Source of the DNA: Mycolicibacterium aromaticivorans JS19b1 = JCM 16368
GTDB lineage: Bacteria > Actinomycetota > Actinomycetes > Mycobacteriales > Mycobacteriaceae
Direction of reading: 5' to 3'
Length of the DNA: 64,000 nucleotides
Assembly (NCBI RefSeq): GCF_000559085.1
Contig: NZ_JALN02000001.1
Coordinates: forward strand, 2,790,001 to 2,854,000
Positions 1 to 64,000 of this stretch are shown one piece after another (position 1 is the stretch's first letter; each line of letters opens with the position of its first letter). The notes beneath the pieces are model-generated. The model had not been told where the DNA came from. It saw only the letters and a program-made list of their open reading frames with translations, and searched no databases. A program made the translations under genes and the position numbers.

Positions 1-321
1 GGCATCGCGATCCCAGATGATCTGGATGCCGTAGAAGATCGAGATGAACAGCGCCGACTGGGCGATGATCCCGGGCGCCAGGAATTCCAGATACGGCACC
101 GAGCCGGTGTTGATGACGTGCAACCGGTTGAACGTCGTCCCGAAGATCAACAACCACAACGCCGGCTGCACCGTGCGAGTCAGCAGCTCGGTGCGGTCGT
201 GGCGCAGTTTCTGCAACTCGACCCAGGCGAACGTCTGCATCCGGGCGGCCATGCTGGGCACCCGCCGCCAGCCGCGGGGTGCCCGCAGCAGCCGGGTGCC
301 GGCCGTCGAATCAACCGGCAT
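1..321 (-). CDS. ABC-2 type transporter permease (N-terminal part)
   Basis: This is the first 107 codons of an integral-membrane exporter subunit; the rest lies beyond the window edge. The N-terminus is a short cytoplasmic stretch of about 40 residues (MPVDSTAGTRLL, then MAARMQTFAWVELQKL), followed by hydrophobic helices around residues 50-64 and 82-105, as in DrrB-like ABC-2 permeases. The start codon overlaps the end of the ATPase gene by 11 bases, so the two are translationally coupled. With the ATPase it would form a drug or lipid exporter controlled by the MarR gene upstream. The substrate cannot be read from the sequence. Confidence 0.82.
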   Translation of the reverse strand, partial: MPVDSTAGTRLLRAPRGWRRVPSMAARMQTFAWVELQKLRHDRTELLTRTVQPALWLLIFGTTFNRLHVINTGSVPYLEFLAPGIIAQSALFISIFYGIQIIWDRDA

Positions 322-1120
322 TGCGCGCCGCCTTCCGGCCGGCCCGGATCCCGCCGAGGCCGTTGTGCTCCACGGCGTCCTCGAGCCCCGATCCGGCGTA
401 ATGGCGAAACACATCCTCCAGGGATGCCTGCGGACCGACTTTCGCCTTGAGTTCGGCCGGTGTGCCCACGGCCCGCAGCCGGCCATGGTGCATCAGCGCC
501 ACCCGGTCGCAGAGCACGTCGGCTTCTTCCATGTAGTGGGTGGTCAGCAGCACCGTCATACCGAACTCCTGCTGCATGCTGTGCACCTGATCCCAAACAC
601 TGTCGCGGGCAATGGGATCCAGGCCCACGGTGGGTTCGTCGAGAATGAGCAGCGAGGGCTGGTTCACCAGGGCCTGGGCCAGCTCGAGCCTGCGGACCAT
701 GCCCCCGGAGTAGGTGTTGGCCAACCGGTCGGCGACATCGACCAGCTGCATAGCCGCCAGTGCCTCGTCGACCCGTCGCTTGCGCACCGCGCGCGGGACG
801 TCGTAGAGGCGGGCGAACCATTCGACGTTCTGCCTGCCGGTCAGTGCCGGTTCGATCGAAAGCTGTTGGGGCACATAGCCGAGGTTGTACCGGATGTCCA
901 TGGTGTCGCGTCGCGAGTCGAGTCCGAAGATGTGGACCTGACCGTGCTGAACCGGAGTCAGCGTGGTCAGAACGCGAACGACGGTGGTCTTGCCGGCTCC
1001 GTTGGGGCCCAGTAGACCTACCGTCTCGCCGGGTTGTACCTGCAACGTCAGATCGTCGACGGCGGTGAAGTCGCCGTAGCGGTGGGTCAGGTTCTGGCAG
1101 TCGATCGCCGGCGCGGTCAT
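311..1120 (-). CDS. ABC transporter ATP-binding protein, DrrA-like
   Basis: This cytoplasmic ATPase of 269 residues powers the neighbouring ABC-2 permease. Visible motifs are Walker A GPNGAGKTT near residue 40, a Q-loop region, signature YSGGMVRR near 140, Walker B LLILDEPTVGLDP near 160 and the switch histidine in TTHYMEEAD. The C-terminal extension of about 60 residues fits the daunorubicin-resistance (DrrA) type. Its start overlaps the MarR stop by four bases, so MarR, ATPase and permease form one operon. Drug export is inferred from family and regulator; the natural substrate is unknown. Confidence 0.93.
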   Translation of the reverse strand: MTAPAIDCQNLTHRYGDFTAVDDLTLQVQPGETVGLLGPNGAGKTTVVRVLTTLTPVQHGQVHIFGLDSRRDTMDIRYNLGYVPQQLSIEPALTGRQNVEWFARLYDVPRAVRKRRVDEALAAMQLVDVADRLANTYSGGMVRRLELAQALVNQPSLLILDEPTVGLDPIARDSVWDQVHSMQQEFGMTVLLTTHYMEEADVLCDRVALMHHGRLRAVGTPAELKAKVGPQASLEDVFRHYAGSGLEDAVEHNGLGGIRAGRKAARNAG

Positions 1121-1560
1121 GATCGTTTCTCCTGCAGTGTCGCGGTGAGGGCGGCGAGGACCCGCATGCCCTCGGCCAGGGCGCGGGCGTCGTCGTCGAG
1201 CTGGTCGAGTGCTTGGGACAGTGCCGCTCGCCGGGCGGCCCGCGAGGCATCAGCGAGTTTCTGCGCCGGCGGGGTGAGGGTCAGACGGCCGACGCGCCGG
1301 TCGTCGGGGTCGGGGTTGCGAGTGAGCAGTCCGTCGGATGACAGCTTGGACACCAGCGTGGACGCGGTGTTGGCGGCCAGGCCGAGTTCGGCGGCGGCCG
1401 CGCTGACCGAAATCCCCGGCTGCCGCGCGACCAGTCGCAACAGCTCGGCCTGGGATTCGGTCAATCCGGCGAAGGAGGTACCCGCTGTGCGGCGGACCGT
1501 GCGCCGGAACCGGCCGACTGTGCCGAACAACTCGGCGACGAGATCGGTGCGGAGGCTCAC
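1117..1560 (-). CDS. MarR family transcriptional regulator
   Basis: This 147-residue winged-helix regulator has the MarR layout: an N-terminal dimerisation helix, a helix-turn-helix around residues 50-75 (ISVSAAAAELGLAANTASTL) and a wing ending in DPDDRRVGRLTLT. The DxRxxR-like wing motif is clear. It is the first gene of the exporter operon, with four-base overlap to the ATPase gene, so it probably represses its own operon and is relieved by a compound the pump exports. A perfect inverted repeat lies directly upstream of its start, where a MarR dimer would be expected to bind. Confidence 0.92.
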   Translation of the reverse strand: MSLRTDLVAELFGTVGRFRRTVRRTAGTSFAGLTESQAELLRLVARQPGISVSAAAAELGLAANTASTLVSKLSSDGLLTRNPDPDDRRVGRLTLTPPAQKLADASRAARRAALSQALDQLDDDARALAEGMRVLAALTATLQEKRS

Positions 1561-1567
1561 CCCACCA

Positions 1568-1592
1568 ACTTAGCTCTGTTCCAGAGCTAAGT
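1568..1592. promoter_or_regulatory. Probable MarR operator (perfect 10-bp inverted repeat)
   Basis: ACTTAGCTCT, a five-base spacer GTTCC and AGAGCTAAGT form a perfect inverted repeat, eight bases before the MarR start. Position and symmetry match a MarR autorepression site. It overlaps the last six bases of the upstream phosphodiesterase gene. Confidence 0.6.
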
Positions 1593-2087
1593 CTTCTCAA
1601 TGCGGTGCTGCTGCACGTCGGCCAGCACCCCCGGCCGGGTCACAACGGTCATGTATGTGCAGAACGGCTGACGGCGACGGTCGGTCGGCGAGCCCGGATT
1701 CAGCAGCCGCAGGCCGGTCTTCGCAGTGGTGTCCCACGGGATGTGGCTGTGGCCGAACACCAGCACATCGGTGTGCGGATACTGCTGCGCCATCCGGGCT
1801 TCCCGACCCGACGCGGCCCCGGTCTCGTGCACGACGGTGAAGCGCAGGTCGTCCAACGTCACGTCGGCGCGCTCGGGTAACCGCGACCGCAGGTCGGGGC
1901 CGTCGTTGTTGCCCCAGCAGGCGATCAGGCGACGAGAGCGCGCCGACAGCTCGTCGAGCAGGCCCACCTCGACCCAGTCGCCGGCGTGGATGACGACGTC
2001 GCAGTGCTCGACCTCGTGCCACACCTGCGCCGGAAGATCGCGGGCGCGCTTCGGAATATGAGTGTCGGCCAACAACAGCAGACGCAT
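1587..2087 (-). CDS. YfcE/MJ0936-type metallophosphoesterase
   Basis: This 166-residue enzyme has the calcineurin-like phosphodiesterase motifs in order: DTH near the N-terminus (LADTHIPK), GDW near residue 37, GNND near residue 60, a histidine in VVHETG and the GHSH motif near 118. These ligate two metals, usually manganese. The size fits small bacterial phosphodiesterases of the YfcE type, which act in vitro on bis-p-nitrophenyl phosphate or 2',3'-cyclic nucleotides. The physiological substrate is not known. It precedes the MarR operon on the same strand, but the MarR operator at its 3' end suggests separate transcription. Confidence 0.88.
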   Translation of the reverse strand: MRLLLLADTHIPKRARDLPAQVWHEVEHCDVVIHAGDWVEVGLLDELSARSRRLIACWGNNDGPDLRSRLPERADVTLDDLRFTVVHETGAASGREARMAQQYPHTDVLVFGHSHIPWDTTAKTGLRLLNPGSPTDRRRQPFCTYMTVVTRPGVLADVQQHRIEKT

Positions 2088-2107
2088 GGGCTGATCCTTA
2101 CAGAAGC

Positions 2108-2278
2108 TCAGCGCTCGCTGCGTGCCTCTGCTCCGGTCTCGCCGGCGTCGAACGTGTCGTCTGGACCGGTCTGGCCGACGTAGCTGCCGTCGTCGCCATC
2201 CTTACCGGCTCGCGACGAGGCGACCTTCGGGTCCTCCTGGACGTCCTCTTCACTCCGGTCGTCTGTCGGTTTCGTCAT
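2108..2278 (-). CDS. Small acidic hydrophilic protein
   Basis: This 56-codon frame begins MTKPTDDRSEEDVQEDPKV and ends EAGARSER-like (GETGAEARSER). It is strongly acidic, rich in Asp, Glu and Gly, has no hydrophobic stretch and is probably disordered. Codon third positions are largely G or C. It lies upstream of the phosphodiesterase on the same strand, 20 bases away. Short acidic proteins of this sort are often annotated in mycobacteria without a function. No family is recognised, and coding status rests on composition and position only. Confidence 0.55.
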   Translation of the reverse strand: MTKPTDDRSEEDVQEDPKVASSRAGKDGDDGSYVGQTGPDDTFDAGETGAEARSER

Positions 2279-2368
2279 CAGGCCGGGTTACCCCATTGGT
2301 TGAGCGCTTACGCCGCATATTTCACCTGATTGCCGAACGTCAGCGCCCACTCAACGCTTTACGCTGGG

Positions 2369-2674
2369 ATGACTATGGACAGCGACGACGTCGAGAAGAG
2401 CTGGCACGACCCGGCAACCTTCCGGGCTGCGGTGATGTACGTCGTCTCCGTCGTCGTGGTCGCTGCCGTGGCGTTCGCGGCGACTGTGGTCTGGCACTCG
2501 CTGATCGCGGGAGTGCTGGTGCCGGTGATCCTGTTCACCGGTGGGGTCGGCGCGTTCATCAAGACCTATCGGGTGTGGCGCGCCGAGGGCACCTGGCCGA
2601 TCTGGCAGGGCGCAGGCTGGTTCCTGCTGGCCCTGATGCTGCTGTGCCTGGGCGTGCCCGTGTCGGTGTGGTGA
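2369..2674 (+). CDS. Small two-helix membrane protein
   Basis: A 101-residue protein with an acidic N-terminal tail (MTMDSDDVEKSW), a long hydrophobic helix at about residues 19-43, a second at about 46-57 and a C-terminal helix (WFLLALMLLCLGVPVSVW). It looks like a small inner-membrane protein of two or three helices. The ATG chosen is the first of two close in-frame ATGs (the other is two codons on); an upstream TTG in frame is less likely. No family was recognised and no function can be given. It sits 25 bases before the CoA-transferase gene on the same strand and may be cotranscribed. Confidence 0.7.
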   Translation: MTMDSDDVEKSWHDPATFRAAVMYVVSVVVVAAVAFAATVVWHSLIAGVLVPVILFTGGVGAFIKTYRVWRAEGTWPIWQGAGWFLLALMLLCLGVPVSVW

Positions 2675-2699
2675 GCAGGTCACCCGCCATACTCATCGG

Positions 2700-3908
2700 G
2701 TGAGCGCATCTGATGACCTGCCGTTGGCGGGTGTCCGCATCGTCGAGATCTCCAGCTTCGTGGCGGTTCCGCTCGCCGGTATGACGCTGGCTCAACTGGG
2801 CGCCGACGTCATCCGCGTCGACCCCATCGGCGGCGCTGCCGACTACACGCGCTGGCCACTGACGGAGGCCGGGGACAGCATCTATTGGGCAGGCTTGAAC
2901 AAGAGCAAGCGCTCGATGGCCGCCGACATGCGCTCCGAGCTTGGGCAGCAACTGGTCGCCCGGCTGATCGCGGACGCGGGCATACTGATCACCAATGTTG
3001 CCGGGCGACAATGGCATTCCTACAACGAGCTGAGCGCCATCCGCCCCGACCTCATCCATCTGGAAGTGGTCGGCCGCGGGGACGGGTCCACCGGGGTGGA
3101 CTACACCGTCAACGCCGCCACCGGATTTCCTCTGGTCACGGGGTCGCCGGACCAGGGCGGTCCGGTCAACCACGTGCTGCCGGCCTGGGATGTCAGCTGC
3201 GGACTGTATGCCGCGCTGGCCGTCCTGGTGGCGCTGCGCCGAAGGGATGCGACGGGGACGGGCAGCCGCATCCGGCTGCCGCTCGACGATGTCGCGCTGG
3301 CCACCGCGGCCAACCTCGGTTTTCTCACCGAGCCGATGGTCAACGGCACCCAACGACCGCGCCTGGGCAATGCGATCTACGGCCAGTACGGTCAGGACTA
3401 CACCAGCAGCGACGGGGCCACCTTCATGCTGGTCGCGCTGACCAATCGGCACTTCCGTGACCTGACCGAGCTCACCGGGACGACGAAAGCTGTTGCCGCC
3501 GTGGCCGAAGCGCTGGGCGCCGACTTCGCCGACGAGGGCCAGCGCTACGAGCACCGGGCAGTGCTGACCGGCCTGTTCGCGCCGTGGTTCCGAAGCCACA
3601 CCGCCGACGAGGTGAGCGCGGCGCTGTCGGCCAGCTCGGTGTTGTGGGACCGCTACCTCGACTTCGCCGAGGTCTCGAAAGATCCTCGCGTGACGGCGAA
3701 TCCGTTGTTCAGCGCGGTGGAGCAGCCCAGGATCGGCACCTACCTGGCGCCGGGGCTGCCGATGTCGGTCGACGGTGCGCACATCGCCGCCCAGCCCGCA
3801 CCCGCGCTCGGCGACCACACCGCGGCCGTGCTGGCCGAGCTCGGGCTCACCAACGACGAGATCACCGAGATGCTCGAATCCGGCACTGTCGCAACGGGAT
3901 CAGCGTGA
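2700..3908 (+). CDS. CaiB/BaiF (family III) CoA-transferase
   Basis: This 402-residue protein begins with the family III signature (LAGVRIVEISSFVAVPLAGMTLAQLGADVI) and carries the expected aspartate in PAWDVSCGLYAAL, the residue that forms the acyl-enzyme anhydride in this family. Such enzymes move CoA between an organic acid and a donor acid, commonly in carnitine, bile-acid, oxalate or aromatic-acid metabolism. The start is GTG, with a likely leaderless arrangement. Its stop overlaps the GTG of the thioesterase gene by four bases, so the two are coupled. With the thioesterase and nearby acyl-CoA dehydrogenase it forms an acyl-CoA processing group; the acid is unknown. Confidence 0.9.
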   Translation: MSASDDLPLAGVRIVEISSFVAVPLAGMTLAQLGADVIRVDPIGGAADYTRWPLTEAGDSIYWAGLNKSKRSMAADMRSELGQQLVARLIADAGILITNVAGRQWHSYNELSAIRPDLIHLEVVGRGDGSTGVDYTVNAATGFPLVTGSPDQGGPVNHVLPAWDVSCGLYAALAVLVALRRRDATGTGSRIRLPLDDVALATAANLGFLTEPMVNGTQRPRLGNAIYGQYGQDYTSSDGATFMLVALTNRHFRDLTELTGTTKAVAAVAEALGADFADEGQRYEHRAVLTGLFAPWFRSHTADEVSAALSASSVLWDRYLDFAEVSKDPRVTANPLFSAVEQPRIGTYLAPGLPMSVDGAHIAAQPAPALGDHTAAVLAELGLTNDEITEMLESGTVATGSA

Positions 3909-4705
3909 GCGCGCTTTCCCGGCTGCTGACCGTCACCGGCGATGGGTCCGGCGCGTTCGTCGGAGGCGCGAGCGGGCCGCCGGATAAACGCGCCTACGGC
4001 GGTCACCTCGCCGCACAGGCCATGGCCGCGGCCTGCCACACCGTCGACGCGGACAAGGCGCCGACCAGCCTGCACGTCCAGTTCCTGCGCGGCGGAGACG
4101 CGGGTGCGCCGGTCTACTACGAAGTCGACCACGTCTACGACGGCCGCACCACGGCATCGCGGCGGGTGCTGGCCCGCCAGGATGGGCGGCTGCTGACCAC
4201 CGCCACCATCTCGTTCTCCGCCGCGGCGGACGGTCCCGAGCACGCTGCAACGGCGACCGCGTCCGGTGATCCCGAGCAGCTGCCCGCCACCGGGCCCATC
4301 GGCCCGGCGCCGTCACTGCCGCTCGACGAGATCGACATCCGCACCGACGATGACCGCGGCACAGGCGAATTCGTGCGCCGGCTGTGGTGGCGGGTCACCG
4401 TGCCGCTGGACGGTCCGGCATGGCTGGGCGCCTGCGCGGCGGTCTATGTCACCGATATCTACGGCATCGATCCGGTACTGCAGGTGCACGGCCACTCGAT
4501 GGTCGACCGCAGCCACCGCACCGCGACCACCGACTCGTCCATCTGGTTCCACCGGGCGATCGATGCCGGCCAGTGGAACCTGCTGGAATCACGGTCCCCG
4601 GCCGCCGCGCGGGGCCGTGGTGTGGTGACGTTGAACCTCTACGACGCCGACAAGGTGCTGACCGCCACCCTGGTTCAAGAAGGGCTGGCGATCGTCCGCT
4701 CCTGA
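3905..4705 (+). CDS. Acyl-CoA thioesterase, TesB-like double hotdog
   Basis: This 266-residue protein hydrolyses an acyl-CoA to free acid and CoA. The N-terminal hotdog carries YGGHLAAQAM with its central helix, and the C-terminal hotdog ends in HSMVDRSHRTATTDSSIWFHR and LLESRSPAAARGRG, typical of acyl-CoA thioesterase II. The start is the GTG overlapping the CoA-transferase stop; an open frame continues upstream inside that gene but has no family similarity there. The last 31 bases overlap the convergent TetR gene. Thioesterase plus CoA-transferase suggests control over one acyl-CoA pool. Confidence 0.88.
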   Translation: MSALSRLLTVTGDGSGAFVGGASGPPDKRAYGGHLAAQAMAAACHTVDADKAPTSLHVQFLRGGDAGAPVYYEVDHVYDGRTTASRRVLARQDGRLLTTATISFSAAADGPEHAATATASGDPEQLPATGPIGPAPSLPLDEIDIRTDDDRGTGEFVRRLWWRVTVPLDGPAWLGACAAVYVTDIYGIDPVLQVHGHSMVDRSHRTATTDSSIWFHRAIDAGQWNLLESRSPAAARGRGVVTLNLYDADKVLTATLVQEGLAIVRS

Positions 4706-5340
4706 GAACGCGACCGGCGAGCCTGCCGCTCTGTCGCCAACGCCCGGGTCTCGTCGGACAACGGCGCCCCCAGCATCGCGGCGACGGTGTCGACCAGATG
4801 ACTGATGAACAACCGGTCGTCGGCGTGCGGCGCGGTGGCTGCGCGCCGGCCCAACTCAACCGCGGCATACACCAGTGCACCCAGCCGCGGGTGCAGCGTG
4901 ACAGCCACCGGATCGAGCATGGGCTCCAACAAGGCGCGCCAGCGCTGCAGGCTGCCGGAGCGCCCGGTCAGGTCGAACGACGGCACCGGCCGGTTCAGCA
5001 GGTCGGCGTGGACGCGCAGGAACGCCGGACCGCCGTCGGGATCGGCCAGCTTGGCAGCCAGCGGGCGGACCAGCGCCGAGGCCATCGCCCGCATCGACGC
5101 CCCGGTCTCGCCCTCGATGCCGTCCAACAGGGCATCTCGGCGTGCGTCGACCACCGGCAGGTGCTTGTCGGCGATCGCCGCGAGCACCCCGGCGCGGTCG
5201 GTGAAGTGGTACTGCACCGCCATCACATTGCGGGCACCCGCCTCGCGGGCGATCTCCCGCAGGCTGACCGCGTCGACCCCGCGTTCGGCGAACAACCGCT
5301 CGGCGGTGGCCACCAGATTGGCCGAGGTGTCGGCGGCCAT
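4675..5340 (-). CDS. TetR family transcriptional regulator
   Basis: A 221-residue regulator with an N-terminal helix-turn-helix: ERLFAERGVDAVSLREIAREAG followed by VMAVQYHFTDRAG, close to the TetR pattern in which the recognition helix ends at a Tyr-His-Phe. The C-terminal half is helical and presumably binds an acyl-CoA or related ligand. It lies 11 bases downstream of the acyl-CoA dehydrogenase gene on the same strand, so it is cotranscribed with it and probably controls this fatty-acid or acyl-CoA locus. The Arg-rich tail (ERQARRSRSQER) is unusual but short. Confidence 0.88.
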   Translation of the reverse strand: MAADTSANLVATAERLFAERGVDAVSLREIAREAGARNVMAVQYHFTDRAGVLAAIADKHLPVVDARRDALLDGIEGETGASMRAMASALVRPLAAKLADPDGGPAFLRVHADLLNRPVPSFDLTGRSGSLQRWRALLEPMLDPVAVTLHPRLGALVYAAVELGRRAATAPHADDRLFISHLVDTVAAMLGAPLSDETRALATERQARRSRSQERTIASPS

Positions 5341-5351
5341 TTAGCGCGCCG

Positions 5352-6647
5352 TCACAGCTGGGCGACCTCGTGTTCGAGCAGTTCGGCCAGCTTGGCCTGG
5401 GCAGCCGCCCGCCGGGTCGGGATGTGCTGCGACGGGAACAGGGTGTGGACGGGCTCGTACTCCTTGAGTGTGCGACGCGCGACGGTCAGCTTGTGCACCT
5501 CGGTCGGACCGTCGGCGATCGCCAGGGATTCCGCGCCAACCAACATTTTCACGAACGGCATCTCGTCGGAAACACCCAGTGCCCCATGCAAATGCATGGC
5601 CCGCTGGACCACGTCATGCAACACCTGCGGCATCGCGACCTTCACCGCGGCGATGTCGCGGCGCACCTTCTGATAGTCGTGATACTTGTCGATCTTCCAC
5701 GCGGTGCGCAACACCAGCAGCCGGAACTGTTCGATCTGGATCCAGCTGTCGGCAATCTTCTCCTGCGTCATCTGGTAGTCGCCGAGGGGACCGCTGCGGG
5801 TCCGGCGTGACACCGCCCGCTCGCACATCATGTCGAATGCCTTGCGGGCCAACGCAATTGTCCGCATGGCGTGGTGGACGCGGCCGCCGCCGAGTCGCGT
5901 CTGCGCGATCGCGAAGGCCTGCCCCTCGCCACCGAGCACGTGATCGGCAGGCACCCGGACATCGTTGTAGCGGATGTAGCCGTGACCCGCGCGGTCGTCG
6001 GACTCGCCGCCGACGCCGACGTTGCGGATGATCTCGATGCCCGGGGTCTCGGCCGGCACGATGAACAGCGACATCTTCTGATGCGTGCGGGCGTCCGGAT
6101 TGGTCACCACCATGACTATGAAGAAGCTGGCGTTGCGGGCGTTGGAGGAAAACCACTTCTCGCCGTTGATGACCCACTCGTCACCGTCGCGCTCGGCATG
6201 GGTGGTGAACAGGCCGGGATCCGAACCGCCATGCGGCTCGGTCATCGAGTAACAGGACGAGATCTCACCGTCGAGCAGCGGCTGCAGGTAGCGCTTCTTC
6301 TGCTCCTCGGTGCCGAACATGGCGAGGATCTCGGCATTGCCGGAATCCGGCGCCTGTGAACCGAAAACCGAAGGTGCCCAACGGGAGCGGCCGACGATCT
6401 CGTTGAGCAACGCCAACTTGACCTGGCCGTAGCCCTGGCCGCCGAGCTCCGGGCTCAGGTGCGCCGCCCACAGCCCCTGCTCGCGGACCGCCTGTTGCAG
6501 CGGACGCAGCACCCGCAGCACCTGCGGGTTGGTCTTCTCGTACGGGTCCAGCGGGGCGAAGTCCAGCGGTTCGAGCTTGTCCTGCATGAACTCCTCGACC
6601 CAGTCGAGCTTCTTCTGGTACTCGGGGTCGGTTTCGAAATCCCACAT
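5352..6647 (-). CDS. Acyl-CoA dehydrogenase
   Basis: This 431-residue FAD enzyme oxidises an acyl-CoA to the trans-2-enoyl-CoA. The middle beta domain shows CYSMTEPHGGSDPG, the FAD-binding signature, and WVINGEKWFSSNA. The C-terminal helical domain includes LHGALGVSDEMPF and the closing ADGPTEVHKLTVARR segment. Length and motifs fit the large group close to ACAD10/11, which is common in mycobacteria and acts on long or branched chains. It heads an operon with the TetR gene and is divergent from the PRC-barrel gene. Chain specificity cannot be read. Confidence 0.92.
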   Translation of the reverse strand: MWDFETDPEYQKKLDWVEEFMQDKLEPLDFAPLDPYEKTNPQVLRVLRPLQQAVREQGLWAAHLSPELGGQGYGQVKLALLNEIVGRSRWAPSVFGSQAPDSGNAEILAMFGTEEQKKRYLQPLLDGEISSCYSMTEPHGGSDPGLFTTHAERDGDEWVINGEKWFSSNARNASFFIVMVVTNPDARTHQKMSLFIVPAETPGIEIIRNVGVGGESDDRAGHGYIRYNDVRVPADHVLGGEGQAFAIAQTRLGGGRVHHAMRTIALARKAFDMMCERAVSRRTRSGPLGDYQMTQEKIADSWIQIEQFRLLVLRTAWKIDKYHDYQKVRRDIAAVKVAMPQVLHDVVQRAMHLHGALGVSDEMPFVKMLVGAESLAIADGPTEVHKLTVARRTLKEYEPVHTLFPSQHIPTRRAAAQAKLAELLEHEVAQL

Positions 6648-6695
6648 GGTGGCGTCCTCAGATCGGCAGCGTTAAGGCGGCGCGATCATAACTTC

Positions 6696-6730
6696 ATGCA
6701 TCTGCATTAATCAATGACCTGCGATCGCAG
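6696..6730. promoter_or_regulatory. Two palindromes in a divergent promoter region
   Basis: ATGCA-TC-TGCAT (12 bases) is followed 11 bases later by the perfect palindrome CTGCGATCGCAG. Both lie between the divergent acyl-CoA dehydrogenase and PRC-barrel genes. Either could be a TetR site, but short GC-rich palindromes occur by chance and neither has been tied to a regulator. Confidence 0.3.
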
Positions 6731-6757
6731 ACCCACCAGATCAGGCATGCTTCCAGC

Positions 6758-7582
6758 GTGCTGTTGCTCAGCCGGATCACCGGCCAGGACGTGCGGGCGG
6801 CCGGTGATCGGGTCATCGGCCGACTGGCTGATCTGACGGTGCTCCTCAGCCAGCCGTCGGGACGCCTTCTCGTCGAGCGGTTACTGATCACCCGCCGCCA
6901 GGCCCCCCCGCTACTGGTGCCGTGGGGCCAGGTCATCGGCTTCGAGCGCGACAGACTCACGATCGCCGAGGACGTCGAGGGCGGAGACTTCGAGTTGCGT
7001 GAGCACGAAATCCGGCTGGTGCGAGACGTATTGGACACCCAGGTCGTCGACGTCGTGGGACAGCGGCTGGCCCGCGTAGCCGACGTGGTGCTGACGCGGA
7101 CAGACGCCCACCGCCTCGAACTGGTCGGTGTGGAGGTCGGTTTCGGCGCGGTGCTGCGGCGCCTGCAGTTGGAGCCGCTCGGTGTGCGCGTCGGTCGTGA
7201 CGTCGTCGACTGGGCTGACATCCACCTGACCTCCGAACGCGGCCACGCCGCCCAGCTTGCCTGCCCGCGCTCGGCCGTGCACCACCTCGACCCCCGTGGT
7301 CTGGCGGCGCTGGTCAGCCGGGTGGACACCGAATCGGCCACCGAGATACTTGCGGTCAGAGGTCCCCGGCTGGCGGCCGACGTCGTTCGCGCCGCGCACC
7401 CGTCGGTGGCTGAACGTGTCCTGCGCGCGATGCCGAGCGCGCACGCCGCACAGATCGTGGCAGCCATGTCCGACGAGCACGCGGGCCGGTGGCGCGAGCG
7501 GCTCAGGCGTGCGCCCGGCCGGCACTTCCTGCGTTCGCGGGTGTGGCCGCGGCGCCGGCACGTGGGCGACGTGACGTCATGA
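6758..7582 (+). CDS. PRC-barrel / MgtE N-domain protein
   Basis: This soluble 274-residue protein has two PRC-barrel-like repeats (SRITGQDVRAAGDRVIGRLADL near the start and LVRDVLDTQVVDVVGQRLARVADV near residue 90). They are followed, at about 165-250, by tandem helical segments (DPRGLAALVSRVDTESATEIL, then MPSAHAAQIVAAMSD) like the intracellular N domain of MgtE magnesium channels. In MgtE that domain senses cytosolic magnesium. It overlaps the NRAMP gene by four bases, so it is probably a regulatory partner of that transporter. The GTG start looks leaderless. The C-terminus is strongly basic. Confidence 0.82.
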   Translation: MLLLSRITGQDVRAAGDRVIGRLADLTVLLSQPSGRLLVERLLITRRQAPPLLVPWGQVIGFERDRLTIAEDVEGGDFELREHEIRLVRDVLDTQVVDVVGQRLARVADVVLTRTDAHRLELVGVEVGFGAVLRRLQLEPLGVRVGRDVVDWADIHLTSERGHAAQLACPRSAVHHLDPRGLAALVSRVDTESATEILAVRGPRLAADVVRAAHPSVAERVLRAMPSAHAAQIVAAMSDEHAGRWRERLRRAPGRHFLRSRVWPRRRHVGDVTS

Positions 7583-8817
7583 CCGCGGCGGCCCGCACCA
7601 CCACCAGGATCGGCGCCCTGCTCGCCGTCCTCGGTCCCGGACTGCTGGCCGGGCTGTCCGACGACGATCCGGCGGGTATCACCACCTACTCGGTGCTCGG
7701 TGCAGACCACGGCTACCAGCTGCTGTGGGTGCTGCTGCTGTCCACCGTCGCGCTGATCGTCTTCCACAGTCTGGCCGCCAGGATGGGTGTGGTGACCGGC
7801 CAAGGATTGATCGGGTTGGTGAGACAGCGCTACGGCGTCCGGGTGGGCGCAGCCATTCTGGCCGCCCTGGTGATCGCCAACGTCGGAACCACATGCGCCG
7901 AATTCGCCGGTATTGCAGCAGGATTCGAACTCTTCGGCATCAGTCGATACATCAGTGTTCCCGCCGCGGCGGTCGCCGTCTCACTGCTGGTGCTGCGCGG
8001 CAGCTTCCACCGCGTCGAGCGGCTGCTGCTGGCGTTGTCCACGGTCTTCCTCGCCTACGTCGCCTCCGGGTTTCTGGCCAAACCCGACTGGGGGGCCGCA
8101 CTGCACGGGACGTTCGTGCCCACGATGCCGATGACCGGGCCCGCGATCGCCATCGTGACGGCCACTCTGGGCACCACGCTGGCGCCGTGGGGGTTGTCGT
8201 TCATGCAGTCCTACGCCGTCGACAAGAAACTCCGTACCGACGACCTCGCGCTGGAGCGAGTGGACGTGATCACCGGCGCGGTGCTGACCGGTGTGATCGG
8301 GTTCTTCGTGGTGGTCGCCTGCGCGGCGACCCTGCACCGCGACGGGCGGGGCATCACCGATGCCGCCGATGCGGCGGTCGCCCTTCAACCACTGGCCGGC
8401 GAGGCCGCGGGCACGCTGTTCGCCGTCGGCCTGATCGGCGCGGCGTTCCTGGCCGCCTCCATCCTGCCGCTGTCGACGGCCTACGCCGTCTGCGAATACG
8501 CCGGCGTGGAGGCTGCGATCGACGATCCCTACCGCGAAGCCCGCACGTTCTATCTGACGTACGGGATCGTCACGGTGGTTGGCGCCGCCATCGTCCTGGC
8601 CCCCAATGCACCGCTGGTGCCAATCCTGGTGGGCACCCAGGTACTCAATGCGGTGCTGTTGGTGCCGCTGATGGTCGCGATGATCGGGCTGGGCCGCGAT
8701 CGAGAACTCATGGGCCGATTCGCGATGCGCCGTCCCGGGACGATCGTCTACAGCGTCACCACGGCCGTGGTCGTGGTCTGTGTGGCGGCACTGGGCATCA
8801 CGACTGCCTTCGGCTGA
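7579..8817 (+). CDS. NRAMP-related divalent metal transporter
   Basis: A 412-residue membrane protein of about eleven helices with the NRAMP fold. The TM1 motif, DPGN in classical NRAMPs, reads DPAG (residues 30-33). In TM6, near residue 200, the usual Met-Pro-His is replaced by Ala-Pro-Trp (GTTLAPWGLSF). Loss of the metal-selecting methionine is a feature of NRAMP-related magnesium transporters, so Mg2+ or Mn2+ is more likely than Fe2+. The overlapping MgtE-N-like gene supports magnesium. Transport direction and ion have not been shown; the prediction rests on motifs and context. Confidence 0.87.
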   Translation: MTAAARTTTRIGALLAVLGPGLLAGLSDDDPAGITTYSVLGADHGYQLLWVLLLSTVALIVFHSLAARMGVVTGQGLIGLVRQRYGVRVGAAILAALVIANVGTTCAEFAGIAAGFELFGISRYISVPAAAVAVSLLVLRGSFHRVERLLLALSTVFLAYVASGFLAKPDWGAALHGTFVPTMPMTGPAIAIVTATLGTTLAPWGLSFMQSYAVDKKLRTDDLALERVDVITGAVLTGVIGFFVVVACAATLHRDGRGITDAADAAVALQPLAGEAAGTLFAVGLIGAAFLAASILPLSTAYAVCEYAGVEAAIDDPYREARTFYLTYGIVTVVGAAIVLAPNAPLVPILVGTQVLNAVLLVPLMVAMIGLGRDRELMGRFAMRRPGTIVYSVTTAVVVVCVAALGITTAFG

Positions 8818-9204
8818 CGGCAGCCGGGCCTCGGTGCCGGAGCCGACGGGGCAGCGTGCGCGGACGAGGCGGCAGGGCCCCCTTGGCCACCGTTGCCGGT
8901 GTCGCGGTCGGCACCCCTCGCACCGTCGCCGCCCGTGCCGCCTGCGCCGCGACTGTCGCCGCCCCGCCGCTGCTCACGTCCCTGGATACCGGCCACGCAG
9001 ATGCGTTGCTTCGATGCCTGGGCATAGTGAGTCCCTCCGGTCCACGGATACCCCACGCGGTATCTCACGTGATCGACGGTATGGCGGTCACATCAGCTGT
9101 GGTCACAGTCCGCGGTCACCGGTAGCGAGGGACATTTGTCCCCGGCTACGGTGTCGAATGACTCGTCGCGCGGGCCCGTCGCGCGGGTATGTCAGGATCG
9201 CCGC
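8818..9204. other. Intergenic stretch with Gly-rich minus-strand remnant
   Basis: No convincing gene lies here. On the minus strand, bases 8877-8963 would encode a Gly-rich run (GAGGTGGDGARG, later GNGGQGG) like PGRS repeats of mycobacterial PE_PGRS proteins, but without a PE domain or a plausible start. It may be a decayed fragment or chance in GC-rich DNA. The right part holds the hydratase promoter region and a GGGAC-N4-GTCCC box. Confidence 0.4.
9129..9142. promoter_or_regulatory. DosR-like box GGGAC-ATTT-GTCCC
   Basis: A perfect 5-4-5 inverted repeat sits 62 bases before the enoyl-CoA hydratase start. The DosR dormancy regulator binds sites with GGGAC-N4-GTCCC symmetry. The core flanking bases (A..T rather than T..A) differ from the consensus, so this is only a candidate. 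Confidence 0.4.
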
Positions 9205-10008
9205 GTGAGCAACGACGCCACGACAATCGCCCTTGACGTCGACGACTCCGGCGTCGCCCTGATCACTCTGAACGGGCCGGACCGGCTCAACGCGTTCTCC
9301 GCCGACACCGCCCGCCAACTCGGCCAGGCCTATCGCCGGTGCGACGCCGACGATGCCGTGCGCGTCGTCGTGGTTACCGGTGCCGGCCGGGCGTTCTGCG
9401 CCGGGGCGGACATGACAGCCGCCGCGGCGGCGTTCGACACTCCCGGTCAGGGCTTCAGCGCCTCGCCCATCGAGCCGCCGGCCTGGCGGGTGCGCAAGCT
9501 GGTGATCGCCGCGATCAACGGCGCCGCGATCGGCATCGGGCTGACCCTGGCGCTGCAATGCGACATCCGTCTGGTCGCCGAGGACGCCAAGCTCGCGATC
9601 CCGCAGGTGCGCCGCGGCATGATCGGCGACTGCGCCGTGCACTCCACCCTCAAGCGCGCCGTCGGCCTGGCCGTGGCCGCCGACATCCTGCTCACCGGCC
9701 GCACGTTCACCGGCAGGGAGGCGGTGACTCTCGGGATCGCCAGCCGGGCGCTGCCCGCTGGCGAGGTGCTGCCGACCGCGCTGGAGCTCGCCCGCGACGT
9801 GGCGCTGGCCGCCAACCCGGCCTCGGTGGCGTACAGCAAGCGGCTGCTGTGGACTGAGACCGACATCGACGCGGTGGCCGACGAGGAGACTACGGTGCAC
9901 CTGAAATTGATGGGCGGCCCGGACGCGGCCGAGGGCCCGGCCGCCTGGCGGGAGAAGCGGCCCCCGGTGTGGCGGTCCACGGCCGGCGAGACGGGAGACC
10001 CCGCATGA
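9205..10008 (+). CDS. Enoyl-CoA hydratase/isomerase family protein
   Basis: A 267-residue crotonase-fold protein. The oxyanion-hole segments are seen in VVTGAGRAFCAGADMT (about residues 55-70) and AINGAAIGIGLTLALQCDIRL (about 105-125). The C-terminal part is helical as usual. Such proteins hydrate or isomerise enoyl-CoA esters in beta-oxidation, though the family is broad. The GTG start is preferred because homology begins right after it. The stop overlaps the SDR start (ATGA), so the two genes are coupled and may act on one lipid substrate. Confidence 0.9.
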   Translation: MSNDATTIALDVDDSGVALITLNGPDRLNAFSADTARQLGQAYRRCDADDAVRVVVVTGAGRAFCAGADMTAAAAAFDTPGQGFSASPIEPPAWRVRKLVIAAINGAAIGIGLTLALQCDIRLVAEDAKLAIPQVRRGMIGDCAVHSTLKRAVGLAVAADILLTGRTFTGREAVTLGIASRALPAGEVLPTALELARDVALAANPASVAYSKRLLWTETDIDAVADEETTVHLKLMGGPDAAEGPAAWREKRPPVWRSTAGETGDPA

Positions 10009-10889
10009 CCACCACGGCCGAGGTTCTCTCCGATGCCGACCTGACCGGCCGCACCGTCGTCATCACCGGGGCCTCGACGGGGCTCGGACTGCAGACTGCC
10101 CGGGCCATGCAGTCCGCCGGCGCCGAGATCGTCGCGGCGGTACGCGATCTGGACAAGACCAGCTCGGTGATCGACTGCGAGATCGTGCACCTCGAACTCG
10201 GCGACCTGCGCTCGGCACGCGCCGCGGCCGAGGCGATCGCAACCCGTCACGACCGCATCGACGTGCTCATCAACAACGCCGGGGTGATGGCCCCGCCACT
10301 GACCCGCACTGTGCAGGGCTACGAAATGCAGCTCGGCACCAACCATCTCGGTCACTTCGTGTTCACCACCGGGCTGGCTGACCGCTTCGGGGACGGCACG
10401 CGAATCGTCAACCTCAGCAGCCGCGGACACCAGCTCGGCGGGATCCGTTGGGAGGACCCCAACTACGACGACGAGAGCGCCTACGACAAGTGGCAGGCCT
10501 ACGGGCAGAGCAAGACGGCCAACGTGCTGTTCACCGTCGAATCAGAACAACGCTGGGGACCGCGAGGCGTGCATTCCTTCGCCGTGCATCCCGGGGTGGT
10601 GGTCACCGACCTGGCCCGGCACATGACCCGCGACGACTTCAGCGCGGGCGGCACGCTGGCCAACCTCGAGGTGACCGACGTCGAACACGGAGCGGCGACC
10701 ACGGTGTGGGCGGCCACCAGCCCCGAACTCGACGGGCGCGGCGGACTCTATCTCGAGGACTGCGACGTCGCCGACGCGATGGTCGACGGTGTGGCGGGTG
10801 GGTACGCGCCCTGGGCGGTCGACCCCGAGCAGGCCACCCGGTTGTGGGAGTGGTCTGCGCGCCAGGCCACGCTTAATTTGGATGACTAA
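10005..10889 (+). CDS. Short-chain dehydrogenase/reductase (SDR)
   Basis: This 294-residue NAD(P)-dependent oxidoreductase begins with the Rossmann motif TGASTGLGLQ near residue 25 and has NNAGVM near 90, the serine region NLSSRGH near 137 and the catalytic pair YGQSK near 165. It resembles the retinol-dehydrogenase-like SDR group, which is expanded in mycobacteria and acts on ketones or alcohols of lipids. It is translationally coupled to the hydratase gene, and the GNAT gene follows six bases after its stop. The substrate is not evident. Confidence 0.9.
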   Translation: MTTTAEVLSDADLTGRTVVITGASTGLGLQTARAMQSAGAEIVAAVRDLDKTSSVIDCEIVHLELGDLRSARAAAEAIATRHDRIDVLINNAGVMAPPLTRTVQGYEMQLGTNHLGHFVFTTGLADRFGDGTRIVNLSSRGHQLGGIRWEDPNYDDESAYDKWQAYGQSKTANVLFTVESEQRWGPRGVHSFAVHPGVVVTDLARHMTRDDFSAGGTLANLEVTDVEHGAATTVWAATSPELDGRGGLYLEDCDVADAMVDGVAGGYAPWAVDPEQATRLWEWSARQATLNLDD

Positions 10890-10895
10890 CCTGCA

Positions 10896-11504
10896 GTGGT
10901 GCCCATCGACGTCCGTCCCGCCCGCAAGGCTGACATCCCGGCTTTGGCGCGGGTCCTGGGTCGGGCGTTTCACGACGACCCGGTGATGGCCTGGGTGCAA
11001 CCCGATGCCGAGCGGCGCAAGGCTGCACTGCCCGGAATGTTCAGCGCCCTGACCCGCCACCACTTCATGGCCGGACGCGGCACCGAGGTGGCGGTGTCCG
11101 ACGACGGGATCGCGGCGGCCGCACTGTGGGATCCGCCCGGCCGGTGGCAGCAGTCGCCGCGCGAGCAGCTGGCGATGCTGCCCGGCGTCATCCGCGCCTT
11201 TCGGGGCCGGCTGGCGGCCGGGCGGGCGGTGACCGACCTGATGAAGGAGCACCATCCGGAGGAGCCGCACTGGTACCTGGGCGTCATCGGCAGCGACCCC
11301 AGCGTGCGTGGCGGCGGGTTCGGTCACGCGCTGATGTGCTCGCGGCTGGATCGCTGCGACGCCGAATACGCTCCCGCCTACCTCGAGTCCAGCAACCCCG
11401 ACAACATTCCGTATTACCAACGGTTCGGTTTCGAGGTGACCGGGGAGATCACCCTGCCCGAGGGCGGCCCGCCGTTGTGGCCGATGTGGCGCGCATCGCG
11501 ATGA
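10896..11504 (+). CDS. GNAT family N-acetyltransferase
   Basis: A 202-residue acetyl-CoA-dependent acyltransferase. The acetyl-CoA-binding motif A is seen as VIGSDPSVRGGGFGHALM near residue 130, and the C-terminal strand and helix as NIPYYQRFGFEVTGEITL. The N-terminal half contains LGRAFHDDPVMAWVQPD, typical of the small-molecule GNAT group. The GTG start lies just after a TAACCT box, so it may be leaderless. Its stop overlaps an ATG of the following DUF5709 frame. The acceptor substrate is unknown. Confidence 0.87.
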   Translation: MVPIDVRPARKADIPALARVLGRAFHDDPVMAWVQPDAERRKAALPGMFSALTRHHFMAGRGTEVAVSDDGIAAAALWDPPGRWQQSPREQLAMLPGVIRAFRGRLAAGRAVTDLMKEHHPEEPHWYLGVIGSDPSVRGGGFGHALMCSRLDRCDAEYAPAYLESSNPDNIPYYQRFGFEVTGEITLPEGGPPLWPMWRASR

Positions 11505-11551
11505 CGTCGCGGGCGGGTTTAACCGCCCCGACGGCCGGGCAGCCCGTTGGC

Positions 11552-11875
11552 ATGACCAATCCAGCCGACTTCGCAGATGACGGTGGCCCCGGCGACACAC
11601 TGAGCGGCTCGGAGTCGCTCGACTCCGACGAGGTGCGCAACAGCGACGGCGACGAGGTCGTGGACCCGCCTGAAGGCTGGAGTGGGGCAACCAAGTTCGG
11701 CATCACAGCGCGCGAGGAACGGGAGGGCGAGTCATTGGACGCCCGGCTCAGCGAAGAAGAGCCCGACGTGATCGCCGATATCGAGCCGGACGACACTGCC
11801 CCGGATCGTGCGCACCGCGGCCAGGTCAGCGGCACGCCCGAAGACGGTGACTCGCTGTACCCCGTTGTGGACTGA
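11552..11875 (+). CDS. DUF5709 family acidic protein
   Basis: A 107-residue, highly acidic, hydrophilic protein with the DUF5709 core: DTLSGSESLDSDEV near the start, GWSGATKFGITAREEREGESL and RLSEEEPDV in the middle. No function is known for the family, which is widespread in mycobacteria. The ATG chosen gives the usual family N-terminus (MTNPADF). An ATG 51 bases earlier, at 11501, overlaps the GNAT stop and would add 17 residues of unrelated composition. A cytoplasmic role is likely as there is no signal peptide or membrane helix. Confidence 0.82.
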   Translation: MTNPADFADDGGPGDTLSGSESLDSDEVRNSDGDEVVDPPEGWSGATKFGITAREEREGESLDARLSEEEPDVIADIEPDDTAPDRAHRGQVSGTPEDGDSLYPVVD

Positions 11876-12041
11876 CGATCCCGGCGCCGAGGGCGTGTCG
11901 TAACCGCTTCACGTTAAGCCGAATCGACATCTGCGGCGATCTCGACTGAACGTTTGCTGAGTGCCGGAAAATATTGAATTCAAGTTGGTGAAAACTGCGC
12001 ATCACGTGTCCCCCGTTGTGATAATCGGGCCAGCGGTGCTG

Positions 12042-12087
12042 CGGACCATGGCGGTCCCCCGGAGGGGAGGGGATCGGCCATGGTCCG
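12042..12087. terminator. Hairpin downstream of the debranching-enzyme gene
   Basis: CGGACCATGGC and GCCATGGTCCG form a perfect 11-bp stem around a 24-base loop. It lies 11 bases beyond the stop of the minus-strand glycogen debranching gene and downstream of the plus-strand DUF5709 gene. A clear U-tract is missing, as is common in mycobacteria. It could stop transcription from both sides. Confidence 0.5.
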
Positions 12088-12097
12088 TTGACTTTTC

Positions 12098-14227
<2,130 letters not shown>

Positions 14228-14328
14228 GTGGGACTCCCTAGATAGGCGGGGTGGACTGTGGCGGGTACCCCGGAATGGGTCGCGCCAAATCAGTCAGAAC
14301 AGGTTTGTGACAGGGGTGACAATTGACG

Positions 14329-14754
14329 TCACGGAACAGCTTCGTGACCGGGCCGGCCGCTGGTCCGGCGTCGCTCCTTCATCTCGGCTTCGAACACGTG
14401 GCGATGCCCGCCCATCAGCTGATCACGCACGCCGCGCTCGCGTTCGCGCAGGACCGACCAGTAGTCGTCGTCGAATTCCTCGACGATCTGGAAGGTCCAG
14501 CGGCCGTGGAGCACATTGCGGCCGACCATCTCCTCGGATAGGCGGTCCGCGATGTCGGCGTGACCCGCATCGCGCAGTTTGTCGCAGGCCTCGCCGAGCA
14601 GCAGGTCGGCGTGGCCCATCAGCTGGTGAAAGGAGTACAGGTGGCCGCGGGCGCGCTCCACGTACTCCAGCGCCTCGGAAAGCGATCCGACCGCTTCCAC
14701 CGTGTCGTCGTCCACGCCCTCGGGCCGACGGCTCAGCAATTCGTCGCCGCTCAT
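14329..14754 (-). CDS. Conserved hypothetical protein, helical
   Basis: A 141-residue soluble protein, mostly charged helices, with a central segment SFHQLMGHADLLLGEACDKL and a conserved-looking tail (WTFQIVEEFDDDYWSVLRE). No family is recognised with confidence; similar proteins occur in other mycobacteria beside RibD-like genes as far as I recall. It overlaps the stop of the RibD-like reductase gene by four bases and is therefore the last gene of that operon. Several histidines and acidic residues could bind a metal, but no defined motif is visible. Confidence 0.75.
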   Translation of the reverse strand: MSGDELLSRRPEGVDDDTVEAVGSLSEALEYVERARGHLYSFHQLMGHADLLLGEACDKLRDAGHADIADRLSEEMVGRNVLHGRWTFQIVEEFDDDYWSVLRERERGVRDQLMGGHRHVFEAEMKERRRTSGRPGHEAVP

Positions 14755-15494
14755 GTACCGACCTGCCTCTCATGGTCCCGGACGTAACGCAGATAGACGT
14801 AGTTCTCGAGCGTCACCGCATGGCCCAGCGTGAGGCGGGCAGGGACCGCGAGCGCCGGAGCGCCCGGCCGGGCGGTGGTGGCACTCGCGACCAGCGTGGG
14901 TGAGACCGTCAGGCACATCTCGTCGACGAGGTCTCCCGCGACCAGCTCGTCGAGCAGGGTGGGGCCGCCCTCGCACAAGATCCGGCGCATTCCGCGGGCT
15001 TGCAGGGTACGCAGCGCGGACTCCAGGTTGACCGCGCTGTCACCGGCGATCAGCAGGTCGGCGTGCTCGGCCAGCCGCGGGCGTTCGCGGACGGCGACCG
15101 CGGTGGTGATCAGGATGGGCCGTTGGGCAGGCTCGGCGAACAGCGATGCCGGGACGCGGCCGGTGTGGGTGACCACGGCGATCGGCGGGATGACGTCGGT
15201 GCCCCAGCGCTCTCGGCGTTCGGCGACCTGCGCGGCGGTCAATCGCACCGGGCCGTATCCTTCGGCGCGCACGGTGCCCGCGCCGACGAGCACGACATCG
15301 GCGTAACCGCGCAACGCGAGCAGCAGGCCCTGGTCGTTGACGTCCGAGAGCGGACCCGCCACACCGTCGAACGCCGCAGCGCCGTCGAGCGACATGATCA
15401 TGTTCGCGCGCAGCCCGTCGGGCGGATCGCGGTAGAGCGCTACCAGTTCTTCCGGTGCGGTGGCCCGTTTCGGCTGTTGCACCGCCTGAGTCAT
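14751..15494 (-). CDS. RibD C-terminal domain (pyrimidine reductase-like) protein
   Basis: A 247-residue reductase with the RibD_C/DHFR-like fold. Key segments are RANMIMSLDGAAAFDGVAGPLSD near residue 30, the cofactor-binding region LVGAGTVRAEGYGP near 70 and ILCEGGPTLLDELVAGDLVDE near 172. It lacks the RibD deaminase domain. It resembles M. tuberculosis Rv2671, reported to act as an alternative dihydrofolate reductase conferring antifolate tolerance when overproduced. Whether this protein reduces a flavin precursor or dihydrofolate cannot be read from sequence. It overlaps the next gene by four bases. Confidence 0.88.
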   Translation of the reverse strand: MTQAVQQPKRATAPEELVALYRDPPDGLRANMIMSLDGAAAFDGVAGPLSDVNDQGLLLALRGYADVVLVGAGTVRAEGYGPVRLTAAQVAERRERWGTDVIPPIAVVTHTGRVPASLFAEPAQRPILITTAVAVRERPRLAEHADLLIAGDSAVNLESALRTLQARGMRRILCEGGPTLLDELVAGDLVDEMCLTVSPTLVASATTARPGAPALAVPARLTLGHAVTLENYVYLRYVRDHERQVGT

Positions 15495-15534
15495 GGGCAG
15501 TCTCTACCCGGCGGTGGATGGGGCAAAACCCACC

Positions 15535-16200
15535 TCAGAGCAGGGCCGCGATGGGAGAACTGTCGAGGCTGTCGAGCAACTCTTGGGCGTCGTCGAATAT
15601 GGCTGCGGCTCCGGCCTTTTCGAGTTCACCTCTGCCGACGCCACCGGACAGCACCGCGATGCACGGCACTCCCGCACGGGCACTGGCCTCGACGTCCCAG
15701 ACGGTGTCGCCGACGAACACCGCCTGTTGCGCCGGTACCCCGGCCTTGTCCAGCGCGACGTGGACGATGTCCGGGCGGGGCTTGGCCTCCTCGACATCTT
15801 CGGACGAGGTGATGGCGGACACGAGGTCGTCGCACCCCAGCGTTTTGCGCAACATGGCCAGCTCGTTCTCCGGCGCAGAGGTCGCCAGCACCACCTGCAG
15901 GCCCAGGGCGGCAACCCGCTGCAGCAGTTCGCGCGCCCCGGGCAACGCGGTCAGCAGATCGGCGCAGGCCTCGTAGTGGCGGGTGTGAGAGTCCTTGAGA
16001 CGCTTCTGCGCGTCGTCGTCGGCGCCGTTGGACAGCTCGTCGACCAAGGTGGACCCGTCCATGCCGATCGAGCGGTGGACATGCCAGGCCTGGACCGGAA
16101 GCCCGACCTCATGGAACGCCTGCTGCCAGGCATGGACGTGAAGGTAGTTCGAGTCGACGAGGGTGCCGTCGATGTCGAAGAGCACTGCGGGCTTGACCAT
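15535..16200 (-). CDS. HAD-superfamily phosphatase
   Basis: A 221-residue haloacid-dehalogenase hydrolase. Motif I is FDIDGTLVDSNY at the N-terminus with its catalytic aspartates, motif II is VLATSAPE near residue 106, motif III a lysine in KPRPDI near 140 and motif IV VGDTVWDVEAS near 165. The helical cap between motifs I and II makes it a subclass I, beta-phosphoglucomutase or phosphoglycolate-phosphatase-like enzyme. The substrate cannot be assigned. It lies between the TetR gene and the RibD-like gene on the same strand, with gaps of 32 and 40 bases. Confidence 0.9.
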   Translation of the reverse strand: MVKPAVLFDIDGTLVDSNYLHVHAWQQAFHEVGLPVQAWHVHRSIGMDGSTLVDELSNGADDDAQKRLKDSHTRHYEACADLLTALPGARELLQRVAALGLQVVLATSAPENELAMLRKTLGCDDLVSAITSSEDVEEAKPRPDIVHVALDKAGVPAQQAVFVGDTVWDVEASARAGVPCIAVLSGGVGRGELEKAGAAAIFDDAQELLDSLDSSPIAALL

Positions 16201-16232
16201 GGGCGTGGTGTACCCGGTTTCAGAGCTGGTGC

Positions 16233-16958
16233 TCAGACCTCGGGCACGTCGTCGGCCTGCGGGTCTTGGTCATCCTCGTCGACGACCTGCGCCGGCTCCC
16301 AGGCGTTGACACCGACCGTGATCATCCGCAGCTGCTTGACTGCCGTGCGTTTGATCTCGTCGAGCGCGGCCGCGTCGTGGGCGTCCTCGATGGCCTCGGC
16401 GATGATGATCATCGAGTTCACGAACAGACTGGCCAGGATGTTGAGGTCCTCGGTGCTCCACTCGTTGAGCCCGGGGAACCGCGCAAGGTCGGTGGCCAGT
16501 TCCGAGGTGATCAGCCGGATCTCGGTGCGGATCGCGTAGCGCAGCACCGTCACACCGCTGGAGCGTTCGCGCCCGATGAACCGCCAGTGCTCGCGCTGTT
16601 CGGCCACCCCGGCGATCAGGATGTCCACCGTCGACTCGATGACACGGTTCGGGTCCAGCTTGCCCGCGCGGGCGCTGCGCAACATCTCGCGCAGGGTGCG
16701 GAACGACTCGTCGATGAGCACCAGGCCGAGGGCGTCCATCGACTCGAAGTGACGGTAGAACGCGGCAGGCACGATCCCGGCCTCACGGGTGACCTCACGC
16801 AGGCTCAGGCCGCTGAAGCTGCGCTCGTCGAGGAGCTTCAGCGCGGCCGCGATGATGGCCCGGCGGGTGGCCTCTTTGCGCTCTTCCCGCGATGGTGTCT
16901 CGCGGGAGCGTGACTTCCCTGAACGCTCACGACGTGAGCTGGGCGTACGACTGTTCAC
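16233..16958 (-). CDS. TetR regulator of the divergent desaturase operon
   Basis: A 241-residue TetR protein with a basic, Arg/Ser-rich N-terminal tail, then the helix-turn-helix SGLSLREVTREAG with VPAAFYRHFESMDAL near residues 65-90. The GTG start is chosen because it lies eight bases after a TAGGGT -10 box, a leaderless layout; an upstream in-frame ATG would precede the promoter. The start codon lies inside a palindrome, so the protein very likely represses itself. It is divergent from the oxidoreductase/desaturase pair and probably controls it, perhaps with an acyl-CoA ligand. The tail after residue 225 is very acidic. Confidence 0.9.
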   Translation of the reverse strand: MNSRTPSSRRERSGKSRSRETPSREERKEATRRAIIAAALKLLDERSFSGLSLREVTREAGIVPAAFYRHFESMDALGLVLIDESFRTLREMLRSARAGKLDPNRVIESTVDILIAGVAEQREHWRFIGRERSSGVTVLRYAIRTEIRLITSELATDLARFPGLNEWSTEDLNILASLFVNSMIIIAEAIEDAHDAAALDEIKRTAVKQLRMITVGVNAWEPAQVVDEDDQDPQADDVPEV

Positions 16959-16968
16959 TGGTGTGAAC
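16953..16968. promoter_or_regulatory. TetR operator 1, GTTCAC-N4-GTGAAC
   Basis: A perfect 6-4-6 inverted repeat (spacer TGGT) covers the start codon and the -10/+1 region of the TetR gene. The minus-strand -10 box TAGGGT lies at 16972-16967. Binding here would block TetR transcription directly. Confidence 0.65.
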
Positions 16969-17019
16969 CCTACCACAGACTGGTCCGATTCCTTGACGAC
17001 GTGCGCTTTCACGACCAAG

Positions 17020-17037
17020 AGTGTACACATGTTCACT
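17020..17037. promoter_or_regulatory. TetR operator 2, AGTGTACA-CA-TGTTCACT
   Basis: An 8-2-8 inverted repeat with one mismatch covers the ATG of the reductase gene. It shares GTTCAC-type half-sites with the palindrome at the TetR start, 68 bases away centre to centre, consistent with coordinate repression of both divergent units. Confidence 0.55.
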
Positions 17038-18075
17038 CAAACTTTGACCGAGAAGGTGCTTCGCTCGCCGCTGGTCGATCTGCTCACCGGCCCGCATGGT
17101 GTGGACCGGTACACCGAGCTGGTGGACCCGACTTGGACTACCGACGCCCGGGCCAGGGTGGTCGACGTACGCCGCTCCACGCCGCGCAGCGTCACCCTGA
17201 TTCTCGACCCCAACTCGGCTGTCACCGGCTACCGCGCCGGCCAGCACCTGAACCTGGCGGTGGAGATCGACGGCCGTCGCCACACCCGCTGCTACTCACC
17301 GGCCGGCGCCGAGGGTTCCCCGCTGATCGAATTGACGATCGGATCCCACGACGGCGGCCTGGTGTCCAACTACCTTTACCGGCATGCCCGCCCCGGCATG
17401 GTGGTCGACCTGTCCGACCCCGCCGGCGACTTCGTGCTCCCCGAGGTCAGGCCCCGCCGCATCCTGTTCGTCTCCGGCGGCAGCGGCATCACCCCGGTGA
17501 TGTCCATGTTGCGGACCCTTCAGGCCGAGGGCTTCGACGGCGAGATCGCCTTCGTCCACTACGCCCGCACGCCGGCTGAGGCCTGCTACCGAGCCGAACT
17601 GGCCGCGACCGGTGTCCGGGTTCTGCACGGCTACACCCGCGCGCCGGGCGGCGAGCTCGACGGCCGCTTCGGCCCCGAGCACCTCCGGGCCGCGATGCCC
17701 GATGCCGACGCCGTCTACGTGTGCGGGCCGCCCGCACTGGTCGAGGCGGTGCGCGAACACTGCCCGGGCGCGTTGTCGGAAAGCTTCGTCCCGGTGCCCT
17801 TCGTCGTGCCCGACGCGCCGACGGGCGGCCGAATCAGCTTCCGGGACAGCGGTATCGACGCCCAAGACGACGGGCGTCCCCTCCTGGACCAGGCCGAGGA
17901 CGCCGGACTGAACCCGACCAGCGGATGCCGAATGGGCATCTGCCACACCTGCACTCGCCGCAAGCATCGCGGCGCCGTGCGCAACCTGACCACCGGAGCG
18001 GTCTCCACCGCCGACGAGGAGGACGTGCAGATCTGCGTGTCGGTGCCTGTCGGTGACGTTGAGATCGCGCTCTGA
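17029..18075 (+). CDS. Ferredoxin reductase for acyl-CoA desaturase (Rv3230c-like)
   Basis: A 348-residue flavoprotein oxidoreductase that feeds electrons to the adjacent desaturase. The FAD-binding segment YRAGQHLNLAVEIDGRRHTRCYSPAG is near residue 70-95, the NAD(P)H-binding domain starts at LFVSGGSGITPVMSML near 148, and the C-terminus is a plant-type 2Fe-2S ferredoxin domain with CRMGICHTC and a final cysteine in VQICVS. The ATG chosen gives the family N-terminus and sits within the second TetR palindrome. In M. tuberculosis Rv3230c pairs with DesA3 (Rv3229c) as stearoyl-CoA desaturase; the same pairing is seen here. Confidence 0.93.
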   Translation: MFTQTLTEKVLRSPLVDLLTGPHGVDRYTELVDPTWTTDARARVVDVRRSTPRSVTLILDPNSAVTGYRAGQHLNLAVEIDGRRHTRCYSPAGAEGSPLIELTIGSHDGGLVSNYLYRHARPGMVVDLSDPAGDFVLPEVRPRRILFVSGGSGITPVMSMLRTLQAEGFDGEIAFVHYARTPAEACYRAELAATGVRVLHGYTRAPGGELDGRFGPEHLRAAMPDADAVYVCGPPALVEAVREHCPGALSESFVPVPFVVPDAPTGGRISFRDSGIDAQDDGRPLLDQAEDAGLNPTSGCRMGICHTCTRRKHRGAVRNLTTGAVSTADEEDVQICVSVPVGDVEIAL

Positions 18076-18091
18076 GCAGAAAGGGACGACC

Positions 18092-19189
18092 ATGAACACC
18101 CAACACATCACACTGACCCGCGAGCAGGCCGACGACTTCGGCCGTGAACTCGACGCCATCAGGGAACGGGTGATCGCCGACCTGGGGCAGACCGACGTCG
18201 ACTACATCCGCCGGGTCATCAAGGCCCAGCGCGCCATGGAGATCGGCGGCCGCGCGCTGCTGTTCGCCGGCATCTTCCCGCCGGCCTGGGTGGCCGGCAC
18301 CGCGCTGCTCGGGATCTCGAAGATCTTGGACAACATGGAAATCGGCCACAACGTGATGCATGGGCAGTATGAGTGGACCGGCGATCCGGCCCTGCGCGGC
18401 CGCACCTTCGAGTGGGATACCGCGTGCCCGGCCGACCAGTGGCGGCACTCGCACAACTACTCCCACCACACCTTCACCAACATCGTCGGCATGGACCGGG
18501 ACATCGGTTACGGCATCCTGCGGATGAGCCCGGATCAGCGCTGGCGCCCCTACTACCTGGGCAACCCGGTGTACGCCTTCCTGCTGATGGTGCTGTTCCA
18601 ATACGGCGTCGCGCTGCACGAGCTGGAGACCGAACGCATTCGCAGCGGCGAGATATCCCTTGCCGACAAGCGCGACGTGCTGCGCGAGATCTGGCACAAG
18701 ACCCGTCGCCAGCTCCTCAAGGACTACGTGGCGTTCCCGCTGCTGGCCGGACCGATGGCACCGTTCGTGTTCACCGGCAACCTCACCGCGAACCTCATCC
18801 GCAACGTGTGGTCGTACGCGATCATCTTCTGCGGTCACTTCCCGGACGGCACACAGGAGTTCACGGTTGAAGAGACCCGCAACGAGTCACGCGGACAGTG
18901 GTACTTCCGGCAGGTCCTCGGCTCGGCCAACCTGACCGGCGGCAAGCTGTTCCACCTGCTATCGGGCAACCTGTCCCACCAGATCGAGCACCACCTGTTC
19001 CCGGATGTGCCTGCGCGCCGGTACGCCGAGATGGCCCCGCACGTCCGCGAGGTGTGCGAGCGCTACGGCATCCCCTACAACGCGGGACCGCTGCCCAAGC
19101 AGTTCGCCACGGTGGTGCGCAAGATCGTCAAGCTGGCACTGCCCACCCGTCAGCGCAGCGAGGATGCCACGCTGGTCGAGGCGGCCTGA
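18092..19189 (+). CDS. Acyl-CoA delta-9 desaturase (DesA3-like)
   Basis: A 365-residue integral membrane di-iron desaturase, probably forming oleate from stearoyl-CoA. The three histidine boxes are present: HNVMH (residues 86-90), HSHNYSHH (119-126) and QIEHH near 296-300. Two hydrophobic hairpins surround them. The start ATG has a good GAAAGGGA ribosome site 16 bases after the reductase stop, so both are one operon. Expression is likely set by the divergent TetR. Close similarity to DesA3 of M. tuberculosis is judged from motifs and the reductase partner; chain length was not determined. Confidence 0.93.
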   Translation: MNTQHITLTREQADDFGRELDAIRERVIADLGQTDVDYIRRVIKAQRAMEIGGRALLFAGIFPPAWVAGTALLGISKILDNMEIGHNVMHGQYEWTGDPALRGRTFEWDTACPADQWRHSHNYSHHTFTNIVGMDRDIGYGILRMSPDQRWRPYYLGNPVYAFLLMVLFQYGVALHELETERIRSGEISLADKRDVLREIWHKTRRQLLKDYVAFPLLAGPMAPFVFTGNLTANLIRNVWSYAIIFCGHFPDGTQEFTVEETRNESRGQWYFRQVLGSANLTGGKLFHLLSGNLSHQIEHHLFPDVPARRYAEMAPHVREVCERYGIPYNAGPLPKQFATVVRKIVKLALPTRQRSEDATLVEAA

Positions 19190-21091
19190 TCACTTGGGCC
19201 GGGACAGGTCGTAGACGTCGTCGTCGCCGACCCGGGTGACCGGGAATGTCGCGCTCACCCAGTCGGTGATGCCGGTGTGGTTTCGGTTGATGCCCGGCCA
19301 CCCGCCGGGCCGGCCGCGCCAGTCCCGCTGGACGATGTAGTAGGCCACCTTCCCCGCAGCCACATCCGCCTTGAACTGGCCCAGACTCGGGGCTGGATCA
19401 CTGCCGAGGAACCCGCCGATGGCCATCACCGCTGTGCCCGTGGACAATTCGAGTCCTGCAGCGGCCGACGAGCCGGAGATCGCGGCCGACCACTGCGTGG
19501 TGGTCGCGCGAAGCAGCGCGTCCAGCTTCGGATTGTCCTGAGTCTGATTGAAGGCGCGTAGGAAGGCAGGCTCGGGACGCGACGGACCGACGGTCGGCCC
19601 GCCACCGTGATGCGGTGCGCTGAGCGTGGCGACCGCGTAGGCGGTCGGCCCGGCCAAGACGGCCACCGCACCGACTGTCGCCGCGGCCATCGTGACCCGG
19701 CGCCGCCGCGGCGCCGACACGGCGAGTGCGGCGGCGGCCAGCAGGGTGACGAGCAGGACCGTCCACCGCAGGGCGGGCAACCAGTCCTCGTTTCGGCCGA
19801 GCACCCACCAGCTCCAGATCCCCGTCACCGCGATCAGTCCAGTCAATCCGGCCCGACCGAACCAGGTCTGTCTGCGGGTCCACATCTGTTGCGCACCAAT
19901 GGCAGCCGTGCCGGCCACCGCGGGCGCCAGCGACAGGCAGTAGTACGGGTGCACCATGCCTTTCATATAGCTGAGCACCACACCGTCGATCACCAGCCAG
20001 CTGCCGAACAAAAGGACGCCGGCCCGCACCGGGTCGGTGCGCGGTGCGCGACCGCGGGCGACCAGCACCAGAACCAGACTGAGCAGCGCTGCCGGGATCA
20101 ACCAGCCGATCTCGAAGCCGAACTCGCCCGCGAACAGCCGGCCCAGACCTTCCTTCTGATTGCCCATGCCGCCGAAGCCACCCAGGTGTCGGAGCTCGTC
20201 GCCGGCCGAATTGCCGAGCGGATCGCCGGGACCGAAATTCATGTGATTGCGGCCGAGCACGCGCGCGAATCCGTTGTAGCCCAGCACCAGATTCATGAAG
20301 TTGTCATCGGTCGACCCGGCGATGTACGGCCGCGACGACGACGGCCACACCAGGGTCAGGATCACGAACCAGCCCGCCGACACCACGAAAGCGGCAGCGG
20401 CGCCCAGCAGGTGCAGCAGCCGGCTGCGCAGCGGCGTCGGTGCCGCGATCAGGTAGGCCAGCCCCACCGCGGGGGCGATCATCAGGCCTTCGAGCATCTT
20501 GGCCAGGAACGCGAACCCGAGCGCGACACCCGCCCACGCCAGCCACTTGCCGTTGCCTCGTTCGAGTGCGCGCACCGTGCAGTACGCCGAGGCCATCATC
20601 AGCAGCACCATCGCGGCGTCGGGGTTGTTGAACCGGAACATCAGCGCGGCGACCGGGGTCAGCGCCAACGCGGCGCCGGCCAGCAACCCGGCCTTCGGGC
20701 CGCAGATGCGAGCGATCGCGGAGTAGAGCAGCCAGACGGTGGCCACCGCCATCAACGCTTCGGGTATCAGCATGCTGGCACTGCTGAAGCCGAACAGCTG
20801 ACCGGACAGGCCCATCACCCACTGCGACACCGGGGGCTTGTCGACGGTGATGAAGTTGGCCGAGTCGAGCGATCCGAACAGCAGCGCCTCCCAGTTCTTG
20901 GAGCCGGCCTGAGCGGCGCCGGCGTAGAACTGGTTGCCCATTCCGTTGACGGTGATGTTCCACAGGTACATGACCGTGGTCGCGACGAGCAGCACCACCA
21001 GCCCGATGCGGTCCCGTCGCGACGGGGTGCTCACCGCTGGGGCGACGTCGGCGGAATCCTCCGGAGCTTTGGCCGGAAACGTCGTTGTCAC
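19190..21091 (-). CDS. GT39/ArnT-like membrane glycosyltransferase
   Basis: A 633-residue protein with about twelve membrane helices of the GT-C fold. The first periplasmic loop carries the acidic motif near FITVDKPPVSQWVMG (residue 85-100), typical of this group, which takes a sugar from a polyprenyl-phosphate donor. The C-terminal third is a soluble outer domain (LDALLRATTTQWSAAISGSS onward). The GTG chosen opens VTTTFPAKAPEDS just before the first helix; a longer frame upstream has no membrane-protein composition. It ends directly against the desaturase stop, convergent. Acceptor may be a cell-wall lipid or protein. Confidence 0.88.
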   Translation of the reverse strand: MTTTFPAKAPEDSADVAPAVSTPSRRDRIGLVVLLVATTVMYLWNITVNGMGNQFYAGAAQAGSKNWEALLFGSLDSANFITVDKPPVSQWVMGLSGQLFGFSSASMLIPEALMAVATVWLLYSAIARICGPKAGLLAGAALALTPVAALMFRFNNPDAAMVLLMMASAYCTVRALERGNGKWLAWAGVALGFAFLAKMLEGLMIAPAVGLAYLIAAPTPLRSRLLHLLGAAAAFVVSAGWFVILTLVWPSSSRPYIAGSTDDNFMNLVLGYNGFARVLGRNHMNFGPGDPLGNSAGDELRHLGGFGGMGNQKEGLGRLFAGEFGFEIGWLIPAALLSLVLVLVARGRAPRTDPVRAGVLLFGSWLVIDGVVLSYMKGMVHPYYCLSLAPAVAGTAAIGAQQMWTRRQTWFGRAGLTGLIAVTGIWSWWVLGRNEDWLPALRWTVLLVTLLAAAALAVSAPRRRRVTMAAATVGAVAVLAGPTAYAVATLSAPHHGGGPTVGPSRPEPAFLRAFNQTQDNPKLDALLRATTTQWSAAISGSSAAAGLELSTGTAVMAIGGFLGSDPAPSLGQFKADVAAGKVAYYIVQRDWRGRPGGWPGINRNHTGITDWVSATFPVTRVGDDDVYDLSRPK

Positions 21092-21220
21092 ATGGACTAT
21101 TGACCCATCTGCGGCTGACCGTTGGCTGATAGGAGGCTGGGAGCGCCGTAGCCGATCCGGCATCTGACTGTTATCGGCCGCTGCTCGCCCCGACCCGACG
21201 GCTGTGTCAGCGTCGACGCT

Positions 21221-21880
21221 GTGACCGCGATAGACGCGAGAAAGACCGATAACCGACTGGCCGCACGGTGTGCGGCGGTGGCGTCGATCGGTGCCGCGGT
21301 CATCCACTTCGCCGTCGCGCCCATGCACTGGAAGGACTGGGTGCCCGCCGGGGTGTTCTTCGCGTCGATCGCGTTCTTCCAGTTGGCGTGGGGATTTCTC
21401 GCCTGGTCACGACCGACGCGACTGCTGTTGGCGACCGGAATCGCCGCCAATGTCGGCTCCGCCGCCCTGTGGGTGGTATCCAGGACGGCTGGTGCACCAT
21501 TCGGCCCCAACGCAGGTGCGGCGGAGGCTGTGGAAGCAGCAGGGATCTGTGTTCTTCTCCTGCAGTGCTATGTGGTCATGGGTGCCGCCTGGGTGTTGGT
21601 TCGACGATATCGGGCGCATGCGTTTTCGGGTGTCGGGCGGACGCTGGTGCTTGTGGGCGCCAACACCGTGATGGCGCTCGCTGTCACCGCCGGACTGGCT
21701 TCCGGTCTCCATGGCCATCAGCGTCACCACGGCACGCCCGTCGACGCCGAGGCCGGACGTGGTGCGGCACACGGGGCACCAGTGGAGCCGGGCAGACCGG
21801 TGACGGACATGAAGCTGAATACGGGCGGCGAGCACCCTCCGTCGAGCTCTGACAAGCACCAGCACGATCACCACGACTGA
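21221..21880 (+). CDS. Membrane protein with His-rich C-terminal tail
   Basis: A 219-residue protein with about five hydrophobic segments (for example IGAAVIHFAVAPMHW near 25, FFASIAFFQLAWGFLAW near 45 and TLVLVGANTVMALAVTAGLA near 140). A soluble tail is rich in histidine: HGHQRHHG near 163 and HQHDHHD at the very end. No family name is recognised. It lies 146 bases before the DUF305 lipoprotein gene, and the island goes on with a multicopper oxidase, so a role in copper binding or transport is a reasonable inference. The start is GTG; divergent from the glycosyltransferase gene. Confidence 0.78.
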   Translation: MTAIDARKTDNRLAARCAAVASIGAAVIHFAVAPMHWKDWVPAGVFFASIAFFQLAWGFLAWSRPTRLLLATGIAANVGSAALWVVSRTAGAPFGPNAGAAEAVEAAGICVLLLQCYVVMGAAWVLVRRYRAHAFSGVGRTLVLVGANTVMALAVTAGLASGLHGHQRHHGTPVDAEAGRGAAHGAPVEPGRPVTDMKLNTGGEHPPSSSDKHQHDHHD

Positions 21881-21927
21881 CGGCACCTCGCACAGCAGGT
21901 GCGGTTGTGCGCCCTGGCGGTCCGGGT

Positions 21928-21952
21928 TCTTTATCGAATCTTCACAGAACCA
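21928..21952 (+). promoter_or_regulatory. CopR-like tandem site before the DUF305 gene
   Basis: TCTTTA and TCTTCA hexamers repeat with an 11-base period inside a block ending CGAATCTTCACAGAACCA. On the minus strand it reads TGAAGATT followed by TAAAGA. The same block recurs before the multicopper oxidase gene. The spacing suits tandem binding of an OmpR-type response regulator. Confidence 0.6.
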
Positions 21953-22026
21953 CTACGCCGCACCCGTCGGAGTCTGGCGAAGCTGGGCGGGGATCGAGCG
22001 ATCCGACGCGACGAAAGGGATGTGGT

Positions 22027-22725
22027 GTGAGTAAAGCGAGGACTGTGGTGACCGGGGTGGCAGCGTTGGCTGCGGTTGCCGCCATCGGCGCGTGTAGCAA
22101 CTCGGGCACCAAGGATGTGGCGGCGTCGTCGGCGCCGTCCACTGTCCAGAGTTCGACCGCGGCGCCGGCAGCCGCGCACAATCAGGCCGACATGATGTTC
22201 GCCCGCATGATGATTCCGCATCATCGGCAGGCGATCGAGATGAGCGACATGATCCTCGCCAAGCAGGGCATCGACGCGCGGGTGGTGGACCTGGCCAAGC
22301 AGATCAAAGCGGCGCAGGGCCCGGAGATCGACACGATGCAGGGCTGGCTGAATCAGTGGGGAATGCCCGGCACGACCAGCAGCGCGCCCTCAGACCACGG
22401 CGGCATGCACGGATCGGATACCGACACGGCGTCACCGACCACCTCGACCATGCCGATGCCGGGTATGCCCGGAATGGATGACATGCCGGGGATGGACGGA
22501 ATGATGTCACCGGCCGATATGCAGGCACTGCAGAACGCCCAGGGCGTCGCCGCCAGCAAGCTGTACCTGACCCAAATGATCAAGCATCACCAGGGCGCAA
22601 TCACCATGGCGCAAAACGAGATCAAGAACGGCCAATTCGCCGACGCCATCGCCCTCGCCAAGTCGATCGCCACCAGCCAGCAAAAGGAGATCGACACCAT
22701 GAACCAGATCCTGAGCTCCCTGTAG
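22027..22725 (+). CDS. DUF305 lipoprotein, His/Met-rich
   Basis: A 232-residue exported lipoprotein. The N-terminal signal (VSKARTVVTGVAALAAVAAIGAC) ends in a lipobox with the cysteine near residue 23. Two DUF305 ferritin-like halves follow, marked by MMIPHHRQAIEMSDMIL near 60 and MIKHHQGAITMAQNEI near 185, separated by a Met-rich linker (MPMPGMPGMDDMPGMDGMM). DUF305 proteins are common in copper-resistance loci and the Met/His pattern suggests copper binding. A GAAAGGGA ribosome site precedes the GTG. It carries the same upstream motif as the multicopper oxidase gene. Confidence 0.9.
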   Translation: MSKARTVVTGVAALAAVAAIGACSNSGTKDVAASSAPSTVQSSTAAPAAAHNQADMMFARMMIPHHRQAIEMSDMILAKQGIDARVVDLAKQIKAAQGPEIDTMQGWLNQWGMPGTTSSAPSDHGGMHGSDTDTASPTTSTMPMPGMPGMDDMPGMDGMMSPADMQALQNAQGVAASKLYLTQMIKHHQGAITMAQNEIKNGQFADAIALAKSIATSQQKEIDTMNQILSSL

Positions 22726-22738
22726 TTGCGCCGGACGG

Positions 22739-23917
22739 TCACGCGTATTCGCGTTGACTGCCGCGCCGGGCTCCGGCCACCGGCAGGCTGGGCACCGTCA
22801 CCGTGAAGGTGGTGCCTGCCCCGGGGCCGGGGCTGGTCGCGGTGATGGTGCCGCCGTGCGCCTCTGTCAACGCCTTGGCGATGGCGAGGCCGAGGCCGGA
22901 GCCGCCCCGGTCGCGATTACGTGCCGAGTCGGCACGGTAGAACCGCTCGAAAACGTGCGGAAGGTGTTCTGCCGCAACACCTTCGCCGTCATCGCTCACC
23001 GTAAAGACGACATCGTTGCCTGTGGTCTCCACGGTGAGTCGGACATGGCCGCCGGGCGCAGTGTGACGTAATGCGTTGTCCAGCAGATTGTTCAATACCT
23101 GGACCAGGCGTTGACGGTCGGCCCAGAATCGGGTGCCCCCGCTCACCTGAAGGGTCAGCGCGACGCTCTTCGCAGCGAAGCGATCGGCCAGGGCGGCACT
23201 GACGGAGCGGGCGACCTCGTCGGCCTCGACCCATCCAGGGGTGATCGTGGCGTGAGCTTCTTCGGCCTGGGCCAGTGCGGCGGCGTCGGCCGAGAAGCGC
23301 ACCAGGCGGCCGGTCTGCTCCCGCAGCATCGCGATGGTCGGCTGGTCCAGGACTCTCACGCCGTCCTCAACTGCTTCCAGATAGGCCTCCAGCACGGCCA
23401 CCGGTGTGCGGATCTCGTGAGCGAGATCGCCGAAAAGCTGGCGCCGACTCGATTCCACAGCTTGCAGACGATCCGCCATCTTGTTGAAAGCGGTTGCCAT
23501 CTCATCGAATTCAAGGCCGAGCCGAGGTGGCGCTACCCGAATGTCGTAGCGACCCTCGGCCACCGCCGACGCGGCTGCCGAAACCTCCGCGACGGAATGC
23601 TGCAACCGCCGGCTCAGGTAGGCGGTGGCGATCAGCGCGGTGAGGGCGGCCACCGTGATCGCGACCCCGATGGAGAGCGCGGTGGCGTGCTGGTAGGCCT
23701 GCTCGGCGTGGTACTGCTCGTTGGAATCGTGGGCGACGCCGGCCATGTGCAGGTGCTCACGGAACAACGGCGGCCCCACCACAGAGGCGACGACCCACGT
23801 GGTCACCCCGCCGGCGAGGAGGACGAGTGTTTGCGCCAGCAGCAGTCGCCGGCGCATGCCGAATCCGCTGAACACGGTCCCCGGCACGCGCGGCGATGCC
23901 TGTGAGGAGAGCTTCAT
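22739..23917 (-). CDS. Sensor histidine kinase (orphan, probably copper-sensing)
   Basis: A 392-residue membrane kinase. TM1 is about residues 23-47, TM2 about 78-100, with a short extracytoplasmic loop rich in histidine (HLHMAGVAH, later QYHAEQAYQH) that could bind copper. HAMP follows, then the H-box LAHEIRTP (His167), N-box NNLLDNALRHT, DDGEG and GSGLGL. The ATG gives the usual basic N-terminus. No response-regulator gene is adjacent: upstream is the divergent oxidase gene, and downstream the DUF305 gene converges. Its partner must be elsewhere, and the tandem sites before both copper genes are its likely targets. Confidence 0.92.
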   Translation of the reverse strand: MKLSSQASPRVPGTVFSGFGMRRRLLLAQTLVLLAGGVTTWVVASVVGPPLFREHLHMAGVAHDSNEQYHAEQAYQHATALSIGVAITVAALTALIATAYLSRRLQHSVAEVSAAASAVAEGRYDIRVAPPRLGLEFDEMATAFNKMADRLQAVESSRRQLFGDLAHEIRTPVAVLEAYLEAVEDGVRVLDQPTIAMLREQTGRLVRFSADAAALAQAEEAHATITPGWVEADEVARSVSAALADRFAAKSVALTLQVSGGTRFWADRQRLVQVLNNLLDNALRHTAPGGHVRLTVETTGNDVVFTVSDDGEGVAAEHLPHVFERFYRADSARNRDRGGSGLGLAIAKALTEAHGGTITATSPGPGAGTTFTVTVPSLPVAGARRGSQREYA

Positions 23918-23953
23918 GCCTTCATCGTGCCGCGCCGGCGCCGCGGGATCGGG

Positions 23954-23978
23954 TCTTGAGCGAATCTTCACACAACCA
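23954..23978 (+). promoter_or_regulatory. CopR-like tandem site before the multicopper oxidase gene
   Basis: TCTTGA and TCTTCA repeat with an 11-base period, ending in CGAATCTTCACACAACCA. Seventeen of the last 18 bases match the block before the DUF305 gene. It lies between the divergent kinase and oxidase genes and could serve both. Confidence 0.6.
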
Positions 23979-24043
23979 ACACCGAATCCGCTGTGGGGGC
24001 CCCGCAGTCTGGGAGAGGAACCGTCGAGAAGACAGGATTGGTG

Positions 24044-25585
24044 ATGAATCGAGAGGCGCTCACCCGGCGCGGCTTTCTGGCGGCAGGAGTCCTCGGAGGC
24101 GCGGCGTTGGTGGCCTGCGGTCGGTCGACCAATCCCCAGGCCACCGGCGGCTCCCCGTCGCCGGGCGCGATCGCCGCGGCGGAGGCGGCCCGGCCGCACA
24201 CCGGCAGAACGGTCACCGCGAACCTGACCCCAGGCCCCACCGACATCGACCTCGGCGGCACCGTGGCACGCACGCTGGCGTACAACGGACAGGTCCCGGG
24301 CCCGCTGATCAGGGCCAACGTCGGCGACGACATTGCGGTCACCGTCGACAACCGACTCGATCACCCGACCTCGGTGCACTGGCACGGGATCGCCTTGCGC
24401 AACGACATGGACGGTGCCAGCCCGGCCAGTCCGAACATCGCACCCGCCAGCGGCTTCACCTATCGCTTCAGCTCCCCTCATCCCGGAACGTACTGGGCGC
24501 ACCCGCATACCGGGCTGGACACCGACTTCGGCTTGTACATACCCGTCATCGTGGACGATCCGGCGGAGCCGGGACGCTACGACGCCGAGTGGATCGTGAT
24601 GCTCGACGACTGGACATCCGGCGTCGGAACCAGCCCTGAGCAGATCTTCACGGGGCTGCAGTCAATGGGCATGGGGCAGATGCAGATGCCGGGGATGGGC
24701 GGCATGGGACACATGTCGGGCACGGGCGGTATGGGATCGATGCCTGGCGTTCCGGGCGTTGGCGGTGTGGGAACCAGCGACCTGCTCGGCGGTGACGCCG
24801 GTGACGTCAGCTACCCCTACTACACCCTCAACGGCCGCATCCCCTCGGCTGCCACGACATTCACCGCGAAACCCGGGAACCGCATTCGCATCCGGATCAT
24901 CAACGCCGCCGCCGACACCGCGTTCCGGGTCGCCCTGGCCGGGCATCGCATGACCGTCACCCACACCGACGGATTCCCTGTTCGGCCGGAAGATGTCGAC
25001 GCGCTCCTGGTGGGTATGGGCGAACGGTACGACGTCATCGTGACCGCGGGTGACGGAGTGTTTCCTCTCGTTGCCTCCGCCGAAGGTAAGAACGCTGTCG
25101 CACGCGCACTGTTGTCGACCGGTGGCGGGAGCGCTCCAGACGCAGCGTTGCGGCCCCCGCAACTCACCGGTCGGGTCGGAACGGTCGACACCTTCACTGC
25201 AGCGCCGGAAGTCCTGCTGCCGGCCGGTAGTGACCACACGTTGCAGGTTCGGCTATCGGGCATGATGATGCGCTACGACTGGATGATCAACGGCCGGCCC
25301 TACGACCAGACGGTTCCGCTGACGGTCCGGCAGGGCCAGAACGCGACGCTGACGTTCGTCAACGACTCCATGATGTGGCATCCGATGCACCTGCACGGCC
25401 ACACCTTTCAGGTACTCAAACCTGATGGCAGCGCGGGACCGCGAAAGGACACCGTGATCGTCAAACCGATGCAGACGGTGGTGGTGCGAATGGTCGCGGA
25501 CAATCCCGGCGAATGGATGTTGCACTGTCACAACGCGTATCACATGGCAGCCGGGATGATGACGACCTTGAACTACGCCCGGTAA
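24044..25585 (+). CDS. Tat-exported multicopper oxidase (MmcO/CueO-like)
   Basis: A 513-residue multicopper oxidase that probably oxidises Cu(I) outside the membrane. The N-terminus has a Tat motif (TRRGFL) and a lipobox (LVAC, Cys25), so it is likely a Tat lipoprotein. The trinuclear and T1 copper ligands are complete: HWHG, HPH, HPMHLHGH and HCHNAYHMAAGMM. A Met-rich insertion at about 206-243 (MGMGQMQMPGMGGMGHM) resembles the copper-binding segment of CueO. It matches M. tuberculosis MmcO (Rv0846c) in layout. Downstream, a SHOCT gene follows after 22 bases. Confidence 0.95.
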   Translation: MNREALTRRGFLAAGVLGGAALVACGRSTNPQATGGSPSPGAIAAAEAARPHTGRTVTANLTPGPTDIDLGGTVARTLAYNGQVPGPLIRANVGDDIAVTVDNRLDHPTSVHWHGIALRNDMDGASPASPNIAPASGFTYRFSSPHPGTYWAHPHTGLDTDFGLYIPVIVDDPAEPGRYDAEWIVMLDDWTSGVGTSPEQIFTGLQSMGMGQMQMPGMGGMGHMSGTGGMGSMPGVPGVGGVGTSDLLGGDAGDVSYPYYTLNGRIPSAATTFTAKPGNRIRIRIINAAADTAFRVALAGHRMTVTHTDGFPVRPEDVDALLVGMGERYDVIVTAGDGVFPLVASAEGKNAVARALLSTGGGSAPDAALRPPQLTGRVGTVDTFTAAPEVLLPAGSDHTLQVRLSGMMMRYDWMINGRPYDQTVPLTVRQGQNATLTFVNDSMMWHPMHLHGHTFQVLKPDGSAGPRKDTVIVKPMQTVVVRMVADNPGEWMLHCHNAYHMAAGMMTTLNYAR

Positions 25586-25607
25586 GGGGTGAGGAAGGGG
25601 AAATCCG

Positions 25608-25877
25608 ATGATGTTCTGGTATGACCACGACATGAGCGGGTGGGGCTACGCGGGCATGGCGATCGGGATGGTGGTGTTCTGGGTCCTGATCATCGCCGGG
25701 ATCGTCGCGTTGATCCGGTTCACCAGCAGGGCGCCGCAAGGTCCGGCCCTGCCTCAGTTCCCGCTCTCAAGCGAGTCGCCCGAACGGCTGCTGGCGGCGC
25801 GGTTCGCGCGGGGTGAGATCGACGAAGCCGAATACCGCCAGAGATTGGCCGCACTGCGTGCAAGCCCGCATCAGTGA
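25608..25877 (+). CDS. SHOCT-domain small membrane protein
   Basis: An 89-residue protein: a short His/Met/Trp N-terminus (MMFWYDHDMSGWGYAG), one membrane helix at about 18-42 and a C-terminal SHOCT domain (ERLLAARFARGEIDEAEYRQRLAAL). SHOCT proteins of this form are frequent next to copper-resistance genes. The AGGGGAAA ribosome site and short gap indicate cotranscription with the oxidase. A role in membrane copper handling is inferred from context; no activity is known. Confidence 0.88.
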   Translation: MMFWYDHDMSGWGYAGMAIGMVVFWVLIIAGIVALIRFTSRAPQGPALPQFPLSSESPERLLAARFARGEIDEAEYRQRLAALRASPHQ

Positions 25878-25933
25878 ACGTCGCACGGCCACTGATACCA
25901 GACCCGATGTCACAGAACACGCTGCTGCGGAAA

Positions 25934-26563
25934 CTATTTGGTGCCGAACAGCCGATCGCCCGCGTCGCCGAGACCCGGCACGATGTAGCCCTGCTCGTCG
26001 AGTCCACGGTCCACCGCCGCGGTGTAGATCGGTACCTCCGGATGCGCGTCGTGCAGGACGGCGATCCCTTCGGGGCAGGTGAGCAGGCAGACGAATTTGA
26101 TGGACCGGGGCCGGAACTCCTTGAGGCGGTCCACCGCTGCCACCGCTGAGTTGCCGGTGGCCAGCATCGGGTCGACCACGACCACTTCGCGCTCGTGCAG
26201 GTCGCTGGGCATCTTGAAGTAATACTCAACGGCAACGCGGGTTTTCGGATCGCGGTACAACCCGATGTGTCCGATTCGCGCGCCGGGCACGACGGTCAGC
26301 ATCCCGTCCAGGATGCCGGTGCCGGCCCGCAGGATGGCGACGAATACCAGCTTCTTGCCGTCGATGACGGTGCCGGTGGTGGTCTCCAGTGGGGTCTCCA
26401 CCGCGATCTCGTGGGTCGGGGTGTCACGCAGTACCTCGTAGGCCAGCAGCGTGGCCATCTCGTTGGCCAGCCTGCGGAAAGTGTTGGTGGACGTGACCTT
26501 GCGCCGCATCAAGGTCAGCTTGTGCTGCACTAGCGGATGGTCGATGACGTGGACGTCGCGCAT
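25934..26563 (-). CDS. upp: Uracil phosphoribosyltransferase
   Basis: A 209-residue enzyme that makes UMP from uracil and PRPP. The PRPP loop [20 protein letters not shown] lies near residue 125, and the uracil-binding C-terminus [17 protein letters not shown] is intact. The ATG at the overlap with the URC4 gene gives the family start [16 protein letters not shown]; a longer open frame upstream is not homologous. The one-base-overlap arrangement (TGATG) couples it to URC4. In this operon the product is likely the first enzyme of uracil breakdown as well as a salvage enzyme. Confidence 0.95.
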
Positions 26564-27780
26564 CAGAACACTGTGCCATCGCTGACGATGGACAGCGGCG
26601 GGAGGCCACCGCGCAGCCGCCGGGCCAGTGCCCGGCCCGCCGCCCAGGTACCGCCCTCCAAGACTCGGGCCAGCGGCATCTGGTCGGCGTCGACGCCGAG
26701 CCGCCGGCGCACCAGGGGAGCTAGCTCGTCGAGCAGAGTGACGGTCAGCGCGCGCCATTCGACCACCAATTCGTCTGTGACGCTGACACTTCGAGCGGAA
26801 TCAGCGCGATCGCGCAAGCGGAGAACTCCGGTGTCCAGCAGTAGTCCGCCGTTGCGGTATTCGGGCAGCCCGGTCAGCTCGTCGAGATCGGTGACGGTGA
26901 TCCCGGCCCAGCCGAACGGCTCCAGCAACGAGTACGTGAGCCACTGCGAGAGTTTGTGAAACGGCATCCAGCCCGCCGTCAGGCCAGGACCGGCCAGCGC
27001 GGAGTGGCGCCAGCAATCCCCAAGCGGTTGGTCACCGATCCTGCTGCCGCCCGGCCAGATTGGTGCCAGCGAGTTCAGGACCGTGGACAGCAGCTCGGAC
27101 GCGCGCGCCGAGCTCCCGCCCACGGCGTCGACCAATCCGCCCGGGCGGCCCTCGGGGCCGAACACCTCCGGGTCCGCGGCGGTGACCGCACCCAGCCGGT
27201 GCAGGATCGCCACCCGGCCGTCGAGTCCGACGAGCGGGTTCGTGTCGTCGACCTGGAACGCGTCGGCCAGCTGCTGCTCGGTGAGCTCCGCCAACGCGGC
27301 GGCGTCGACCCGCAGCGGGTCGCCTGGGTCGGAGGAGAACAGCCCGGACGCGAAGGCGTGAAAGCTCGCCACCCCCAAGCCTTCCGAGCGGCTCAGCTGC
27401 AGCCCCGTCCCCGGTTCGGCATAGGACCAGGACGGGCCGGCGCCGGCGTCGAGCAGCACGCTGACCACGGTGAGGTCGACCAACGCCGTGGCGTCGGCAC
27501 CGCTGAGTAGCTCGGCCCTGCGATCGACACCGCCGGCCTCGAAATGGCGCCACCGGCTGTGGAAAGGGACCTGCAGATCCGGATAGTGGTGTCGGGTGAC
27601 GTCGGCGACCAGTTCGGCGGCCGAGTCCAGTGCATCGTCGTGCACGGTGAACCAGCGCGAGCCGTCGGCGCGAGCCCGCTCGGTCAACAATCCGGCCCGC
27701 TGACGCACGGCGCGAGTACTGCGCAATGCCGCGGTGGCGCCCGACGGGCTGTCGAGGTCGACCTCGATGGCGGCGGCCAT
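26563..27780 (-). CDS. URC4/DUF1688 family protein (uracil catabolism)
   Basis: A 405-residue cytoplasmic protein of the DUF1688 (Urg3/URC4) family. Recognisable segments include the start [34 protein letters not shown] near residue 75, and [14 protein letters not shown] ([13 protein letters not shown]) with [18 protein letters not shown] near 270. In the yeast Lachancea kluyveri URC4 is essential for the URC pathway of uracil degradation, but its reaction has not been settled as far as I know. It overlaps both neighbours by one base, indicating tight coupling. The cluster URC1-URC4-UPRT strongly supports the call. Confidence 0.9.
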
Positions 27781-29054
27781 CAGTGCTCCAGCCCGCGACC
27801 CTTGGCCTTCTTCAATTCGGCGGCATCGGGGACCGGGCCGGGCGTGAAATAACCCGCGGCCATCTTGGCGTCGATCTCCACCCGGGCGTCGGCCGGGATC
27901 AGCTCGTCGGGGATGTTGACCCGCTCGCCGACCTCGATCCCGGAGCCCACGATCGCGTCGTACTTCATGTTGCTCATCGACACCAGGCGGTGGATCTTCT
28001 GGATGCCCAGCCAGTGCAGCACATCGGGCATCAACTCCTGGAACCGCATATCTTGAACTCCCGCAACGCATTCGGTGCGGGCAAAGTATGCCTCGGCGGT
28101 GTCGCCGCCTTGCTGGCGCTTGCGGGCGTTGTAGACCAGGAACTTGGTCACCTCGCCGAGCGCGCGGCCTTCCTTGCGGGAGTAGGCGACCAGCCCGACG
28201 CCGCCGCGCTGTGCGCCGAGGATGCACTCCTCGATCGCGTGCGTCAGATACGGCCGGCAGGTACAGATGTCGGAGCCGAACACATCGGAGCCATTGCATT
28301 CGTCGTGGACCCGGGCCGTCAGCTCCACCGACGGGTCGGCGAGATCGTGGGGGTTGCCGAAGATGTAGAGGGTCTGGCCGCCGATGGGGGGAAGGAAGAC
28401 CTCGAGGTCGCTGCGCGTGACCAGCTCGGGATACATGCCCCCGGTCTCTTCGAACAGGACCCGGCGAAGATGCGCCTCGCTGCACTCGAAACGCTCGGCG
28501 ACACCGGGCAGATACCAGACCGGCTCGATCGCGGCCTTGGTCACCAGCGCAGCGCCGCCGGGCAGCAAGAATCGGCCGTCGGGGACCAGCCGCCCCTTGT
28601 CGATGGCGTCGGCGATCTCCGGAAGTATCACGTGAGCTTTGGTCACCGCGATGGTCGGGCGGATGTCGTGGCCCGCGGCCAGTTCGGCGGCGAACGCATC
28701 GGCCACCATCGCCCCCCACGGGTCCAGGCTGACGATCGCCTCGGGACGGCTCCACTGCGGATACGGGCCGATGCTGTCGGTGGGCGCGGTGTTGGTCAGG
28801 TCCGCCCGATGCTCACGCGACAGCGCACCGGCCGCCACCGCCAGCGCGCGATACACGCTGTAGGAACCGCTATGGGTACCAACGACGTTGCGGTGTCTGC
28901 GGGTGCTGGTGGTGCCGATCAGCGGACCGCGCTCGCCGGGGGTGGCCGCGCCCCACGTGATCGGCAGGGCGTCGTCGGCGCCATGATGCGATGTCAGCCG
29001 GATGTGACCGGGCTGGCCCCTCGGCGCGGCCGGCGACGGCGCTTCGGCGGACAT
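27780..29054 (-). CDS. URC1-like GTP cyclohydrolase II homologue
   Basis: A 424-residue protein with a C-terminal GTP-cyclohydrolase-II-like domain. The zinc site is complete (CNGSDVFGSDICTC, the C-x10-C-x-C pattern), preceded by VELTARVHDE and followed by LVAYSRKEGRALGEVTKFL. The N-terminal 200 residues are the extension typical of URC1, absent from riboflavin RibA. In the URC pathway this enzyme is thought to open the uracil ring of a ribosylated intermediate. GGAAGGAG lies eight bases before the ATG. It is first of the three-gene operon. Confidence 0.9.
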   Translation of the reverse strand: MSAEAPSPAAPRGQPGHIRLTSHHGADDALPITWGAATPGERGPLIGTTSTRRHRNVVGTHSGSYSVYRALAVAAGALSREHRADLTNTAPTDSIGPYPQWSRPEAIVSLDPWGAMVADAFAAELAAGHDIRPTIAVTKAHVILPEIADAIDKGRLVPDGRFLLPGGAALVTKAAIEPVWYLPGVAERFECSEAHLRRVLFEETGGMYPELVTRSDLEVFLPPIGGQTLYIFGNPHDLADPSVELTARVHDECNGSDVFGSDICTCRPYLTHAIEECILGAQRGGVGLVAYSRKEGRALGEVTKFLVYNARKRQQGGDTAEAYFARTECVAGVQDMRFQELMPDVLHWLGIQKIHRLVSMSNMKYDAIVGSGIEVGERVNIPDELIPADARVEIDAKMAAGYFTPGPVPDAAELKKAKGRGLEH

Positions 29055-29140
29055 GTGCGCTCCTTCCGCAAGACGCCAGCCTAGCCACCATCCCCACTTT
29101 CTGCCGAACGTCACGCCGGGCGTCCAGAGGTTGGCGCCGC

Positions 29141-29788
29141 TCACATCCCGAAACGGGTGCGCCGCACTGCCGCGACGGCGTCCGGCGGTCCGAGGATGTC
29201 GACGCGTGCCGCGTCCTGGCGGCCGAACAGGTACAGCAGGAGCTCGCCGGGTGGGCCGCTGAGCTCAACGACGGGGTCGCCCGTCCGGGCGCGGCAGCGT
29301 TGCGCACCCCACACCACGTCCACCCCGACGCCGCGCACCCGGCGGCTCAGATACCGGTTGCCGCGCTCGACATTTCGCCACAGCGCTGCCTGCAGGTCGA
29401 CGGGCAGGTCCTCGCGAGCACCCAGGCCGTTGGCGCGCCGGACGTCCTCGTGGTGGACGAAGAACTCGTTGAGGCTGGGGAAGTCGCGCACCCAACCCAG
29501 CCGGAAGAAGCCGAAGGGTGGACCGGACCGCAGCCGGTCCACCAGCCAGCCGAACTCCCGGCGCTCGGACATTGCCGCGGTGCGCCGCTCGGCGAACCGT
29601 GCCGGCGGCCCGGGAAGAACCAGGCAGGGTGCGGCAATCGGATCGCGCTCGCGCAGCAGCAGGTGGGCGGCGAGGTGCCTGGACGTGAACCCGTCGAGCA
29701 AGGTGGGCGCGTCCGGCCCGAGGCGTTCGAAGAGGTCGCACAGCGCCACCCGCTCGCGCGCGTCGAACGGCGGGTCAGCGCTCGGCAT
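29141..29788 (-). CDS. TIGR03085 family protein (mycothiol-transferase-like fold)
   Basis: A 215-residue protein of the DinB/maleylpyruvate-isomerase-like superfamily, subfamily TIGR03085. It starts with FDARERVALCDLFERLGPDAPTLLDGF and has the conserved HLAAHLLLRERDP near residue 43, LNEFFVHHEDVRRANG near 110 and a C-terminal sterol-carrier-like part. The HxxxH-type histidines suggest metal binding, and members often use mycothiol. The specific reaction is unknown. It is transcribed alone or with the alcohol dehydrogenase, 84 bases apart on the same strand. Confidence 0.85.
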   Translation of the reverse strand: MPSADPPFDARERVALCDLFERLGPDAPTLLDGFTSRHLAAHLLLRERDPIAAPCLVLPGPPARFAERRTAAMSERREFGWLVDRLRSGPPFGFFRLGWVRDFPSLNEFFVHHEDVRRANGLGAREDLPVDLQAALWRNVERGNRYLSRRVRGVGVDVVWGAQRCRARTGDPVVELSGPPGELLLYLFGRQDAARVDILGPPDAVAAVRRTRFGM

Positions 29789-29872
29789 GACCCATCACAC
29801 CGAACGTCACACCAGAGTCGCCTTCGACGCCAGGCGTGACGCTGGGGTGACGATCGGCACGTGCGGCGTCGC

Positions 29873-30913
29873 TCACGGTTGTACGAGCACCCTGATCGGA
29901 TTGCCTTCGGCCTGGTCGAGGATGCGGATGCCGTCGGCGATGTCCTCGAGCGGGATGATCTGGCTGATCGAGCGCGACAGATCCAGCCGGCCACGGGACA
30001 CCAGCTGAGCCAGCGTCTCGATGTCCTTGTTGTGGTAGCCGAGATGCCCGAGCGCCTGGCGTCGGGTCAGACCGAACATCGACGTCGGCCCGACGGTGGG
30101 GGATTCGGCGCTCATGCCGACCCCCACCAGCCGGCCACCGCCGGTCAGCGAGTTCAACGCCTGCTCGAAAGTCACCTTCAGCCCGACGGCGTCGAACGCG
30201 ACATCGAGTCCGCGTCCGCCGGTCGCTTGCGCCAACTTGTCGGCGAAATCCGGGTCACGCGAATCGAATGCGTAATCAGCGCCGAGTTCCAGCGCGCGGT
30301 CGCGAACCGCAGGGTTGAGGTCGACCGCGACGATCGGAACCGCTCCGACCAGCCGCGCCAGTTGGACGATGTGCGTGCCGACACCGCCGACACCCCACAC
30401 GCCGACCGATTCGCCGATGACGACCTTGCCGGTGTTGACCACCGCGCCGAACGGGGTGGACACCGCGTCTGCGAGGATCGCGGCCTGCTCCAGCGGCACG
30501 TTGTCCGGAACGCGGGTCAGCCCCGCTGCTTGCGCGACGGTGTATTCGGCCCAGGCGCCGTCATAGGCGAACGCCATGAGTTGCATCCGTAGACAGGTGG
30601 CCATGTCCCCGCGCCGGCAGTTGACGCACTGTCCGCAGGGCCGGCCCGCGGCGACGACCACCCGGTCACCCTCGGACCACCCGGTGACGCCGCGCCCGAC
30701 CTTGGCGATGGTCCCGGATGCCTCGTGTCCCTGAATCACCACCGGCCGCTGGGCGGGGAAGGTGCCGTTGATCAGGCTGAGGTCGGAATGGCAGATGCCG
30801 CAGAACGCCACTTTGACCAGAACTTCACCCTCACCTGGATCGGGGATCGGGACATCCTCCAGCACAACGGTTTTGGTGTCGGCGTAGAAGCGCTCCGCGC
30901 GCATGGTGCCCAT
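29873..30913 (-). CDS. Zinc-dependent alcohol dehydrogenase
   Basis: A 346-residue MDR-family dehydrogenase. Catalytic zinc ligands are in GICHSD and GHEASG, and the structural zinc site is complete in CGQCVNCRRGDMATC near residue 100. The coenzyme motif GVGGVGTHIVQLA lies near 173 and an aspartate after it (VAVDLN) suggests NAD. The ATG follows AGGAGG by five bases, which decides the start; an open frame extends far upstream without homology. The substrate is likely a primary alcohol, but the specificity is not visible. Confidence 0.92.
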   Translation of the reverse strand: MGTMRAERFYADTKTVVLEDVPIPDPGEGEVLVKVAFCGICHSDLSLINGTFPAQRPVVIQGHEASGTIAKVGRGVTGWSEGDRVVVAAGRPCGQCVNCRRGDMATCLRMQLMAFAYDGAWAEYTVAQAAGLTRVPDNVPLEQAAILADAVSTPFGAVVNTGKVVIGESVGVWGVGGVGTHIVQLARLVGAVPIVAVDLNPAVRDRALELGADYAFDSRDPDFADKLAQATGGRGLDVAFDAVGLKVTFEQALNSLTGGGRLVGVGMSAESPTVGPTSMFGLTRRQALGHLGYHNKDIETLAQLVSRGRLDLSRSISQIIPLEDIADGIRILDQAEGNPIRVLVQP

Positions 30914-30982
30914 GGTGTCCTCCTGAGGTCGAAAGACAAACGTACGCCCGGTGTCGCCCGGATCAGGCCTAGAGTGGGGAAT

Positions 30983-31438
30983 ATGTCGCCCAAGATCGCC
31001 ACCGCCGACTCCGTGGACCTCGACGCGCTGCTCGAGTTCGTCCGACCCCGTCACCGCATGGTGCTGACCACCTTCCGCGCCGATTGTTCGCTGCAGAGTT
31101 CCCCGGTGACCGGCGGCGTGGACGAGCAGGGCCGCCTGGTGATCGCCAGCTATCCGCGTCGCGCCAAGTCGGTGAACATCCGCCGCACCGGGCGCGCCAG
31201 TGTGGTGGTGCTCTCCGACGAGTTCAACGACGCCTACGTGCAGATCGACGGGCCCGCCGAGGTGATCGACCTGCCCGACGCCGTGGAGCCGCTGGTCGAC
31301 TACTTCCGCGCGGTCGCGGGGGAGCACCCGGATTGGGACGAGTATCGGGAAGCGATGGTCAAGCAGGGCAAGTGCCTGATCCGGGTCACTCCGCAGCGCT
31401 GGGGTCCGGTGGCGACGGGTGGGTTCCCGCCGTCGTGA
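30983..31438 (+). CDS. PPOX-class (F420/FMN-dependent) protein
   Basis: A 151-residue split-barrel protein of the pyridoxamine-oxidase-like family, probably the F420-binding TIGR03618-like group. It has LTTFRADCSLQSSPVTGGVDEQGRLVIAS in the first strands and KSVNIRRTGRASVVVLSDEF, the usual cofactor-binding stretch. A TAGAGT box seven bases before the ATG indicates leaderless transcription. The end overlaps the convergent ferredoxin-like gene by 53 bases. Cofactor and substrate are unknown; mycobacteria have many paralogues that reduce varied compounds. Confidence 0.86.
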   Translation: MSPKIATADSVDLDALLEFVRPRHRMVLTTFRADCSLQSSPVTGGVDEQGRLVIASYPRRAKSVNIRRTGRASVVVLSDEFNDAYVQIDGPAEVIDLPDAVEPLVDYFRAVAGEHPDWDEYREAMVKQGKCLIRVTPQRWGPVATGGFPPS

Positions 31439-32309
31439 GCGAGGCCAGTGTGTAGAGCCGCACCCGGCCCGGCACGGTGGCGTGGCATTGCGACAGCAGT
31501 GGCTCCGAGAGCTCCTCGTTGAGCACCACCTCGACCGGGGCGGGGTCGGCGTCGAGCACCACCCGGATGGTGCCGTCACCCGGCTCGACACTCAACGGCG
31601 GGAAGGCGGCGATGCGGTCGTCGCCGAACTCCTCGCGGGCGAAATGCTGTGCGGCCTGGACAGCGTGGGGAAGCGACGTGCGTCCGCGCAGGTACCGGTT
31701 GTCCAGCCGACCGTCCAGGTAACGGCTCACCAGCTCGGCCGCGTCGGCCTGGTCCACCCGCCCGTAACACAGCCCCGTGGGCAGCACCAGCATGGTCGCC
31801 GCGAACCGATCACCGCCCAGATGGGAGCACTCCCAGGCTAATTCGGGATACGCAGCCGAGATCGCCGAAGCAGCCGACCGGCCGCGCACCGCGCAGCACA
31901 TGTCGTGGCGGCCGTGGGCGCAGACCGCGACGAGCGGGTCGGTCGCGGCGGTGCCGTCGGATCCATCCAGTGCGATGTCGAGGTACTCGCGCGGATCGGT
32001 GACCTCGCCGCCGTGCAACACTTCGCCTCCGACGGCGCACTGCGCGATGAACCAGCGCCACCGTGGCGTGGCCTTCCGGCGGCCGTGCTTGCGGATCGCC
32101 GCGATCCGCATGCCCGCTGCCTCTGCGCGCCGCACGACGGCCAGCCCCAGCTGCGGGTCGATACAGGCAGGCGAGTCCAGGAACGCCGAACGTCCCCAGC
32201 CACCTGCCAATTCGAGCAGCAGCCACGATGTACCCGCCGACGCCGTCCCGTACATCGGGTCGTTGCGGGCCAGCGACTGGTCGCTGCAGCCCTGCCCGGC
32301 TCTGCTCAT
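31386..32309 (-). CDS. Sucrase/ferredoxin-like (thioredoxin-fold 2Fe-2S) protein
   Basis: A 307-residue protein of the sucrase/ferredoxin-like (Apd1-type) family. Candidate cluster ligands are the cysteines in VCAHGRHDMCCAVRG (130, 138, 139) and the histidine in CSHLGGDRFAATM. The family is related to thioredoxin-like ferredoxins and is thought to bind a 2Fe-2S cluster. It overlaps the JmjC-like gene by four bases, so it is the last gene of the peptide operon and could supply electrons to the oxygenase or keep its iron reduced. That role is an inference from context. Confidence 0.87.
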   Translation of the reverse strand: MSRAGQGCSDQSLARNDPMYGTASAGTSWLLLELAGGWGRSAFLDSPACIDPQLGLAVVRRAEAAGMRIAAIRKHGRRKATPRWRWFIAQCAVGGEVLHGGEVTDPREYLDIALDGSDGTAATDPLVAVCAHGRHDMCCAVRGRSAASAISAAYPELAWECSHLGGDRFAATMLVLPTGLCYGRVDQADAAELVSRYLDGRLDNRYLRGRTSLPHAVQAAQHFAREEFGDDRIAAFPPLSVEPGDGTIRVVLDADPAPVEVVLNEELSEPLLSQCHATVPGRVRLYTLASLTTAGTHPSPPDPSAAE

Positions 32310-33517
32310 CGGGAAGGTGACGGGACGACGACTGCTTCCCTGAGCAGGCGCCGGATCAGAACCGCACCGTCAGCGGGATCGAGCCCCGGTAGGGCGGCGG
32401 CCCGCACCACCCCGCCGCGGTGCAGTGCGCGCAGCGCCTCGGCGCAGGATATGGGGAACGTAATGGTCCGGTCGGGAAGCTGCAGCGCAACCCGGCCGCC
32501 TTCGGAACTGTTCAGGCGGGCCGTCAAGCCGCGGCGCCAGCACACGTCGACCTCGGCGTCGGCGGCGGCGGACAGCGTGGCCAACGGCCGGACCGCGACG
32601 GGTCGGGTCAGTCCGGCGTGCCGGTCGGACAGTCGCGCGGCCGCGCCGGTGCTCAGGGCTGCCGCGTTGTCCCGTAGTGCCGCTACCACCTCGGCCATCA
32701 CCTTGGTGACCGTGGCGACCGTCTCGTCGTGATCGGCGGCCGCGATACCCATCGGCAGGGATCGGCGGAACGCCTCGACGGTGGACAGTTCGTCGAGCAC
32801 CGCGCGAGCCACGTCGAGACAGGTGGTGGCCGAGACACCGATGGTCAGGTGAATCGATGTGGTGTCGAGCGCCTGCGCCGCGTGCAGCCAGCCTCTGGGC
32901 AGGTACAGGGCGTCTCCGGCGTTCAGCACCGTGTCGATCACCGGCTCGCCGCGGACCCGTTCGCCGATTGCCGCCCGGTGCTGAGTCCACGGCTGGGACG
33001 GCAGCGGATGGGCGTGCACCGGTTCGTGCACCACCCAGCGCTTCTGTCCGGATACCTGCAGTACGAAGACGTCGTGCACGTCGTAATGCGGGTCGAAACC
33101 ACGGTTGCCCGGCGGCGTGATGTAGGCATTCGCTTGCGCGGGATGTCCGAGATCGTCGACGGCGTCGCGGACAAAGTCGATCAGCGGCGGCCACAGCCGG
33201 TGCAGACCTTGGAGAACAATCGTTGCGCCTGAGGCGATTTCGGCGAGAACCTTCGCCGAGTCGACCTGATCGGCGATCTCTGCGCCGAACCCGGCCGAGC
33301 CGAGGTAGCAGTCCTTGGCGAGGATCTCGCCATCGCGAGCCAACCTGATGAACGGCGCTCTTATGCCGCGCTCGGCAATCAACTCGTCGACCGCCCCGGG
33401 AGACAGCAGGTCGCTGAAATCCCGGGGCAGGTCGACGGCTGTGCTGAGAAGCGGCCTGCGGCCCCAGTACTGTTCGGCGAACGTCCGCGCGTCGACCGCA
33501 CTGCAGCGGCTCAGCAT
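32306..33517 (-). CDS. JmjC/cupin-4 2-oxoglutarate oxygenase-like protein
   Basis: A 403-residue protein of the ROXA/MINA/NO66-like JmjC group. The iron ligands are HYD (His144, Asp146) and the distal His212 in RGWLHAA, with a double-stranded beta-helix between them (VFVLQVSGQKRWVV; NAGDALYLPRGW). A C-terminal winged-helix-like part follows, as in ribosomal oxygenases that hydroxylate arginine or histidine of ribosomal proteins. Here it lies 11 bases after a 61-codon repeat-peptide gene, which is the obvious candidate substrate. It overlaps the ferredoxin-like gene, so oxygenase and electron carrier are coupled. Confidence 0.9.
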   Translation of the reverse strand: MLSRCSAVDARTFAEQYWGRRPLLSTAVDLPRDFSDLLSPGAVDELIAERGIRAPFIRLARDGEILAKDCYLGSAGFGAEIADQVDSAKVLAEIASGATIVLQGLHRLWPPLIDFVRDAVDDLGHPAQANAYITPPGNRGFDPHYDVHDVFVLQVSGQKRWVVHEPVHAHPLPSQPWTQHRAAIGERVRGEPVIDTVLNAGDALYLPRGWLHAAQALDTTSIHLTIGVSATTCLDVARAVLDELSTVEAFRRSLPMGIAAADHDETVATVTKVMAEVVAALRDNAAALSTGAAARLSDRHAGLTRPVAVRPLATLSAAADAEVDVCWRRGLTARLNSSEGGRVALQLPDRTITFPISCAEALRALHRGGVVRAAALPGLDPADGAVLIRRLLREAVVVPSPSR

Positions 33518-33528
33518 GGAATCGCCGG

Positions 33529-33714
33529 TCAGGCTGAGCCGTCGGCGCCGCCGTCGTGGCCCTCTGGGTTCGAGCCACCGTCGGCGGGACCCTCACCACC
33601 ACCGCCGGCTGTTCCGTCGGCACCACCGTCGTGGCCTTCGGGATTGGACCCACCGTCGGCGGTGCCTTCGCCGCCCGGGGTGGAGGTCGTGATGTCGTCG
33701 TCGTCGAGCGCCAT
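33529..33714 (-). CDS. Acidic Gly-rich peptide with two 23-residue repeats (candidate RiPP precursor)
   Basis: A 61-residue peptide with a leader-like start MALDDDDITTSTP, then two copies of GGEGxADGGSNPEGHDGG continuing ADGxA (residues 14-36 and 39-61). The repeats differ only at two residues (Thr/Pro and Thr/Ser), yet their DNA differs at 14 of 69 bases, 12 of them silent, showing selection on the amino-acid sequence. GAAAGGA lies six bases before the ATG. It has no cysteine, aromatic residue or signal peptide. Its position right before the JmjC-like oxygenase gene suggests it is modified at Asn, Asp or His. A structural or regulatory role is possible. Confidence 0.75.
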   Translation of the reverse strand: MALDDDDITTSTPGGEGTADGGSNPEGHDGGADGTAGGGGEGPADGGSNPEGHDGGADGSA

Positions 33715-33943
33715 GAAAGATCCTTTCTCGAACCGCAAAAGCGCGGCGCAGTGTGATGCAGGGCTAGGTGCGAACGGAGTTGCCGCACCGACACTGAATG
33801 AAACCGGCGGAAGCGAGTGGATGTGTCCGAGTGGCCGCGGCATTTGGGTTTTGCCCGGCCGTCCGCGCTCGTCACTCCGCGCTGTGTTTGAGGACGTACC
33901 GAACGGGCATGCGGGCACCTGACCCCAAGTGGAGGAGGATTCC

Positions 33944-35122
33944 ATGCGCGCAGTGACCTGGCACGGCCGCCGCAACGTCTCGGTCGACACCGTCCCCGAT
34001 CCGCAGATCAAGGAGCCGACCGACGCGATCATCCGCGTCACCAGCACCAACATCTGCGGCTCCGACCTGCATCTGTATGAGGTGCTCGGCGCTTTCATGT
34101 CGCCGGGGGACATCCTCGGCCACGAGGCCATGGGTGTGGTCGAAGAGGTCGGCGACCAGGTCTCCGAAATCAAAGTCGGTGACCGCGTGGTGATTCCGTT
34201 CAACATCTCGTGTGGTCACTGCTTCATGTGCGGGCAGGGCCTGCAAAGCCAGTGTGAGACAACGCAAAACCGGGATCAGGGTACCGGTGCGGCGTTGTTC
34301 GGCTACTCCAAACTGTACGGCGAAGTGGCCGGCGGCCAGGCTGAGTATCTTCGGGTACCGCAAGCCAATTACACCCACATCAAGGTCCCGGTCGGCGGCT
34401 CCGACGACCGCTACGTGTATCTGTCCGACGTCTTGCCCACCGCCTGGCAAGGTTTGGAGTACGCGGACGTGCCGGACGGCGGCGCCCTGGTGGTACTCGG
34501 ACTGGGACCGATCGGGTCGATGGCGTGCCGGATGGCCGCCCACCGCAACCGGCACCGGGTGATCGGCATCGACCTGGTGTCCGATCGGCTGGAGCGGGCC
34601 CGCCCCTACTGCGAGGAGGTCATCGACCTTCGCGAGGGTGATGTGGTGGAACGCGTGCTGGATCTGACCGACGGCCGCGGCGCCGACTCCGTCATCGACG
34701 CCGTCGGGATGGAGGCACACGGGTCGCCTGTGGCCGAGTTCGCGCAGACCGCAGCGGGATACCTGCCATCACCGTTGGGGCGGGCGGTCATGCGTAGCGC
34801 CGGAATGGATCGGCTGGCGGCGCTGCACACCGCGATCGCGGTGGTTCGCCGAGGCGGGACGGTGTCGCTGTCGGGTGTCTACGGCGGTGCCGCGGATCCG
34901 ATGAACCTGATGGTGATGTTCGACAAGCAGATTCAGCTCCGGATGGGCCAGGCCAACGTCAAGCGCTGGATCCCCGACATCATGCCACTGCTCACCGATG
35001 ACGATCCGCTGGGCGTGGACACCTTCGCCACCCATCGGCTTGCGCTGTCGGACGCTCCGAAGGCTTACGAGACCTTCCAGAAGAAGGCCGACGGTATGTT
35101 CAAAGTGGTTCTCAAACCGTAG
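33944..35122 (+). CDS. Zinc-dependent dehydrogenase, formaldehyde-dehydrogenase-like
   Basis: A 392-residue MDR-family enzyme with catalytic zinc motifs (NICGSDLH, ILGHEAMGVVEEVG) and a structural site in NISCGHCFMCGQGLQSQC. An insertion between the catalytic and coenzyme domains (GYSKLYGEVAGGQAEYLRVPQANY) and the motif VLGLGPIGSMA near 190 fit the glutathione-independent formaldehyde dehydrogenase group. The perfect GGAGGAGG ribosome site decides the start. It is divergent from the peptide operon, 229 bases apart, and its 3' end overlaps the TetR gene by 11 bases. The substrate is uncertain. Confidence 0.9.
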   Translation: MRAVTWHGRRNVSVDTVPDPQIKEPTDAIIRVTSTNICGSDLHLYEVLGAFMSPGDILGHEAMGVVEEVGDQVSEIKVGDRVVIPFNISCGHCFMCGQGLQSQCETTQNRDQGTGAALFGYSKLYGEVAGGQAEYLRVPQANYTHIKVPVGGSDDRYVYLSDVLPTAWQGLEYADVPDGGALVVLGLGPIGSMACRMAAHRNRHRVIGIDLVSDRLERARPYCEEVIDLREGDVVERVLDLTDGRGADSVIDAVGMEAHGSPVAEFAQTAAGYLPSPLGRAVMRSAGMDRLAALHTAIAVVRRGGTVSLSGVYGGAADPMNLMVMFDKQIQLRMGQANVKRWIPDIMPLLTDDDPLGVDTFATHRLALSDAPKAYETFQKKADGMFKVVLKP

Positions 35123-35729
35123 GTTTGGGGCCCAGTAGCGCCAGGGACACGGCCAGCGCGGGCTCAATGATGTCGCCGGCCGGGTCGCCGTCCTCCATGG
35201 TTTGCGCGGTGAGTTCGCGCAGGCCGCCCACCAGGATGACCGCCATCGCATGGGAGATCGGCGGCAGGCCGGCGGTCCGGAATCCGTCGTTGCCGGAAAG
35301 GTCGACGATCATCGTGGCGAGCCGGGCGAACCCCCGGCGCAGGGTGGGGCGGGCGTATTCACCCAGCGCGGGAAGTTCCCGGATCCAGCTCAGCGTGATG
35401 GCCCGCCGCTCGTCGATGTGCTCGACGTAGGTGACGACAGCCTGGCGGATCTGCTCGTGCCAGGGCGCGTGCGGATCGACGGCAGCGCTGATGGTCTCGA
35501 CGAGCTCGTCGTTGTTGGCGGTCAGCAGCTCGGCGAAACAGTCTTCCTTGGTGGCGAACTCGCTGTAGAAGGTGCGCTTGGAGGTGCGGGCGTACCGGAC
35601 GATGTCGGCGACTGTGGAGTCGCGGTAGCCGCGTTCTTCGATGGACGCGGCCAGGCCGTCGAGCAACCGCCGGCGGAAGTCGTCGTTGCGGCCGACGGCA
35701 GGAGCTTCGGGAACTGTTGTCGTGGTCAC
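35112..35729 (-). CDS. TetR regulator, divergent from cyp138-like P450
   Basis: A 205-residue TetR protein with the helix-turn-helix STVADIVRYARTSKRTFYSEFATKEDCF near residues 35-60. The GTG start has GGAAAGGAGG five bases upstream; an open frame beyond it is unsupported. It is divergent from the cytochrome P450 gene, with palindromes between them. The arrangement TetR, cyp138, msrA is that of Rv0135c, Rv0136 and Rv0137c in M. tuberculosis as I recall it, so this is likely the local repressor of the P450 gene. The ligand is unknown. Confidence 0.9.
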   Translation of the reverse strand: MTTTTVPEAPAVGRNDDFRRRLLDGLAASIEERGYRDSTVADIVRYARTSKRTFYSEFATKEDCFAELLTANNDELVETISAAVDPHAPWHEQIRQAVVTYVEHIDERRAITLSWIRELPALGEYARPTLRRGFARLATMIVDLSGNDGFRTAGLPPISHAMAVILVGGLRELTAQTMEDGDPAGDIIEPALAVSLALLGPKPTV

Positions 35730-35774
35730 CCGGACCTCCTTTCCCACGCCACTCTTGTCACGGCTGGTACCGAA

Positions 35775-35816
35775 GGGTACCGTACCCCACAAGTCAGTGG
35801 TACAACGCAGTACCAC
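35775..35816. promoter_or_regulatory. Paired GTAC-type palindromes in the TetR/P450 intergenic region
   Basis: GGGTAC-C-GTACCC (35775-35787) and GTGGTAC, six bases, GTACCAC (35797-35816) are both perfect and lie 24-65 bases before the P450 start. The shared GGTAC half-site suggests two TetR dimers side by side. Confidence 0.5.
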
Positions 35817-35839
35817 GCTATATCTGGAGGGCCTCACCC

Positions 35840-37168
35840 ATGAGCCAAGCGCCAACCGTCGTCGCGCCGATCCGTGCCGAACCGAAGTTGCCGCCTTCGC
35901 AAGGAGTGCCGAATACGCTGTTCAGCCTTGCGTTCATGGTGGCCCGCCGACCCACGACCGACTGGCTGACCCGACGCTACGGTCGCTGTGTCACGGTCCG
36001 GATCCCGGTCTTCGGCAACACCGTCGTGGTTTCGGATCCCGCGCTGACCAAGCAGATCTTCACCAGCAGTCCGGACGTCCTCTACAACATCCAGCCAAAC
36101 CTGAGTCGGCTGCTGGGCCCGGGCTCGGTCTTCGCTCTCGACGGGGCCGAGCACCGCGCGCGGCGCAAGCTGCTCACCCCGCCGTTTCACGGCAAGAGCA
36201 TCCGGGCCTACGAGCAGATCGTGGTGGAGGAGACCCTGCGCGAGATCGAATCCTGGCCGCAGGGAACCGAATTCGCCACGCTCGAGCCGATGATGCACAT
36301 CACTCTGAACATCATCCTGCGCGCGATCTTCGGCGCCGACGGCCTCGAACTGCAGCGCCTGCGTGCGCTCATCCCGAAGTGGGTGACGCTGGGCTCGCGG
36401 CTGGCCGTGCTGCCCTCGCCGAAACGCGAAATGCCGTGGACGCCATGGGGAAGGCTGGTCCAATACCGCCGGGAGTACGAGGGCCTGGTGGACACCCTGA
36501 TCAGCCGGGCGCAGAGCGACCCCAATCTCGAGGACCGCACCGACGTGCTGTCGCTGTTCCTGCGGAGCACCTACGACGACGGCTCGCCGATGACACGCGG
36601 TGAGATCGGCGACGAACTGCTGACTCTGCTGGCCGCCGGCCACGAGACCACCGCGTCCACGCTGGCGTGGGCGTTCGAGCGGATCTCCCGCCACCCCGAG
36701 GTGTTGAGCCGGTTGGTCGCCGAGGCCGACACCGAGGACAACTCCTACCGGCAGGCCACGATCCTGGAAGTCCAGCGCAATCGGACGGTGATCGACTTCT
36801 CCGGCCGGCATGTCCAGGTGCCGAGCTACGAACTCGGTGAATGGATGGTGCCGCAAGGCTATTCAGTGATGGTCAGCCTGTGCCAGCTGCACGAGAACCC
36901 GGAGATGTTCGAAGATCCGGAGCGCTTCGACCCGCTGCGGTTCCTCGACACCAGGCCGAACACGTTCGCCTGGGTCCCGTTCGGCGGCGGTACCAGACGC
37001 TGCATCGGCGCGGCCTTCGCCAACATGGAGATGGACGTCGTCCTACGTACGGTATTGCGGCACTTCACGATTGCGACCACCACCGCGCCGGGGGAGAAGT
37101 GGCACTCCCGGGGCGTGGCATTCACCCCGAAAAAGGGTGGGCGCGTCATCGTGCACCGACGGGCCTAG
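35840..37168 (+). CDS. Cytochrome P450 (CYP138-like)
   Basis: A 442-residue haem monooxygenase. The I-helix oxygen-binding motif AAGHETTAS lies near residue 270, the K-helix E-x-x-R as EVQR near 312, and the haem loop FGGGTRRCIGAAF near 383. GGAGGG precedes the ATG. Family assignment to CYP138 rests on the conserved gene order with TetR and msrA rather than on alignment. The substrate of CYP138 is unknown. Redox partners are not encoded beside it. Confidence 0.9.
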   Translation: MSQAPTVVAPIRAEPKLPPSQGVPNTLFSLAFMVARRPTTDWLTRRYGRCVTVRIPVFGNTVVVSDPALTKQIFTSSPDVLYNIQPNLSRLLGPGSVFALDGAEHRARRKLLTPPFHGKSIRAYEQIVVEETLREIESWPQGTEFATLEPMMHITLNIILRAIFGADGLELQRLRALIPKWVTLGSRLAVLPSPKREMPWTPWGRLVQYRREYEGLVDTLISRAQSDPNLEDRTDVLSLFLRSTYDDGSPMTRGEIGDELLTLLAAGHETTASTLAWAFERISRHPEVLSRLVAEADTEDNSYRQATILEVQRNRTVIDFSGRHVQVPSYELGEWMVPQGYSVMVSLCQLHENPEMFEDPERFDPLRFLDTRPNTFAWVPFGGGTRRCIGAAFANMEMDVVLRTVLRHFTIATTTAPGEKWHSRGVAFTPKKGGRVIVHRRA

Positions 37169-37256
37169 CATCGCGACGAGTGTGCGTCCTGATACGCGAA
37201 CGCCGGTGCGTCGCGTACGAATCCGCACACTGGGCGCGAGGGCTCGAGAGCGAAGG

Positions 37257-37766
37257 CTAGACCTGGGCTCGCTTCGGTAGCTTCCACCCAGCCCGCGGGA
37301 AGTGGCAGGTGTAGCCGTTCGGGTAGTGCAGCAGGTAGTCCTGATGCTCCGGCTCGGCATCCCAGAAGTCACTGGCCGGCGTCACCTCGGTGACCACCTT
37401 GCCCGGCCATAGCCCGGAGGCGTCGACGTCGGCGATGGTGTCCAGCGCGACCTGCTTCTGCTCGTCGTCGAGGTAGAAGATCGCCGACCGGTAGCTGGTC
37501 CCGACGTCATTACCCTGCCGGTTCTTCGTGCTCGGATCGTGGATCTGGAAGAAGAATTCCAGCAGCGCGCGGAAATCGGTCTGCGCCGGGTCGTACTCGA
37601 TCTCGATCGCCTCGGCGTGGCCGGGATGGTTGCGATAGGTGGGGTGATCGTTCTGGCCGCCGGTGTAGCCCACCCGGGTGGACACCACGCCGGGCTGCTT
37701 GCGGATCAGATCCTGCATGCCCCAGAAGCAACCGCCTGCCAGGATCGCCCTCTTGGTCTGACTCAT
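37257..37766 (-). CDS. msrA: Peptide methionine sulfoxide reductase A
   Basis: A 169-residue enzyme that reduces methionine-S-sulfoxide in proteins. The catalytic motif GGCFWGMQ is near residue 11, followed by [12 protein letters not shown] and [11 protein letters not shown]. The C-terminus lacks the extra resolving cysteines of longer MsrAs, except a cysteine in YTCHFP. Its ATG overlaps the msrB stop (ATGA), so the two form an operon with msrB first. The pair covers both sulfoxide epimers. Position matches Rv0137c. Confidence 0.95.
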
Positions 37767-38236
37767 GCGTCCTCCTTGGAAGTCTCGAACAAATGCCTGT
37801 ACTCGCCGTAGCCCTGCGCCTCGAGGTCGTCGAGGTGAATGAATCTCAGCGAAGCGGAGTTGATGCAGTAGCGCAACCCTCCCCGCGCGCGAGGGCCGTC
37901 TTTGAAGACGTGCCCCAGATGGCTGTCGCCCGCCGCCGAGCGCACCTCGGTGCGGACCATCAGATGGCTGAAATCCCGTTTGGTGACGACGTTTGCTTTT
38001 CCGGGGGACGTCTGGATCGGCTTGGTGAAACTGGGCCAGCCGGATCCGCTGTCGAACTTGTCGATCGAGGCGAACAATGGTTCGCCCGAGACGACGTCGA
38101 CGTAGATGCCCGGCTCGTGGTTGTCCCAATACTCGCCGGTGAAGGGCCGCTCGGTCCCGTTCTCCTGTGTGACCCGGTATTGCTCCGGGGACAGCGCGGA
38201 AAGGGCAGCGGGATTGCGGTGATAATCGCGCGACAT
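37763..38236 (-). CDS. msrB: Peptide methionine-R-sulfoxide reductase B
   Basis: A 157-residue MsrB with the catalytic segment [13 protein letters not shown] near the C-terminus and the conserved [11 protein letters not shown] and SHLGHVF motifs. The two CxxC zinc pairs of zinc-type MsrBs are absent ([13 protein letters not shown]), so this is the zinc-free form. AGGAG lies four bases before the ATG, which decides the start over an ATG 13 codons earlier. It leads the msrBA operon, giving repair of both methionine sulfoxide epimers. Confidence 0.93.
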
Positions 38237-38425
38237 GCTCCTATCAACCTCACCGGTTGTTCGGATAGTTCCCATGTCAGAGATCCGTCAGAACCGACGC
38301 GGACTGCGGCGCGCGCGCCTCGGTGTCACAATTTGGCAGCCGGCACCGGGGCCGGTTCGAGCAGGAAAGTTTGACGCGATGCGGTTTCGCCAGATCTGCA
38401 CTCCCACGCGCATGAGCGGGACCTC

Positions 38426-39400
38426 GTGTATCGGGTGAAGACGCTCGCGCTCTCCGGCAGCGAGTTCCACGGTGCCCAGCAGATCCGGTTGCTGCGCATC
38501 TATCTGAGCCTCACGACATTCCTCTACATCTACGGCGTGGTGTTCACCATCTGGCCGCTGCATCCGGAATTGATCTACGCGAATCCGCTCGGCGGCGTGC
38601 TGGCTATCGTGCTCGGCATCGCGGCGCTGGCCTGGCTGGCCGTCCGGCCTGACAAGCCGGCGCCGGCCACCCTGGCCGCCATCATCGCCACCCCGTTGGT
38701 GATGGCGTTCCACATCGCGATCGCCGCGGAAATCGTCTGCCTGGTCGCGCCGATGTTTCTGGCGATGTACCTGCGGGCGTTCTATCCACCCCGGCGGGCG
38801 GCGGTGCTGATCGGCTTGCTCACGGTGGCGGCCGTGGTGGCCCTGGCCATCTCGCCGGCGCCCAAGCTGGGGATCGACTACCTGATCTGGGTCATCGCGA
38901 TCGTCGGCGCCGGGGAGTCGTTCGGTCTGGTGATGCGCGCGTTGGTCACGAGTGCGTGCACGGATCCGCTGACTGGTCTGCTGAACCGCGCCGGCTGGGA
39001 GATCGCCACCCGAGAGCTCCTGGCGCGCGGGCGATCAGCAAAGTCGACCATCACAGTCGTCGTCATGGACCTTGACGGCTTCAAGCAGCTCAACGACACT
39101 CGCGGGCATCTGGCGGGCGATGAGCACCTGGCCGCTCACGCGCGCCGGTGGCGCGACCTGATGCCGCGCGATGCCGTGTTGGCGCGGCTCGGCGGTGACG
39201 AGTTCGCCGCATGCATAGCCGACCGTGAGGCGTCGTCGGCGCAGCGGTTCGTCGCCGACGTCGGGCTGCACACTCCCGACACCAGCGTCGGGGTGGCGTC
39301 GCAGCCCGGCGACACCGCCGACATCGCGGTGCTCTATGCCGCCGCAGACGCCGAGTTGTATGCCGCCAAGGGCCGCAACCGCCGCAAGACCGACCGCTGA
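38426..39400 (+). CDS. Membrane-bound diguanylate cyclase (GGDEF)
   Basis: A 324-residue protein with about six hydrophobic helices at residues 20-170 and a C-terminal GGDEF domain. The domain begins DPLTGLLNRAGWE, has VVMDLDGFKQLNDTRGHLAGD and an intact RLGGDEFAAC, so it should make c-di-GMP. No RxxD inhibitory site is visible five residues before GGDEF. There is no EAL domain. The GTG start is tentative; a second GTG is three codons on. The final helix is slightly divergent from the usual KxxGRN. Confidence 0.88.
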   Translation: MYRVKTLALSGSEFHGAQQIRLLRIYLSLTTFLYIYGVVFTIWPLHPELIYANPLGGVLAIVLGIAALAWLAVRPDKPAPATLAAIIATPLVMAFHIAIAAEIVCLVAPMFLAMYLRAFYPPRRAAVLIGLLTVAAVVALAISPAPKLGIDYLIWVIAIVGAGESFGLVMRALVTSACTDPLTGLLNRAGWEIATRELLARGRSAKSTITVVVMDLDGFKQLNDTRGHLAGDEHLAAHARRWRDLMPRDAVLARLGGDEFAACIADREASSAQRFVADVGLHTPDTSVGVASQPGDTADIAVLYAAADAELYAAKGRNRRKTDR

Positions 39401-39430
39401 GCTGCAATCGGGACGGTTTGCCACATGCCT

Positions 39431-39448
39431 ACTAGAACATGTTCTAGT
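39431..39448. promoter_or_regulatory. KstR-type operator ACTAGAACATGTTCTAGT
   Basis: An 18-bp perfect palindrome whose core TAGAACATGTTCTA fits the KstR consensus TnnAACnnGTTnnA exactly. It overlaps the TAGTTT -10 box of the following leaderless gene, where a repressor would block transcription. KstR controls cholesterol-catabolism genes in mycobacteria. Confidence 0.65.
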
Positions 39449-39456
39449 TTGACTCT

Positions 39457-39957
39457 GTGGCGCGATTCTCTCGTGAAGAACTGACGGAAGCTTTTGCGAC
39501 GTTCGAGCAGACGGTCGCCGACGCGGCCCGCTCGCACGACTGGGATGCCTGGGTGAGTCACTACACCCCCGACGTCGACTACATCGAGCACGCGATGGGC
39601 ACGATGAAAGGCCGCGACGAAGTCCGGGCCTGGATCACCAAGACCATGGGCAGCTTCCCCGGCGGCTACATGACCGAGTTCCCGTCGCTGTGGGCCGTAT
39701 TCGACGAGGAGACCGGGCGGGTGATCTGCGAGCTGGACAATCCGATGCGCGACCCCGGTGACGGCACGATCATCAGCGCTACCAACATCTCGATCGTCAC
39801 CTACGCCGGCGACGGCCTCTGGTCGCGCCAGGAGGACATCTACAACCCGCTGAAGTTCCTGCAGGCCAGCATGAGGTGGTGCCAAAAGGCCGAGAAGCTC
39901 GGCACCCTCGACGAGGAGGCGGCCGCCTGGATGCGCGCGAACGGCGGATTCAAGTGA
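39457..39957 (+). CDS. SnoaL-like protein (Rv0138-like)
   Basis: A 166-residue alpha+beta-barrel protein of the NTF2/SnoaL superfamily: FATFEQTVADAARSHDWDAWVSHYTPDVDYIEH is the cone-shaped barrel opening, followed by GRDEVRAWI. Such proteins are small hydrolases, isomerases or cyclases; no catalytic residues can be assigned. The GTG is six bases after TAGTTT, so it is leaderless. It overlaps the epimerase gene by four bases. The KstR-type palindrome at its promoter suggests steroid metabolism. Confidence 0.87.
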   Translation: MARFSREELTEAFATFEQTVADAARSHDWDAWVSHYTPDVDYIEHAMGTMKGRDEVRAWITKTMGSFPGGYMTEFPSLWAVFDEETGRVICELDNPMRDPGDGTIISATNISIVTYAGDGLWSRQEDIYNPLKFLQASMRWCQKAEKLGTLDEEAAAWMRANGGFK

Positions 39958-40973
39958 GCGCCCCCAAGCTCGTCATCGGGGCCAACGGGTTCCTCGGCTC
40001 GCACGTCACCCGGCAGCTGGTCGCCGACGGGCATCAGGTGCGAGTCATGGTGCGTCCGAACGCGTCCACCATCTCCATCGACGACCTCGACGTGCAGCGC
40101 TTCGTCGGCGACATCTGGGACAACGACGTGCTGCGCGAGGCGATGGCCGGCGTCGACGACGTCTACTACTGCGTGGTCGACGCTCGAGGCTGGCTCAGCG
40201 ATCCGGCACCGCTGTTCCACACCAACGTCGAGGGCACGCGAAATGTCCTGGATGTGGCCAGAACCGCTGGCCTGCACCGCTTCATCTTCACCAGCAGCTA
40301 CGTGACCGTCGGGCGCCGTCGCGGCCGTACGGTCACCGAAGCCGACATCATCACCGACCGCGGACTCACCCCGTACGTCCGGTCCCGGGTGCAGGCCGAA
40401 GAACTGGTGCTGCGGTACGCCCGCGAACACGGCCTGCCCGCGATCGCCATGTGCGTATCCACGACCTACGGCGGCGGCGACTGGGGGCGAACCCCGCACG
40501 GCGCCATCATCGCCGGGGCAGCCTTCGGCAAGCTGCCGTTCGTGATGGGCGGTATCGAACTCGAGGCCGTCGGCGTCGACGACGCTGCCCGCGCGATGAT
40601 CCTGGCCGCCGAGCGCGGCCGGGTCGGGGAGCGCTATCTGATCTCGGAGAAGATGATCAGCAACGCCGAAGTGGCCCGCATCGCGGCCCTGGAGGCGAAC
40701 ATGCCGCCGCCGACGAAGACGATCCCGCTGCCGCTCGCCTATGCGCTGGCCGCGCTGGGCACCGCCAAAGCCCGGCTGCAGAAGACCGACGAGAAATTGT
40801 CGCTGGGCTCGCTGCGGTTGATGCGCGCGGAGGGACCGCTGGATTGCAGCAAGGCCGTCCAGGAATTGGGCTGGCAGCCGCGGCCCGTCGAGGAATCCAT
40901 CCGCGAAGCCGCGCGCTTCTGGGTCGGGTTGCGCGAGGCAAAACGGCAGGCGAAGGCAAGCCGGTCGGAGTGA
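39954..40973 (+). CDS. NAD-dependent epimerase / 3-beta-HSD-like (Rv0139-like)
   Basis: A 339-residue extended SDR. The N-terminal dinucleotide motif GANGFLGSH is intact and SSYVTVGRR lies near residue 117. The usual catalytic YxxxK appears as YVRSR near 140, with arginine for lysine. Extended SDRs of this group include dihydroflavonol reductases and 3-beta-hydroxysteroid dehydrogenases. Coupling to the SnoaL-like gene, behind a KstR-type site, hints at a steroid-like substrate. The altered active site means activity should not be assumed. Confidence 0.87.
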   Translation: MSAPKLVIGANGFLGSHVTRQLVADGHQVRVMVRPNASTISIDDLDVQRFVGDIWDNDVLREAMAGVDDVYYCVVDARGWLSDPAPLFHTNVEGTRNVLDVARTAGLHRFIFTSSYVTVGRRRGRTVTEADIITDRGLTPYVRSRVQAEELVLRYAREHGLPAIAMCVSTTYGGGDWGRTPHGAIIAGAAFGKLPFVMGGIELEAVGVDDAARAMILAAERGRVGERYLISEKMISNAEVARIAALEANMPPPTKTIPLPLAYALAALGTAKARLQKTDEKLSLGSLRLMRAEGPLDCSKAVQELGWQPRPVEESIREAARFWVGLREAKRQAKASRSE

Positions 40974-41030
40974 TCGGGCTCGGAATGATCGGGCACTGAA
41001 CCCGCCCGCGGGCGAATACGTGTCCCGCGT

Positions 41031-41390
41031 ATGACGCCACGCATCTTCGCCTTGTCCGTCGCCATCGCATTCGCTGCTGTTCTCCTGGTGGCGGCGTGCT
41101 CGGCGGGAACCACAGCCTCACCGTCGTCCGCTCCGCCCGCGGCCGGCCCGACGATCAGCATCGCCGACATGAAATTCAGCTCGCCCGGCCCGGTTTCGCC
41201 CGGCGCCACCGTCACGGTCACCAATGCCGACGGCGTAGAGCACACCGTCACCGCCGACTCCGGCTCCGGCTTCAACGTCGAGGTCGGCGAGAAGGGGACG
41301 GCCACCTTCACCGCGCCCAGCACGCCGGGAACCTACCCCTACCACTGCACCTATCACCCGGCGATGCACGGACAACTCGTCGTTCAGTGA
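41031..41390 (+). CDS. Cupredoxin lipoprotein (plastocyanin-like)
   Basis: A 119-residue exported blue-copper protein. The signal peptide ends in a lipobox (LVAAC, cysteine near residue 23), followed by a Ser/Ala/Pro linker. The type-1 copper ligands are complete: a histidine in GVEHTVTAD and Cys, His, Met in YPYHCTYHPAMHG. It may carry electrons on the outer face of the membrane or bind copper. No partner oxidase is adjacent; the copper island lies 15 kb away. Confidence 0.9.
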   Translation: MTPRIFALSVAIAFAAVLLVAACSAGTTASPSSAPPAAGPTISIADMKFSSPGPVSPGATVTVTNADGVEHTVTADSGSGFNVEVGEKGTATFTAPSTPGTYPYHCTYHPAMHGQLVVQ

Positions 41391-41429
41391 GGGCGGTCAA
41401 CGGTCATGGCGTGCCGCTAGATTCTTGCC

Positions 41430-42800
41430 ATGGCCACAATCAACGGCGCCGTGTCGCACTGGTTCACCGAGCTTCCCCCGCCGCGTCCCGCCCTACCCGG
41501 TGACCGCGACGCCGACGTCTGCATCGTCGGTGCGGGCTACACGGGGCTGTGGACCGCCTACTACCTGAAGAAAGCCGACCCCTCGCTGCGGATCGTGGTG
41601 TTGGAGGCCCGGTTCGCCGGGTTCGGCGCCTCCGGGCGCAACGGCGGCTGGCTGTCCGGCCTGGCACCCGGCCACCGCGGGCTGCTGGCCAAGAAGTACG
41701 GCCGCTCCAACGTCGTCGCCTGGCAGCAGACCCTCAATGCCGCCGTCGACGAGGTGATCGAGGTGGCATCCCTCGAAGGCATCGAGGCCGACATCGTCAA
41801 GGGCGGCAATCTCGAGGTGGCCCGAAACCCCTCGCAGGCCCGCCGACTGCGCGCCGCGGCCGACGAGGACCGCGAGTGGGGCACCGACGGCATCGAACTG
41901 CTGACCGCCGCCGAAGCAGCCGAGCGGATCAGGGTGGACGGCCTGGTGCTCGGGATGTTCAACCCGCACTGCGCCCGTATCCAGCCGGCCAAGCTGGCCC
42001 GCGGCCTCGCCGACGTCGTGGAGCGCCTCGGTGTCACGATCCATGAACAGACCCCGGTGAGCGCGATCAGCCCGGGCCGCGCGGAAACCCCGCGCGGCGT
42101 GGTGCGCGCGCCGATCGTGCTGCGGGCCACCGAGGGCTTCACCGCCCGGATGCGCGGATTGCGGCGGCGCTGGCTGCCGATGAACAGCGCGATGATCGCG
42201 ACCGAGCCGATGTCCGACGACCTCTGGGCGACTATCGGCTGGGCGGGCCGGGAAACGCTGGGCGATCTGGCGCACGGGTTCTTCTACGCTCAGCGCACCG
42301 CCGACAATCGGATCGCGATCGGCGGCCGGGCGGTGCCGTATCGCTACGCCTCCCGTATCGACAACGACGGTGCGGTCGGCGCGGTCACCATCGCCTACCT
42401 CACCGGGGTGCTCAACACCGCGCTGTCGCAGACCCGCGGGGTGCCGATCGCCCACGGCTGGTGCGGCGTGCTGGGCGTCCCCCGGGACTGGTCAGCCGGA
42501 GTCAGCCTCGATCCGGCCACCGGGCTCGGCGAGGCGGGCGGCTACGTCGGCCACGGTGTGACGGCGACCAACCTGGCCGGCCGGACGCTGACCGACCTGG
42601 TGCTCAAACGGTCCACTCCGTTGACCGCGCTGCCCTGGGTCGGTCACCACTCGGCCACCTGGGAGCCCGAGCCGTTTCGCTGGCTCGGGGTACGTGGCAT
42701 GTACACCGCCTACAAGCTGGCCGACCGGCACGAAGACGGCGGGCGGCCGTCGACCTCGCCGATCGCCGTGATCGCGGATGCGATCGCCCGGCGGCCCTGA
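41430..42800 (+). CDS. FAD-dependent amine/amino-acid oxidoreductase (DAO family)
   Basis: A 456-residue flavoprotein of the DAO family, close to gamma-glutamylputrescine oxidases (PuuB-like). The Rossmann motif DADVCIVGAGYTGLWTAYYL lies near residue 28, and GASGRNGGWLSG near 70, a segment typical of covalent or tight FAD binding. The C-terminal GYVGHGVTATNLAGRTLTDL closes the FAD site. It probably oxidises an amine or N-substituted amino acid with oxygen. No polyamine genes surround it, so the substrate remains open. Confidence 0.88.
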   Translation: MATINGAVSHWFTELPPPRPALPGDRDADVCIVGAGYTGLWTAYYLKKADPSLRIVVLEARFAGFGASGRNGGWLSGLAPGHRGLLAKKYGRSNVVAWQQTLNAAVDEVIEVASLEGIEADIVKGGNLEVARNPSQARRLRAAADEDREWGTDGIELLTAAEAAERIRVDGLVLGMFNPHCARIQPAKLARGLADVVERLGVTIHEQTPVSAISPGRAETPRGVVRAPIVLRATEGFTARMRGLRRRWLPMNSAMIATEPMSDDLWATIGWAGRETLGDLAHGFFYAQRTADNRIAIGGRAVPYRYASRIDNDGAVGAVTIAYLTGVLNTALSQTRGVPIAHGWCGVLGVPRDWSAGVSLDPATGLGEAGGYVGHGVTATNLAGRTLTDLVLKRSTPLTALPWVGHHSATWEPEPFRWLGVRGMYTAYKLADRHEDGGRPSTSPIAVIADAIARRP

Positions 42801-42877
42801 CGCCACGCGATCTAACGTGGGAATCGTGAGTGCACGGCGGTGTTGCACCAACTACGCCGACTCCGGAGGAGACACCG

Positions 42878-43255
42878 ATGAGCACACGTGAGATCAAGCA
42901 GCCGACCGCCGATCACCCGATCACGATCAGCCCGACCGCCGGCCGGGTGCAGGTCCGGGTCAACGGCGAACTCGTCGCCGACACCCGCGCCGCGCTCGGT
43001 CTGGCCGAATCCACCTATCCCGTGGTGCAGTACATCCCGCTCGGCGATGTCGACCCGGCGGTACTGGCCTGCACCGACACTCGCACCTACTGCCCGTATA
43101 AGGGCGAGGCCAGCTACTACAGCGTCACCGCGGGGGACGTGACGGTCGAGGACGCGATCTGGACCTACAAGGAGCCCTACCCGGCGGTCGCCGCGATCGC
43201 GGGACACATCGCGTTCTACCCGAACAAGGCCGACATCAGCGTCGCGCCGGACTGA
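42878..43255 (+). CDS. DUF427 protein (Rv0140-like)
   Basis: A 125-residue single-domain beta protein of the DUF427 family. Recognisable parts are VRVNGELVADTRAALGLAES near residue 28, YCPYKGEASYYSV near 73 and the closing GHIAFYPNKADI. The function is unknown for the family, which is widespread in actinobacteria. GGAGGA lies before the ATG. The glycosylase gene follows three bases after the stop, so the two share an operon, the same order as Rv0140 and Rv0142 in M. tuberculosis without the intervening gene. Confidence 0.9.
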   Translation: MSTREIKQPTADHPITISPTAGRVQVRVNGELVADTRAALGLAESTYPVVQYIPLGDVDPAVLACTDTRTYCPYKGEASYYSVTAGDVTVEDAIWTYKEPYPAVAAIAGHIAFYPNKADISVAPD

Positions 43256-43258
43256 CAG

Positions 43259-44182
43259 GTGCCCCCGGACTCGGTGCGGGAGCGCATCCTGACTTTCCCC
43301 GGGCCGGCCAGCCCGGGTTTGACGCTGGCGCCGCAACGCCGCGGGCCCGGTGATCCGTGCTACCAGCTCGACGCCGAGCGAGCGATCTGGCGCACGAGCC
43401 TGCAAGCCAGCGGGCCGGTGACAGCCCGGATCTATCGCACCGCTCCCGACACGGTCGGGTGCCGGGCGTGGGGTGACGGCGCCGACGAGTTCATCGAGGC
43501 GCTGCCCGCTCTGCTGGGCGTCGACGACGACCCTGGCGGCTACCGCCCGCGGCACCCGGTCATCCAGGCCGCCGTCAAGCGGGTGCCCCATCTGCGCCTC
43601 GGCCGCACCGCACGGGTGCTCGAGGCGTTGATCCCCGCGGTGATCGAGCAACGCGTGCCGGGCGCCGACGCATTTCGGGCCTGGCGGCTGCTGGTCACCA
43701 AGTTCGGCAGCCCCGCGCCGGGCCCCGCGCCTGCACGGATGCGGGTGCCGCCGGCCGCTGACGTCTGGCGGCGCATCCCGTCGTGGGAGTTCCACCGCGC
43801 CAACGTCGATCCAGGCCGCGCCCGCACCATCATCGGATGCGCACAGCGCGCGGACGCGCTGGAACGGTTGTCGGGCCGGCCCACGACCGCGGCCCGCGAC
43901 GCGCTCACCACGCTGCCGGGCGTTGGGGTCTGGACGGCGGCCGAAACCGCGCAACGCGCTTTCGGTGACACCGATGCGCTGTCGATCGGGGACTACCACA
44001 TTTCGAAGATGGTCGGCTGGACGCTGATCGGCACCCCCGTCGACGACGCAGGCATGGTGGAGTTGCTGGAGCCGGAACGTCCGCAGCGGTACCGCGCGAT
44101 CCGGTTGCTCGAAGCCAGCCGGCTTGCGTACAAGCCGCGGTTCGGCGCACGGCTGCCGGTGCAGCACATCAGTAATTTGTGA
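43259..44182 (+). CDS. AlkA-like DNA-3-methyladenine glycosylase (Rv0142-like)
   Basis: A 307-residue protein of the HhH-GPD DNA glycosylase superfamily. The helix-hairpin-helix is seen in TLPGVGVWTAAETAQRAFGDTDALSIGDY near residue 220-245, with the catalytic aspartate in SIGDYHI. The N-terminal part resembles AlkA rather than Nth; no iron-sulfur cysteines are seen. It would remove alkylated bases. The start GTG is three bases after the DUF427 stop. The Ada regulator is not nearby. Confidence 0.88.
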   Translation: MPPDSVRERILTFPGPASPGLTLAPQRRGPGDPCYQLDAERAIWRTSLQASGPVTARIYRTAPDTVGCRAWGDGADEFIEALPALLGVDDDPGGYRPRHPVIQAAVKRVPHLRLGRTARVLEALIPAVIEQRVPGADAFRAWRLLVTKFGSPAPGPAPARMRVPPAADVWRRIPSWEFHRANVDPGRARTIIGCAQRADALERLSGRPTTAARDALTTLPGVGVWTAAETAQRAFGDTDALSIGDYHISKMVGWTLIGTPVDDAGMVELLEPERPQRYRAIRLLEASRLAYKPRFGARLPVQHISNL

Positions 44183-44198
44183 CGCAGCTCTTACATCC

Positions 44199-44224
44199 GG
44201 TTACCACCACGGCAACCCGGGTAT
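44199..44224 (+). promoter_or_regulatory. SigF-type promoter of dps
   Basis: GGTTA and GGGTA are separated by 15 bases, close to the mycobacterial SigF consensus GGTTT-N15-17-GGGTA. It ends 38 bases before the dps start, next to GAAAGGAG. Dps of M. smegmatis is known to be made in stationary phase under SigF and SigH. Confidence 0.6.
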
Positions 44225-44262
44225 GTGGCGGACGAGAAGCCAGCGCGCGAAAGGAGCCAGTG

Positions 44263-44814
44263 ATGCGTGCCAAGTTCACCGTCCCCGGAATGACCGAAGC
44301 CAAGGCTCGTAAGGTGACCGATCTCCTGCAGAAGCAGTTGAGCACCTACAACGACCTACACCTCACGCTGAAGCATGTGCACTGGAATGTGGTCGGCCCC
44401 AACTTCATCGGCGTGCACGAGATGATCGACCCGCAGGTCGATCTGGTGCGTGGCTATGCCGACGAAGTCGCCGAACGGATCGCGACTCTGGGCGCGTCGC
44501 CGCAGGGCACCCCGGGTGCGATCCTCAAGGACCGCACATGGGACGACTACAGCGTCGGGCGCGACACCGTGCAGGCCCACCTGGCCGCAGTCGATCTGGT
44601 GTACGACGGCGTCATCGAGGACCTGCGCAACAACATCGAGGCAACCGAGGAACTCGACCCGGTTACCCAAGACATCCTCATCGGCCACGCCGCCGAACTG
44701 GAGAAATTCCAGTGGTTCGTGCGAGCCCACCTCGAAAATGCCGGGGGCACTTTGTCCCACGAGGGCAAGTCGACGGAGAAGGGCGCGGCCAAGGCTGCGA
44801 AGGCGAAAAGCTAG
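44263..44814 (+). CDS. dps: Starvation-inducible DNA-binding ferritin Dps
   Basis: A 183-residue Dps very close to M. smegmatis Dps1. The ferroxidase residues lie in [24 protein letters not shown] (residues 37-60), then [16 protein letters not shown]. The C-terminal tail is lysine-rich ([14 protein letters not shown]), the part that binds DNA in the smegmatis protein. Twelve subunits form a shell that stores iron and uses peroxide. GAAAGGAG precedes the ATG. The stop codon shares bases with the stop of the convergent aquaporin gene. Confidence 0.97.
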
Positions 44815-45575
44815 GCCTTCGACTCCAGCGCGTCGTCGCGGACCGGACGGTCCGCAAGCTCCTCGGCGCGGCCGAACAGCAGCGGGTAGAGCGCACCCGC
44901 CAGGGCCGCGCCGGCGAGCGGCGCCAGCCAGAACACCCAGAGCTGGGCAGGTGCGCCGTTGCCGTTGAAGAACGCGACACCCATCGAGCGGGCCGGGTTC
45001 ACCGACGTGTTCGAGATCGGGATCGAGATCAGGTGGATGAGCGTCAGCATCAAGCCGATTGCCAAACCCGCGAAGCCTTTTGGTGCCCGGTCGTCGGTGG
45101 CGCCCAGGATCACCAGCAGGAACAGGAAGGTCAGAAGCGCCTCGGCGATCACTACCGCGGCCAGCGAGTAGTGGAACGGTGAATGCTCACCGAATCCGTT
45201 GGCGGCCATGTGGCCGGTCGGCGTGAAACCGGCTCTGCCCTTGGCGATCCAGTAGATCACCGCGCCGGCGGCCAGGCCACCGACAACCTGCACCGCCCAG
45301 TACGCCGGTAGCGCCTTCCACTCGACGCGCCGTGCCAGGGCCGCGCCGAACGTGACTGCCGGGTTGAAGTGGCCACCCGAAATCGTTCCGAACGCATAGA
45401 CGCCCACCAGCACGGTGAGGCCGAAAGCCAGCGAAACGCCGAGGAATCCGATGCCGACGGAATTGTCTTCAGCGGGGTCCGCGGCGAATACCGCTGCTCC
45501 GCAACCTCCGAAAACCAACACGAATGTGCCGATGAATTCTGCGGCCAGCCGGTGCGCCATCGTTGGAGCTCTCAC
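44811..45575 (-). CDS. aqpZ: Aquaporin (AqpZ-like)
   Basis: A 254-residue MIP-family channel with six helices and two NPA loops, HFNPAV near residue 73 and SVNPARS near 195. The aromatic/arginine filter residues around them ([21 protein letters not shown]) match water-selective AqpZ. The GTG is preferred because AAGAAGGG lies seven bases upstream; an ATG five codons later is closer to the E. coli N-terminus but has no ribosome site. It is convergent with dps by a four-base overlap. Confidence 0.93.
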
Positions 45576-45677
45576 TGGTTAACCCTTCTTGTCGGTCGGG
45601 TCCATCTCCTTGATGATCGCAGGGCGCAGCCCACGAAAGCATCGAACTTTGCTGAATCGTGTTGAGACGGTGACCTG

Positions 45678-47126
45678 CTAGCCGGTGAAGTCGTCGCGCG
45701 GCCGAGGCACCTCGTGCGCCGAATCGGCCACCCGCTGGGCGCCGGCGCTGTCTCGATTGAGTCGCTGTGCCTTGTAGATCGATACCGGCGTGCGTGAGAT
45801 GAGGAGGTAAGCGATCCCGACCGCGACGAGGGCGCACGGTATGACCGAGAAGGAACCGGTCATTTCCGCGACCATGATCATCACGGCAAGTGGTGCGTGA
45901 GCGACGCTTCCGAAGCACGCCATCATGCCGACCACCACAAAGAGACCGGGGCTGGCGGGTAGGCCCGGCAGCCCGATGTCGTGCCCGAGCCGCCAGATCG
46001 CGGCGCCGACGAATGCGCCGATCACGACACCGGGGCCGAAGATGCCTCCGGAACCGCCGGTGCCGATCGACAACGACGTTGCGATGATCTTGGCGAGCGG
46101 AAGCAACAGCACGATCCACAGCGGGATGGACAGCAGAGTGCTTGTGTCGGAGGCTTTTTGCGCCCATCCGTATCCGCTTGCAAGTACCTGCGGGATGGCG
46201 AGTGCGAGGAGCCCGACGAGGAGTCCGCCGACCGCCGGCTTTATGACCTTGTTGCCCGGTAGCTTGGCGGTCACCGAGACGGTGCCGTAGAAGATTCGTG
46301 CGTAGAGGTATCCGAACGCCGCGGCGACGATGCCCAGTACGACGAACCAGATGAGGATCGCCGGTTGATGGAATCGGAAGTCGGAGGCCACGTAGCCGAA
46401 CAGCGGCTCGAATCCGAGGATCGATCCGAACACGGAGAATGCAGTGGCCGAGGTGATGAATCCCGGGACCAGAACCTTGTAGTCGAAGTCCTCGCGATAG
46501 ACGATCGAGGCTGCGAGTACGGCGCCTCCGAGTGGCGCCCCGAAGATCGCGCCGATCCCCGATCCGATGCCGAGCGATACGGCGATCCGTCCGTCGTCAT
46601 CGCTGAGGTTGAGCCAACGCGTCATCAGCGAGCCGAAGCCGGCCGAGATTTGTGCGGCGGGTCCTTCCCGCCCGCCGGAACCTCCAGAACCGATCGTCAA
46701 CGCGCTGGCGATCGTCTTCACCACGATCGTCCGGCCCCTGATCGTCCGAGGGTCGGTGTGGACCGCCTCGATTGCAGAATCTGTTCCGTGGCCCTCGGCT
46801 TCAGGGGCGAATCTGGCCACGATCCACGCCGAAACCAGCGCGCCGCCGAAGGTCACCAGCGGTATGGCCCAAGGACGGACGAAGCCGGGTGATCCCGGCT
46901 GGCCGCCGTCGCCGACCGGCTTGGGGATCTGATAGCCGCCGACATAACCGAGCAGAAATTGGCCGGTGTAGTCGAGCGCGAGATAGAAGGTGACGGCTCC
47001 CAGTCCGGCGATGACGCCGATAGAGATGCCGAGGATCAACCATTTCCGTAGATAGCCGGACCGGCGAATGAAAGCGCCCAACGGTCCGCCCGGTTCGACG
47101 TCACGATTCTGACGCGGCCGCGGCAT
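45678..47126 (-). CDS. CLC-type chloride channel/antiporter (Rv0143c-like)
   Basis: A 482-residue membrane protein of the CLC family. The filter regions are GHGTDSAIE near residue 110 (in place of GSGIP), GSGGREGPAA near 150 with the gating glutamate, and GTGGSGGIFGPGVV near 355. No CBS domains follow. The gating glutamate suggests a proton-coupled antiporter. The two membrane halves are both complete. It is divergent from a second CLC gene 197 bases away and matches Rv0143c by neighbourhood. Confidence 0.92.
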   Translation of the reverse strand: MPRPRQNRDVEPGGPLGAFIRRSGYLRKWLILGISIGVIAGLGAVTFYLALDYTGQFLLGYVGGYQIPKPVGDGGQPGSPGFVRPWAIPLVTFGGALVSAWIVARFAPEAEGHGTDSAIEAVHTDPRTIRGRTIVVKTIASALTIGSGGSGGREGPAAQISAGFGSLMTRWLNLSDDDGRIAVSLGIGSGIGAIFGAPLGGAVLAASIVYREDFDYKVLVPGFITSATAFSVFGSILGFEPLFGYVASDFRFHQPAILIWFVVLGIVAAAFGYLYARIFYGTVSVTAKLPGNKVIKPAVGGLLVGLLALAIPQVLASGYGWAQKASDTSTLLSIPLWIVLLLPLAKIIATSLSIGTGGSGGIFGPGVVIGAFVGAAIWRLGHDIGLPGLPASPGLFVVVGMMACFGSVAHAPLAVMIMVAEMTGSFSVIPCALVAVGIAYLLISRTPVSIYKAQRLNRDSAGAQRVADSAHEVPRPRDDFTG

Positions 47127-47323
47127 GGTGTGAGGCTAGCAGGCTTAGTGGACCGCTGACGCGAATCCAGCCGCGATCTCACGAATCACATTGCAGATCA
47201 ATGGATATCGATCGCACCACGTCCTTGTCGGGGAGCCATTTGCGATTGACCGGCCCGTTCAGGCCGAGCGTCGCGGCGACAGCTCGATTAGGAAGCAGTG
47301 TGCAACTATTCCATACTGCATGA

Positions 47324-49075
47324 GTGCCTGATGGACTCGGAATGCCGCGAAGAATCCCGATGGCTAGTCGCAACGTGGTGGTCGGCTGGCTGCGCGACAG
47401 TCCGTCGGCGCTGGTGGCCCTTGCGGTAGCCGTCGGCGCGGTAACGGGTCTGGGTGCGGTTGGGTTCAGGTACCTGATCACCTTTTTCACCAGGATGTTC
47501 ACCGGTTACGACGACTATTCCGGACTGGGGCGGATACCGAGTGCGCATTGGCCGGGTCTGGGTATCTGGTTCCTGCTCCTGACCCCCGTGATCGCGGGGG
47601 CGATCTATGGCCCCATCGTGCACAAGTTTGCACCGGAGGCGCGTGGGCACGGGGTGCCCGAAGTGATGTATGCCGTCAGCCACAAGGGTGGCCGCATTGC
47701 GCCGCAGGTCAGCCTGGTCAAGGCGCTGGCCTCGGCGTTGTGCATCGGCGGCGGTGGGTCGGTCGGTCGGGAAGGGCCGATCGTGCAGATCGGCTCGGCG
47801 GCCGGCTCCACGATCGCCCAGATCCTTCGGCTCGACACCCCACGGGTCCGGCTTCTGGTCGCTTGCGGGGCCGCGGCCGGAATCTCGGCAACCTTCAACG
47901 CGCCGCTGGCCGGTCCGTTCTTCGCCATGGAACTCATCCTTCGGGACTTCGCCGCCCAGTCGTTCGGCGCGGTCGTGCTGTCGAGTGTCACCGCTGATGT
48001 CGTGGGTCGGGCCATGCTGGGCAACCAGCCGTTTCTCTCGCTGCCGTCGTTCGCCGTGCACAGCGTGTCCGAATACTTCCTTTATGCGGCGCTCGGCGTA
48101 GCGGTCGGCGTGGTCGGAGTGGCGTTCTCGAAGATCCTCTACCGCGTGGAAGACCTGTGCGACTGGTTGTGGCGTGGGCCGGAATGGGCCAGACCCGCGG
48201 TCGGTGGGCTGCTCCTCGGCGGCGTTCTGCTGGCTCTGCCTCAGATGTATGGCGTCGGCTATCCAGTCCTGGAGAACGCGGTCGAAGGCCGGTATGTCAT
48301 CGGTATGTTGCTGCTCCTCATGGTGGGCAAGATGTTCGCGACCAGCCTCACCATCGGGATCGGCGGCTCCGGCGGAGTTTTCGCGCCGACCCTCTTCGTC
48401 GGCGCCATGGCGGGCACAGCGTTCGGCACAGTGGCCCATAGCCTTTTTCCAACGCTCACCGAAAGCGCGGGGGCATACGGCTTGATCGGGATGGGCGCAG
48501 CCCTGGCCGGCGCGACACGAGCGCCGATCACCGCTGTCGTGATCCTGTTCGAACTCACCGGCGAGTACTCGATCATCCTGCCGCTGATGGCAGCGGTGGT
48601 AATGGCTGCCGGCACAGCACATCTGCTGTCGAAGGACACCATCTACACGGCCAAGCTGTGGCGTCGGGGCGTCGATCTCGACAAGCCGCCGGCCGAACTG
48701 CCCGACCTGCGTGCGGCGGATCTCGCTGTTCCCGCGCCCGAGCCGCTGGCGGTGGACAGTTCGATGACCGCCGCCGCCAAGGCGCTGTCGCAGACGACGT
48801 TCGGCATGTTGCCCGTGGTGACCAACGACGGGCAGTACGCCGGATGTGTCACCGCCCAGGACGTGGCCGAGGCGCTTGATGAGGCGGATGCCCCCACCAC
48901 GGTGTCGGACTTGGTCAAGCCGGTGGCCGCCATAGCTTCTGACGCCGATGTCCGCCGTATCCTCGATGCGCTCAAGGGTCGAGGAGGCAGTGGTCTGCCC
49001 GTGCTGGACCCGGACCGAACCTGCCTTGTCGGATGGGTCACCTATGAGGCGGTGCTCGCCCGGCTGCACCCGTAA
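47324..49075 (+). CDS. CLC-type transporter with C-terminal CBS pair
   Basis: A 583-residue CLC protein, longer than its neighbour by a C-terminal cytoplasmic CBS pair (about residues 460-580, ending CLVGWVTYEAVLARL). Filter motifs are GHGVPEVM near 110, GSVGREGPIVQIG near 148 with the gating glutamate, and GIGGSGGVFAPTLF near 350. The GTG start follows CATACT by six bases, a leaderless layout; in-frame ATGs lie 6 and 12 codons on. It probably exchanges chloride for protons, with the CBS domains sensing nucleotide. Confidence 0.92.
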   Translation: MPDGLGMPRRIPMASRNVVVGWLRDSPSALVALAVAVGAVTGLGAVGFRYLITFFTRMFTGYDDYSGLGRIPSAHWPGLGIWFLLLTPVIAGAIYGPIVHKFAPEARGHGVPEVMYAVSHKGGRIAPQVSLVKALASALCIGGGGSVGREGPIVQIGSAAGSTIAQILRLDTPRVRLLVACGAAAGISATFNAPLAGPFFAMELILRDFAAQSFGAVVLSSVTADVVGRAMLGNQPFLSLPSFAVHSVSEYFLYAALGVAVGVVGVAFSKILYRVEDLCDWLWRGPEWARPAVGGLLLGGVLLALPQMYGVGYPVLENAVEGRYVIGMLLLLMVGKMFATSLTIGIGGSGGVFAPTLFVGAMAGTAFGTVAHSLFPTLTESAGAYGLIGMGAALAGATRAPITAVVILFELTGEYSIILPLMAAVVMAAGTAHLLSKDTIYTAKLWRRGVDLDKPPAELPDLRAADLAVPAPEPLAVDSSMTAAAKALSQTTFGMLPVVTNDGQYAGCVTAQDVAEALDEADAPTTVSDLVKPVAAIASDADVRRILDALKGRGGSGLPVLDPDRTCLVGWVTYEAVLARLHP

Positions 49076-49178
49076 ACCGGGTCAGGCCCGCCCGGGGCCG
49101 TGCGCAGCGCTGCTGCTGATCGACTTCTACTCACCTGATGAATCCGAGCCTGCCCGCGGTGTGACGTAGCGCTCTTGC

Positions 49179-49198
49179 ATATACCGGTAGGGGTATAT
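49179..49198. promoter_or_regulatory. CsoR/CstR-like operator 1, ATATACC-N6-GGTATAT
   Basis: A perfect 7-6-7 inverted repeat with a GC-rich centre. It shares ATACC-N6-GGTAT with a second site 33 bases (three helical turns) downstream. Both lie before a sulfite exporter/persulfide dioxygenase pair, a classic target of CstR-type repressors. Confidence 0.6.
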
Positions 49199-49213
49199 AC
49201 CGTGGATAGCGGG

Positions 49214-49229
49214 ATACCCCCCCTGGTAT
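49214..49229. promoter_or_regulatory. CsoR/CstR-like operator 2, ATACC-N6-GGTAT
   Basis: A 5-6-5 inverted repeat with the same architecture as the upstream copy. It ends 16 bases before the exporter gene start and its ribosome site CGGAAGGG. Confidence 0.58.
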
Positions 49230-49245
49230 AACTTCGGAAGGGCCG

Positions 49246-50130
49246 GTGAATGCGATGGTGGCGTTGACGGTGGCACTGGCGGTTGCGGTCGGCATCTCTC
49301 TGGGGCTGCTCGGAGGCGGCGGTTCGATCCTCACGGTGCCGCTACTGGCCTACGTGGCCGGCATGGACGCCAAGCACGCCATCGCGACGTCACTGCTGGT
49401 GGTCGGCGTGACCAGTGCCGTGGGAGCGATCTCACATGCCCGCGCCGGGCGGGTGCAGTGGCGAACCGCCCTGCTGTTCGGCTCGACGTCCATGGTGGGT
49501 GCCTACAGCGGGGGGCAACTGACCCGGTTCATCTCCGGTGACGCGCTGCTTGTGGCGTTCGCGGTGATCATGGTGGTCACCGCGATCGCGATGCTGCGCG
49601 GTCGCAGAACGCCGACCGCCACTGCGCATACCGGCGCTGCACTGCTCGCCAAGACCGCCGCCCTGGGCCTCGGTCTGGGTCTGGTCACAGGAACCGTCGG
49701 TGCCGGGGGCGGATTCCTGGTGGTTCCGGCGCTGGTGCTGCTCGGCGGGCTGGCGATGCCTGCCGCCGTGGGAACGTCGCTCGCGGTCATCGCGATGAAC
49801 TCATTCGCCGGTCTGGCCGGCTACCTGTCGGTCGTGCAGATCGACTGGGCCACGGCACTCATGGTGACCGCCGCCGCCGTCGTCGGCGCACTGATCGGTT
49901 CGAGGTTCGCCGCGAAGGTCAACCCCGAGGTACTGCGCAAGGCATTCGGCTGGTTCGTCCTGATCATGGCCTCGGTCATCCTTGGCCAACAGCTCGATCC
50001 GATCGTCGGCTACGTCGGCGTCGCGCTCACCGGTGTTGTACCCGCATTCATGTTCGCGTGCAACCACATTGCCGCGTGCCCCCTGCACGGCCTGCTGGCC
50101 CGAACCACGGCTGCGGCCGGCTCAAGCTGA
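49246..50130 (+). CDS. TauE/SafE (TSUP) family sulfur-compound exporter
   Basis: A 294-residue membrane protein with eight helices in two repeats. Each repeat opens with the TSUP signature: GISLGLLGGGGSILTVPLLAY near residue 15 and LVTGTVGAGGGFLVVPALVLL near 145. Members export sulfite, thiosulfate or organosulfonates. It is followed by a persulfide dioxygenase-rhodanese gene 23 bases on, so sulfite or thiosulfate formed by that enzyme is the likely cargo. The tail contains CNHIAACPLHG, with two cysteines near the membrane edge. Confidence 0.9.
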   Translation: MNAMVALTVALAVAVGISLGLLGGGGSILTVPLLAYVAGMDAKHAIATSLLVVGVTSAVGAISHARAGRVQWRTALLFGSTSMVGAYSGGQLTRFISGDALLVAFAVIMVVTAIAMLRGRRTPTATAHTGAALLAKTAALGLGLGLVTGTVGAGGGFLVVPALVLLGGLAMPAAVGTSLAVIAMNSFAGLAGYLSVVQIDWATALMVTAAAVVGALIGSRFAAKVNPEVLRKAFGWFVLIMASVILGQQLDPIVGYVGVALTGVVPAFMFACNHIAACPLHGLLARTTAAAGSS

Positions 50131-50153
50131 TCGTCCCGGAGAAAGGAACCGCA

Positions 50154-51533
50154 ATGAAATTCATTCAGTACTACCTGGACTGCCTGTCGCATGCGTCTTA
50201 CCTGATCGGTGACGAATCCACGGGCCGTGCCGTCGTCGTCGATCCACAGCGCGATGTGTCCGAGTATCTCTCCGACGCCGAAGAACTCGGCATGCGAATC
50301 GAACTCGTCATCGAGACGCACTTCCATGCCGACTTCCTGTCCGGCCACCTGGAATTGGCCAAGGCCACCGGTGCCAAGATCGTCTACTCCTCGGTCGCGG
50401 AAGCGGAATTCGACTTCATGGGCGTCGCTGACGGCGAGCGCTACTCCCTGGGCGAGGTGCAGTTGGAGTTTCGGCACACCCCGGGGCATACCCCCGAGTC
50501 GTTGAGCATCGTGGTCTACGAGCATTCCGGCGACACCGAGCCCTACGGCGTGCTGACCGGCGACACCTTGTTCATCGGCGATGTGGGTCGTCCCGACCTG
50601 CTGGCGTCCATCGGATTCAGCCGTGAGGAACTTGCCGACAAGCTGTACGACTCGCTGCACGACAAGTTGATGACGCTGCCAGATTCCACCCGGGTCTATC
50701 CGGCGCACGGGGCGGGATCGGCATGCGGTAAGAATCTTTCGACCGATCTCTGGTCGACCATGGGTGAGCAGCGGATGACGAACTACGCGCTGCGAGCGCC
50801 CGACAAGGCGACCTTCATGGACCTCGTCACCGCGAACCAACCACCAGCGCCGGGCTACTTCGTCTACGACGCCATCCTCAACCGCAAGGATCGCGACCTG
50901 CTGGACGAGACAAAGCCACCGCGCTCGATGACGTATGCCGAGGTGCGTGCGGCAGTGGCGGGCGGAGCGGTTCTGGTCGACGGACGTGCGCCCGAGGAGT
51001 TCGCGCTGGGTCACCTGCGCGGCGCCGTCAACATCGGATTGGACGGCCGCTACGCCGAATTCGCCGGCTCGGTGGTCAAACCCGACAACGACATCGTGTT
51101 GATGACGGAGCCGGGTCAGGAGCTGGAAGGGAAAAACCGCTTGGCCCGAATCGGTTTCGACCGGGTCATCGGCTACCTCGCCGCGCCGTACGAGGTGATG
51201 TTCACCCATCGCGACGACGTCGAGGTGGCGTCCCGGCTGACTGCCAGTGGACTCGGGGATCGCATCGCCGAGGTGCCGGAGCTGCAACTGGTCGACGTCC
51301 GCAATCCGGGCGAAGCGGCCGCCGGCATGGTGAGTGGCGCGGTCAACATCCCGGTGGGCCAGCTGCCCGACCGGGTGGGCGAGCTCAACCCCCACAAGCC
51401 CACCGTCGTGTATTGCGCCGGCGGCTATCGGTCCTCGGTCGCGGCCAGCCTGCTCCGCAACCGCGGATTCGATGACGTCAGTGATCTGCTCGGCGGCTAC
51501 ACCGCGTGGGACGACGTCGTACAGAAAGCATGA
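50154..51533 (+). CDS. Persulfide dioxygenase-rhodanese fusion (ETHE1/CstB-like)
   Basis: A 459-residue cytoplasmic protein with an N-terminal metallo-beta-lactamase domain (THFHADFLSGH near residue 57, HTPGHTPES near 109, GDTLFIGDVGRPDL near 140) of the ETHE1 persulfide dioxygenase type, then two rhodanese domains. The first rhodanese lacks the catalytic cysteine; the second has it in YCAGGYRSS. Persulfide is oxidised to sulfite and sulfur transferred to give thiosulfate, as in CstB. GAAAGGA precedes the ATG. It is the second gene of the operon behind the paired operators. Confidence 0.92.
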   Translation: MKFIQYYLDCLSHASYLIGDESTGRAVVVDPQRDVSEYLSDAEELGMRIELVIETHFHADFLSGHLELAKATGAKIVYSSVAEAEFDFMGVADGERYSLGEVQLEFRHTPGHTPESLSIVVYEHSGDTEPYGVLTGDTLFIGDVGRPDLLASIGFSREELADKLYDSLHDKLMTLPDSTRVYPAHGAGSACGKNLSTDLWSTMGEQRMTNYALRAPDKATFMDLVTANQPPAPGYFVYDAILNRKDRDLLDETKPPRSMTYAEVRAAVAGGAVLVDGRAPEEFALGHLRGAVNIGLDGRYAEFAGSVVKPDNDIVLMTEPGQELEGKNRLARIGFDRVIGYLAAPYEVMFTHRDDVEVASRLTASGLGDRIAEVPELQLVDVRNPGEAAAGMVSGAVNIPVGQLPDRVGELNPHKPTVVYCAGGYRSSVAASLLRNRGFDDVSDLLGGYTAWDDVVQKA

Positions 51534-51585
51534 CGTTCAGAAAGCCTGATGTTCAGAAAGCCTGACGTTCAGAACGTCTGAAGCG
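51522..51585. repeat. 16-bp tandem repeat, about four copies
   Basis: The unit CAGAAAGCCTGACGTT recurs at 51522, 51538, 51554 and, with changes, 51570. The first copy holds the last codons and stop of the persulfide dioxygenase gene. The last copy forms TTCAGA-ACG-TCTGAA, a small hairpin. It looks like recent slippage duplication of the gene's 3' end. Confidence 0.75.
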
Positions 51586-51656
51586 AAAGGGAATTCGACA
51601 TCCGTCACGGCTAAGCATCAGGTCGGCATGAAAGGCCCTGTCTGACCGCAGCCGGA

Positions 51657-51914
51657 TCAGGCGTCGAGGTCTTGCTGCACCAGCTCGGCGATCGCCTTGC
51701 AGGCGGCTTCGTCCTCGGAGGCGACGGTCACCTGTGCGCCGTTGCCTGCGCCCAGGGTCATGATCATCAGTGCCGAACCGGCGTCCACCGGCTCGCCGCC
51801 GTCCACCGCCAACGTCACCGGAACTCCGGCGTTGACAGCGGCTTCCGAGATGATCGCTGCGGGGCGGGCGTGCAATCCGATCGCCGAGCCGACGATGACG
51901 GTCTTGGTGTGCAT
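51657..51914 (-). CDS. ptsH: Phosphocarrier protein HPr
   Basis: An 85-residue HPr that carries phosphate from EI to the fructose EIIA. The phosphoacceptor histidine is in GLHARPAA near residue 15. The region of the regulatory serine in Gram-positives reads DAGSALMIMTLGAG. It lies 35 bases downstream of the fructose EII gene on the same strand, as the last gene of the fru operon. EI is encoded on the opposite strand 4 kb away, so the general PTS proteins are dedicated to this locus. Confidence 0.96.
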   Translation of the reverse strand: MHTKTVIVGSAIGLHARPAAIISEAAVNAGVPVTLAVDGGEPVDAGSALMIMTLGAGNGAQVTVASEDEAACKAIAELVQQDLDA

Positions 51915-51949
51915 GAGACTCCTTTGTTTCGTTTGTCGTACTTCGTTGA

Positions 51950-53944
51950 CTAGGCGATCGCCGGAGCGGCGGTCGCCTTACGGATGAACTGCTTGGCGGC
52001 GACGACGGCGACCCCGCCGACAGCGGTGCCCGCGGCCAGCGCGACCAGGAACCACACCAGGTTGCCGATCGCGAAGAACACGAAGATACCGCCGTGAGGT
52101 GCCTTCAGGGTCACATCGAAGGCCATGACCAGCGCGCCGGTGACGGCGCCGCCGGCCATCATCGACGGGATGACCCGCAGCGGATCGGCTGCGGCGAACG
52201 GGATGGCGCCCTCGGAGATGAACGAGGCGCCCAACAGCCAAGCGGCACGGCCATTCTCGCGCTCGGGCTCGCTGAACAGACCCGGCCGGATTGTGGTGGC
52301 CAGCGCCATCGCCAGCGGCGGCACCATACCGGCGGCCATCACCGCGGCCATGATGCGCAGCGACGCCGGATCGGCGACGTTGAGCCCGGCGGTGGCGAAG
52401 GCGTACGCCGCCTTGTTGACCGGGCCGCCGAGATCGAAGCACATCATCAGGCCGAGGATCACCCCGAGCAGAATCACCGAGGCCCCGGTGAGGCCATTGA
52501 GCCAGTTGGTCAGCCCCGAGGTGATCGCGGCCAGCGGGCGGCCCAACAGCAGGAACATCAGCAGGCCGACCACCAGCGATGCGCCCAGCGGAATGATCAC
52601 TACCGGCATCAGACCGCGTGCCCACTGCGGCACGTTCACCTTGCTGATCCACAGTGCCGCGAAGCCGGCGATCAGGCCGCCGACGATGCCGCCGATGAAG
52701 CCGCCGCCGACGAACACCGCGACCGCGCCCGCGGTGAATCCGGGTGCGAGACCAGGCCGGTCGGCGATGGCGAACGAGATATACCCGGCCAGGGCGGGGA
52801 CCAGGAAGCTGAACGCCAGACCGCCCAGGGTGAACAACACCGCACCGAGGTACTGGGTGAAGCCCCCGCTGGGCAGGTTGGTCAGCGAGTTGGTGGTGGC
52901 GATCAGGTTGCCCAGCGACTTGGTGGCGCCGTGCGGGGTGTTGGCGATGTCGTAGCCGGCGAACAGGAATCCCAGCGCGATCAGCAGACCGCCGGCGGCG
53001 ACGAACGGGATCATGTAGCTGACGCCGGTCAGCAGGATCTGCCGGATCCGGGTGCCCCAGCCGACCCCGCCGGCGGGTGCATCGCCGCTCGCGGCGGCTG
53101 CGCTGCCCTCGACTCGTGCGGCCTTCGGGTTATCCGCGGCGGCAACAGCTTCCGCGATCATCGTGTCGGGTTCGTTGATGGCCCGCTTGACGCCGGAGGC
53201 GATCACCGGCTTGCCGGCGAACCGCTGCCGGTCCTTGACGCCGACGTCGGTGGCGAAGATGACGGCGTCGGCGGCGCTGATGGTCTGCGCACTCACCGGG
53301 GTGCTGCCCGAGGAGCCCTGGGTCTCCACGGTGAGGTTCACCCCCGCGCGTTCGGCGGCAAGCTTGAGGGCGTCGGCGGCCATGTAGGTGTGGGCGATTC
53401 CGGTCGGGCATGCGGTGATGGCGATGATCGACTTCGACTGCGCGGCAGGGGCTGTAGCGGCCGGCGCGGGCGCCGGCTTGGCGTTGTCGGGGTTGACCAC
53501 CCCGTCGACCAGTCCCACCACGTCGTCGGCAGACTTCGCGTCCCGCAGCGACTGCACGAAGTCGGGGCGAACCAGCGCACGTGCCAGGCTGGACAGCAGC
53601 TTCATGTGCTCGGCGCCGGCACCGTCCGGCGCGGCGATCAGGAACACCAGATCCGCGGGACCGTCGGGCGCACCGAAGTCGACTTTCGGCGCCAGCCTGG
53701 CGAACCCGATCGACGGTGAGGTCACCGCGGCGGACCGGCAGTGCGGGATCGCGATACCGCCGGGAAGGCCGGTGGCCGATTGCGCCTCGCGCGCCATCGC
53801 CGCTGCCTGCAGCGCCGCGCCGTCGTTGACACGGCCGGTATCGGCAAGCCGGTTCGCGAGCCGGCCGATCACCGACTCCTTGTCCGGGCCGGCGTCGACG
53901 TCGAGCAGCACCAACTCGGTGCTGATGATCGTGGAGTTCGTCAT
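51950..53944 (-). CDS. fruA: Fructose-specific PTS EIIABC
   Basis: A 664-residue fused permease. EIIA at residues 1-150 has the phosphohistidine in GIAIPHCR (His68); an Ala/Pro linker follows; EIIB has the phosphocysteine in AITACPTGIAHTYMAAD (Cys179); EIIC from about 300 has ten helices including SYMIPFVAAGGLLIALGFLF. Fructose is taken up and released as fructose 1-phosphate. The ATG chosen gives the EIIA start MTNSTIISTELVLLDVD; an upstream open frame is unsupported. It lies 16 bases after fruK. Confidence 0.95.
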   Translation of the reverse strand: MTNSTIISTELVLLDVDAGPDKESVIGRLANRLADTGRVNDGAALQAAAMAREAQSATGLPGGIAIPHCRSAAVTSPSIGFARLAPKVDFGAPDGPADLVFLIAAPDGAGAEHMKLLSSLARALVRPDFVQSLRDAKSADDVVGLVDGVVNPDNAKPAPAPAATAPAAQSKSIIAITACPTGIAHTYMAADALKLAAERAGVNLTVETQGSSGSTPVSAQTISAADAVIFATDVGVKDRQRFAGKPVIASGVKRAINEPDTMIAEAVAAADNPKAARVEGSAAAASGDAPAGGVGWGTRIRQILLTGVSYMIPFVAAGGLLIALGFLFAGYDIANTPHGATKSLGNLIATTNSLTNLPSGGFTQYLGAVLFTLGGLAFSFLVPALAGYISFAIADRPGLAPGFTAGAVAVFVGGGFIGGIVGGLIAGFAALWISKVNVPQWARGLMPVVIIPLGASLVVGLLMFLLLGRPLAAITSGLTNWLNGLTGASVILLGVILGLMMCFDLGGPVNKAAYAFATAGLNVADPASLRIMAAVMAAGMVPPLAMALATTIRPGLFSEPERENGRAAWLLGASFISEGAIPFAAADPLRVIPSMMAGGAVTGALVMAFDVTLKAPHGGIFVFFAIGNLVWFLVALAAGTAVGGVAVVAAKQFIRKATAAPAIA

Positions 53945-53960
53945 GGTGGCCTTTCGGTGT

Positions 53961-54938
53961 CTAGGAGCGCGTGGAGTAGGGCGATATCGAGGTGACCGCC
54001 ACCTCGTCGAGGTCGATCTGGGCCGGCGACGGCAGTGCCGAACCGGGAAGTGCCGCAGCGGCACTGCCGTAGGCAACTGCCATCTGCAGCCGGCCCGGCG
54101 CCTCGGCACCGCCGACGTCGGCGCGGACGTAACCGGCGAGGGAGGAGTCACCGGCGCCGACGGTGCTCCTGGGTGTGATCGGCGGTGGGCTGGCCAGCCA
54201 GCTGCCGGTGTCGTTCACCAGCAGCGCACCTGCGGCGCCCAGCGTGGCGAGCACGGTCTTGGCGCCGCGGTCGATCAACTGCTGGGCAGCGGCCACGACC
54301 GGGTCCGGATCACCCTGGGCCAGAGCATCTTCCAGGGTCTGGGCATCGACACCAGTCAGGCTGGCCAGCTCTTCGGAGTTCGGCTTGATCACGTCGGGGG
54401 CGGCGGTACCGAAGGCGGCGGCCAGCGCAGCCAGCGGCGCGTCGGAGGTGTCCACCGCGACTTTGCAGTCGTAGGGCTGCAATTGGGCGACCACGTCGGC
54501 GTACCAGTCGTCGGGTACACCGGGCGGCAGCGATCCCGACAGCACCACCCACCGCGCGCGGGCGGCGTGATCCAGGATCGCCTGAGTCAGCGCTGCGAGC
54601 GTGATCTCGTCGATCACCGCGCCCGGCTCGTTGATTTTGGTTGTGGTGCCGTCTGATTCGGTGATCGCGAGGTTGGTGCGGACCGCACCGTCGATGGGCA
54701 CTGCGTGGAACGGCACAGCGCACGACAGCAGCGCTGTGACGAGGGGGTCGTGCCGGGCGGCGGGCAGCACGGCGAGGGTGTCGAGCCCGGCCAGTGTCAG
54801 TGCCCGCGCGACATTGACGCCCTTGCCGCCGGGTTCCGTGGTCACCGATTGCACGCGGTGCACGGCGCCGCGGACGAGGGTCGTCGGCAGCGTCACCGTC
54901 CGGTCGATACTCGGGTTGGGCGTGACGGTGACGATCAT
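53961..54938 (-). CDS. fruK: 1-Phosphofructokinase
   Basis: A 325-residue PfkB-family kinase that makes fructose 1,6-bisphosphate from fructose 1-phosphate. The start MIVTVTPNPSIDRTV and EPGGKGVNVARAL are the substrate-binding parts, and STVGAGDSSLAGYV near residue 250 holds the catalytic aspartate of the PfkB signature. Its ATG overlaps the fruR stop by four bases, coupling it to the regulator. It lies between fruR and the fructose permease gene, the usual order. Confidence 0.95.
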   Translation of the reverse strand: MIVTVTPNPSIDRTVTLPTTLVRGAVHRVQSVTTEPGGKGVNVARALTLAGLDTLAVLPAARHDPLVTALLSCAVPFHAVPIDGAVRTNLAITESDGTTTKINEPGAVIDEITLAALTQAILDHAARARWVVLSGSLPPGVPDDWYADVVAQLQPYDCKVAVDTSDAPLAALAAAFGTAAPDVIKPNSEELASLTGVDAQTLEDALAQGDPDPVVAAAQQLIDRGAKTVLATLGAAGALLVNDTGSWLASPPPITPRSTVGAGDSSLAGYVRADVGGAEAPGRLQMAVAYGSAAAALPGSALPSPAQIDLDEVAVTSISPYSTRS

Positions 54939-55714
54939 GATTCCCCTCCTGCCAGGACGACTTCGACGCCCTGCTCGGTCAGTGCGGCACGATCGGCGGC
55001 GCTGATCTCCGGATCGGTGATGAGCGCGTCGACGTGGTCGATCGAGGCAAAGCTGACGAACTCCTCCCGGCCGATCTTCGACGAATCGGCCAGCACCACG
55101 ACGTAGTTGGCGCAGCGCACCATTGCGCGTTTGACCGCGGCTTCCTCGCTGTCGGGGGTGGATAGGCCGTGACGCACGGTGACCCCGTTCGCGCCGATGA
55201 ATGCGATGTCCACCCGCAGGGTGTCGAGGGCGCGCAGAACCGGTTCCCCGACGGCAGCCTGGGTCAGACCCCGGACCCGCCCGCCCAGCAGCTGCAGGTT
55301 CACCGACGGCATGCCGGCCAGCCGCGCGGCGATCGGTACGGAATTGGTCACCACCACCAGCTCTCGATCGGGCGGCAGCATCGCAGCGACCCGGGCGGTG
55401 GTGGTGCCTGCGTCGAACAGCACGGTGGCGCCCGACAGCGGAAGGAAATCGGCGGCGGCCCTGGCGATGGCTTCCTTGTGGTCGGCGCGGGTGGTCTCCC
55501 GCTCGTCGACCCCGGGCTCCACCACGTGCAGTGCCCGCACCGGGACCGCGCCGCCGTGCACGCGTCGCAGCACACCGGCCCTGTCGAGCGCGGCCAGATC
55601 CCGCCGGACGGTCTCGGTGGTGACGTCGTAGGCCTGCGCGAGCTCCGCGACCGACACCCGTCCCTGGGACAGCACTCGGTCCGCGATCGCCTGCTGACGT
55701 TCCTCCGGGTACAC
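54935..55714 (-). CDS. fruR: DeoR-family repressor of the fructose operon
   Basis: A 259-residue DeoR protein. The N-terminal helix-turn-helix reads RQQAIADRVLSQGRVSVAELAQAYDVTTETVRRDL, followed by a sugar-phosphate-binding domain (FDAGTTTARVAAMLP near 100 and FIGANGVTVRHGLSTPD near 180). It is the first gene of fruR-fruK-fruA-ptsH. The inducer is likely fructose 1-phosphate, as in other actinobacteria. The gap between it and divergent ptsI holds phased TGTTG repeats, the probable binding region for both promoters. Confidence 0.93.
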   Translation of the reverse strand: MYPEERQQAIADRVLSQGRVSVAELAQAYDVTTETVRRDLAALDRAGVLRRVHGGAVPVRALHVVEPGVDERETTRADHKEAIARAAADFLPLSGATVLFDAGTTTARVAAMLPPDRELVVVTNSVPIAARLAGMPSVNLQLLGGRVRGLTQAAVGEPVLRALDTLRVDIAFIGANGVTVRHGLSTPDSEEAAVKRAMVRCANYVVVLADSSKIGREEFVSFASIDHVDALITDPEISAADRAALTEQGVEVVLAGGES

Positions 55715-55750
55715 GATTCTCCGTTTGTGTGGGCTAAGCGCCGTATTGAA

Positions 55751-55804
55751 TGTTGATATGTGTTGTTTTACTCCCGATCGTGTTGACTTGTCAATGAATT
55801 GTTG
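55751..55804. promoter_or_regulatory. Phased TGTTG repeats, likely FruR operator region
   Basis: TGTTG occurs at 55751, 55761, 55781 and 55800, spaced about one or two helical turns apart on the same strand. TTGAC-TT-GTCAA lies within. The block sits between fruR and ptsI and runs into the TAACGT -10 box of ptsI at 55805-55810. Confidence 0.5.
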
Positions 55805-55817
55805 TAACGTAGTTCAC

Positions 55818-57512
55818 ATGACCGTCTCCTCCACGCCCACCTCACTCGGTGCCGGACAGGTGCTGCGCGGCGTTCCGGTTGTCCCCGGTGTTCGCTATGC
55901 ACCGGTCATCCGGCCCGGCCGGCCGCCTGCCATCGAGGAACTCGACTCCGGCGAACAGATCGGTGAAGAACAGCGAGACTCCGAGGCCTCCCGGTTCACC
56001 GCCGCCGCGTCCGCCGTTGCCGACCGATTGCGCGGACGCGCCGCTCTGGCGACAGGCGCCGCCTCGGAGGTGCTGGCCGCCACCGCCATGCTCGCGCAAG
56101 ACCGAGCCTGGCTGGGTGCGGCGGAAAAACGCATCAAGGAGGGCACGCCTGCGGTGCGCGCCACCGCCGAGGCCGTGGCCCAGTTCGTCGACCTGTTCAC
56201 CAAGATGGGCGGCCTGATGGCCGAGCGCGTCACCGACCTACGCGACATCCGCGATCGGGTGATCGCCGAACTGAGCGGCCTGCCCGAACCCGGTGTGCCG
56301 GTGCCGGACCACCCCGCCATCCTCTGCGCGGAAGACCTCGCCCCCGCCGACACCGCGGGACTGGATCCCGCGCTGGTCGTCGGCCTGGCCACCACGCTGG
56401 GCGGCCCGACCAGCCACACCGCGATCATCGCCCGCCAGCTCGGCATCCCGTGTGTGGTTGCGGTGCACGGCCTCGACGAGCTGGCCGCGGGCACCCACGT
56501 CCTCATCGACGGCACCAGCGGCACCATCGCCGTCACACCCGACCCGGCAGAGGCGGCGGCCGCCGTCGAAGCTGCCGAGGCCGCGAACGCCGCGATGGCC
56601 GGCTGGACCGGTCCCGGTGCCACCGCCGACGGCCATCCGGTGGCGATCCTGGCCAACGTGCAGGACGGTTCGGCTGCGCGCGCCGCTCGCGAGACCCCGG
56701 CGGAGGGCATCGGCCTGTTCCGCACCGAGCTGTGTTTTCTCAACCGCGACACCGAGCCGACCGTCGAGGAGCAGGCCGCCATCTACGGCGAAGTGCTCGA
56801 CGCGTTCGCAGGACACAAGGTCGTCATCCGCACCCTGGATGCAGGATCGGACAAGCCGCTGAAGTTCGTCGGCCATCCCGATGAGGCCAACCCCGCGCTG
56901 GGTGTTCGGGGCATCCGGATCGAGGCCATCCAGCCCGACATCCTCGAGCGCCAACTCGACGCGATAGCGCTGGCCGCCGAGCAGACCGGTAATGCGCCGT
57001 GGGTGATGGCGCCGATGATCGCGACCCCGGAGGAGGCCAAGCGGTTCGCCGCCCGGGCCCGCCGGCGGGGCCTCGTGCCCGGCGTGATGATCGAGGTGCC
57101 GGCCGCCGCGCTGCTGGCCGAGCGCATCCTGGACCACGTCGAGTTCTTGTCGATCGGCACCAATGACCTCGCCCAGTACACGATGGCGGCCGACCGGATG
57201 TCGGCCGAATTGGCCACCCTGACCGATCCGTGGCAGCCCGGGGTGCTGGCACTGGTCGCCCAGACCGCCCGTGCCGGGGCCAGCCGCGGCAAGCCGGTGG
57301 GGGTCTGCGGTGAAGCCGCCGCCGATCCGCTGCTGGCGTGCGTATTGGCCGGGCTCGGCATCACGTCGCTGTCCGCGGCGGCCGCGGCGGTGACCGGTGT
57401 CGGCGCCAAGCTCGCCTCGGTCACGCTGCAGCAATGTCGCGACGCCGCCGCCGCGGTGTTGACCACGGCGAGTGCGGCCGACGCGCGCGCGGCGGCCCTC
57501 GACGTCCTATGA
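55818..57512 (+). CDS. ptsI: PTS enzyme I (phosphoenolpyruvate-protein phosphotransferase)
   Basis: A 564-residue enzyme that transfers phosphate from PEP to HPr. The phosphohistidine is in GGPTSHTAIIARQLGIPCVV (His200). The C-terminal PEP-binding domain has FRTELCFLNRD, DAGSDKPLKF, LSIGTNDLAQYTMAADR and the active-site cysteine in GVCGEAAAD near 500. The ATG lies seven bases after TAACGT, a leaderless layout. It is divergent from the fruR operon, so both units probably answer to FruR. Confidence 0.95.
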   Translation: MTVSSTPTSLGAGQVLRGVPVVPGVRYAPVIRPGRPPAIEELDSGEQIGEEQRDSEASRFTAAASAVADRLRGRAALATGAASEVLAATAMLAQDRAWLGAAEKRIKEGTPAVRATAEAVAQFVDLFTKMGGLMAERVTDLRDIRDRVIAELSGLPEPGVPVPDHPAILCAEDLAPADTAGLDPALVVGLATTLGGPTSHTAIIARQLGIPCVVAVHGLDELAAGTHVLIDGTSGTIAVTPDPAEAAAAVEAAEAANAAMAGWTGPGATADGHPVAILANVQDGSAARAARETPAEGIGLFRTELCFLNRDTEPTVEEQAAIYGEVLDAFAGHKVVIRTLDAGSDKPLKFVGHPDEANPALGVRGIRIEAIQPDILERQLDAIALAAEQTGNAPWVMAPMIATPEEAKRFAARARRRGLVPGVMIEVPAAALLAERILDHVEFLSIGTNDLAQYTMAADRMSAELATLTDPWQPGVLALVAQTARAGASRGKPVGVCGEAAADPLLACVLAGLGITSLSAAAAAVTGVGAKLASVTLQQCRDAAAAVLTTASAADARAAALDVL

Positions 57513-57538
57513 GGAATTAATCGGACTGCGGTCCGGTT

Positions 57539-58519
57539 ATGTCGATCATGCCAGCAGTCACCGCAGACACGTTGTCGCTACCGCGCCTGGGCGCGGCCGC
57601 TCCGTCCGACACCGAACGACCCGTCCGGTCCATCACCACCGGGCCGCGCGGGTACGAAGGCGAGGGCTTTCCCGTCGTGCGAGCGTTCGCCGGCGTCAGC
57701 GCTGCCGACCTCGACCCGTTCATTCACATGGACCAGATGGGTGAGGTCGAATACTCACCCGGCGAGCCCAAAGGCACCGACTGGCACCCGCACCGCGGCT
57801 TCGAAACGGTCACCTACATGATCGACGGCCGCTTCGCCCATCAGGACTCACACGGCGGCGGTGGTCTGATCGCCGACGGCGCCACCCAGTGGATGACCGC
57901 GGGTGCGGGCATTCTGCACATCGAAACGCCGCCGGCCGAGCTGGTCGAGAGTGGCGGGCTGTTCCACGGGGTCCAGCTGTGGGTCAACCTGCCCCGCGCC
58001 GACAAGTTCGCCGAGCCGCGCTACCAGTCGATCGAGGGTCAGGCCGTTCGCCTGCTGTCGTCCGACGACGGCGGGGCGCTGGTGCGTGTCATCGCCGGGG
58101 AGGTCGACGGCTGGGCCGGGCCGGGGATGACGCACACGCCGATCACGTTGGCCCACACCACTATCGAAGCCGGCGCGCAGCTGAATCTGCCCTGGCCGCG
58201 TAACTACAACGCGCTTGTCTACGTGCTCTCCGGTCGCGGTACCGTCGGCCCGATCGGCCACCCCGTCGAGCAGGGGCAGCTCGCGGTGCTCGGCCCGGGC
58301 GATCGCATCACGATCGCTGCCGCAGTGGCCCAGGACTCCAACCGGCCGGCCATGGAGGTGCTCTTGTTGGGTGGCAAGCCGATTCGCGAGCCGGTGTTCC
58401 ACTACGGGCCGTTCGTGATGAACTCCAAGTCGGAGGTCATCCAGGCGCTCGAGGACTTCAACGCAGGCCGATTCGGCACCGTGCCGCCCGGCGCGCTGAT
58501 GCCGCACCGGGCCCGGTAG
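57539..58519 (+). CDS. Pirin family protein
   Basis: A 326-residue double cupin. The N-terminal cupin has the metal ligands in DWHPHRGFETVTYMIDG (two histidines), HQDSHGGGG and the glutamate of ILHIE, as in pirin. The C-terminal cupin is degenerate. Bacterial pirins have been linked to quercetinase activity, to regulation and to pyruvate dehydrogenase, so function is not predictable. The gap to ptsI is 26 bases with a small inverted repeat CGGAC-TGCG-GTCCG, so cotranscription is possible. Confidence 0.9.
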   Translation: MSIMPAVTADTLSLPRLGAAAPSDTERPVRSITTGPRGYEGEGFPVVRAFAGVSAADLDPFIHMDQMGEVEYSPGEPKGTDWHPHRGFETVTYMIDGRFAHQDSHGGGGLIADGATQWMTAGAGILHIETPPAELVESGGLFHGVQLWVNLPRADKFAEPRYQSIEGQAVRLLSSDDGGALVRVIAGEVDGWAGPGMTHTPITLAHTTIEAGAQLNLPWPRNYNALVYVLSGRGTVGPIGHPVEQGQLAVLGPGDRITIAAAVAQDSNRPAMEVLLLGGKPIREPVFHYGPFVMNSKSEVIQALEDFNAGRFGTVPPGALMPHRAR

Positions 58520-58545
58520 GCCGGCTTCGCCGTCGAGTCCAGAAC

Positions 58546-58579
58546 TGAGAGCGAGAATTTTGTCCAGGAATCGCTCTCA
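58546..58579. terminator. Hairpin between convergent pirin and FUSC genes
   Basis: TGAGAGCGA and TCGCTCTCA form a perfect 9-bp stem with a 16-base loop containing ATTTT. It lies between the two convergent genes and could terminate both. There is no long U-tract. Confidence 0.55.
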
Positions 58580-58608
58580 CGTCTGACTCGATGTGCGGCT
58601 GCGGGAGC

Positions 58609-60762
58609 TCAGCCGCGTATCGGTCCGGCAGCCACCTCCGGCGGATAGGTCAGCTCCAGCTCGCCGAGGTTGGCCGCGACGGTCACCAGCGGCAGGGCCG
58701 CTGACACGGCCAGCCCGTCGCTGCCGGCCTCGGCGCGCAACGCGGGCACCAGGTCATCACTGATCGGTGCGGTCAAACCGGTGCCGCCGCTGCCGTCGAA
58801 GCGCGAGCAGATCGCCGCGGCGTGCGCCTCGAGCACCGCCCGTGCCCGCGGATAGACCGCCAGCGGGGGCGGCACGATATCGGCGATCAGGTCGGCGGCC
58901 GCGCGCAACCGAACTGCGCGGCTGGACGCCCGCACGACCGGGGCCCGGGAATCCGTCGGACCACCGTTCTCCGAAAGATATTGGCGCACGGCATCATCCA
59001 GTGTCCGGGACACTGTCAGCGCCTCGTGACTCAGTGCGTTCACCTGGTTCTCGGCCTGTTCGAAGGCGCCGCGGGTGACCCGCAGGACTGCTGCCCGCAG
59101 ATAGCGGGACCCCACCGCGCGGGCCGCGTCGATGGCCTGCTGGACAGCGGTCTTGATCCCGCGCGGCCACAGCAGCAGCGACACCACGACCCCCACCGAC
59201 GCCCCGACGACGACGTCCTCGATCCGGATCAGGCCCACAGCCCAGCCGCTCGGCACGATCAGGTTGAACACGATCAGCACCATCATCGTGAACGCGGCCT
59301 GAGTAGCGGTGAACGAGCCGATCTCGGGCACATAGGCCGACCCGAAGGCGACCATCGGCAACAGCACCCACAGCACGATCGGGTCCACGCCGAGCAGTTC
59401 GATGACGACGGCTCCGATGAGGAACCCGATCACCGTCCCGATCACCGCACGCACGACGGTGGTGCCGGTGGTCAGCGCGCTACTGCGCAACACCGACAAC
59501 GCACCGAGCACCACCCAGAAACCGTGCTGGACCGGGAACACGAACGTGACGAGCACAGCCAGCGCCAGCCCGAGCCCGGTGCGCAGGCTGTTGCGGGCGG
59601 TCACCGACCGGGTGGCCAGGTGCCCGCCGGTCAGGGCCGTGACGGCCTCGGTTTCGGAGTACACCCGGTCGGCGATCCCGGTCTCAGGCAGCTGACGGCC
59701 CAAGACGCGCGCCCACACCGGTCGCGCGTCGGCGGCCGCAGCGCTGGCGATGAGCCGCCCGGTCACGCCGGTGGCCGCCCCCACGGTTCGCCGGTTGAGC
59801 AGGGTGCGACCCAGCGCGATGGCAGCCTCGTCATCGGGTTCGGCGAGGATGTCGACGATGTCCTGGCGGTACGTCCCGACCGCGATGGTCCGCAGGTCGA
59901 TCAACGCGGCGGCCAGCAGCGCGCGTTCGTCGGCCCGCGCCGCCGCGCGGGTGATCAGCAGAACCTGCGCGCAGTCGCGCAGCACTCGCACCACCGGCTC
60001 GCCGATCGGCCCGAGCAGCGCACCGGTATCGCCGGTGACGCGGTCGCACAGCCACTGCAGGTCGTCGACCACCCGGACCAACGCCCGGCTGCCCGCGGTC
60101 AGGGCCACCGGCCGGTAGGCGGCGCCGAGGAAGTTGGCCCGCAACGCGTCCATCGCGGTGGTGACATCGGCGGCCGACGCGGTGCCCTCGATGCGGTCGG
60201 CCAGCACCGCGCAGACCGCAGCGGCGTGGCGGCGCAGTTCGCCGTGATGGCGCGGCGGGAACAGGAACAGCGCCGCCGGGACGCAGATCGCCAGGGCAAT
60301 CAGCCAGCCGAGTAGCCGCTCACCGAGCGGACCGACCGGCGTGCACACCGGCAGCACGAAGGTCAGCAGGGTGGCCCGCTGGCCGGCCGCGACGATCTCG
60401 CTGAGCACCCCGGAGAACGTCACGGCCACCCCGATGAGGAACGTCAGCAGGATCGCCAGCCATGGGATCGGCGCCGCCAGCGTGCCCAGGCTTATCAGCA
60501 CCGCGCCATTGAAGCCCAACCCGCCGTAGGCCAGCGCCCGGGAGTTCATGTTGCCCGGGAAGTCGACCACGATCATCAGCGCGATCGACCCGAAGATGGT
60601 GAACAGCGGCGTCTGTGACCCGCCGCCGACCGCGAAGCTGACCGCGGCGGCGATCGGGATGACGATGGCGGCCCGCGCCGCGCGTCGTGCACCGTCGTTC
60701 TCGGGGTCGCGCGTCCGGATCCGGTCGACCGCCCGACGCCACAGGACAGCCGGCGTCAACAC
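58609..60762 (-). CDS. FUSC family membrane protein
   Basis: A 717-residue protein of the FUSC/aromatic-acid-exporter-like family. Two clusters of six helices (about residues 25-175 and 360-515, the second with FPVQHGFWVVLGALSVL) are each followed by a cytoplasmic helical domain. Relatives such as AaeB export aromatic acids or other organic anions. The GTG start is 22 bases after the TetR stop; a longer open frame inside the TetR gene lacks membrane-protein composition. Likely co-transcribed with and regulated by that TetR. The substrate is unknown. Confidence 0.87.
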   Translation of the reverse strand: MLTPAVLWRRAVDRIRTRDPENDGARRAARAAIVIPIAAAVSFAVGGGSQTPLFTIFGSIALMIVVDFPGNMNSRALAYGGLGFNGAVLISLGTLAAPIPWLAILLTFLIGVAVTFSGVLSEIVAAGQRATLLTFVLPVCTPVGPLGERLLGWLIALAICVPAALFLFPPRHHGELRRHAAAVCAVLADRIEGTASAADVTTAMDALRANFLGAAYRPVALTAGSRALVRVVDDLQWLCDRVTGDTGALLGPIGEPVVRVLRDCAQVLLITRAAARADERALLAAALIDLRTIAVGTYRQDIVDILAEPDDEAAIALGRTLLNRRTVGAATGVTGRLIASAAAADARPVWARVLGRQLPETGIADRVYSETEAVTALTGGHLATRSVTARNSLRTGLGLALAVLVTFVFPVQHGFWVVLGALSVLRSSALTTGTTVVRAVIGTVIGFLIGAVVIELLGVDPIVLWVLLPMVAFGSAYVPEIGSFTATQAAFTMMVLIVFNLIVPSGWAVGLIRIEDVVVGASVGVVVSLLLWPRGIKTAVQQAIDAARAVGSRYLRAAVLRVTRGAFEQAENQVNALSHEALTVSRTLDDAVRQYLSENGGPTDSRAPVVRASSRAVRLRAAADLIADIVPPPLAVYPRARAVLEAHAAAICSRFDGSGGTGLTAPISDDLVPALRAEAGSDGLAVSAALPLVTVAANLGELELTYPPEVAAGPIRG

Positions 60763-60784
60763 CCTGTCACTGGGGAGCGCTGGG

Positions 60785-61345
60785 TCACCGGGGCACGCTG
60801 GCGAAACTGCCCGAATCCAGCGCGTCGAGCATGTAGCGGGCGATCCAGCCGAATGTCCCCGGCTCGCGAGGCAGGATCGCCTGTTCGTAACCGATGAAGA
60901 CGTAGACGGCCCAGGACGCGTACACCTCGGCCTGACGCACATCGTTGACGATTTCGATCGCCGAGTCGTAGAGGATCTTGTACCGCGCCCGGTCGACCTC
61001 GCTCTGGACGGCCAACACATGGGGGTCGACGGAACTCCATGACCGGATCGCAGCCTCCGCACGGTGCGGCAGGGACAACCCGACCTGGATGATCGCCTCG
61101 ATGCGGCTGCGCGGGTCGGAAACCTCGCGGATGGCGTCGATCAGCCGGACGGTCCGGTCCTGCACCCAGTAGGACACCAGGTCGCGGGTGAAGGCCGGCC
61201 AGCTGGCGAAATAGTGATAGAACGAGCCGGTGGTGACGCCGAGCCGGTTGCACACCTCGGCCAGTTTGAGTCCGCCGTAACCGACGTCGGCGAGTACTTC
61301 GAGACCGGTCTCGAAGTACGCCTCTCGGTTGGCGACGGTTGCCAT
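60785..61345 (-). CDS. TetR family transcriptional regulator
   Basis: A 186-residue regulator with the helix-turn-helix GYGGLKLAEVCNRLGVTTGSFYHYFASWPAF near residues 22-50. The C-terminal domain is short and helical. It leads the FUSC gene by 22 bases on the same strand and is divergent from the aldehyde dehydrogenase gene, so it may control both. The intergenic region has two GTGACC elements 24 bases apart on the plus strand, too weak to name an operator. The ligand is unknown. Confidence 0.9.
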   Translation of the reverse strand: MATVANREAYFETGLEVLADVGYGGLKLAEVCNRLGVTTGSFYHYFASWPAFTRDLVSYWVQDRTVRLIDAIREVSDPRSRIEAIIQVGLSLPHRAEAAIRSWSSVDPHVLAVQSEVDRARYKILYDSAIEIVNDVRQAEVYASWAVYVFIGYEQAILPREPGTFGWIARYMLDALDSGSFASVPR

Positions 61346-61481
61346 GGGTCAAACGATAATGCGCTGGCCCCGACAAGACAGAGCTGACGGGCGGGATCGT
61401 GACCAAGTTGCGCAGGCGGCTTGTGACCGCGGGTAGATATTGGGGCAAGCTGGACTCACGCGATCGAATCGAGGAGTTGGC

Positions 61482-62882
61482 ATGACCGTTCAGATCACAA
61501 GTGACCACGCGACCGAAGGCGCCGCCGCGGGCGTGCTGGCTGACGTGCGCCGGGTATTCACCAGCGGCCGCACCCGCTCCTTGTCGTGGCGCTCCGAGCA
61601 GTTGCTCGCGGTGGAGCGGATGTGCGACGAACGGGAGCCGGAGATCGCCGAGGCTCTGGCCAGCGACCTGGGCCGATCCTCGTTCGAAGCCTGGCTCGCC
61701 GATATCGGCTCGACCAAGGCGGAAGCCGCGTTCGCCCGCAAGCAGCTGAAGAAGTGGGTGAAGCCGCAGAAGTCCAGGCTGCCCCTGGCCCAGCTGCCCG
61801 GCCGGGCGTGGGTGCAGTACGACCCGCTCGGGGTGATCCTGGTGATCGGGCCGTGGAACTACCCCTTCTATCTGTGCATGGCGCCGCTGGTCGCCGCGGT
61901 CGCCGCCGGTAACGGCGTGGTGATCAAGCCGTCGGAGCTGGCGCCGGCCACCTCAGCGCTCATCGCGCGGCTGGTGCCGGAGTACCTCGACTCCGACGCC
62001 ATCCGCGTGGTGGAGGGCGATGCGGCGGTCACCCAGGATCTGCTGGCGCAGGGCTTCGACCATGCACTGTTCACCGGTGGCACCGAGATCGGTCGCAAGA
62101 TCATGGCGGCCGCCGCGCCGACCCTGACGCCGGTGACCCTCGAACTGGGCGGCAAGAGCCCGGTGGTGGTGCTCCCCGACGCCGACCTGGACGTGGCCGC
62201 CCGCCGGATCGCCTGGATCAAGCTGATGAATTCGGGCCAGACCTGCATCGCCCCGGACTACGTGCTGGCCGACCGCACGATCGTCGGGAAGCTGACCGAC
62301 AAGATCGTGGCGACGATCGCTGAGTTCCGTGCCGAGGAGCAGGACCCGTCGCTGCGCATCGTCAACGAGCGGCAGTTCGACCGTCTGGCGTCGCTCATCA
62401 GCGCGACCGGCGGCACCGTCGCCACCGGTGGCAGGTCCGACCGCGCGGCCCTGCGGATCGAGCCGACAGTGATCGTCGACCCGCCCGCCGACGACCCGGT
62501 GATGTCGGACGAGATCTTCGGCCCGATCCTGCCGATCCTCTCGGTGGATTCGGCGGATGCCGCCGTCGCTTTCGTCAACGCCCGGCCCAAGCCGCTGGCG
62601 CTGTACGTCTTCACCGAGTCGCAGTCGGCTGCGCGGGACCTCGTCGACCGGATGCCGTCCGGCGGTGCGGTGATCAACCACGTGGCGGTGCACTGCCTGG
62701 TTCCGCAATTGCCGTTCGGCGGGGTGGGCGCCAGCGGTATGGGTGCGTACCACGGCAAGTGGGGCTTCGAGACACTGAGCCACCGACGCGCCGTGCTCGC
62801 CAAACCGACGAAATTTGACCTCAAGCTGATGTATCCGCCCTATACTGATCGTGCGATCAGGCTAATGCGCAGGGTTCTCTGA
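61482..62882 (+). CDS. Aldehyde dehydrogenase, ALDH3-like
   Basis: A 466-residue NAD(P)-dependent aldehyde dehydrogenase. The oxyanion asparagine region is GPWNYPFYLCMAPL near residue 125, the general base is in ELGGKSPVVV near 222, and the catalytic cysteine in SGQTCIAPDYVL near 255. Length under 470 and the hydrophobic C-terminus (YPPYTDRAIRLMRRVL) match the class 3 family acting on fatty or aromatic aldehydes. GAGGAG precedes the ATG. It is divergent from the TetR gene. Confidence 0.94.
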   Translation: MTVQITSDHATEGAAAGVLADVRRVFTSGRTRSLSWRSEQLLAVERMCDEREPEIAEALASDLGRSSFEAWLADIGSTKAEAAFARKQLKKWVKPQKSRLPLAQLPGRAWVQYDPLGVILVIGPWNYPFYLCMAPLVAAVAAGNGVVIKPSELAPATSALIARLVPEYLDSDAIRVVEGDAAVTQDLLAQGFDHALFTGGTEIGRKIMAAAAPTLTPVTLELGGKSPVVVLPDADLDVAARRIAWIKLMNSGQTCIAPDYVLADRTIVGKLTDKIVATIAEFRAEEQDPSLRIVNERQFDRLASLISATGGTVATGGRSDRAALRIEPTVIVDPPADDPVMSDEIFGPILPILSVDSADAAVAFVNARPKPLALYVFTESQSAARDLVDRMPSGGAVINHVAVHCLVPQLPFGGVGASGMGAYHGKWGFETLSHRRAVLAKPTKFDLKLMYPPYTDRAIRLMRRVL

Positions 62883-63191
62883 TGCCCTGAAAACGGCCAC
62901 AGCAAAGTCCGCACAAAAGCTCAGCAATCATTCGACGGCGAACTTTCGCGCGGTTGTACGGATTGAGCGAATATTCGTGCGAATTGCTTGGTAGCGAATT
63001 ATGACGCATCTGTCATTGTCCGATAACCGAACCGGAACCCGCATGTCAGGCGCGGATCGCAAGTCGAACGGCTGCTGTGGCAACGGATTCCGAAGGTGAA
63101 GCAAAACATGAACATATTTCTAATGTTGTTGACCTGAGCAAATGTCGTTCGCCGTCAAAAATATGCGCAAAGTTGTGGCACAATTTTTACT
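62883..63191. other. AT-richer intergenic region before the last TetR gene
   Basis: No gene is supported in these 309 bases. The region is clearly more AT-rich than its surroundings (for example AACATGAACATATTTCTAATG). It holds the promoter of the TetR gene, with TTGTG-G-CACAA at 63173-63183 directly before a T-rich -10-like stretch. No repeats or RNA structure were recognised. Confidence 0.5.
63173..63183. promoter_or_regulatory. Short palindrome TTGTG-G-CACAA
   Basis: A perfect 5-1-5 inverted repeat eight bases before the GTG of the TetR gene, within the expected promoter. It may be an autoregulatory site, but it is short. Confidence 0.35.
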
Positions 63192-63827
63192 GTGCCGCAT
63201 ACAGCCAGTCGGGGCCCGGGTCGCCCCCCAGCAGCTAAGGCAGCGGAAACGCGCGAGCGCATCATGCGCGCTGCCCGTGAGGTGTTCAGCGAATTGGGGT
63301 ATGACGCTGCCACCTTCCAGGCAATCGCCATCCGGGCCGACTTGACCCGACCTGCGATTAATCATTACTTCGCCAGCAAACGGCTGCTCTATCAAGAGGT
63401 CGTCGATCAGACGAACGCCTCGGTGATCGAGTCCGCCGTGCACCAGTCGCAACGGGAGAGCACCCTCGCGGGGCGGATCCGCGTCTTCATCGAGGCGGCC
63501 GTTCACGCTCAGGGTCAGGACCGCTCAGTGGCGGCCTTCCTGGTTACGTCGGTGTTGGAGTCCGAGCGACATCCGGAGTTGGCGGAGTCCAACCACGATT
63601 CGCGGGAGTTCACCCGCGGGTACGTGAAGGCGGCCATCAAGGATGCCGTCGAATCGGGCGAGGTTCGTGCGGACATCGACATCGAGGCGGCTGCCGAGAT
63701 GCTGATGGCCGTGATGTGGGGACTGGGCTTCTATGCCGGGTTCGTCGGCGATCAGGATCGTCTGACCGCGATCACCGACCAGTTCCTGCAGCTCCTCGAC
63801 GGTCAGGCCTGGCGCACCGTCTCCTGA
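63192..63827 (+). CDS. TetR family transcriptional regulator
   Basis: A 211-residue TetR protein. The N-terminal tail is RGPGRPPAAKAAETRERI, an AT-hook-like GRPP motif before the helix-turn-helix (YDAATFQAIAIRADLTRPAINHYFASKRLLY near residues 35-65). The C-terminal domain is a helical ligand pocket. The GTG start follows a T-rich -10-like box closely and is probably leaderless. No clear target is adjacent apart from the gene that begins at the window end. The regulated pathway is unknown. Confidence 0.9.
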   Translation: MPHTASRGPGRPPAAKAAETRERIMRAAREVFSELGYDAATFQAIAIRADLTRPAINHYFASKRLLYQEVVDQTNASVIESAVHQSQRESTLAGRIRVFIEAAVHAQGQDRSVAAFLVTSVLESERHPELAESNHDSREFTRGYVKAAIKDAVESGEVRADIDIEAAAEMLMAVMWGLGFYAGFVGDQDRLTAITDQFLQLLDGQAWRTVS

Positions 63828-63979
63828 GCCGGTGACGTCCGCCACAGTCGCATAGTCTGGCTAAGTTTCTCGGTACCCTTGTCGTATCAATCTTGCTGAC
63901 CTGGGTTGATATCCGGCCCTGAACGGGGCTTCACCCAGTGTTCAGCCGTCAAGCGACACCGAATGGGATACCGCCGCCG

Positions 63980-64000
63980 ATGAGCACTACGCGTACTGAT
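63980..64000 (+). CDS. Start of an unidentified gene
   Basis: Seven codons (MSTTRTD) begin at an ATG near the window end, after a 152-base leader. The product cannot be identified from so little. The leader contains CTGAAC, 15 bases, GTTCAG and may fold, but no known riboswitch class was recognised. Confidence 0.35.

Follow-up and report, generated by a model that had tools for sequence, protein, structure and literature searches.

Does a JmjC oxygenase encoded directly behind a short, repeat-bearing peptide gene act on that peptide? The locus that raises this question lies on the minus strand of the window, by which we mean the whole 64,000-nucleotide stretch analyzed here from Mycolicibacterium aromaticivorans JS19b1 = JCM 16368 (contig NZ_JALN02000001.1), where a 61-codon peptide gene is followed by a 403-codon JmjC gene and a 307-codon Suc_Fer-like gene. 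An initial annotation had read these genes as a precursor peptide, its hydroxylase, and a ferredoxin-like protein. Linkage across genomes strongly supports the pairing of precursor and enzyme, and we continue to infer that the peptide is hydroxylated. The features of the locus are as follows.

33779..33804, minus strand: promoter-like element GTTT-N15-CGGCAAC, 90 nt 5' of the peptide start
33721..33728, minus strand: ribosome-binding site, SD-like AGAAAGGA, recognized from sequence
33529..33714, minus strand: putative precursor peptide gene, 61 aa, MALDDDDITTSTPG plus two repeats
33673..33714, minus strand: leader-like N-terminus, residues 1-14, DDDDITT, a motif retained as the core varies
33607..33672, minus strand: repeat 1, GEGTADGGSNPEGHDGGADGTA, residues 15-36
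33532..33597, minus strand: repeat 2, GEGPADGGSNPEGHDGGADGSA, residues 40-61
32306..33517, minus strand: JmjC 2-oxoglutarate oxygenase, 403 aa, by JmjC_2 Pfam match
32309..32620, minus strand: C-terminal winged-helix domain of the oxygenase, residues 300-403, RRE-like by model and fold matches
31386..32309, minus strand: Suc_Fer-like thioredoxin-fold [2Fe-2S] ferredoxin, 307 aa, PF06999

The coordinates bear out the layout first proposed, a peptide gene with its own ribosome site, an 11-base gap, and a four-base overlap. The peptide gene runs from an ATG at 33714 to a TGA at 33529 (61 codons plus stop), 11 bases (33528-33518) separate it from the JmjC ATG at 33517, and the JmjC stop and ferredoxin start share an ATGA at 32309-32306. 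The JmjC and 2Fe-2S ferredoxin-like identities also held, with Pfam matches to JmjC_2 (PF08007; 9e-29) and Suc_Fer-like (PF06999; 6.5e-16, 59.4 bits against a cut-off of 34.9), and the two 23-residue repeats of the peptide were, as first stated, different at two residues and at 14 of their 69 bases. The peptide itself has no family in Pfam or NCBIfam.

Among 198 genomes of the genus, a total that counts the source genome of the window, a close JmjC gene, the peptide, and the ferredoxin each occur in 69, and these are the same 69 genomes. Close here means an identity of 64% or more, with the JmjC of genome G122 present as two fragments of 79 and 62%. Relatives that keep the oxygenase and ferredoxin genes without the peptide frame, which the initial annotation had named as evidence against a precursor, number 0 of the 69. 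This identical distribution, combined with the divergence seen when repeats of the same gene are paired in the readable loci of the named set described below (pS 0.361, pN 0.026), demonstrates that the three-gene set is real and not a product of chance. Separately, a further 30 of the 198 genomes carry only a second JmjC type of 28-38% identity (seen, for example, at loci L196 and L200), without the peptide; among the nine candidates scored per genome, this type was listed for none of the 69 operon genomes.

The system reaches beyond the mycobacteria into other classes of the phylum, where it occurs with different Asp-rich cores. The named loci are the best 80 of 584 relatives, a sample that favors close kin; these come from Mycobacteriaceae, Gordonia, Williamsia, Antrihabitans, Dietzia, Rhodococcus, Rhodococcoides, Cellulomonas, Herbiconiux, Curtobacterium, Subtercola, Agromyces, Leifsonia, and others. 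A repeat-bearing frame lies directly upstream of JmjC in 78 of the 80, repeat DNA is present in all 80, and the ferredoxin follows downstream in 75. Four of these loci look broken or masked: the C run in the third repeat of L095 is one base shorter, the repeats being present; the repeats of L146 are interrupted by a run of N; and the readable frames of L087 and L122 begin inside the repeats. The peptide start of L138 is missing near a contig end. At about positions 7747-8001 of L095, the shorter C run brings the peptide in frame with JmjC, through either a sequencing error or a natural fusion.

Across 394 genomes of the class, a peptide profile matched 39 (16 of 137 genera), all of them among the 63 genomes whose JmjC profile score exceeded 365 bits. 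When the loci of the other 24 (L167-L190) were read, Asp-rich repeats were found upstream in 22, giving an Asp-repeat peptide in 61 of the 63 genomes (39 by profile and 22 read out). L182 and L184, from related genomes, have a nonrepeat acidic peptide upstream of JmjC that ends in GPTVEPGA or GPTIEPGA, and no ferredoxin was found near their JmjC genes. Fetching by peptide retrieved 26 loci from other genera, with JmjC directly downstream in all 26 and a ferredoxin in 20. From the 49 class genomes with weaker JmjC matches, 16 loci in 15 genomes (L191-L206) were picked for reading: six contain an Asp-rich peptide and ferredoxin, three (L195, L199, and L203) lack the ferredoxin but encode a short, conserved peptide in which D-[S/T]-D-G-T-D occurs once, and in seven our searches detected neither. 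The peptides of L195, L199, and L203, which have the leader EVEVEDLxEVTSRDVTAG and the end D-[S/T]-D-G-T-D-x-S-S-D-F-I, lie 76-108 nt upstream of JmjC genes of about 29-32% identity, with an alpha/beta-hydrolase or oligopeptidase-like frame further upstream, and constitute a second JmjC-peptide type. Of 246 genomes searched across the phylum, 36 matched. An acidic peptide lies upstream in 20 of the 21 phylum loci read (L225 repeats L192), that of L235 being of a different repeat type; the remaining locus, L224, is cut by a contig end. The ferredoxin is present in 19 of the 21, weakly in L222. No common substitute for an absent ferredoxin was seen in 16 loci checked by eye.

The peptide is built as a RiPP precursor would be, in that it is short, gene encoded, and adjoins a putative modifying enzyme, and its leader is conserved while its core varies. 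Both a conserved N-terminus and a variable number of repeats, as initially predicted, were found in the named loci, of which the 78 readable ones carry one (2 loci), two (12), three (63), or four (1) repeat units. His occupies its position in 215 of 219 units (Ala in 3 and Gln in 1), followed by DGGADG in all 219, a motif that the search pattern nearly demanded. With distance, the linker and core take forms such as TPGQH, EGTPGVQ, AGTPGVH, pure DGGA runs, D-x-D-G-T-D, and DADSTDA, and most peptides keep an acidic leader [D/E][I/M]xT despite these changes. A single regular expression for the leader motif matched 89 of the 114 DGG-type peptides and 23 of the 28 DxD-type peptides, compared to 7.9 and 1.9 for shuffled leaders; one DGG subclade has lost the motif.

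Core composition narrows the choice of modified residue, which had been left as Asn, His, or Asp. With each core cut at its first repeat marker, the 27 DxD-type cores contain Asp in 27, Ala in 27, Thr in 26, Ser in 26, Asn in 3, and His in 2, and the 69 DGG-type cores readable by the same script contain Asp in 69, His in 60, and Asn in 44. Under a broader definition (all residues after 14; 142 peptides, one of them a duplicate, L192/L225; nine further DGG-type peptides were left out), Asp occurs in 142, His in 107, and Asn in 90. These residue counts cover part of the peptides: two automatic readers found 84 and 102 of 167 and missed many visible DGG-type frames, and their totals are not taken as presence counts. 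Because Asp is the one functional side chain that the two core types share, it is the probable target; His and Asn are scarce in DxD-type cores. As judged from a tree of 109 enzymes, core type largely follows enzyme phylogeny. The DGG-core rows sit within a single group of 70 rows (support, 91); almost all rows with DxD cores fall in a group of 30 (support, 96) plus the pair L188 and L189 (support, 98). Core labels change fewer times on this tree than in all 500 shuffles, with several deep forks unresolved; many "none" labels are peptides missed by the reader (for example, L074, L076, L078, L080, L082-L086, and L095), and the DxD label of L184 is an artifact.

The enzyme folds like NO66, MINA53, and YcfD over its whole length, with the JmjC barrel, helices, and winged helix of a ribosomal oxygenase, and H144-x-D146...H212 and K159 are invariant in 28 aligned sequences. 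The winged helix (residues 300-403) was modeled with a pLDDT of 87.4, and its fold matches after NO66 and MINA53 include TbiB1 (7.4), PqqD (7.2), MccB (7.2), ThcOx (7.1), and PbtF (6.6). By fold, the model suggests an RRE-like domain; by sequence, no Pfam RRE match was found in the oxygenase. A likeness of NPEGH to the NPVEH loop of Rpl8 was considered and rejected, as the residue hydroxylated in Rpl8, His216, is part of GGGNHQH.

Could the enzyme instead be an NO66-like histidyl hydroxylase acting on the NPxGHDGG histidine of every repeat, with Asp supplying only recognition or metal ligands? NO66 is the closest solved relative, and the repeat units of the readable named loci contain the His almost without exception. 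However, the His is nearly absent from DxD-type cores and is replaced by Q in several DGG-type cores (L067, L075, and L079), a natural example of a Q-containing core being EGTPGVQDGGADG. Furthermore, the serine that holds the substrate His in NO66, Ser421 according to PMC9994133, aligns with a glycine, Gly227, that is invariant in the 28 sequences. We consider histidyl hydroxylation unlikely.

The third gene product resembles the Apd1/Aim32 proteins, thioredoxin-like ferredoxins whose ligand motif is given in PMC11138216 as C-X8-C...H-X-G-G-H. All 20 aligned ferredoxins keep C130-x-H132, H135-D136-x-C138-C139, and H163-x-G-G-D-R-F-A, so that C130-X8-C139 is shared, but the second His is Asp167 in all 20, and cluster ligation may therefore differ from the bis-His arrangement of Apd1/Aim32. 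The family profile also gave a weak PDB match to a 2Fe-2S ferredoxin (E value of 0.0017).

Upstream of the peptide, a GTTT-N14..17-GGGCAA-like element occurs in 31 of 35 mycobacterial regions (shuffle mean, 0.4), 9 of 10 Rhodococcus-clade regions (shuffle mean, 0.09), and none of 31 others, counts that are post hoc because the pattern was loosened after viewing the sequences. An earlier SigF-like regular expression with the wrong spacing had matched 8 of 45 and 0 of 31 regions. The element resembles the SigF promoter type, which suggests expression of the operon in stress or stationary phase. Control by iron through IdeR was dropped, as no IdeR box rose above shuffle in 76 upstream regions (mean best mismatches of 9.46 versus 9.34 when shuffled once each). 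Clustering of frames of at least 100 residues across 137 loci recovered the ferredoxin in 68, a frame mostly antisense to JmjC in 69, and JmjC itself in 111, reflecting crude gene calls; the peptide is too short for this procedure and was read separately. No other frame of this size, protease and transporter included, was common to more than 16 loci. A protease or exporter could be encoded elsewhere, be smaller, or be unneeded. Elsewhere in the window, ARAGORN reported a tRNA-Ser (45209-45287, minus strand) with ACT, an unusual anticodon for Ser; it is possibly a degenerate or mobile-element tRNA.

Our best explanation as a whole, which we regard as reasonably probable, is a minimal RiPP operon in which a leader-guided JmjC enzyme hydroxylates Asp and a metal-binding product is retained. 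The acidic N-terminal DDDI-x-T segment would act as the leader, bound by the RRE-like winged helix of the enzyme, which would hydroxylate Asp in each Asp-rich repeat, most likely at C-beta, with the use of Fe(II), 2-oxoglutarate, and O2. The product may remain in the cell, as suggested by the finding of no conserved exporter or protease beside the operon. More speculatively, beta-hydroxy-Asp and Asp, through their arrayed side chains, could bind a metal ion (iron or calcium), and the co-encoded [2Fe-2S] protein could perform redox chemistry tied to the bound metal or to the enzyme. Metal binding is the favored use because siderophores employ beta-hydroxy-Asp as a bidentate metal ligand, and certain lipopeptides that bind calcium also contain it.

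It is conceivable, but quite improbable, that Asp is taken past hydroxylation, for example to dehydro-Asp, aminomalonate, or a cross-link, and that the [2Fe-2S] protein is the electron partner in this. The operon does encode a dedicated redox protein, and PMC13097080 reports Asp hydroxylation followed by conversion to aminomalonate for SmaO/SmaX; however, a single conserved oxygenase was found in the locus, and several loci have no ferredoxin nearby. More improbable still is that the acidic peptide stays unmodified, with a metal-binding or regulatory role, and is only coregulated with a JmjC enzyme that acts on a ribosomal protein: although the enzyme has the ROX fold, a source gives many such proteins the name L16 Arg81 hydroxylase or NO66, and the D-x-D-G cores resemble calcium loops, this conflicts with the peptide-enzyme linkage across the phylum, the tracking, for the most part, of enzyme clade by core type, the RRE-like domain on the enzyme, and a leader conserved while the core changes.

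The three-gene set, which is real and widespread, is probably a new RiPP family with putative chemistry and function. In searches of the open literature, we found no account of an operon of peptide, JmjC, and ferredoxin. Many actinobacterial database proteins to which a source gives the name ribosomal protein L16 Arg81 hydroxylase or NO66 may instead be peptide modifiers with known, adjacent substrates. If so, one JmjC enzyme would suffice to define a RiPP family, and repeat cores and their enzyme would offer a clean two-component system in which to study Asp hydroxylation. Soil actinobacteria and environmental mycobacteria would possibly have a metal-binding peptide inside the cell, and there would be a lead on the origin of eukaryotic ribosomal oxygenases. 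In a bolder and improbable extension, ribosomal peptides across the phylum would become poly-beta-hydroxy-aspartate carriers or stores of metal (iron) through a JmjC enzyme that itself contains a domain for leader binding, with a dedicated [2Fe-2S] reductase; the winged helix of NO66 and MINA53 would be a relic of such a domain, and ribosome hydroxylation would derive from peptide-modifying enzymes.

Several known systems share parts of this design. Bufferins, reportedly described by Leprevost in 2024 as ribosomal peptide metallophores, are also ribosomal peptides thought to bind metal, but they are MNIO-modified, copper-binding Cys peptides, whereas the window peptide has no Cys. PesHI is likewise of the MNIO type. 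PesHI and SmaO are known to hydroxylate Asp in ribosomal peptides (PMC13060819 and PMC13097080); the beta-hydroxy-Asp of the PesHI and SmaO/SmaX products corresponds to the modification proposed here, but the precursor families differ. JmjC enzymes (BipG/BpmG and PbsQ) also occur in RiPP clusters, as putatively here. According to PMC12707348 and PMC12257519, biphenomycin clusters contain a JmjC enzyme, BipG, reported as an ornithine hydroxylase. The JmjC enzyme of such clusters is one tailoring enzyme among an MNIO, an rSAM, an arginase, and a peptidase; in contrast, JmjC is the only modifying enzyme found conserved here, beside Asp-rich repeats. The part of PMC12710340 consulted mentions JmjC proteins that have RRE-like folds, as well as bacterial homologues found in RiPP-like contexts, and does not name this system. 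Finally, NO66, MINA53, and YcfD share the whole-length fold, the HxD...H motif, and the Lys of the operon enzyme, but their substrates are ribosomal proteins encoded elsewhere, whereas the operon enzyme has Gly in place of the substrate-His serine of NO66 and adjoins a precursor-like peptide.
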